A stretch of 32,058 nucleotides of DNA from Nitrosopumilaceae archaeon (GTDB taxonomy: Archaea > Thermoproteota > Nitrososphaeria > Nitrososphaerales > Nitrosopumilaceae): contig JAGWAX010000020.1 of NCBI GenBank assembly GCA_021296175.1, positions 555 to 32,612 of the forward strand, given 5' to 3'. Made by a program: the position numbers and the translations under genes. The notes below the pieces were generated by a model that saw only the letters and a program-made list of their open reading frames with translations, did no database searches and was not told the origin of the DNA. Shown here piece after piece: positions 1-32,058 of the stretch (the first letter of the stretch is position 1; each line of letters starts with the position of its first letter).

Positions 1-667
1 GGCAAGCAGCTTTGCATCCTCGTTTTGCGCCGCCTCTGCCTCCAACTGCTTGTCGATCTCCGCAATCTCGCTTGTGTAGCGTCTTATTCTTCTGACGCAC
101 TGCCTCAGCACAGAGCCATCCTGCGCGCTGCCAAGACAGAGCGAGTCCAGGTAGAACAGTGACTTTTGAGAGTGCACATTGGCCGCCTGCACGGCCTTGC
201 CGTGCGCGTCAAGCAGGCTGTGTACCTGGTTTGTCACCCTGGTTCTGGCCTGTGCCAGACGGGCGTGCTGCCTTACCGTGTTTTGAGTGCCGCGTGTGTG
301 CGAAGACGGTACGTAACACTGGAATTGAGCCCATCCTGAGTATCTGCGCTATCTTCTCTGCGTCCACCTTGCCGGTCTTTTTTCCGGTCTTGCTGATCAG
401 CGCCATCTCGTATGGGTTGGCAAGCTTGATTGCAATGCCGGCGCGCTCAAATGCGTCAACCGTCGTAATCCACATGTTGGCGGTGCTCTCACATGCAGCC
501 GTGCAGCTTCCCATCCCGCCGTACTTGGCAAGTATGGTCCGCGCGCACCGCCTTGCATCCTTTGGCGTGTTAAGATACTGCCCACGTTCGAGGACCTTCC
601 CCCTCCCGTTGATTATGCAATAGTCACACTTTTTCTTGCCGATGTCGATTCCTATGCTTATCTTCAT
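1..667 (-). pseudogene. IS110-family transposase (DEDD/RuvC-like N-terminal part), frameshifted and truncated by the window edge
   Basis: Minus-strand ORF 667-209 begins MKISIGIDIGKKKCDYCIINGRGKVLERGQYLNT, typical of an IS110 N-terminus. After ILRMGSIP (~position 320) the expected continuation YVPSSHTRGTQNTVRQHARLAQARTRVTNQVHSLLDAHGK...EIAEIDKQLEAEAAQNEDAKLLA is in another frame and stays open to position 1. Confidence 0.85.
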
Positions 668-860
668 CCTTTGCTATCACCTCCTGGTCGGATGTATTTT
701 TGACGAAACGGAAGCTGCACACTCCTATCAGGGCTCGCGGCCCAGTCATACAGCAGCTCGGATTGCCCATTCTAACCCAAGGGTGCATTGTCCCAGTTCG
801 CCAGGGGTCGCTTCATCACGGCTGGTACGTTGAAGGGGTTATCAGGTATTCTAACCGGTA
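668..860 (-). other. IS110 left-end/leader non-coding region; candidate bridge-RNA locus
   Basis: Non-coding region upstream of the transposase start, with structured GC-rich sequence (minus strand: ...GCACCCTTGGGTTAGAATGGGCAATCC...CTGGGCCGCGAGCCCTGATAGGAGTGTGCAGC...). The position matches where IS110-group elements encode bridge RNA. Confidence 0.4.
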
Positions 861-911
861 ACCATCGGCCGCAGTGTAACAAATTTTAACCGCAAGGGGG
901 CGCGGCTCCTT

Positions 912-995
912 GCAGAGGTCGCCTAGCTCGGTAGGGCGCGGGCCTTGAGAGCCTGTGTGCGAAAGCGCGCGGGGGTTCAAATCCCTCTCTCTGCG
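912..995 (+). tRNA. tRNA-Ser(TGA)
   Basis: Acceptor GCAGAGG (912-918) pairs with TCTCTGC (988-994). Anticodon stem CGGGC/GCCTG encloses loop CTTGAGA (anticodon TGA). Long variable arm; T arm GGGGG-TTCAAAT-CCCTC. A TATA-like AATTTTAACC lies about 25 bp upstream. Confidence 0.9.
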
Positions 996-1108
996 CTACT
1001 TGTTGCTGTTGTCGTGGCCTTGACACGCCCGTGCTCACAATATGTTCATAGTGATAGCATGCCCACAAATGGTCTGTACATCGCGTGATCCCGGCGCCGC
1101 GTGGCCGC

Positions 1109-2092
1109 CTACTTGCCGGCCCCGAGCGCTGCGAGCTCTGCGAGCATGGCGGCAAGCTGCACCTCCGGGTTTGCGCCCGACAGTATGCGGTAGTCGTACT
1201 CGGCCACCACCCTCAGCATGGCGCCGAGGTTCTCGGCGCCGGCCGACCTTACCACGGCGGCGCTTGCGTACTTTACAAAGTCCGACTCCGACATGCCGTA
1301 CACGCGGATCAGCTCTATCATCTTCTCGCGCGCCCCTGCGACGTCCCCCACCATGGCAGATGCTAGCACCTTGTCCACGTCTGAGACCTTTGAGAGCCCG
1401 GCCGCGGCCTCCACGCCCTCTGGCGTGACCGCCCGGTCCTTGCCTGCTGCGGCCTGCATGATGTTGATGGCGTGCCTCATGTCGCCCCCCGCGTAGCCGT
1501 ATATGGCCTCCAGCCCGTCCTTTTTGGCGCTCACGCCCTCCTTTTTGGCGATCTGCGCCAGCCTTGCGACGACGTCCTCCCTCGAGACTGCCGTAAACTT
1601 GAAGGTCGCAAACCTGCTCTGTATGGGCTCGATTATCTTCGATATGTTGTTTGCAATCATGATGAACCTGCACGTGCGCGACGCATCCTCTATGATGCGG
1701 CGCAGCGCTGTCTGCGCGTCTGACGTCATCTCGTCGGCCTCGTCCAGTATCACTATCTTGAAGGGCACCTCGCTTATGCCCGCAAACTTGGAGTAGCGCT
1801 TTATCTTGTCCCTGACCATCCCGATGCCGCGCTCGTCTGATGCGTTCAGCTCCAGCGTGTTGTCCCTGTAGTGCTTACCTAGCACCTGCCTTGCTATGCA
1901 CATAGCGGTGGTCGTCTTGCCCACGCCGGCCGAGCCGGAGAAGAGCAGGTGCGGCATCTCTTCTGGGTTCTTGAGCAGGGCCTCCAAACTCTTGATTATC
2001 TCCGACTGGTTCACTACGTCTGCAAGCTTTGCGGGCCTGTACTTTTCGACCCACATGCCCGCGGCAGCCTCGCCCAGTGACATGCCGCGCAT
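1109..2092 (-). CDS. rfcS: Replication factor C small subunit
   Basis: WVEKYRPAKLADVVNQ, Walker A GSAGVGKTT, DEAD-like ILDEADEMT and the SRC-type motif TCRFIMIANNISKIIEPIQSR. The start may be the internal ATG at 2083. Confidence 0.96.
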   Translation of the reverse strand: MRGMSLGEAAAGMWVEKYRPAKLADVVNQSEIIKSLEALLKNPEEMPHLLFSGSAGVGKTTTAMCIARQVLGKHYRDNTLELNASDERGIGMVRDKIKRYSKFAGISEVPFKIVILDEADEMTSDAQTALRRIIEDASRTCRFIMIANNISKIIEPIQSRFATFKFTAVSREDVVARLAQIAKKEGVSAKKDGLEAIYGYAGGDMRHAINIMQAAAGKDRAVTPEGVEAAAGLSKVSDVDKVLASAMVGDVAGAREKMIELIRVYGMSESDFVKYASAAVVRSAGAENLGAMLRVVAEYDYRILSGANPEVQLAAMLAELAALGAGK

Positions 2093-2218
2093 GCGGCGAT
2101 CCCATTAATAAATTCAGGATCGGTTCATGTCGCTGGGGTCATCTGTATATGGGGCAAGATACGGTATATAACAGTTAAAGTACGGTATTTATATGGGGCC
2201 GCACGGCCGTCACCGCAC

Positions 2219-2863
2219 ATGTGGATAAATACAGACTTTGTAATGATGGGCCAAATGAGCGTGGATAAGGTCGGCCAGATACATGCAGTAGAGTACGGGC
2301 TCGAGGAGGTAGAGTTTGAGGCCGGCAGCGACTTCAAGGTGAGGGTCGGTGGGATGGACGTCGCTGCGCGCCGCGGCGAGACGACTAGGGTGCCCTACTG
2401 GGCCGGACTGGTGCTTGAGAAGAACAAGCTGGGAAGCATGAGGCTGCCTGACATGATAACCGAACTCAAGCAGGTTCTCTTAAAGGAGAGGCATGCAGGC
2501 TCCAGAGCGTTTCAGGCACTAGAGCCGCTGTTTTATGTAAAGCTAAAGGCGGTCATGAGGCACCTTGAGGGACGCGACTATGACAGGGTGTACGACAGGC
2601 TCCTGGAGCTGTTCCGCATGCGCAACGCAAAGATCGTCTCAAAGGCCAGCTCCATGAAGCTGGGCGCGGACATGAAGTCTAAATTGACGGTGGAGGAACA
2701 GGCATTTTACAACGTGGTACACCGCACGTGCGCCGAGTTTGAGGCGCAGATAACGGCCATATCGTCTGACGGCATGGGCGACATGGAGGTCGTACACGAG
2801 GAGCCGCGGCGGCCAGGCCGGCCATCTGGCGGCAGCGGCGCGGGAGGTGGGAAGCGGAAGTGA
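2219..2863 (+). CDS. GINS complex subunit-like protein
   Basis: GINS-like composition (VPYWAGLVLEKNKLGSM...; helical RVYDRLLELFRMRNAKIVSKAS) and location directly upstream of and overlapping mcm, a common archaeal arrangement. Confidence 0.75.
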   Translation: MWINTDFVMMGQMSVDKVGQIHAVEYGLEEVEFEAGSDFKVRVGGMDVAARRGETTRVPYWAGLVLEKNKLGSMRLPDMITELKQVLLKERHAGSRAFQALEPLFYVKLKAVMRHLEGRDYDRVYDRLLELFRMRNAKIVSKASSMKLGADMKSKLTVEEQAFYNVVHRTCAEFEAQITAISSDGMGDMEVVHEEPRRPGRPSGGSGAGGGKRK

Positions 2864-4989
2864 GCGGCCAGGACTCGGCCCAGATAGATCCCGCGGAGGA
2901 TGTTGACGACGGTGAGGGCCCCAAATATACGAGCTCGGCGTTGTCAGACAAGGTAAAGCAGTTCTTAATCGGCTTCCAGGATCCGGACGGCGAGCGCAAG
3001 TATGTAAAGATGATAGACGAGATGATGCCTCGGGAGACGCGACACATCGTGGTGGACTACAACGACCTCATCGACGAGCGCGAGATTGCCGACATGTTCG
3101 TGCACAGCCCCGACCTCATACTTGACGCGTTCTCGAGGGCCATCGGGGAGATACTCAAGGTTCGCTTTTACGACTATGCAGAGCAGGTGGACGAGGAGAT
3201 CAGGGCGCGCATAAGCAACTATCCGATGATGCGCAGCCTCCGCAAGATAAACGCGGACACCATCGGCACGATGACCAGCGTGTCGGGCATGGTGGTGAGG
3301 GCGTCGGAGGTCAACCCGCTTGCAAAGGAGCTGGTGTACGCGTGCGGGGACGGCCACTACACCAAGATAGTGCAGATAAAGGGCATGGACACAAAGCCGC
3401 CGGCCATATGCGACAACCCGGACTGCAAGCTGCGCGACTTTGAGCTAAAGCCCGAGTCCTCAAAGTTCATCGACTTTCAGATCCTGAGGCTGCAGGAGCT
3501 GCACGAGGACCTGCCGCCCGGACAGCTGCCCGATTACATCGACATCATGGTAAAGCAGGACCTGGTCGACAACGCCAGGCCCGGCGACCGCGTCGCGCTC
3601 ACGGGACTCGTGCGCGTCGAGCAGGAGTCAGTCGCCGGCATCGCAAGGACGCGCAGCAGCCTGTACAGGCTGCGCCTGGAGGGGAACAACATAGAGTTCC
3701 TTGGCGGCCGCTCAAAGTCGTCGCGCAAGATAGAGCGCGAGTCGATATCGCCGGAGGACGAGAGGGCCATACTGGCGCTAAAGCAGGGCCCAGACGTATA
3801 CAGCAGGCTGATCGAGTCGTTTGCCCCCCACATCAAGGGGCAGCACCTGATCAAGGAGGCCATACTTCTGCTGATGGTCGGATCGGTGCAGCGGGAGCGC
3901 GCAGACGGCAGCAAGATACGGGGCGACATCAACGTATTTCTGGTAGGCGACCCCGGGACGGCAAAGTCCGAGATGCTAAAGTTCTGCTCCAGGATAGCCC
4001 CGCGGGGGCTGTACACGTCGGGCCGCGGCTCGACGGCGGCGGGGCTCACCGCCTCTGTCGTCAGGGACAAGACCGGCATCATGATGCTCGAGGCGGGCGC
4101 AGTCGTGCTGGGCGACCAGGGGATGGTCGCAATCGACGAGTTTGACAAGATGAGCGCGGAGGACAGGAGCGCGCTCCACGAGGTGATGGAGCAGCAGTCG
4201 GCAAGCATCGCAAAGGGGGGTATAGTGGCCACCCTGAACGCGAGGACGTCAATACTGGCGGCCGCAAACCCGCTGTACGGCAAGTACGACCCGTTCCGCA
4301 ACATAACGGAGAACATCAACCTGCCGATCCCGCTGCTCTCAAGGTTTGACCTGATATTCGTGGTCAGGGACCAGCCGTCAGTGGAGCTGGACACGGAGAT
4401 CGCGCTGCACGTCATAAAGCTGCACTCCCTGCAGGGGGCCGACACGGCCAACCTGATCGACGCGGACATGCTGACGAAATACCTGGCGTACGCAAAGCGC
4501 TTTGCCCCCAAGATGACAAAGGAGGCCGAGCAGTTGATAGTCGACTATTACATCAAGATGCGCAAGATGGCCCAGTCGGAGAACATGACGCCTGTCACCG
4601 CCAGGCAGCTTGAGGGGCTCATACGCATATCGACTGCGCGCGCCAGGCTCCTGATGAGGGACATGATAGAGAAGGAGGACGCGGAGAGGGCCATATACCT
4701 GCTCGAGCAGATGCTCCAGGACGCCGGCGTGGACGTCAACACGGGGGAGATCGACGTCGGGGTGCTGAGGGGCAGGCCCCGCAGCGAGGTCACAAAGATG
4801 CAGCTCTTCATGGATATACTGGGGCGCCTGTCCGGCGAGCAGAAGGAGCCGGTGGAGGAGAAGACGCTGGTCACAGAACTGGAGAACACCGAAAAGTTCA
4901 CGGCCGACAATGCGCGCAACTTTATCGAAAAGCTAAAGCGTGATGGAATTATTTATGAGGCGCGTTCCGGCTTTTACAGCAAGGCATGA
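2860..4989 (+). CDS. mcm: Replicative DNA helicase MCM
   Basis: MCM Walker A GDPGTAKSEMLKF, Walker B GMVAIDEFDKM, arginine-finger region PLLSRFDLIFVV; 709 aa; GTG start overlapping the GINS stop. Confidence 0.97.
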   Translation: MSGQDSAQIDPAEDVDDGEGPKYTSSALSDKVKQFLIGFQDPDGERKYVKMIDEMMPRETRHIVVDYNDLIDEREIADMFVHSPDLILDAFSRAIGEILKVRFYDYAEQVDEEIRARISNYPMMRSLRKINADTIGTMTSVSGMVVRASEVNPLAKELVYACGDGHYTKIVQIKGMDTKPPAICDNPDCKLRDFELKPESSKFIDFQILRLQELHEDLPPGQLPDYIDIMVKQDLVDNARPGDRVALTGLVRVEQESVAGIARTRSSLYRLRLEGNNIEFLGGRSKSSRKIERESISPEDERAILALKQGPDVYSRLIESFAPHIKGQHLIKEAILLLMVGSVQRERADGSKIRGDINVFLVGDPGTAKSEMLKFCSRIAPRGLYTSGRGSTAAGLTASVVRDKTGIMMLEAGAVVLGDQGMVAIDEFDKMSAEDRSALHEVMEQQSASIAKGGIVATLNARTSILAAANPLYGKYDPFRNITENINLPIPLLSRFDLIFVVRDQPSVELDTEIALHVIKLHSLQGADTANLIDADMLTKYLAYAKRFAPKMTKEAEQLIVDYYIKMRKMAQSENMTPVTARQLEGLIRISTARARLLMRDMIEKEDAERAIYLLEQMLQDAGVDVNTGEIDVGVLRGRPRSEVTKMQLFMDILGRLSGEQKEPVEEKTLVTELENTEKFTADNARNFIEKLKRDGIIYEARSGFYSKA

Positions 4990-7484
4990 CAAAGAGGAAG
5001 AAGGGAAGGGAGCCTGGAGAAAGCTCCCGTATATCAGGGCTCGGCGCGATTCCCGCCAGCGCCAAAAGGTTTCTCGAATCGCGCGGGTTTGCGGACCTGT
5101 ACCCACCGCAGGCCGCGGCCGTCGGGGCCGGGCTGCTTGACGGGCAGAGCCTGCTCGTCTCGGCGCCTACTGCAAGCGGCAAGACGCTGGTCGCGACGCT
5201 TGCCATCCTGTCGCATCTGGCGCGCGGGGGAGGGCGCGTGGTATACCTGAGCCCGCTCCGGGCGCTTGCGGCAGAAAAGTACGCCGAGTTCGCGGCCCTC
5301 TCCGAGATAACCGTGTCGGGGACGGGGTGGCAGGGGAGGCTCCGGGCGCTGCGGCAGCAGCAGCAGCAGCAGCAGGACGGGGACGCGCGGGCCGATGCTG
5401 CAATTACGACTGCCCGCCTGACCGGCGAGCGGGGGGCCGCGGCCGCCTCCCGGGGCCCCGTGAAGATCGACGACGCGGACATCGTGGTGGCCACAAACGA
5501 GGCCATGGACGCGGCCATGCGCCGCGGACGGGGATGGACGCAGGAGATAGGCCTGATGATAATCGACGAGATACACCTCATCGGAGACGAGTCGCGCGGC
5601 CCGACGCTGGAGATGATACTGACGCAGCAAAAGCAGCAGCAAGAGCAGCAGCGGCAAAAGGGAAGTCTGCCCTCAAAAAGAAGCAGTCCGGACGCGCCGC
5701 CGCCCAAGATGCAGATCGTCGGTTTGAGCGCCACTATCAGCAACGACGAGGAGATCGCCAAATGGCTTGGCTGCACGCTGGTCCGCAGCACGTGGAGGCC
5801 CGTCCCGCTTGCGGAGGGCGTCTGCGACGAGGCCGGCAGCGTCACGATGAGCGACGGCCGCAGGTTCGAGGTCGGGATCGGCACAGAGGGGATGCCAGCG
5901 CGGCTGGGCATACACGCGGTGTCGGAGGGCGGCCAGAGCCTGGTGTTCGCGGCCACGCGGGCGAGCGCCAGGGCGACGGCGGTAAAGGCGTCAAAGCGGA
6001 TTGGCAAGCTGCTGTCCGACGACGAGAGAAAGACGCTCGGGAGGATATCCTCAAGGATACTGCCCGCAAGGCTGAGGGCCGTCCCCGCAGGAACCCCCGG
6101 GGGAGGGCGCAGGTGGGACAGTGCTGCCGGCGCCGCCGCCACAGCAGCGCCTGCAGCTACCGCTCCTCCTCCTGCCGCCACTACCCCCACCCCCGCATCC
6201 CCCCCCACGGAGCTCGAAAAGGACTTGGCCACCCTGGTCTCAGCGGGCGTGGCGTTCCACCATGCGGGCCTCTCAGAGCGGCTCCGGGATATAGTCGAGT
6301 CCGAGTTTCGCCGCGGCTCGATAAGGCTGCTTGCATCTACCCCCACCCTCGCGGCGGGGGTCAACCTTCCTGCAAGGCGGGTCGTCATAGCATCCGTCAG
6401 CCGCTACGACGCAAGGTACGGGTTCAACAGGCCCATCAGCGTGCTCGAGTACAAGCAGCTCTGCGGGAGGGCCGGCAGGCCCCAGTACGACAAGTACGGC
6501 GAGGCCGTCATATCCGCGACGGGCCTCCCCCCGTATGAGCTCCTGGAGAGATACGTGGAAGGCGAGCCCGAGCCGCTGGAGTCCGGCATCATGGCCGAGA
6601 AGGCCATGCGCACGCACCTCCTGACCGTGGTCGTGCTGAACCCCGGGATCCGCCAGGACGACCTGCAGTCGTTCTTCTCCGGGACACTCGGGGGGCTCCA
6701 GTATCCCGAAAGCGAGGTGGAGGACGCGGTCGGCACGGCGGTGGGATTCCTGCTCGAGCATGGCATGATCATATCAAAGGGCGAAAGGTACGCGGCAACC
6801 TCTCTGGGGAGGAGGACCTCCGGACTCTACGTGGACCCCGTTACGGCATCATACCTGCGCAACGTGGCCGCGGGCGCCCCGCGAGGCGGCCGGCGCGCGC
6901 AGAGGCACACGCTAGGGTTCCTGCACGCGGTCATATCCTGCGACGAGTTCAACCCGAGGCAGGACCTCCTGAAGAACCACTATCATTTTGCAGAGAGCCT
7001 GCTGTCGGGCCCGCACCGCTCGGAGCTGCTGTCTCCAGTGTACGCCGAGGAGTGCTCCCGGAGCCTGCTGGTGCTGCACGACTGGATCAACGAGCGCACG
7101 GACAGGGAGATAGAGACCGCATACAAGACGCAGTCCGGCGACCTGCACCGCATGACCGAGGGCGCGGCGTGGCTTGCGTACGTCATGCGCGAGATGGCAA
7201 GGGACGCGGGCCGCGACGACCTGCTGGCGGAGCTTGCCACCCTGCGCACCCGGCTGAGATCCGGGATCAAGGAGGAGCTCGTGGAGCTGGCGTCAATCAG
7301 GGGGGTGGGCAGGGTCAGGGCGCGCGCCATATATGACGCCGGGCTGCGGAGCATCTCCGACGTCAGGGCCGCGTCACCCGCCAGGCTTGCCACCATACGG
7401 CAGATAGGGCCCACAGTCGCAGGGTCGATAATGCGCGCGGTGTCAGGCAAGTCGGCGGGATACGGCAGGAGGCGCGCGCCGTGA
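4986..7484 (+). CDS. hel308: Ski2-type DNA helicase, Hel308-like, with low-complexity insertions
   Basis: APTASGKTLVATLAIL (motif I), LSPLRALAAEKYAEF (Ia), DEIHLIGD (II), GLSATISN (III), FHHAGLSERLRDIVE, ASTPTLAAGVNLPARRVVI, QLCGRAGRPQYDKYGEAV and a C-terminal HhH segment. ATG overlaps the mcm stop. Confidence 0.93.
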   Translation: MTKRKKGREPGESSRISGLGAIPASAKRFLESRGFADLYPPQAAAVGAGLLDGQSLLVSAPTASGKTLVATLAILSHLARGGGRVVYLSPLRALAAEKYAEFAALSEITVSGTGWQGRLRALRQQQQQQQDGDARADAAITTARLTGERGAAAASRGPVKIDDADIVVATNEAMDAAMRRGRGWTQEIGLMIIDEIHLIGDESRGPTLEMILTQQKQQQEQQRQKGSLPSKRSSPDAPPPKMQIVGLSATISNDEEIAKWLGCTLVRSTWRPVPLAEGVCDEAGSVTMSDGRRFEVGIGTEGMPARLGIHAVSEGGQSLVFAATRASARATAVKASKRIGKLLSDDERKTLGRISSRILPARLRAVPAGTPGGGRRWDSAAGAAATAAPAATAPPPAATTPTPASPPTELEKDLATLVSAGVAFHHAGLSERLRDIVESEFRRGSIRLLASTPTLAAGVNLPARRVVIASVSRYDARYGFNRPISVLEYKQLCGRAGRPQYDKYGEAVISATGLPPYELLERYVEGEPEPLESGIMAEKAMRTHLLTVVVLNPGIRQDDLQSFFSGTLGGLQYPESEVEDAVGTAVGFLLEHGMIISKGERYAATSLGRRTSGLYVDPVTASYLRNVAAGAPRGGRRAQRHTLGFLHAVISCDEFNPRQDLLKNHYHFAESLLSGPHRSELLSPVYAEECSRSLLVLHDWINERTDREIETAYKTQSGDLHRMTEGAAWLAYVMREMARDAGRDDLLAELATLRTRLRSGIKEELVELASIRGVGRVRARAIYDAGLRSISDVRAASPARLATIRQIGPTVAGSIMRAVSGKSAGYGRRRAP

Positions 7485-7650
7485 CGCGGCGCGCAGCCCC
7501 TCAATCCCCGAACTGCGGCGCGCAGCATTCCGCTCTGACGCGCGCAGCGTTTGCTCCAGCCGCTCCCCGCTTGTGCTCTTCGCTCCCCTCATGAACGGGC
7601 TCATGCTGCTCGCATAAAGATCACATGCCCGTCTTTTTAGATCTGGGAGG

Positions 7651-10600
7651 ATGGCGATTTCATACACCACCGCCGCTCAAACATTTTTTAAGATGCGCAT
7701 ACGCGTCATACCTGTGGTGGGCATGCGCAGGCCTGATATCGGATCCCGCCCTGCCGTAATTATGATCGCAGCCGCGGCCATAACCGCGGCCGTATACATG
7801 GGCGGACTCGATTATGCCGAGGCGGCAGCCGGCACGTATGTAGACAGCGTCACGTTCCACAAGCAAGGCGACCGTGATGCCATAACACGGTCAATAATTG
7901 ATGGCGAGCTTGACATGTCTTATCTTGACATATCGCGTGAAAACGCCCGGGACATACGCGACGGCGGGCATGACGTCTACAGGTCCGTGGGCGGAACCAT
8001 ATATGGCCTGTACGTGAACCCGGCAGATGACCATACCCGGGGGTTCAACCCGTTCTCAGAGCAGAAAGCCCGCTTTGCGCTCAACTATGTGCTTGACAGA
8101 ACCCACGTGGTAGAAAACGTGCTGAGTTCCGGCTCAGAAATGTATTCTGCATTGACCCCGTACAGTTACGACTATCCGCTTGTATACAGGTATATGGAAT
8201 CGTTTGAATTTGATCATGATCTGGCCCGTGCCGACTCCTTGTTCAGAGACGCCCTTGAGCCGCACGGGGCCGCAAAGTCCGATGGCATGTGGCGCCACGG
8301 TGGAGCGCCAGTAGAGGTTACGGTCTTTATACGCGATGATGACCATGTTCGACTCGCAATTGGCGAGCGCCTTTCAGACGACCTTGGCAAGCTGGGCTTT
8401 AAGGTAAGCAGGACGTACGGCGACCTCCGGGAGGCATTTGCCACCGTATACTCCACCGATCCGGCCGACCAGGAATGGCACGTGTATACGGGCGCTTGGG
8501 GTAATTCTCGGGAGAGTAAGTATGACGATATTTCACTTGCGTTGTACTACGCACCGTGGACCGGATCCCTTCCCGGGGGCGGCGAGGATCACGTGTGGAA
8601 CTATGAACACGACCTTCTTGATCGGCTGACATACACGCTGGCCGCTGGCCGATACAGCTCAAACGAGGTGAGGGCGGAGTTGGTTTATGCCGCAAACCAT
8701 TACGGGGTACTGGAATCCGTCCGGGTGTTCATTGCGATCGGCGACGAGCTCTATCCGGTGCGTGGCGATGTCACCGGCGTTGTAAACCCGATGGGCGCAG
8801 GCATTGCAAACAGGTACACGCCGATCAACGCGCAGCTCTCTGGCGGCGACACAAACCTGGACATTGGAACGCGCCACGTTGCGCAGAGCTCGTGGAACCC
8901 AGTGGGCGGATTCCTTGACACGTACAGCTTTTACGCATGGTCACTGCTCCGTGACAGAGCCCATGTTCATGACCCCCACGACGGGACGATAATTGACAGC
9001 AGGAACATGCTGGTCTCAGTCGATACCAACGGGCCCGAGGGCCGGATCGAGATACCCGACGGTGCGGTCGCTTGGAGCGTGGATGCACACGAGTGGGCCG
9101 CGCCGGGTGACTCGCATGCCACAAGCAGGGTGACGTTTGATCTCAAGTTCTCAAACTGGCACCATGGCGCTCCCGTCGACATCAACGACGTGTTGTACCC
9201 GCTTACGTTCAACAGAGAGCATACGATGAGGCACGACGGGGACGAGGACATATTCGCATCCGACCCTTACGCGGTGGTATCCCCATACATCGACGTGACT
9301 GCAGTCAACGTGCTTGATGACGATACCATCGAGGTGTATCTGGATTATTGGAACGAGGATGACGCCGTAATTGCAGCCGTCGCCGGGCTCTGGCCCGCCA
9401 TTCCATGGGAGGTCTACCATGCCATGGACGAGGCAGTACACGAGGGCGTGTCCCACTGGTACTCGGCCGACGCGCGCCACCACGGGCAGAGCTGGATTGA
9501 CATGCTCAGCGAGGAGGACTCTATAATGGCGCGGGATCACCTACATGGTCACAAGGACGCGAACCACGAGCGGCACATACCTGAATTCCTGTACCAGAAC
9601 AGGAACACCGAGTATGTAAATGCCAGATATGACGCCGCCATATCCTGGATAGACGAGATGAACCACATGGCGGTGAGCAACGGGCCGTTCTATCTTGACT
9701 CAATGGAGCGGGACGATTCGGGCTCAATCACCCGCATGACGTTAAAGCAGTTTGATGACTCTACATATCCGTTTGAGGCAGGCACGTGGGGCTCGTTTGC
9801 AGCCACAAGGGAACCGCTGTCTGACGTGGTTGTCGTTGGATCCCTCGTCTCAGAGACGGGAGGCGCAGACCGGTATGGGGAGGAGATAAGGGCGGCATCT
9901 GATCTTGCCGTCTTGCACTTTAACGAGTACCTGGAGGTGCGCGGGGAGGCATGGTCGCTTGGCCTGCATCCCCTTGACACTGAGACCAGTCCCGGCGTCG
10001 CCCTTGGTCATCTCAAGACCCTGAGCGACTCGGGAATCAAGATTGTCGACGGGCCGGCCGTGGACATAATCACTCCCGAGATGCTTGCATATGCAGACGA
10101 CAATGACATGACGCTTGTGAGCTGCTGCTCGTCCGTGCCGTCAAATGCAAAGCCCGGCGATGCCCTGTTTAGGATGCTGCCCGACCAGAATACGCATGCA
10201 CGTGAGATTGCAGACGTGATGCTGCACCCATCCGAGTCCATAGACCGCATTGTCCCGGTGGGAATAAAGGCCCCTTGGGCCGAAGAGCTGCTAGATGCCA
10301 CAAAGTCACACTTTGAGCGCAGGGGCGGGGTGTCTGACGACGCGATATTTTATGAGACTGACGCGGGCGAGGACATGAGCGGCGCCGCATCCCGCCTTGC
10401 ATCGCAGGTCATGCAGGCAGTTGCGCAGGGCAGGGCGTCTGACGTGGCAGTGCTGTATGTCGGATTCGGCGAGGGTCCAGAATTCCTAAAGGCGGCTGCC
10501 CAGCATGACGTGCTGCACAAGGTGCGGTGGTTTGGGGCGGACCAGAACACGGCCAGGCCGAACATCGGAGATGATGCTGTAGCAGCCGCCTTTGCAGACG

Positions 10601-11022
10601 CCGTGGGATTTACGGTGGTGCAGCCTACGATACCTGCCACGATTGCCAGCAGGTATGCAAACTCTGAGATACAAGAACACCTGGGGTCGCTTGGGATAAC
10701 ACCCAGTCCGTACTCAAGCTATGAATACTCTGCAATCTGGGTGCTGGGACTCTCCATGCTCGAGGCCAGGAGCGCAGAGTCGGCCGATGTCAGGGAGCAG
10801 ATGCATCCCACCGCGATGAGGTATGTGGGGACGATAGGCTCGACTGAACTCAATGGGAACGGGGATCTTGCAGACACGCATTATGCCACATACCAGTTTG
10901 TAGCAGATGCGCCACCACCACCACCACCACCGCTATCTGACCCCGGACAGCTGCAACTGTTCTCAGAGTCATCGAGTCCCGCGTGGACTCGATATGTGCC
11001 GCCACCCCCGATCTGCAGATAG
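7651..11022 (+). CDS. Secreted fusion: family-5 (oligopeptide-type) solute-binding domain + branched-chain amino-acid receptor-like (Peripla_BP_6/LivJ type) domain
   Basis: N-terminal hydrophobic signal; SBP_bac_5-like text (GLYVNPADDHTRGFNPFSEQKARFALNYVLDRTHVVENVL...); C-terminal half with LivJ-type text (GLHPLDTETSPGVALGHLKTLSDSGIKIVDGP...DALFRMLPDQNTHAREIADVM...VLYVGFGEGPEFLKAAAQ...). The start may be the ATG at 7693. Confidence 0.8.
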   Translation: MAISYTTAAQTFFKMRIRVIPVVGMRRPDIGSRPAVIMIAAAAITAAVYMGGLDYAEAAAGTYVDSVTFHKQGDRDAITRSIIDGELDMSYLDISRENARDIRDGGHDVYRSVGGTIYGLYVNPADDHTRGFNPFSEQKARFALNYVLDRTHVVENVLSSGSEMYSALTPYSYDYPLVYRYMESFEFDHDLARADSLFRDALEPHGAAKSDGMWRHGGAPVEVTVFIRDDDHVRLAIGERLSDDLGKLGFKVSRTYGDLREAFATVYSTDPADQEWHVYTGAWGNSRESKYDDISLALYYAPWTGSLPGGGEDHVWNYEHDLLDRLTYTLAAGRYSSNEVRAELVYAANHYGVLESVRVFIAIGDELYPVRGDVTGVVNPMGAGIANRYTPINAQLSGGDTNLDIGTRHVAQSSWNPVGGFLDTYSFYAWSLLRDRAHVHDPHDGTIIDSRNMLVSVDTNGPEGRIEIPDGAVAWSVDAHEWAAPGDSHATSRVTFDLKFSNWHHGAPVDINDVLYPLTFNREHTMRHDGDEDIFASDPYAVVSPYIDVTAVNVLDDDTIEVYLDYWNEDDAVIAAVAGLWPAIPWEVYHAMDEAVHEGVSHWYSADARHHGQSWIDMLSEEDSIMARDHLHGHKDANHERHIPEFLYQNRNTEYVNARYDAAISWIDEMNHMAVSNGPFYLDSMERDDSGSITRMTLKQFDDSTYPFEAGTWGSFAATREPLSDVVVVGSLVSETGGADRYGEEIRAASDLAVLHFNEYLEVRGEAWSLGLHPLDTETSPGVALGHLKTLSDSGIKIVDGPAVDIITPEMLAYADDNDMTLVSCCSSVPSNAKPGDALFRMLPDQNTHAREIADVMLHPSESIDRIVPVGIKAPWAEELLDATKSHFERRGGVSDDAIFYETDAGEDMSGAASRLASQVMQAVAQGRASDVAVLYVGFGEGPEFLKAAAQHDVLHKVRWFGADQNTARPNIGDDAVAAAFADAVGFTVVQPTIPATIASRYANSEIQEHLGSLGITPSPYSSYEYSAIWVLGLSMLEARSAESADVREQMHPTAMRYVGTIGSTELNGNGDLADTHYATYQFVADAPPPPPPPLSDPGQLQLFSESSSPAWTRYVPPPPICR

Positions 11023-11399
11023 GTGGTGCCCATACGTCACGTTGTCCTGCCCCAATACGTGGTACGGCGCGCCATACCAAGCATCATAATCGCATGTTGC
11101 GCCGTATGACGCGCGGCGGTGCTTCCTGTCCGGCTTGCGGGGCAGTCGAGCGGCTGCCCGCTATTCGTCTGCGAACTCTCGCACTATCCTCGGAAAGAAG
11201 ATGGGCGGGGGCTTCTCGCCCCCCCGATGACTGTGCAATAGCGTGATCTGTCTCTGCATACAGCCCGGACCCGTCTGGAACTATTAAGTATCATTACTAT
11301 ACTATGCATAGTATCCATAATATTGTAAATGCCAATACCTTGTATGGCGCATGGCTTCGTGACGGGACTCTTTTTAGCGTGCGGCACGCTTGTGTCTGC

Positions 11400-13274
11400 A
11401 TGGGCGCGGGATGCGACACGAAGACAGCCCCTGGGGTGGCAGCCGCCGTGGCTTCCGCGGTTCTTCTTTTTGCCGCCGTGGCAGCCGCCGTGGCCGTCGC
11501 CGCCGAGCCGGCCCACGCCGCCGAGCCGTACGCGCAGACAGACTATCCGGGGCTGGGCGTCAGCGTCCAGACCATCGCGGACGGGCTGGCGGTGCCCTGG
11601 AGCATCGACTGGCTTCCGGACGGCACTGCCATATTCACCGAGAGGGGCGGCACCGTCAGCGTCATCAGGGACGGTTTGCCGGAACCCGAGGCCGTGCTGT
11701 CCGTCGCCGTGGGGGGAGGGGCGGAGGCTGGTTTGCTGGGGGTTGCAGTCGATCCGGACTTTGAGGACAACGGATACGTCTACCTGTACTACACCTACAC
11801 TGATCTCCTCTCGCCCCCATACAACAGGATAGAGCGCTATACGTATTACGACGGTCATGACGGCAGTGGCGGGAATACCGCCACCGGCTTGCCGCGGCTG
11901 GGCGACGCGCACGTCATACTTGACAGGATACCGGCAAGCTCCTGGCATGACGGGGGCAGGATACAGTTCGGGCCCGACGGCATGCTGTACGCGGCCACGG
12001 GTGACGCCATAGTGCCGGAGCTGTCGCAGGACGCATCGTCGCTTGCCGGAAAGATACTGCGCATGGACCGCGACGGCGGGGTGCCCACCGACAACCCGTG
12101 GGAGGGCTCGCTCGTGTACTCGATGGGGCACAGGAACCCGCAGGGCATGGACTGGGATCGCGACGGGCGCATGATCATAACGGAGCACGGGCCGTCCGGG
12201 CGCTTGGGGGTGGGGCACGACGAGATAAACGTGATTGTAAAGGGCGGGAACTATGGCTGGCCCGTCGTAATCGGTGACAGCATCAACAACGGCGGCGTTG
12301 GTGGTGGTGGTGGTGGTGGGACGCCGTACGAGAACCCCGCGTTTCACACGGGCGGCAGCACGTGGGCCCCGTCGGGCGCCGAGTTCTACGAGTCCGACGT
12401 GATCCCCGAGTGGCAGGGCCGATACTTCGTGGCGACGCTGCTTGGGCGCACACTCCAGATGGTACAGGTGAGCCCCGACGGTACGGTAGTGCCGCACACG
12501 CCGCTGTTTGGGGGCGAGTTTGGCAGGCTGCGCGACGTCCAGACGGGCCCCGACGGGCACCTGTACGTGCTCACAAGCAACAGGGACGGCCGGGGGGCCC
12601 CGGCCCCGGAGGATGACCGCATACTGCGAATCGCGCCGCTGTACGAGGCAGCGCGCGGCGACGACAGCGGCGCCGTGGCCCCAGAACAGCAGCTTCGCGT
12701 GCTCATATATGACGGCCCTGAGACTACAGATACGGGACCTCTGGTGGCCGCGCTGAGGCATCCGGGGTATGAGGTCTCATCCCTTGCGTTTGACATCGGA
12801 CAGAAGAGCCTGGACTTTGGGTTTGCTAGGTCCGGCACGGGCGGCGGCCACGGGTATGCGGACTCGTCCCTCTCCCTGTACGTGCAGAGGCCGCTGGTCT
12901 CAGCCCCCTTTGAGGTCGTGGTGTATGACAAGTCCGGAGGCATGGTGCCCGTCTCGGAGGCCTCCGGCCACGCCGGCTATTTGGACGGCGGTGACGACGG
13001 CAACGCGGCAGATCCCGCGGCCGCCTATGCGGTACGGCACGGGCCGGACCACTATATCATAACGATTGGCACGGGACTGGAGAGCGGGCGTGTTTCAATA
13101 ATTGGGACGCACGTGGTACCAGAGTATCCGAGCGCGGTGCTTGTGATGGCCGCGGCCGCAGTTGCCGTCGTCGCGGCCCTTGTCCTTGCCCTTGCCGCCC
13201 CGCCGTCGCTGGCGCACGGCGGGTTGCTCATTACGCGCAGTGCGGGCGCGCGCAATGTGGCCGGCTGCCCGTGA
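11400..13274 (+). CDS. PQQ-dependent (glucose/sorbosone-type) sugar dehydrogenase, secreted, C-terminally anchored
   Basis: VQTIADGLAVPWSIDWLPDGTAIFTERGGTV, LLGVAVDPDFEDNGYVYLYYTYTD, HDGGRIQFGPDGMLYAATGD, GHRNPQGMDWDRDGRMIITEHGPS, GGNYGWPV. Start set at the ATG at 11400 (ORF opens at 11304) because a TATA-like CTTTTTAG lies ~25-30 bp upstream and a signal peptide follows directly. Confidence 0.9.
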   Translation: MGAGCDTKTAPGVAAAVASAVLLFAAVAAAVAVAAEPAHAAEPYAQTDYPGLGVSVQTIADGLAVPWSIDWLPDGTAIFTERGGTVSVIRDGLPEPEAVLSVAVGGGAEAGLLGVAVDPDFEDNGYVYLYYTYTDLLSPPYNRIERYTYYDGHDGSGGNTATGLPRLGDAHVILDRIPASSWHDGGRIQFGPDGMLYAATGDAIVPELSQDASSLAGKILRMDRDGGVPTDNPWEGSLVYSMGHRNPQGMDWDRDGRMIITEHGPSGRLGVGHDEINVIVKGGNYGWPVVIGDSINNGGVGGGGGGGTPYENPAFHTGGSTWAPSGAEFYESDVIPEWQGRYFVATLLGRTLQMVQVSPDGTVVPHTPLFGGEFGRLRDVQTGPDGHLYVLTSNRDGRGAPAPEDDRILRIAPLYEAARGDDSGAVAPEQQLRVLIYDGPETTDTGPLVAALRHPGYEVSSLAFDIGQKSLDFGFARSGTGGGHGYADSSLSLYVQRPLVSAPFEVVVYDKSGGMVPVSEASGHAGYLDGGDDGNAADPAAAYAVRHGPDHYIITIGTGLESGRVSIIGTHVVPEYPSAVLVMAAAAVAVVAALVLALAAPPSLAHGGLLITRSAGARNVAGCP

Positions 13275-13332
13275 CCGGGCCTCCCTGCCCAGTTCGTGAC
13301 GCGGGACTGCGCGCCGGCGGCGTGCACTCCGG

Positions 13333-13914
13333 CTATGGCCCGTGGGCCGTTGCGCCGCTGTCGCCGCTACCGCCACCACCAGCAGCGGTGCCAACAAGCC
13401 CGATGGCCTCGCCAAAGTAATACCCTGCCAGTATGGTTGCGCACGTCCAGACCACCGAGCCCGCGTACGTGTATATGACGAATTTGAGCGCCCTCATCTT
13501 CAGCAGCCCCGCCGGTATGGAGATCATCTCCCTCATGACGGGCATCATCCTGCATATGAACACAGTCTTGTCGCCGTGCCTCTCAAACCACTCCTCGACG
13601 CGCTCAATCTTCTCCTCTGGGATGCGGAAGCGCCCGAGATACCTGAGCATCACGGCCCTGCCGAGCTTTAGCGCCACCGCGTATATGGCAGTGGCACCTA
13701 TCGTGGCGCCCGCGGCTCCCAGCATGACGAGCGGGATGAGGCCTTCCGGCGGAATGCCGTTTTGCGACGCGATGAATCCGGCCGTCGGGAACACTGCAAG
13801 CGTCGGGACGGGCGGCACGATGGTCTCTATCAAGGCGGCCAGAAATATGCCCTCGTACAGGTGCCCGCCGAGAATGTCTGCAATCCATGCAAGAAACGCC
13901 TCAAACGGCTCCAT
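13333..13914 (-). CDS. DedA family (VTT-domain) membrane protein
   Basis: MEPFEAFLAWIADILGGHLYEGIFLAALIETIVPPVPTLAVFPTAGFIAS...ICRMMPVMREMISIPAGLLKM; ORF opens at 13938. Confidence 0.9.
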   Translation of the reverse strand: MEPFEAFLAWIADILGGHLYEGIFLAALIETIVPPVPTLAVFPTAGFIASQNGIPPEGLIPLVMLGAAGATIGATAIYAVALKLGRAVMLRYLGRFRIPEEKIERVEEWFERHGDKTVFICRMMPVMREMISIPAGLLKMRALKFVIYTYAGSVVWTCATILAGYYFGEAIGLVGTAAGGGGSGDSGATAHGP

Positions 13915-14002
13915 GCTATGCGGCCCTTCCTGCCTCACTAACTACCTTTCCGATGCCCAGAATGGGACAATCGGCTATATATGGAGAGGGCGTTGTGACC
14001 GC

Positions 14003-14548
14003 ATGGGCACAAAAAAGCTCGCCGTGATTGCCGCGATCGTCATTATAGGGGCGGGGGTCGGCTATGCCGTGTCTCCGTATTTCACGGAATCGACAATCGA
14101 CGAGCCGATGCCGCAGGGCGTGATAGTGACGCCGCCCGCGGAGCCTTCTGTTCCTGTTGTTGGTGGTGGCAGCGGCGACGACAGTAATGCCGGCCCATCC
14201 GATCCGCAGGGCGCGGTGACTCCCGTATCGTACGCCGGAACCTTTGTCGGGGTGGGTGACGGGATACACGACGCCGGCGGGAGCGCCTACACGATACCCG
14301 TCGGGGACGGCAGCAGCGTCCTGCGCCTGGAGGACTTTTACTCTACAAACGGCCCCGGACTGCGCGTCTATCTTGCCACCGACACAAAGGCCACGGAGTA
14401 CAGGTCCCTGGGAGACTTGAAGGCAAACCGCGGAAACCAGAACTATGAGATTCCCGAGGGGCTCGACCTTGAAAAGTACGACCACGTGCTGATATGGTGC
14501 GAACCGTTCAACGTCCTGTTCGGGAGCGCGGAGCTCTCCGCCCGGTGA
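14003..14548 (+). CDS. Secreted DM13-domain protein
   Basis: In-frame ATG at 14003, 25 bp after TATA-like CTATATATGG. Signal/TM KKLAVIAAIVIIGAGVGYAV, then a DM13-like domain (GTFVGVGDGIHDAGGSAYTIPVGDGSSVLRLEDFYSTNGPGLRVYLATD...YDHVLIWCEPFNVLFGSAEL). Confidence 0.8.
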   Translation: MGTKKLAVIAAIVIIGAGVGYAVSPYFTESTIDEPMPQGVIVTPPAEPSVPVVGGGSGDDSNAGPSDPQGAVTPVSYAGTFVGVGDGIHDAGGSAYTIPVGDGSSVLRLEDFYSTNGPGLRVYLATDTKATEYRSLGDLKANRGNQNYEIPEGLDLEKYDHVLIWCEPFNVLFGSAELSAR

Positions 14549-14604
14549 CGCCCAGATTCCCGCCGCGCGTGAGACGTTAATAGTGGCGCCGTTCAGGCAG
14601 TCGC

Positions 14605-15093
14605 GTGGAGAAGGGCTACCGGTTTTTGGAACACGCCACTGACGCGGTCGTCGAGGCGGAGGGGAAAAGCATATGGGAGGCCTTTGCCGCGGCCGCCGAC
14701 GCGGCAGTCGACCTGACGCTTGACCGGGATTTGGTGGCCGAGGACGGCCACGTGGAGATAAGGGCAGAGGGCGAGGATCTGTCGTACCTTTTGTACAGCT
14801 GGCTTGAGGAGATAGTATTCGCGCTGATAACGCGCGGGTTTGCGATAAGGCGGGTCGAGATTGACGAGGGGGCGTCGTCTGACCTGGACGCCGCTGCCGC
14901 ATATGATGGCGGCAGTGGCAGCAGCAGTGGCAACAACGCGGAGCCTCTTGTCATACATGCAAGGGCCTACGGCGAGCCGCTTGATCTTGGACGGCACGGG
15001 TTCAGGGTGGAGATAAAGGCGCCGACCTTTCATGAGATGAGTATCACAAGGTCGGAGACGGGCGCATCGGTGCGCTTTCTGCTTGATCTGTGA
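14605..15093 (+). CDS. Archease
   Basis: FLEHATDAVVEAEGKSIWEAFAAAADAAVDLTLD; LLYSWLEEIVFALITRGFAI; C-terminal VRFLLDL. GTG start ~25 bp after TTAATAG. Confidence 0.9.
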   Translation: MEKGYRFLEHATDAVVEAEGKSIWEAFAAAADAAVDLTLDRDLVAEDGHVEIRAEGEDLSYLLYSWLEEIVFALITRGFAIRRVEIDEGASSDLDAAAAYDGGSGSSSGNNAEPLVIHARAYGEPLDLGRHGFRVEIKAPTFHEMSITRSETGASVRFLLDL

Positions 15094-15163
15094 CCTGCAG
15101 GCGGGCGCACACCCCGCGCGCGGCGGCTTGCTCACGCTTTTAAACGGTTAGCGCGAGTATCGA

Positions 15164-16438
15164 ATGTTGCATGCGAGCATCCTGCCTATGATCACCGTGG
15201 TGGCAGTGACGGCGATCGCCGCCGCCTGCCTCGTACCGTCCGCCATACCCGCCCACGCGCAGGCCGCCGGATCCCTGCCGGTTCCCGCCGGATTCGTAGA
15301 TCCCGGCACCGACCCCCAGACCTACGTGGACCGGTACAACACGGAACCCTCGTACAAGGAGTGGTTTGATGATAACTATTCACAATATGACTCGATATAC
15401 CACGCGGTGGGACTTCCCGACCCCGACGCGCCTCCAAGCGAGCCGGAGCCACCCCAGTCCGCAAGGGATGTCGCGGCGCTGGCGCCGTTCGTCGACCCAT
15501 CAGTAGACCCCCAGACCTACGTGGACCGGTACAACACGGAACCCTCGTACAAGGAGTGGTTTGACGCGAACTATCTTGCAGAGTACGGTTCCATATACGA
15601 CGCGGTGGGCACGCTGCTGATACCTGCCAGTTTTGTAGACCTGTCGGTGGATCCACAGACCTACGTGGACAGGTACAACACGGAACCCTCGTACAAGGAG
15701 TGGTTTGACGCGAACTACCCGAAGTATGATTCCATATACCACGCAGTCGGGCTGCCTGATCCCGCCGGCGGGCCTTCCACTGACGATAACGGCGGCGACG
15801 CCCCTGCCGAGCCGGAGCTGCCCCCTCCCGTGGTGGCCCCGGGAGTCGAGCTTCCGCCCGGGCTTGATCTAAAGCCGGGCCAAGAGTACGGCGAGTGCGG
15901 CGAGGGGACCGAGCTTGTCAACGGATACTGTATCATAATCGGGACCGAGCCGCCCGAGCCTCCGACAGTCTCCACGACGGGGACTGGCGCGGCCGGCAGT
16001 GACGACCAGAGGGGCGGAGGGTGCCTCATTGCGACTGCCGCGTACGGCTCTGAGATGGCGCCCCAGGTGCAGCTGCTCCGGGAGATACGGGACGGCCGGC
16101 TCGCGCAGACGCATGCCGGCTCGTCGTTTGTGGAGGGGTTCAACGCCGTATACTATTCGTTCTCGCCGCACGTGGCAGACTATGAGCGCGAGAATCCCGC
16201 ATTCAGGGAGATGGTCAGGACGCTCCTGACCCCGATGCTCTACACGCTGGGCATCATGGAGCACGCCGGCTCCGAGTCAGAAGTACTGGCGTACGGCATT
16301 GCTGCATTGCTTGCAATCTTGATGATGTACGTGGGGGTGCCCGTGCTGGCGGCGTCATACATGCATCGGTATTATGCGCGATATGTGGGAGACGGCGCGA
16401 TCACGCACGGGGGCCAGAGTAGGAGGGAGTCATGCTGA
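15164..16438 (+). CDS. Secreted repeat protein: three 'DPQTYVDRYNTEPSYKEWFD' modules plus a CLIATAAYG (CFI-box-like) membrane-anchored C-terminus
   Basis: Signal peptide, three near-identical repeats, EYGECGEGTELVNGYCIII segment, GGCLIATAAYGSEMAPQVQLLREIRDG motif and a C-terminal TM (AYGIAALLAILMMYVGVPVLAASY). Confidence 0.85.
   Translation: MLHASILPMITVVAVTAIAAACLVPSAIPAHAQAAGSLPVPAGFVDPGTDPQTYVDRYNTEPSYKEWFDDNYSQYDSIYHAVGLPDPDAPPSEPEPPQSARDVAALAPFVDPSVDPQTYVDRYNTEPSYKEWFDANYLAEYGSIYDAVGTLLIPASFVDLSVDPQTYVDRYNTEPSYKEWFDANYPKYDSIYHAVGLPDPAGGPSTDDNGGDAPAEPELPPPVVAPGVELPPGLDLKPGQEYGECGEGTELVNGYCIIIGTEPPEPPTVSTTGTGAAGSDDQRGGGCLIATAAYGSEMAPQVQLLREIRDGRLAQTHAGSSFVEGFNAVYYSFSPHVADYERENPAFREMVRTLLTPMLYTLGIMEHAGSESEVLAYGIAALLAILMMYVGVPVLAASYMHRYYARYVGDGAITHGGQSRRESC
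15293..15751 (+). repeat. Three copies of the YVDRYNTEPSYKEWFD module (15293-15412, 15488-15610, 15632-15751)
   Basis: Near-identical DNA core cagacctacgtgga[cc]ggtacaacacggaaccctcgtacaaggagtggtttga in each copy. Confidence 0.95.
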
Positions 16439-19400
16439 TGAAAACCGGCCGCAATGGTACAAGACGAGCCCTGCCGACCCCCGGGAGTCGCATGCTCATA
16501 GTTGTAGTCGTAGTCGCTGCAGTCGCGCTCGCGGCCGCATCGCTGGCATCCGGCGTTTATGCCGCGCCGGAGTTTGCCCACATATTTGATGATGACGACA
16601 TAGACGGCGGGGCAATCGACGGCCCCTACGACGTCGAGCTGAGAAGGGACGGAGGGGACATCTACGTTGTGGAAAAGGGCAAGGACCGGGTCAGCATATT
16701 TCGGGAGCACGACAGGTTTGACGAGCGGTTTGGCTCTTCCGGCAGCCGCGACCTGCAGTTCTCCGACCCGGTATCGATCGCGAGGTATGACCTCGACTTT
16801 TTTGTGCTTGACGCGGGGAACGATCGGGTCCAGGTGGTGGACGATGACGGCGAATTCCAGCGCGAGTTCGGCTCGGACAGGCTGAGTGATCCAACGGACA
16901 TCGCAGTGGACACGGCGACCCAGAGGGTGTTCATATCGGATGAAAGCGGTGACAGGATACATGTGTTCTCCACGGACGGCACGTACAAGTACGACATTAC
17001 AAAGTTCAACAAGACCGAGATGTCGAATCCCTCGGGGCTCGTAGTCGATGAGATAGGCAGGTACCTGTACGTGTCGGATACCGAAAAGCACCGCATAGGC
17101 ATATTCAGCATACTGACTGAGAGCCGAGAGTGCCACGACGGTACGGTGGAGGCGGCCCCGGGGATCTGCTACGTGGGGGAGTTCGGCGGCGCGGGCAGCG
17201 GGAACGGCACATTTGCCAGTCCGACCGGGCTTGCAATAGACAAGAAGAAGACCACGCCCAACAGGGGGGATCTGTACGTGTCGGACACCAACAACGCCCG
17301 CATACAGATCTTCAGCTTTCTTGAGAAGGGGGGAGACGGGTCGTGCCCCGACGGGACGCAGAACCTGACTGACGTGGTATGCTATGTGGGCGAGTACGGC
17401 TCTTTCGGCGACGACGACGGCAAGTTCAGGTCACCGCACGGGATTGCGATTGATACAACGAACCGGCTGCTGTACGTGGCAGACGCCGGCAACGACCGCG
17501 TACAGGTGATAAATCTTGATGGGCAGTCCACTTCATCCTCATCCTCATCCTCATCCTCATCATCGAAGTCCACTACTTCCTCTTCCTCTTCTTCTTCCAC
17601 CACCACCACCACCGTCCTAAAGCCTGACCCCCCGCGCAACGTCCGGGCGGTCCCGATCTCCCCGACGTCCATACTCGTCGACTGGGATGAGCCGAGGCAA
17701 AGGGGAGATGCCGTCCGGCCCATAATCGGATATGCAGTAGAGTACACGTCCAGGACCGCCACGGGATCCTCCGTGACTGACTTTACGGTGGTCACGTCAA
17801 AGACCAGCACGAATGCGACTGCGCTCTACCACACCAACCTTGACCCTGGCACCACCTACACCTACAGGGTCTCTGCCATCGCGCAAGGCGCGGACGCCGT
17901 CAGCAGCCCGTCGCTGACTGCATCGGCAAAACCTGCGGATACTGACAAGCCCACCATGGTTGACATCGTGGCGGTGTCCCCCACCCAGATAAAGATGACA
18001 TGGCTGCCGCCCTCAGACACGTTCAGGCAGCCGCTCAACGGCTATGTCGTGGAAGAGTGGCTCGGCGGAGATAAATATGACCCAATAAAGGACGGCGAGG
18101 TGGGCAGGAGCGAGCTCTCGTTCCTGTACAGGGTGGATACGAACAAGGAGAACAAGTTCCGCGTGTACGCCCAGATTGGGTTTGCAAGCACGCCGCCCTC
18201 GGATCCCGTCACTATCAGGGCGATCGACTCGTCGTTCCATACCGGCGTAATCGAGCCCGATACCGTGGGATTTGTGACGGTGGCGGCGCCCAGCCCGCCG
18301 ATCAAGGTGAGTGCAGAGCCGGTAAATGACAGGCACATAGACGTAACCTGGAGCCCGCCCGCCGACGACGGCAACCTGGCCGTCACCGGATACACGGTAG
18401 AGGCCAAAAAGAAGGGCTCGTCCTCGTTTTCGGAGATTGCCAGCGGCGTGACGGGGGCAAAGTACGCGCACAGGGGGATCGAGTCCGGCTCCGAGTACAC
18501 CTACCGCGTATACGCGACAAACGCAGAGGGGACAAGCGGGGCCTCAAACGAGAGTACCGCTACGGCCCGCATAGTCGGGCTAGTGATAAACTCTGTCGGC
18601 TCGCTGACAGTCGACGAGGGCAAACCAGCGACGTTTATAGTGACGGTGTCCGGCGACGCCTCCTCCGGCGCCTCTTTCTCGCTTGCCAACGAGCCAGAGG
18701 GGGCCAGCATCGTGCCACGGACGGGGGCCTTTTCGTGGACGCCCTCGTACGACCAGGGCGGCGAGACGTACCGGTTTGACATTGTGGCGGCCCGGGGCGA
18801 GCACAGCGACAAAAAGACCATCCGCATAAGGGTCAACGACGTGCCGGATGCCGGTATGGAGCAGCAGCAGCAAACAAGATCCGAAGCTCCAAAGGACGTG
18901 CAGCAGCCTGATGCCGGCACCGGCCTGGCGCCGTTCGTCGACGAGTCAGTCGACCCCCAGACCTACGTGGACAGGTACAGCGCGGAGCCCTCGTACAAGG
19001 AGTGGTTTGACGCAGAGTACGGCTCGATATACGACGCGGTGGGCGTGCTGCAGGTGCCCGCTAGTTTCGTAGACGAGTCAGTCGACCCCCAGACCTACGT
19101 GGACAGGTACAACGCGGAGCCCTCGTACAAGGAGTGGTTTGACGCTCACTACTCGGAGTATGATTCCATATACCATGCCGTGGGACTCGACGATCCTGCC
19201 GCAGCGGACGCCGCTACCGACGGCGACGGCGCCGTTGGCGGTGATGGTGGTGATGGCGCCACCACCACCACCGAGCCGACTCAGAATGAAACCGGTTCAG
19301 AAGAGCCAGTGGACAAACCCGCGCGCCCTGACCTCGGGCTTGACGTCCCACTCGCGCCGTTCGTCGACGAGTCAGTAGACCCCCAGACCTACGTGGACAG

Positions 19401-19722
19401 GTACAGCGCGGAGCCCTCGTACAAGGAGTGGTTTGACGAGAACTATGCGGACGAATTAGGACTGTTTGAGATCCCCGCGCCGTTCGTTGACGAGTCAGTA
19501 GACCCCCAGACCTACGTGGACCGGTACAACTCGGAGCCCGCGTACAAGGAATGGTTTGATGAGAACTATTCGGAATACTTCTCGATATACCACGCCGTGG
19601 GACTGCCAGAGCCCGGCGCGGACGACACGGAGGAACCCGAACCGCCTGCAAAGCAGTACGGCATATGCGGGCCCGGTACGAAGCTGATCGAGGGCGTCTG
19701 CACGATCATAGAGGATGAGTAG
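16432..19722 (+). CDS. Large secreted multidomain protein: NHL/beta-propeller repeats, Ser-rich linker, FN3-like domains, Ig/cadherin-like domain, four YVDRYN-EPSYKEWFD modules
   Basis: Signal peptide; NHL-type blocks (PTDIAVDTATQRVFISDESGDRIHVFS; PHGIAIDTTNRLLYVADAGNDRVQVINLDG); S/T tract; FN3-like PPRNVRAVPISPTSILVDWDEP...; VDEGKPATFIVTVSGD...GAFSWTPSYDQGGETYRFDIVA; four repeats; terminal CGPGTKLIEGVCTII. Confidence 0.88.
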   Translation: MLMKTGRNGTRRALPTPGSRMLIVVVVVAAVALAAASLASGVYAAPEFAHIFDDDDIDGGAIDGPYDVELRRDGGDIYVVEKGKDRVSIFREHDRFDERFGSSGSRDLQFSDPVSIARYDLDFFVLDAGNDRVQVVDDDGEFQREFGSDRLSDPTDIAVDTATQRVFISDESGDRIHVFSTDGTYKYDITKFNKTEMSNPSGLVVDEIGRYLYVSDTEKHRIGIFSILTESRECHDGTVEAAPGICYVGEFGGAGSGNGTFASPTGLAIDKKKTTPNRGDLYVSDTNNARIQIFSFLEKGGDGSCPDGTQNLTDVVCYVGEYGSFGDDDGKFRSPHGIAIDTTNRLLYVADAGNDRVQVINLDGQSTSSSSSSSSSSSKSTTSSSSSSSTTTTTVLKPDPPRNVRAVPISPTSILVDWDEPRQRGDAVRPIIGYAVEYTSRTATGSSVTDFTVVTSKTSTNATALYHTNLDPGTTYTYRVSAIAQGADAVSSPSLTASAKPADTDKPTMVDIVAVSPTQIKMTWLPPSDTFRQPLNGYVVEEWLGGDKYDPIKDGEVGRSELSFLYRVDTNKENKFRVYAQIGFASTPPSDPVTIRAIDSSFHTGVIEPDTVGFVTVAAPSPPIKVSAEPVNDRHIDVTWSPPADDGNLAVTGYTVEAKKKGSSSFSEIASGVTGAKYAHRGIESGSEYTYRVYATNAEGTSGASNESTATARIVGLVINSVGSLTVDEGKPATFIVTVSGDASSGASFSLANEPEGASIVPRTGAFSWTPSYDQGGETYRFDIVAARGEHSDKKTIRIRVNDVPDAGMEQQQQTRSEAPKDVQQPDAGTGLAPFVDESVDPQTYVDRYSAEPSYKEWFDAEYGSIYDAVGVLQVPASFVDESVDPQTYVDRYNAEPSYKEWFDAHYSEYDSIYHAVGLDDPAAADAATDGDGAVGGDGGDGATTTTEPTQNETGSEEPVDKPARPDLGLDVPLAPFVDESVDPQTYVDRYSAEPSYKEWFDENYADELGLFEIPAPFVDESVDPQTYVDRYNSEPAYKEWFDENYSEYFSIYHAVGLPEPGADDTEEPEPPAKQYGICGPGTKLIEGVCTIIEDE
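18934..19602 (+). repeat. Four copies of the YVDRYN-EPSYKEWFD module (18934-19044, 19066-19185, 19360-19461, 19483-19602)
   Basis: FVDESVDPQTYVDRY[SN][AS]EP[SA]YKEWFD... repeated four times, with DNA conserved relative to the copies at 15293-15751. Confidence 0.95.
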
Positions 19723-19804
19723 GCGTATGCGCCATAACGGCAACAGCAACAGCAGCCCAGCCACCAATCAGTAGATTTTAATCACAATGTGTGCCCGCCG
19801 CGTC

Positions 19805-19954
19805 ATGGGCAAGCTCTCAAGGAACCTGCGCATCTGCGGCAACTGCGGAATCGCGTACTCTTCTGTGAGCTTTACCAGGTATATCGACCAGTGCCCCATA
19901 TGCCAGTCGCGGCGGTACGAGCCGATCCCAGTAAAGGATCAGGGCAACGACTAG
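19805..19954 (+). CDS. Small zinc-ribbon protein (49 aa), absent from the supplied ORF track
   Basis: ATG at 19805 (in frame from 19787): MGKLSRNLRICGNCGIAYSSVSFTRYIDQCPICQSRRYEPIPVKDQGND*. Two CxxC knuckles; TATA-like GATTTTAATC about 25 bp upstream. Confidence 0.7.
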   Translation: MGKLSRNLRICGNCGIAYSSVSFTRYIDQCPICQSRRYEPIPVKDQGND

Positions 19955-19971
19955 GACGGTGCGTGGTTGCC

Positions 19972-20508
19972 ATGGTGAGCGGTGCTAGTTCGGGCGGCGA
20001 CGGCGGTGCGGACGATCCAGAGCTTGAGAGGCTAAAGCGCAAAAAGCTGCAGGACATGATAAGCGCGCAGCGCGGCAGGGAGCAGGGACAACAGCAACAG
20101 CAACAGCAACAGCACCACCAACACCCGGAAACCCGCCGCGGCGTTACAAGCCTGTCGTCTGCCACTTTTGCAAGAACGGTGTCCTCCCCCCGTCCGACAC
20201 TCGTCGACTTTTGGGCCCAGTGGTGCGGGCCCTGCAGGGCGATGCATCCCATATTCGAGGATCTGTCTGACTCGTACCCCGGCATCGCGTTTGCGCGGGT
20301 CAACGTGGACGAGTGCCCGGACGTGGCGGCCCGCCTTTCCATAAGCTCGATTCCGACCTTTGTCATGTTCAGGTCGGGCGCCCCGGTGTCCCGCGTGGCC
20401 GGCGCGGTGGGACGCGATGCGCTCGACTCGATGTGCCGCGCCGCCGCCGCGGCCACCACCACCAACACCACCAACACCACCGCGGACCGCCCCGACGATG
20501 CAGGCTGA
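19972..20508 (+). CDS. Thioredoxin-fold protein with Gln/His-rich N-terminal extension
   Basis: TLVDFWAQWCGPCRAMHPIFEDLS, VNVDECPDVAARLSISSIPTFVMFRSG. In-frame ATG at 19972 is more likely than the ORF opening at 19789. Confidence 0.9.
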   Translation: MVSGASSGGDGGADDPELERLKRKKLQDMISAQRGREQGQQQQQQQQHHQHPETRRGVTSLSSATFARTVSSPRPTLVDFWAQWCGPCRAMHPIFEDLSDSYPGIAFARVNVDECPDVAARLSISSIPTFVMFRSGAPVSRVAGAVGRDALDSMCRAAAAATTTNTTNTTADRPDDAG

Positions 20509-20576
20509 CCGGTGCATCCTGCGCACGGCTGCCCCCACCGTGACTGCAATGCCTTTCTCTTTTGGAGGGCCACACG

Positions 20577-22418
20577 TCAGTACGCGTACGCGGGATCCTT
20601 TTCGCGCTGTATCCGCACTATGTCCTCGAGCACCTGCTGCTCTTCTGCGCTCAGCCTGCTCCAGAACCTGTTCTGCAGCTCCTTTGCCTCCCTTGAGGAG
20701 GGGGCAGTATAGTACGTGGAGCCCTCCGTCACCTGCCTGCCTATGGCCACGTCGTTGACGGAGCACGCCACTTCCTGGCCCGCGGAGGCGGCCGGCACGG
20801 TCTTCTTGTCAAGCTGCATTTGGTGTATCGTGCCTATCCTCCTTGCCGACCCGTTCATGAACGGCGCCTTCTGGCGGAGCGTCCCCACGTCGACCCGTAT
20901 GCCGAACACGGCGGGGTTGCTGTTGCGGAACGCCATGTCCTTCAGAAAGGTAAACTTTGCGACCGGCGTCGTCTCGGAGAATACGGCGTTATCCTGGTCT
21001 GCCGTGTCCTTCGACACCCACGCGCCATAGGAGTCTATCATGCTGTAGATCACTTTATCCTCGAAGATCCGTATGTGCGCAGTGTCGGCCTCCTCCCTCG
21101 CGTCCGGAAGCACCCTCACGTTGAACGCGAGTATGACGCCCAAGTGCCTGTTTTTCTCCTTTATCGCCCTTGCCTGCACGACGTCGCGCCTGTTGACGGG
21201 CCCGATGTCGGCCTTTGAGACGGTGACGCCCGCGTCCCGGAGCATGGATGACGTGGCCTCCAGTGACCCTATGGTGTCGCACCTCAGTATGACGCCGCTT
21301 GCAGTCTGCGTGTCGTCCACGAACACGGACTCCATCTCGGCCCTGATCATTTCCGCGTACCTCTCGGCGTCGGACTCCGCGGAGTCCCCGGACGCCACGT
21401 ACAGGGTGCTGCCAGGCAGCACACCGTCGAGCTCCGGCGAGGTTATCTTCAGGCCCGCCGCCGCATCAACTCGGCTGACGGGCGTAAACTTGTCGCGCGG
21501 GTCGCGCATCTCGTCGAGCGCCTTTGGCAGCAGGATCGCCTTGGGCCTTGCCACCGCGACAGAGTCGCGCCTGGCGGCCACTACAATGTCGTCCTTTCCC
21601 ATGGACCCGTCGATGAGTATGACGTTGGCCGAGGGCCCCAGCCCCACCTCGTCGTTGACCTCAAGGATCATCCCGCGCGGCTCCTTGCCCGACACGCCCA
21701 GCTTTTTGTGCAGGTACTGCTGGGTCAGCCCCACGAGCACGCCGAGCAGCTCGGGTATCCCGACCCCGCTCTTGGCAGATATCGGCACGATTGCAACCTC
21801 ACTCTTAAAGTCCCGCACGCGGCTGAACGCCTCTGCCTTGTACCCCCTGACTGAGAGCGTGCCGACGACATCGTATACCTTCTGGTCCAGGTCGGCCTGC
21901 ACCGACGGGTCCTGCTCCTTTAGGGCCTGCGATATGTACGGCGACTCGGTCTGCCGCCACCCGGATATCTGGTCGCACTTGTTGAGGGCTATTACAAAGG
22001 GCACCTTGCGCTCGCCGAGTATCTTGAGGCTTTCTGTGGTCTGCGGCTGGAAGCCCCTGTTTACGTCGACTACAAGCACGGCTATGTCGGCCGCCGAGCC
22101 GCCCCTGGACCTCAGGTTTGTAAACACCTCGTGCCCGGGCGTGTCGATGACCAGTATGCCAGGTATCGGGCTGCCGGCCTGCGACTCGAGCCTGCCGTAC
22201 AGGGCGGGCCCGCACATCTTGCGTATGACCTCGATTGGCAGGAAGCTTGCGCCGATGTGCTGCGTGATGCCGCCGGCCTCCCTGCCCTGCACGCCGGTGC
22301 CGCGTATGCGGTCAAGCAGCGAGGTCTTGCCGCTGTCGACGTGGCCCAGAACGGCCACTATGGGCTGGCGTACGGCCCCTTTCTCCGGGGCCTGCTGTCC
22401 TTTCTGCGATGCTGACAA
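20577..22418 (-). CDS. infB: Translation initiation factor IF-2 (aIF5B)
   Basis: QPIVAVLGHVDSGKTSLLDRIRGTGVQGREAGGITQHIGAS, IDTPGHEVFTNLRSRGGSAADIAVLVVD, NKCD. Confidence 0.97.
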   Translation of the reverse strand: MSASQKGQQAPEKGAVRQPIVAVLGHVDSGKTSLLDRIRGTGVQGREAGGITQHIGASFLPIEVIRKMCGPALYGRLESQAGSPIPGILVIDTPGHEVFTNLRSRGGSAADIAVLVVDVNRGFQPQTTESLKILGERKVPFVIALNKCDQISGWRQTESPYISQALKEQDPSVQADLDQKVYDVVGTLSVRGYKAEAFSRVRDFKSEVAIVPISAKSGVGIPELLGVLVGLTQQYLHKKLGVSGKEPRGMILEVNDEVGLGPSANVILIDGSMGKDDIVVAARRDSVAVARPKAILLPKALDEMRDPRDKFTPVSRVDAAAGLKITSPELDGVLPGSTLYVASGDSAESDAERYAEMIRAEMESVFVDDTQTASGVILRCDTIGSLEATSSMLRDAGVTVSKADIGPVNRRDVVQARAIKEKNRHLGVILAFNVRVLPDAREEADTAHIRIFEDKVIYSMIDSYGAWVSKDTADQDNAVFSETTPVAKFTFLKDMAFRNSNPAVFGIRVDVGTLRQKAPFMNGSARRIGTIHQMQLDKKTVPAASAGQEVACSVNDVAIGRQVTEGSTYYTAPSSREAKELQNRFWSRLSAEEQQVLEDIVRIQREKDPAYAY

Positions 22419-22427
22419 CGTGCCGCA

Positions 22428-22844
22428 TCACCCACCAAAGACCACCCTTGATTCGTGCTCGAAACTCTCCTCCGAGTCCGACGCGTGTATGATGTTGTCA
22501 GTGAATCCTAAACCGTAGTCGCCGCGTATGGAGCCCGGCTGGGCCTCAAAGGACTTTGTGGCCCCTATCATGGTGCGCACGGCTGGGACCGCGTGGCCGC
22601 CCTCCATGACGGCCGCCACTACAGGCCCCGAGCATATGAACGAGACGAGCTCGCCGAAGAACGGCTTTTCGCTGTGCACCTTGTAGAACTGCTCGGCCTG
22701 CTGTTTTGTAAACTGGAACATTTTCAGGTGCGTGATCTTGAAGCCTTTCTGCTCGAACCTGGATATGATGGAGCCCGTAAGGTTCCTGGATACAGCGTCC
22801 GGCTTTACTATGAACAGCGTCCTCTCAGCAGCAGCAGTGGTCAT
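22428..22844 (-). CDS. ndk: Nucleoside diphosphate kinase
   Basis: TLFIVKPDAVSRNLTGSIISRFEQKGF; active-site context DNIIHASDSEESFEHE. Confidence 0.96.
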   Translation of the reverse strand: MTTAAAERTLFIVKPDAVSRNLTGSIISRFEQKGFKITHLKMFQFTKQQAEQFYKVHSEKPFFGELVSFICSGPVVAAVMEGGHAVPAVRTMIGATKSFEAQPGSIRGDYGLGFTDNIIHASDSEESFEHESRVVFGG

Positions 22845-22883
22845 CTTGTATCATCCCTCGTGTGGTGCCGCCATGCATGGCTA

Positions 22884-23084
22884 TTACTTTCTTTTGATTC
22901 CGCCCTTTACGTACTTTTTCGTCCACTTTAGCTTGCGCGGGTCCCTCTTCAGCTCGAGCGCGTTCTTTTTGCACTTGGAGGAGCAGAACCACAGGACGGT
23001 GCCGTCGTTCTTTGCAAGCATCGTGCCGGAGCCCTTTGGGACCGACCTGTCGCAAAAGCTGCACGGCTTTACAAGTAGGCTCAT
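22884..23084 (-). CDS. rpl24e: Ribosomal protein L24e
   Basis: CSFCDRSVPKGSGTMLAKNDGTVLWFCSSKCKKNALELKRDPRKLKWTKKY. Confidence 0.95.
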   Translation of the reverse strand: MSLLVKPCSFCDRSVPKGSGTMLAKNDGTVLWFCSSKCKKNALELKRDPRKLKWTKKYVKGGIKRK

Positions 23085-23108
23085 CTCGTCATTACCCCCT
23101 TCACTAGG

Positions 23109-23357
23109 CTACTTTATCTTCTTGGCCTCGCGCTCAGTCTCCCTCAGCATGAGTATCTCGCCGGTCCTGATGGAGCCCTTTACGTTTCTGGTCAGTATGC
23201 GCCCCCTGTCCTTGCCAGTCAGTATGCGCACCCTGACCTGTATCACCTCGCCTGCTATGCCGGTCCTGCCCACTATCTGTATCACCTCTGACTGGACCAC
23301 GTCGTCAGTCGAGGCCATGGACTGCTTTGAATTGCTGGCCGAGTCCGCCGCGCTCAT
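23109..23357 (-). CDS. rps28e: Ribosomal protein S28e
   Basis: [59 protein letters not shown]. Confidence 0.95.
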
Positions 23358-23740
23358 TTGCCGTCAGCGCCGTCCTTTATCTTGGCTATGGATTCGACCA
23401 CCTGGTCGACTATGTGCTGGGCGTCGCCGGGGTCGAGTATGGCGGCCGCCGCGGACGTTATGTCTATGCCGATGGACTTGCCCAGGTCGTCCTTGGACGG
23501 GACGAACGCGTACGCCGCGCCCTGCTCCTCGCACAGTATGGGCAGGTGGGCCACCACCTCGGGGGGCTCCACGTCTTCTGCGATTACCACCAGCTTTGAT
23601 GTGCCGCGCTCTATGGCCTTTGTGGCCTCGTTGGTGCCCTTTCTCACCTTGCCGCTTGTCGCGGCCACGCGGACTGCCTCCAGAATCGGGCTTACCAAGT
23701 CTTCGGGCGTCTCGAACTTAACATAATATGCCTTTGCCAT
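23354..23740 (-). CDS. rpl7ae: Ribosomal protein L7Ae
   Basis: [56 protein letters not shown]. Confidence 0.96.
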
Positions 23741-23972
23741 TACCTGTGGTCACCTTTTGGATCATTCTCAGACTGGGCTCTAGGTTCTGGTTTTAAAAGT
23801 GTTGAGAGCCTTTCTTGCCGCGCGACTGTTCGTTCCTCCCCGCCGGATATGCAGGCACGCCGTCGCTGCTGCCACTGCCGCCACTGCCGCCGTCACCTGC
23901 GCCGCCTGCCGTGCCGAACGGCGCGATACTGACTGTTACCATTATTAACCTGCGTCGCCAATCTGCCTTGAA

Positions 23973-24542
23973 TTGAACGACGTTGCGCGGATATTGGAGA
24001 CGGGTGACAGCGCGCAAAAGATAAGCGTGCTTGAGGGACTTGCCGCCACGGACCGCCCCGACATAATAGAAAAGATGATTGCGAGACTTGACGACGACGA
24101 CATACGTGTGAGGGGCGAGGCGTTCAGCTCGCTGATACTCAACGAGAACCGCATATACGAGCACCTGATAAAGGGCCTGGGCTCTGCGAGTAAGAACGTG
24201 CGCGGCTTTGCGTCGCTGATACTTGCAAACCGAAACGAGACCGACTCGATTCCGGAGCTGGTCAAGCTTGCGCACGACAAGTGGTCCATGGTAAGGTCGT
24301 GCGCCGTGGGGGCTTTAGGGCACATGCGCGCAGGCGGCCCCGACGTGCGGAGCGTGCTGGCCGAGTCGCTGCTTGATGACAGCTCGGAGGTCCGGAAGAG
24401 CGCGGCCCACGCCGTAATCACCGCCGGCATCGACATCGCGCCGGACGTGATCGAGAGGGTGTCTGATCTGTGGGCCGGGGACGTGGAGGGCGATCCGGAC
24501 CTCGGGGTGCTGCTTGGCAGGCTCAAGGAGAGGGGCGCGTGA
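23973..24542 (+). CDS. HEAT-repeat protein
   Basis: Repeated helical units (IIEKMIARLDDDDIRVRGEAFSSLI; LIKGLGSASKNVRGFASLIL; ELVKLAHDKWSMVRSCAVGALG; LLDDSSEVRKSAAHAVI). TTG start ~25-30 bp after ATTATTAACC. Confidence 0.8.
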   Translation: MNDVARILETGDSAQKISVLEGLAATDRPDIIEKMIARLDDDDIRVRGEAFSSLILNENRIYEHLIKGLGSASKNVRGFASLILANRNETDSIPELVKLAHDKWSMVRSCAVGALGHMRAGGPDVRSVLAESLLDDSSEVRKSAAHAVITAGIDIAPDVIERVSDLWAGDVEGDPDLGVLLGRLKERGA

Positions 24543-24606
24543 CTGCCGTTGCGCTGTTGCTGTTGTTGTTGTGATGGTGGCTGGTAATTATGATGGCTGA
24601 CTATAC

Positions 24607-24966
24607 GTGTGGGCGCCGTGGTTTTGGCGCGGAGCCCGTTTGCCGCGGCGCGGCGCGCGGCGGCAGCAGGTGACTGCAATGGACGGGAGTCTCGGCATCA
24701 CGTCGTCCTACGAGGAGTGGCTCGACGAGTTCATCATGATAAACTCGGATCCGGCCAGGTCCGACAACAGCGGCGCGGGCTCGCCCCTGACGCGGCGCGA
24801 ATACTATGCCACGTACTGCGGCCCCGACGTGGATCCGAAGAATGTGTACGAGCAGCACCTCGCAGCGGACAGGGAGAACCGCTTGCGGGGCGCCATAGCG
24901 GAGACGCCTGCCGATGACGCGGACAGGCCCGCGGCAGGCGGGGACGCGCAGGATCGGAATCCTTAA
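24607..24966 (+). CDS. Hypothetical protein; start uncertain (alternative ATG at 24679)
   Basis: Open frame with MDGSLGITSSYEEWLDEFIMINSDPARSDN...REYYATYCGPDVDPKNVYEQHLAADRENRL; plausible codon usage, no recognised family. Confidence 0.5.
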   Translation: MWAPWFWRGARLPRRGARRQQVTAMDGSLGITSSYEEWLDEFIMINSDPARSDNSGAGSPLTRREYYATYCGPDVDPKNVYEQHLAADRENRLRGAIAETPADDADRPAAGGDAQDRNP

Positions 24967-24994
24967 GGTGCTGCGGCCCGTCCTGTGACAAGAC

Positions 24995-26443
24995 ATGCAC
25001 GGCCCTGCTGCAGGCAGCCCCCCGGTACTGCCCTCCGGAAAGATGGTCATGTGGGCGCTCGCGCAGGTCGTGCGCGGGCCCGGCAGCACCATCGCCGGGG
25101 TGGAGGCCGCCCGGGGCAGGACGTGCGGCAGGGGGGACCGGACGCAGCGCATCCACGAGGATGCCGCCGTGTGGCACGGCGCCGGCAAGGTCGTCGAGCG
25201 GGTGGCCGGGCTCCTGAACCTTGACCGCGGTACGGTGCTCGGAGGCGGCAGCATACTGGCAGTCGACTTTTACCAGTCCGTCATGGCCCAGATCTCGGCG
25301 CTCCGCGCCAAGGGATGCATCGCGGACTGGAGGGCCGGCGGGCGCCTCGGGGTCTTCCGCTTGGCGGATCCCTCAAGGCTGCCGGTCATCGACCCGGGTG
25401 AACTGCGCCCCCCGTCGTACGCCGAGGTATCCCCCGACACGTCGCATGCCGGGCTGACCAAGAGCTTTCTGTCCATACTGGGTCACGGCTCAAAGGCCAA
25501 CACGTACAAGTTTGCGCTTGCGCGCGCCATCTTGGAGTACTGCCAAGGTGAGTGCCGCGGCGCGGGCCGGGACAGGGAGGAGCAGTCGGCCCTGCGCATA
25601 CCATACGAGTATTTGGCCGACAAGTTCCTCAAATACTACTGGCACCAAGAGTACATACTGCACATGCGCCAGTACTATGATGCAAAGCATACGCCGCACG
25701 CCATAACAAAGCTCAGGGGCGTATTCGGGGATGGCACGCCCGGCGACTATTCGCTTCTTGACAAAAAAGACACGGACAGGGCCAGGAGGCTCATACTGAA
25801 AAGCGTGTTCGGGCACGCCAGATCCAAGACCTCGATAGTGGTGCCACGCTTTCAGAAAATTCCGGTCGGAAACCGGACGGTGGAGGTGCGGTCGTTTTAC
25901 GACTATGACGACGACGAGCAGGCCATCAAACTGAAGCCGGAGGCATTCGAGTTCTTCTCAAAGAACTATGCGCTGCTCTCAAAGGCGGTCCTTGTCGAAT
26001 GGACAAAGTTCCTCGAGCCGATAAACCCGACCCTGCCGAGGCTTCTGACTAAAATCGAGAGGATGAGCGCAAAGAAGCAGGCGCTGACCAAATACCGCAG
26101 CATGCTCGCCCCGTTCACGGACTGCTGCTTTTACTGCCGCAGCATGCTCGAGCCCGGCTACGTGCAGGTGGACCACCTGATCCCGTGGACGTACATATAC
26201 GACGACAACGCGTGGAACCTGGTGCTGGCCTGCCAGTCGTGCAACTGCAGGAAGAGCAACTCGCTTCCTGGGGACGAGTTCCGCGACGGGCTCGTGGAGA
26301 GAAACCGCAGGCACCGCGGCGAGATCCCCCCGCTTGGGGCGTCCCTTGACATGCTTGACCGGGGCAGGGGGTGGGAGGCCGAGATCCACGCCCACTACCA
26401 GACGTGCCTCGAGTACGGCTTTGGCACGGTAAACCTCCCCTGA
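24995..26443 (+). CDS. HNH endonuclease-domain protein
   Basis: C-terminal zinc HNH signature: CCFYCRSMLEPGYVQVDHLIPWTYIYDDNAWNLVLACQSCNCRKSN. Long N-terminal region without a recognised family. Confidence 0.85.
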   Translation: MHGPAAGSPPVLPSGKMVMWALAQVVRGPGSTIAGVEAARGRTCGRGDRTQRIHEDAAVWHGAGKVVERVAGLLNLDRGTVLGGGSILAVDFYQSVMAQISALRAKGCIADWRAGGRLGVFRLADPSRLPVIDPGELRPPSYAEVSPDTSHAGLTKSFLSILGHGSKANTYKFALARAILEYCQGECRGAGRDREEQSALRIPYEYLADKFLKYYWHQEYILHMRQYYDAKHTPHAITKLRGVFGDGTPGDYSLLDKKDTDRARRLILKSVFGHARSKTSIVVPRFQKIPVGNRTVEVRSFYDYDDDEQAIKLKPEAFEFFSKNYALLSKAVLVEWTKFLEPINPTLPRLLTKIERMSAKKQALTKYRSMLAPFTDCCFYCRSMLEPGYVQVDHLIPWTYIYDDNAWNLVLACQSCNCRKSNSLPGDEFRDGLVERNRRHRGEIPPLGASLDMLDRGRGWEAEIHAHYQTCLEYGFGTVNLP

Positions 26444-26515
26444 CGCGCGGGCGCGTGGGCGGTGCACGGCGGCGGCGCCGTTACTGCCGCCGCGCCTTTC
26501 CCGCACCGCGTCTTA

Positions 26516-26527
26516 ACTATAAATAAT
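26516..26527 (+). promoter_or_regulatory. TATA box of alba
   Basis: AACTATAAATAA about 25 bp before the alba ATG (26548). Confidence 0.7.
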
Positions 26528-26547
26528 ACACAGCCAGTTGGAGTACA

Positions 26548-26832
26548 ATGTCTAACGAAGCAAGGGACACCATATTCATTGGCAAAAAGCCGCTGATGAC
26601 GTACGTGACTGCCACGGCGATTCAGCTGGTCAACCTGCCAAAAGTGAACATCAAGGCTCGGGGGCTCAGTATTGGGCACGCCGTAGACGTAGCCCAGCTC
26701 GTCTTGAGAAAGACCGAGATTGCTGGCTGCACTATCGGAGAGATCCGCATAGGCTCCGAGGCTCTCAAGTCTGAGGACGGACGAACGCGAAACGTATCGA
26801 CGATCGAGATCGAAGTAAAGAGAAACTCCTAG
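26548..26832 (+). CDS. alba: Alba chromatin protein
   Basis: IFIGKKPLMTYVTATAIQL...KVNIKARGLSIGHAVDVAQLVLRK...IRIGSEALKSEDGRTRNVSTIEIEVKR. Confidence 0.97.
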   Translation: MSNEARDTIFIGKKPLMTYVTATAIQLVNLPKVNIKARGLSIGHAVDVAQLVLRKTEIAGCTIGEIRIGSEALKSEDGRTRNVSTIEIEVKRNS

Positions 26833-26836
26833 CGGG

Positions 26837-26872
26837 TCTCTCTTTTTTGGCATTTTTTATACTATTTTTGGT
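26837..26872 (+). terminator. Poly-T archaeal-type terminator after alba
   Basis: tctctcttttttggcattttttatactatttttgg directly after the stop; serial T-runs in a GC-rich genome. Confidence 0.7.
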
Positions 26873-26924
26873 GGCGTGCGTGCCGCGCTTCTGTATTGCC
26901 GCCTCCGCCGACTGCCGTGGGCGG

Positions 26925-27848
26925 TCAGTGACCTTTGGCGTTGCCGCTTCCGCTTCCGCCTCCGCCACTGCCGTACCTGTTCTCCATGTCCCTGAACTTT
27001 GAGAGGTTTACGATCTCGTTGAACTGGTCAAAGCTCAGCGCACTCCTCTTTGACCTTCTGGTGGCGCCGGTCCGCCGCAGCTCTGCAAGTATATTTGACG
27101 CCGCGTGCGCGCTTGCAAAGAGCACCGACAGCGGGTACAGTACGATGTTGAACCCCATCCCGTGCAGCTTTTGCGCCGGGCTTATGGGCGTGACGCCGCC
27201 CTCTATCATGTTTGCAACGAGGGGGGCCCTTATCTCGCGCCCTATCCTCTTCATCTCGTTAACATCTCTGGGAGCCTCTATGAATACGGCGTCTGCTCCC
27301 GTCTTTTTGTTCTGCCTGCCGCGCTCTATCGCCTCGTCAAGCCCCAGCGTCGCGCGGGCGTCGGTGCGCGCCACTATGACAAAGTCCGAGTCGCCTTTGG
27401 CGTCAACTGCGGCCCCGAGCTTTTCGATATACTCCTCTTGCGGTATGACGTCCTTGCCCTGCATGTGGCCGCACCGCTTGGGCCACCTCTGATCCTCAAG
27501 GAACATCCCCGACGCGCCGGCCGCCTGCAGGTCCCCCACTAATTTCCAGACGCTCAGGGCGTTGCCATACCCGGTGTCCGAGTCCACTATTACCGGCGAA
27601 CTGGTCGCCGCGCATATGCGCCTCGCGTTCTCGACTGTCTCCGCGGCCCCGACAAACCCATAGTCCGGCATGCCCAGGAGCGACGCGGACGTGCCGTACC
27701 CGGTCTGGAACATGGCGTCGAACCCCGCGTTCTCCGCGATTCTTGCGCCCAGTGCGTCGTACACGCCGGGTATGACCAGGGGTGCGCTGCCCCTCTTTAT
27801 CATCCTGCGGATGCTCTTCTTTCTGGTTTTGTTGGCCAAACCTGACAC
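26925..27848 (-). CDS. PEP mutase / isocitrate lyase superfamily protein (PrpB-like)
   Basis: PGVYDALGARIAENAGFDAMFQTGYGTSASLLGMPDYGFV, VIVDSDTGYGN, GMFLEDQRWPKRCGHMQGKDVIP, IVARTDARA, ADAVFIEAP. Confidence 0.93.
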   Translation of the reverse strand: MSGLANKTRKKSIRRMIKRGSAPLVIPGVYDALGARIAENAGFDAMFQTGYGTSASLLGMPDYGFVGAAETVENARRICAATSSPVIVDSDTGYGNALSVWKLVGDLQAAGASGMFLEDQRWPKRCGHMQGKDVIPQEEYIEKLGAAVDAKGDSDFVIVARTDARATLGLDEAIERGRQNKKTGADAVFIEAPRDVNEMKRIGREIRAPLVANMIEGGVTPISPAQKLHGMGFNIVLYPLSVLFASAHAASNILAELRRTGATRRSKRSALSFDQFNEIVNLSKFRDMENRYGSGGGGSGSGNAKGH

Positions 27849-27893
27849 AGCGCAGTGGCAGCCCGGTTGTTATTTATGCTTGACGTCACTGCG

Positions 27894-28475
27894 CTACTTT
27901 ACGGGGATGCTTGTCTCGTCTTCGTCCACGTTTTTGTCCCCGTCTTCGGAACCATCCTTCGGACCGCTGCCGTCAGTGTCGTCCCCTGCACGCTCCCCCA
28001 TCCTGGCAAGCTCGTCCCTCAGAAACTGCCTGTACCGCTCGGCGTCCTCTGCCGTCATCCTCGCCGCGTTCTGGCCCAGTATGGCCGCAATCGAGGCTAT
28101 GCGCTCTATCACGTCTGCCGCGACAAACCTGCCGGCATTGCCCAGCCTGGAGAGCACGTCGATCTGTTTGTCGATGCCGTCCTTGATTTTTTTCATGTCC
28201 TCTGCCGTGTCGGCCCCCTTCTGCGTGAGCACGTACCTGCCGCCTACACCCCCGTCCTCGTCGGAATCCGCGATCAGCCTCTCGTCAAGCAGCCTGCCGA
28301 GCAGCGGATATATCAGGCCCGGCGAGGGCTTCCACTCCCCGCCGCTCTCCCCGGCCGCCCTGTCCATGATCTCCTTGCCCGTGTGGGGCCCCTCCTGCAG
28401 TATGCTTATGATGTAATACCTCGAAAAGCCCCTCGGGATCGCGCTCTTCACCCTCTCAAACCAGGCCGAGCTCAT
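27894..28475 (-). CDS. PadR-family transcriptional regulator
   Basis: SRYYIISILQEGPHTGKEIMDRAAGESGGEWKPSPGLIYPLLGRLLDERLIADSDEDGGVGGRYVLTQKG. Confidence 0.92.
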   Translation of the reverse strand: MSSAWFERVKSAIPRGFSRYYIISILQEGPHTGKEIMDRAAGESGGEWKPSPGLIYPLLGRLLDERLIADSDEDGGVGGRYVLTQKGADTAEDMKKIKDGIDKQIDVLSRLGNAGRFVAADVIERIASIAAILGQNAARMTAEDAERYRQFLRDELARMGERAGDDTDGSGPKDGSEDGDKNVDEDETSIPVK

Positions 28476-28482
28476 AGCCTTG

Positions 28483-28496
28483 TATCGCTAGCGATA
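28483..28496. promoter_or_regulatory. Perfect 14-bp palindrome TATCGCTAGCGATA upstream of the PadR gene, candidate operator
   Basis: Exact dyad 8-21 bp upstream of the PadR start codon, between a TATA-like AAATATAT and the ATG. Confidence 0.55.
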
Positions 28497-28571
28497 TATT
28501 TTAGTCTTGCCGCGCCGCCGCCGTTGTTATTACATTTTTAATATCTCTGCGCGGAGCGTCCATGAACGATT

Positions 28572-30293
28572 ATGGTCGATACCATAGACGAGTATGACCT
28601 GCTCATATGCGGCTCCGGGCTTGCGGGGCTCAGGGCAGCCATATCCGCGGCCAAGACCGCCCCTAACCTGAAGATAGCCGTCATCTCAAAGTTGCAGGTG
28701 ATGCGCTCGCACTCCGTATCTGCTGAGGGCGGCACCGCTGCCGTGATCTGCGAGGACGAGGGCGACACGATAGAGTCGCACGTGTACGATACGGTAAAGG
28801 GCAGCGACTTTCTGGCAGACCAGGACGTGGCCGAGCGGCTCTGCGTCGAGATGCCCCGCGAGATACACCAGCTCGACCACTGGGGCATGCCGTGGTCTAG
28901 GCGCAAGGACGGCCGCATAGACCAGCGCAACTTTGGGGGGTACAGTTTTCCGCGCGCCACGTACGCGTCGGACAAGGTGGGGTTCTTTGAGATGCAGACG
29001 CTGTATGACACGTGCCAAAAGTTTGACAACATATCATATCTTAACGAGTGGTTTGCCACGTGTATCGTACATGACGGCCGCAAGTTCCTGGGGCTTACTG
29101 CCATAGAGCTGGGGTCGGGCGCCTTTTACTCGATAAGGGCAAGGGCGCTGATCATCGCGACTGGAGGGGCCGGCAGGCTGTACAGCTTTTCTACGTACGC
29201 GCTCTCCTCGACCCCCGACGGGCTGGACATGGGGCTGAGGGCCGGCATGGCGCTAAAGGACATGGAGTTCGTCCAGTTCCACCCCACCGGGATAATGCCC
29301 TCCGGCATTCTGATTACGGAGGGGGCCCGCGGCGAGGGCGGGTACCTTTTGAACAGCGCAGGCGAGCGGTTCATGAAGCGGTACGCGCCCTCCAAGATGG
29401 AGCTGGCGCCCCGGGATATAGTGTCTCGGTCTATCATGTCTGAGATACAAGAGGGACGCGGGTTCAAGCACGAGACCGGCGTGGACTGCATGAAGCTGGA
29501 CCTGCGCCACATAGGGGACGAGCGGATAAAGGAGAAGCTTGGGGGCATACGCGAGATATCGATAAAGTTCTCTGGGATCGACCCGGCAGAGGACCTGCTT
29601 GACGTCAGGCCCGTGTGCCACTATATGATGGGCGGACTGCACACCAATATCGACGGGGCGACAGAGATACAGGGCGTGTGGGCTGCCGGCGAGGCCGCCT
29701 GCAACAGCGTGCACGGCTCAAACCGCCTCGGCGCAAACTCCACGTCTGAGTGTATCGTGTGGGGGAAGATAACCGGGGAGCAGGCGGCCATGTATGCGGC
29801 GCGGGAGTCTGCCGCGTCCAGGCCCCCGTGGCCGCACCACATGGTGAACGCGGAGGAGAAGCGCATCTACGACGGCATATTCCGGGGCGGAGGGGGTGCA
29901 AACCCGTACGAGGTCCGGCAGAGGCTGACTGATGCCATGAACTCTAATGCGTACGTGTACCGGAACGGCGACGAGCTCACAGAAGGGTTGCGTACCGTGC
30001 GGGCCTTGCGCAAGGAATCGTGGAAGCACGTCGACGACAAGGCGGCCGAGTACAATACCAACTTTATAAACGTCATGGAGCTGGACTCGATGTTCAGGGT
30101 CGCCGAGATAGTGCTGGTGGGCGCCATAAACCGCAAGGAGTCGCGCGGCGCGCACGCCCGCACCGACTATCCAAAGCGCGACGACGAGAACTTTCTGCAC
30201 CACACGCTTGCGTACTATGACCCAGAGGGGCCCATAATGAAGACGTACCCGGTCACAATCACCAAATACAAGCCGGTGGAGAGGAGGTACTGA
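28572..30293 (+). CDS. sdhA: Succinate dehydrogenase flavoprotein subunit
   Basis: DLLICGSGLAGLRAAISAAK, SHSVSAEGGTAAVICEDEGDTIESHVYDTVKGSDFLADQD, FVQFHPTGIMPSGILITEGARGEGGYLLN, GSNRLGANSTSECIVWGKI. Confidence 0.97.
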   Translation: MVDTIDEYDLLICGSGLAGLRAAISAAKTAPNLKIAVISKLQVMRSHSVSAEGGTAAVICEDEGDTIESHVYDTVKGSDFLADQDVAERLCVEMPREIHQLDHWGMPWSRRKDGRIDQRNFGGYSFPRATYASDKVGFFEMQTLYDTCQKFDNISYLNEWFATCIVHDGRKFLGLTAIELGSGAFYSIRARALIIATGGAGRLYSFSTYALSSTPDGLDMGLRAGMALKDMEFVQFHPTGIMPSGILITEGARGEGGYLLNSAGERFMKRYAPSKMELAPRDIVSRSIMSEIQEGRGFKHETGVDCMKLDLRHIGDERIKEKLGGIREISIKFSGIDPAEDLLDVRPVCHYMMGGLHTNIDGATEIQGVWAAGEAACNSVHGSNRLGANSTSECIVWGKITGEQAAMYAARESAASRPPWPHHMVNAEEKRIYDGIFRGGGGANPYEVRQRLTDAMNSNAYVYRNGDELTEGLRTVRALRKESWKHVDDKAAEYNTNFINVMELDSMFRVAEIVLVGAINRKESRGAHARTDYPKRDDENFLHHTLAYYDPEGPIMKTYPVTITKYKPVERRY

Positions 30294-30802
30294 TGGCTTC
30301 CGTAGACCAAGAAGGGGGGGATGCGGCCGGAGGCGGCAGTAGCAGCAACAACAGCAGCAGTGGCGCTAGGGCCGCGGCCGACGGCAACAGGGCCGGCATC
30401 GGCGGCATGATACACCCCGGCAAGTACGGGATAGAGCGCGTCGCGTACTGGCTGATGCGCCTGACGGGCCTCGGGCTTCTTGCATATTTCATTGGACACA
30501 TCTACGAGACGAGCAGCATCCTGCAGGGCAAGATGGGGTGGGACGATTTTCTGGCCATTACGCAGACTACCGAGGGGCACATCCTGCTTGCCATTGTAAT
30601 CGGGATGTGCGTGTTCCATACCGTAAACGGCATACGCGTCATGCTCGGGCACGGCGGCGTGGGCGTGGGCCGGGCGGCGCGTCCGGACTATCCGTATGTG
30701 CCGGCGTCGCAGAACTACAGGCACAAGATAGGGATATACACTGCAATCGTGCTTGCCGCGATAGCCATGATGTACGGCCTCGCCGTAATGTTTGGGGTGT
30801 AA
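30293..30802 (+). CDS. sdhC: Succinate dehydrogenase cytochrome b/membrane-anchor subunit with Gly/Ser/Asn-rich N-terminus
   Basis: Follows sdhA with overlap; ERVAYWLMRLTGLGLLAYFIGHIYETSSI...FHTVNGIRVMLGHGG; three TM segments. Confidence 0.9.
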   Translation: MASVDQEGGDAAGGGSSSNNSSSGARAAADGNRAGIGGMIHPGKYGIERVAYWLMRLTGLGLLAYFIGHIYETSSILQGKMGWDDFLAITQTTEGHILLAIVIGMCVFHTVNGIRVMLGHGGVGVGRAARPDYPYVPASQNYRHKIGIYTAIVLAAIAMMYGLAVMFGV

Positions 30803-30804
30803 CC

Positions 30805-31167
30805 ATGGCGTCAGCGATACTCCGGGAATCGACCATAATGAAGATCCACTACGGCACGGCGCTCGCCGCCGTGGCCTTGGTCGCGGTGCACGTGCTGATG
30901 AGGCTCACGTCCGGCGGGTTTGCGGCCTCGCTGGAGTACGAGACGGTCCTTGCAAACTATCGATTTCTGCCGTACGCGCTGATGCTTGAGATCATACTGG
31001 TGCTTTTGTCCATACACGGGTTCAACGGTCTGCGCGTCATACTGCTGGAGCTGCGCCAAGGGCCCCGCTATGAGAAGGCCGTCTCGTACGGCTGCGTGGC
31101 GGCCATGTTCGCATTGATAGCGTACGGGTCTCGAACCATTATTATGACCAACATGGGGATGGTCTGA
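30805..31167 (+). CDS. sdhD: Succinate dehydrogenase membrane-anchor subunit
   Basis: In-frame ATG at 30805: MASAILRESTIMKIHYGTALAAVALVAVHVLMRL...LLSIHGFNGLRVILLELRQG; between sdhC and sdhB. Confidence 0.85.
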   Translation: MASAILRESTIMKIHYGTALAAVALVAVHVLMRLTSGGFAASLEYETVLANYRFLPYALMLEIILVLLSIHGFNGLRVILLELRQGPRYEKAVSYGCVAAMFALIAYGSRTIIMTNMGMV

Positions 31168-31169
31168 CT

Positions 31170-31973
31170 ATGGCGTTGCAGGCAGCGGGTTCGGCCTCTT
31201 CGCAGCCGTCAGCGCAGCGGCCGGGCACGCAGCGTACAATCACGCTCCGCATAGCGCGCAGCAACCCCGCGCACGACAGCACCACTGTAGGGTTTGACGA
31301 CTTTGACGTCCCGTATGAGAAGTGGACCACCGTTTTGGACGCCATACTGGAGGTCAAGAAGATGTTCGATCACTCAGTCGGCGTCAGGTACTCGTGCAGG
31401 CAGGCCACGTGCGGCTCGTGCGGTATGATGATAAACGGCAGGCCCAGGCTTGCCTGCTTTACAAAGATCGACGAGCTGAACTCCTCCGTGGTTACGGTGG
31501 AGCCGCTGCAGAACTTTCCGGTAATACGGGACCTTGCAGTCGGGTTCGACTCGCTCTTTGAGAACCACCGCGAGGTCAGGCCATATTTGGACCGGGACGA
31601 CACGGAGCTTGATAATACACCGGACGGTGAGCTCAAAGAGTACGCGCAGTCGCCGGAGGAGCTGGAGCAGTACATACAGTTTGCAAACTGTATAAAGTGC
31701 GGACTGTGTAACGCGGCCTGCCCCACGATGGCGACGGACTCCTCGTTTCTGGGGCCGCAGGCCCTGGCCCAGGCGTACCGCTATGTGGGCGACAGCAGGG
31801 ACCGGGGCAAGGACTCGAGGCTGAAGATGATAGACGACTCACATGGCATATGGCGGTGCCACTTTGCAGGCTCCTGCAGCCAGGTCTGCCCGAAGGGGGT
31901 GGATCCCGCGATGGGCATACAGATGCTGCGCGGGTACATGCTGGGATTCGGCGGCGGCAACCAAAAGAAGTGA
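31170..31973 (+). CDS. sdhB: Succinate dehydrogenase iron-sulfur subunit
   Basis: YSCRQATCGSCGMMINGRPRLAC; CIKCGLCNAACPTMA; CHFAGSCSQVCPKGVDPAMGIQ. Confidence 0.97.
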   Translation: MALQAAGSASSQPSAQRPGTQRTITLRIARSNPAHDSTTVGFDDFDVPYEKWTTVLDAILEVKKMFDHSVGVRYSCRQATCGSCGMMINGRPRLACFTKIDELNSSVVTVEPLQNFPVIRDLAVGFDSLFENHREVRPYLDRDDTELDNTPDGELKEYAQSPEELEQYIQFANCIKCGLCNAACPTMATDSSFLGPQALAQAYRYVGDSRDRGKDSRLKMIDDSHGIWRCHFAGSCSQVCPKGVDPAMGIQMLRGYMLGFGGGNQKK

Positions 31974-31994
31974 CGGCGACCATTGCGTGCCGGG

Positions 31995-32058
31995 CGCGGT
32001 GCAAAGGGAATTCGCGTGCCCCGCAGCCGTCACGCGGTGCAAAGGGAATTCGCGTGCC
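31995..32058. repeat. Two perfect 26-bp direct repeats, 38-bp period, cut by the window edge
   Basis: CGCGGTGCAAAGGGAATTCGCGTGCC at 31995-32020 and 32033-32058, separated by 12 bp (CCGCAGCCGTCA). Confidence 0.95.

Follow-up and report, generated by a model that had tools for sequence, protein, structure and literature searches.

The window analysed here, a 32,058-nucleotide stretch of DNA from a Nitrosopumilaceae archaeon, encodes a receptor in which two unrelated ligand-binding folds are fused, and the first of them, judged by its sequence, is a circularly permuted form of the canonical OppA domain. The protein is specified by a single unbroken open reading frame of 1123 amino acids (7651 to 11022, plus strand, including the TAG stop codon), with the order signal peptide, SBP_bac_5 (SBP5) domain, LivK-like Peripla_BP_6 domain, and Pro-rich tail. 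The interpretation that we favor, and consider reasonably probable, is that of a secreted, two-headed receptor lacking an anchor, which would operate in the pseudo-periplasmic space, feed unlinked Opp and Liv transporters, and be retained or modified through its C-terminal Cys-Arg (CR) tail.

A homolog at locus L067 begins at a position that aligns to residue 30 of the listed reading frame, which makes Met25 (7723) the probable true start; from there a cleavable signal peptide would extend to 7830 on the plus strand, and inspection of the sequence places its end at about residue 60 (...AEAAA/GTY). The only Cys residues are 825, 826, and 1122. There is no lipobox Cys, since the first Cys is residue 825, and neither an N-terminal anchor nor a C-terminal transmembrane (TM) segment was found in the fused receptor; the single hydrophobic segment of the L067 homolog is its signal peptide. 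A Pfam search matched SBP_bac_5 (PF00496) to residues 62–289 (71.2 bits; curated cut-off 32.4), and both Peripla_BP_6 (46.4 bits; cut-off 31.7) and ANF_receptor (54.9 bits; cut-off 25.4) to residues 727–1083, with positions 2–331 of the 343 in the Peripla_BP_6 profile falling on residues 727–1076 and thus covering the whole domain. The HMM search proposed in an earlier note on this DNA therefore bears out its claim of two unrelated binding folds in one chain, as opposed to a single-fold protein. The end coordinate given there (10910) was too short, omitting a tail of about 38 amino acids, and its description of the first ~700 residues as a plain family-5 binding protein holds for the family, but not for the order of the two halves, which is reversed. 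Structure prediction from two sequences gave a mean pLDDT of 31, too low for use.

As the earlier note had stated, the receptor has no adjacent permease or ATPase: a scan of 19 window genes revealed no such ABC gene. Its neighbors include replication, helicase, dehydrogenase, NHL/fn3, thioredoxin, nucleoside diphosphate kinase, and succinate dehydrogenase genes. Other products of the window are a secreted-type repeat protein with no Pfam match (15164 to 16438), whose relative at L067 (7569 to 9230) carries FVDP...TYVDRY...EPSYREWFD repeats, a 1096-amino-acid protein that combines NHL repeats with fibronectin type III domains (16432 to 19722), and a 482-amino-acid protein with an HNH_4/HNH endonuclease domain close to its C-terminus (24995 to 26443). 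The ABC partners that the note had suggested seeking elsewhere are present, unlinked, in the same genome: an Opp permease pair on contig C3, two oligo_HPY ATPases on contigs C59 and C49, and two Liv permease sets on contigs C13 and C154. In other Thermoproteota, the gene for the permuted receptor often adjoins two permease-like genes, and several such loci (L223–L226 and others) add two ATPase genes with LSGG motifs, giving the layout SBP-permease-permease-ATPase-ATPase. The C3 Opp permeases are closer to the permeases of these operons than the other Opp-type pair compared. Given that the permuted form sits in ordinary opp operons across the Thermoproteota, it is probably a working importer receptor; with operonic relatives and unlinked transporters in its own genome, the fused protein gives little support to the suggestion that it is something other than a conventional importer. 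In several AOA, a gene for a DUF2070 membrane protein lies near that for a TM-anchored permuted SBP5 protein and is a possible functional partner (L037 6882–8639 and L045 5860–7608, by Pfam; L046 5375–7141 and L048 5995–7815, by similar N-termini). Liv transporters and an expressed LivK have been reported in sponge AOA (PMC6790972, PMC7848895), and from such features we infer that the organism studied here may be a sponge symbiont.

The Pro-rich linker and tail (residues 1085–1120; 10903 to 11010, plus strand) differs in length from species to species in the alignment and is followed by Ile-Cys-Arg (residues 1121–1123; 11011 to 11019, plus strand). Comparison with other proteins identifies these last residues as an xCR-COOH end; the L067 homolog terminates in VCR, though its preceding tail has diverged. 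At least 21 secreted proteins of the window's own genome (G000) and two others, G243 and G251, end in exactly xCR. The set comprises permuted SBP5 proteins, SBP5-LivK fusions, single and tandem LivK proteins, an SBP_bac_3 protein, and a vanadium-haloperoxidase-like protein, and several members have no Cys other than the penultimate one. Cys occupies position −2 in 29 of 544 open reading frames of these three genomes, where its occurrence at the other 14 near-terminal positions would predict about 5.7, although these counts come from sampled stretches, some of them picked for holding binding proteins, and the frequency is not a genome-wide rate. Neither an xCR end nor Cys at −2 occurs in any of 103 open reading frames of related genomes, and xCR is missing from those paralogs of the three xCR-bearing genomes that are TM-anchored or N-anchored. 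We rejected the idea that the common ends stem from one DNA repeat present in all these genes, because the genes have different Arg codons and different DNA around them; with the Arg and neighboring codons differing, the signature lies at the protein level.

The vanadium-chloroperoxidase-like protein (VCPO_2nd; L104 12562–13461, minus strand, on contig C107 of the window's genome) ends in ...DLVCR and is not a binding protein. A 520-amino-acid secreted-type protein of G243 (L182 9180–10742, minus strand) has two SBP_bac_3 stretches, a VCR end, and no other Cys. On contig C146 of the window's genome (L040/L108), a LivK-type reading frame reads ...PARVCR and then continues for further codons, while a similar reading frame of G243 (L177) stops at that point (...PARACR-stop). 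Archaeosortase PGF/PEF-CTERM substrates carry a motif, a TM helix, and basic residues at the C-terminus; the tail of the fused receptor, ...SPAWTRYVPPPPICR, has no hydrophobic helix, which sets it apart from them. The literature that we searched, with most subscription journals outside its coverage, contained nothing relevant on a C-terminal Cys sorting signal in archaea. We tentatively suggest, giving the idea slightly less than an even chance, that xCR acts in archaea as a sorting or anchoring signal of a new kind, in which a dedicated enzyme would modify or link the penultimate Cys (through a lipid, disulfide, or S-layer bond) and so replace the membrane anchors on multi-headed permuted-Opp receptors.

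According to the interpretation that we favor, the mature receptor would stay in the pseudo-periplasmic space, where the first head would capture peptides, and a small ligand resembling an amino acid would go to the second. Each head would then hand its ligand to the matching unlinked transporter, namely the Opp permeases of C3 with the ATPases of C59 and C49, or the Liv systems of C13 and C154, while the xCR tail, as a C-terminal signal for sorting or modification, would take over from the lost anchor in holding such proteins to the cell. Points against it are the lack of linked transporter genes, the loss of a GPxSS-type motif from the second head (see below), and the fact that the permuted fold is deduced from sequence. 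The same lack of linked ABC genes, the absence of a membrane anchor, unlike in the receptor's relatives, and a tail whose unusual end is common to a haloperoxidase, which is not a transport protein, would also fit a surface scavenging scaffold or sink that is tethered by CR outside the cell and concentrates host-derived peptides without any hand-over. We regard such a scaffold as unlikely, however, as the genome possesses unlinked Opp and Liv transporters and the protein's relatives are receptors of operonic importers.

The second head (residues 726–1084; 9826 to 10902, plus strand) gives profile matches to LivJ/LivK structures such as 4n0q, 1usg, and 1z15. Unfused LivK relatives keep a GPxSS-type ligand motif (GPETSS, GPLSS, GPESS), the Ser of which contacts the ligand in LivJ. 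In all aligned fused copies, this motif is replaced by GPAVD, GPAID, or GPVID; consequently, the second head may recognize a ligand other than an ordinary amino acid, or no ligand at all. The altered pocket motif of the fused clade, along with the higher score of the ANF_receptor profile compared with Peripla_BP_6, could point to an extracellular sensor, in which a host metabolite would be detected by the ANF_receptor-like domain, with the first head as its modulator. Yet the protein has no transmembrane or signaling domain, and no kinase or chemotaxis receptor was found adjacent to it among the 19 window genes scanned, making a sensory role improbable.

The evidence that the SBP5 head is permuted comes from sequence alignments to profiles and to a solved OppA. 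Residues ~61–402 (7831 to 8856, plus strand) correspond to the C-terminal half of canonical OppA, placed first, and residues ~403–722 (8857 to 9816, plus strand) to the N-terminal half, placed second. Thus, PF00496 matches with the second half of its profile (146–352) at residues 62–289 and with the first half (19–101) at residues ~490–600. Against the archaeal OppA 7fi3 (E 2.4e-28), residues 129–304 of the native query align to 7fi3 399–587 and residues 414–707 to 7fi3 22–309 (i-E 2.6e-10 and 7.3e-17 for the two swapped matches). When residues 60–402 were moved in silico to behind residues 403–722 and the searches were repeated, the match to 7fi3 became continuous (query 12–565 to 7fi3 22–587, 109 bits), and the PF00496 match merged into one stretch (profile 19–352). 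Taken alone, the first Pfam match would be compatible with a truncated domain, and hence with a reading in which half a domain precedes a complete but diverged one, the apparent order being an alignment artifact. We rejected this possibility as highly improbable, because the two significant 7fi3 matches are swapped and non-overlapping, with no part of OppA matched twice, because rotation yields a single continuous match, and because the same order is kept in distant relatives encoded in opp operons.

Full-length matches to the permuted receptor in native order were found throughout the order, class, and phylum. A permuted-family profile made from nine relatives in their native order aligned in that order throughout all 12 of the distant Thermoproteota permuted proteins tested, even in the two whose match was split by extra residues. 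In contrast, its first part aligned to the second half of each of the 10 canonical SBP5 proteins found in the phylum, and in one of these (L236) profile positions 430–458 aligned close to the start. A rotated version of the profile gave a higher full score in all 10 canonical proteins, albeit by small margins, and broke the permuted proteins into two matches. Likewise, positions 237–546 of the 556 in the NCBIfam model Opp4A fell on residues 34–353 of a permuted relative. By these alignments, the Thermoproteota contain both orders of one SBP5 domain side by side. For the most part, Pfam and NCBIfam models recognize just one half of such a permuted receptor, and the permutation is the reason. 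We found nothing relevant on circularly permuted SBPs in the literature searched, from which most subscription journals were absent.

The earlier note had proposed looking for the same architecture in other Nitrososphaerota, and a search of 95 genomes belonging to the genus found it in three (G000, G243, and G251). The gene is full-length in a Nitrosopumilaceae MAG (isolate p16x60bins.31; L067 238–3516; 1092 amino acids, 82–83% identity); counting this one, the independent MAGs with the fused gene have it at 83% and 55–56% identity. Between the two closest copies, dN/dS is 0.18 over the whole length and 0.118 over residues 700–745, which span the domain junction; purifying selection therefore acts across the SBP5-LivK junction. 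Both this selection and the recurrence of the fusion in independent MAGs exclude, for practical purposes, that two separate genes were merged by a mistake in assembly or sequencing. A majority of the other members of the genus have an SBP5 protein of ~820 amino acids without a LivK domain, and some have separate LivK-type proteins besides. A second, broken copy lies on contig C2 of the window's genome. As the fused copies form one clade in both domain trees (100/99 for the SBP5 part and 100/100 for the LivK part), there was probably a single fusion with duplication afterwards. The starting point, within a small Nitrosopumilaceae lineage, would have been a duplicate of the phylum-wide permuted Opp receptor, which would have lost its C-terminal membrane anchor, been joined once to a LivK-type domain, and gained the xCR tail.

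A natural permutation of SBP5 across the opp operons of the Thermoproteota would offer a clean test case of how well a two-lobed fold tolerates moved ends. The xCR tail, if a true sorting signal, would represent a new archaeal way of holding proteins at the surface. Two-headed receptors also agree with the published proposal that sponge-associated ammonia oxidizers feed in part on host peptides and amino acids.

Among known proteins, archaeal OppA 7fi3 (an ABC-type dipeptide/oligopeptide receptor of 732 amino acids) belongs to the same SBP5 family, and both of its halves match over most of their length after rotation; however, it has the canonical order, whereas in the window protein the second half comes first, and a LivK domain and a CR tail are added. 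The ~820-amino-acid TM-anchored SBP5 proteins of Nitrosopumilaceae and the Opp receptors of 800–1000 amino acids from other Thermoproteota share the permutation and are colinear over residues ~37–735, but have a small extra C-terminal domain, mostly with a C-terminal TM anchor, and no LivK domain. With respect to the LivK/LivJ receptors, the second head differs by its position behind SBP5. A protein with three LivK domains is known from Ca. Nitrosopumilus ianthellae (PMC6790972), a sponge-associated AOA, and similarly places several binding domains in one secreted chain, although these are repeats of one fold and not two different folds; a chain of 1155 amino acids in G021, a member of the genus studied here (L038 5868–9335, minus strand), with three LivK domains and no xCR, resembles it. 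Tandem substrate-binding domains also occur in GlnPQ-type importers (PMC8025302), where they are joined to the permease, whereas the two different folds of the window protein are joined to no membrane part.
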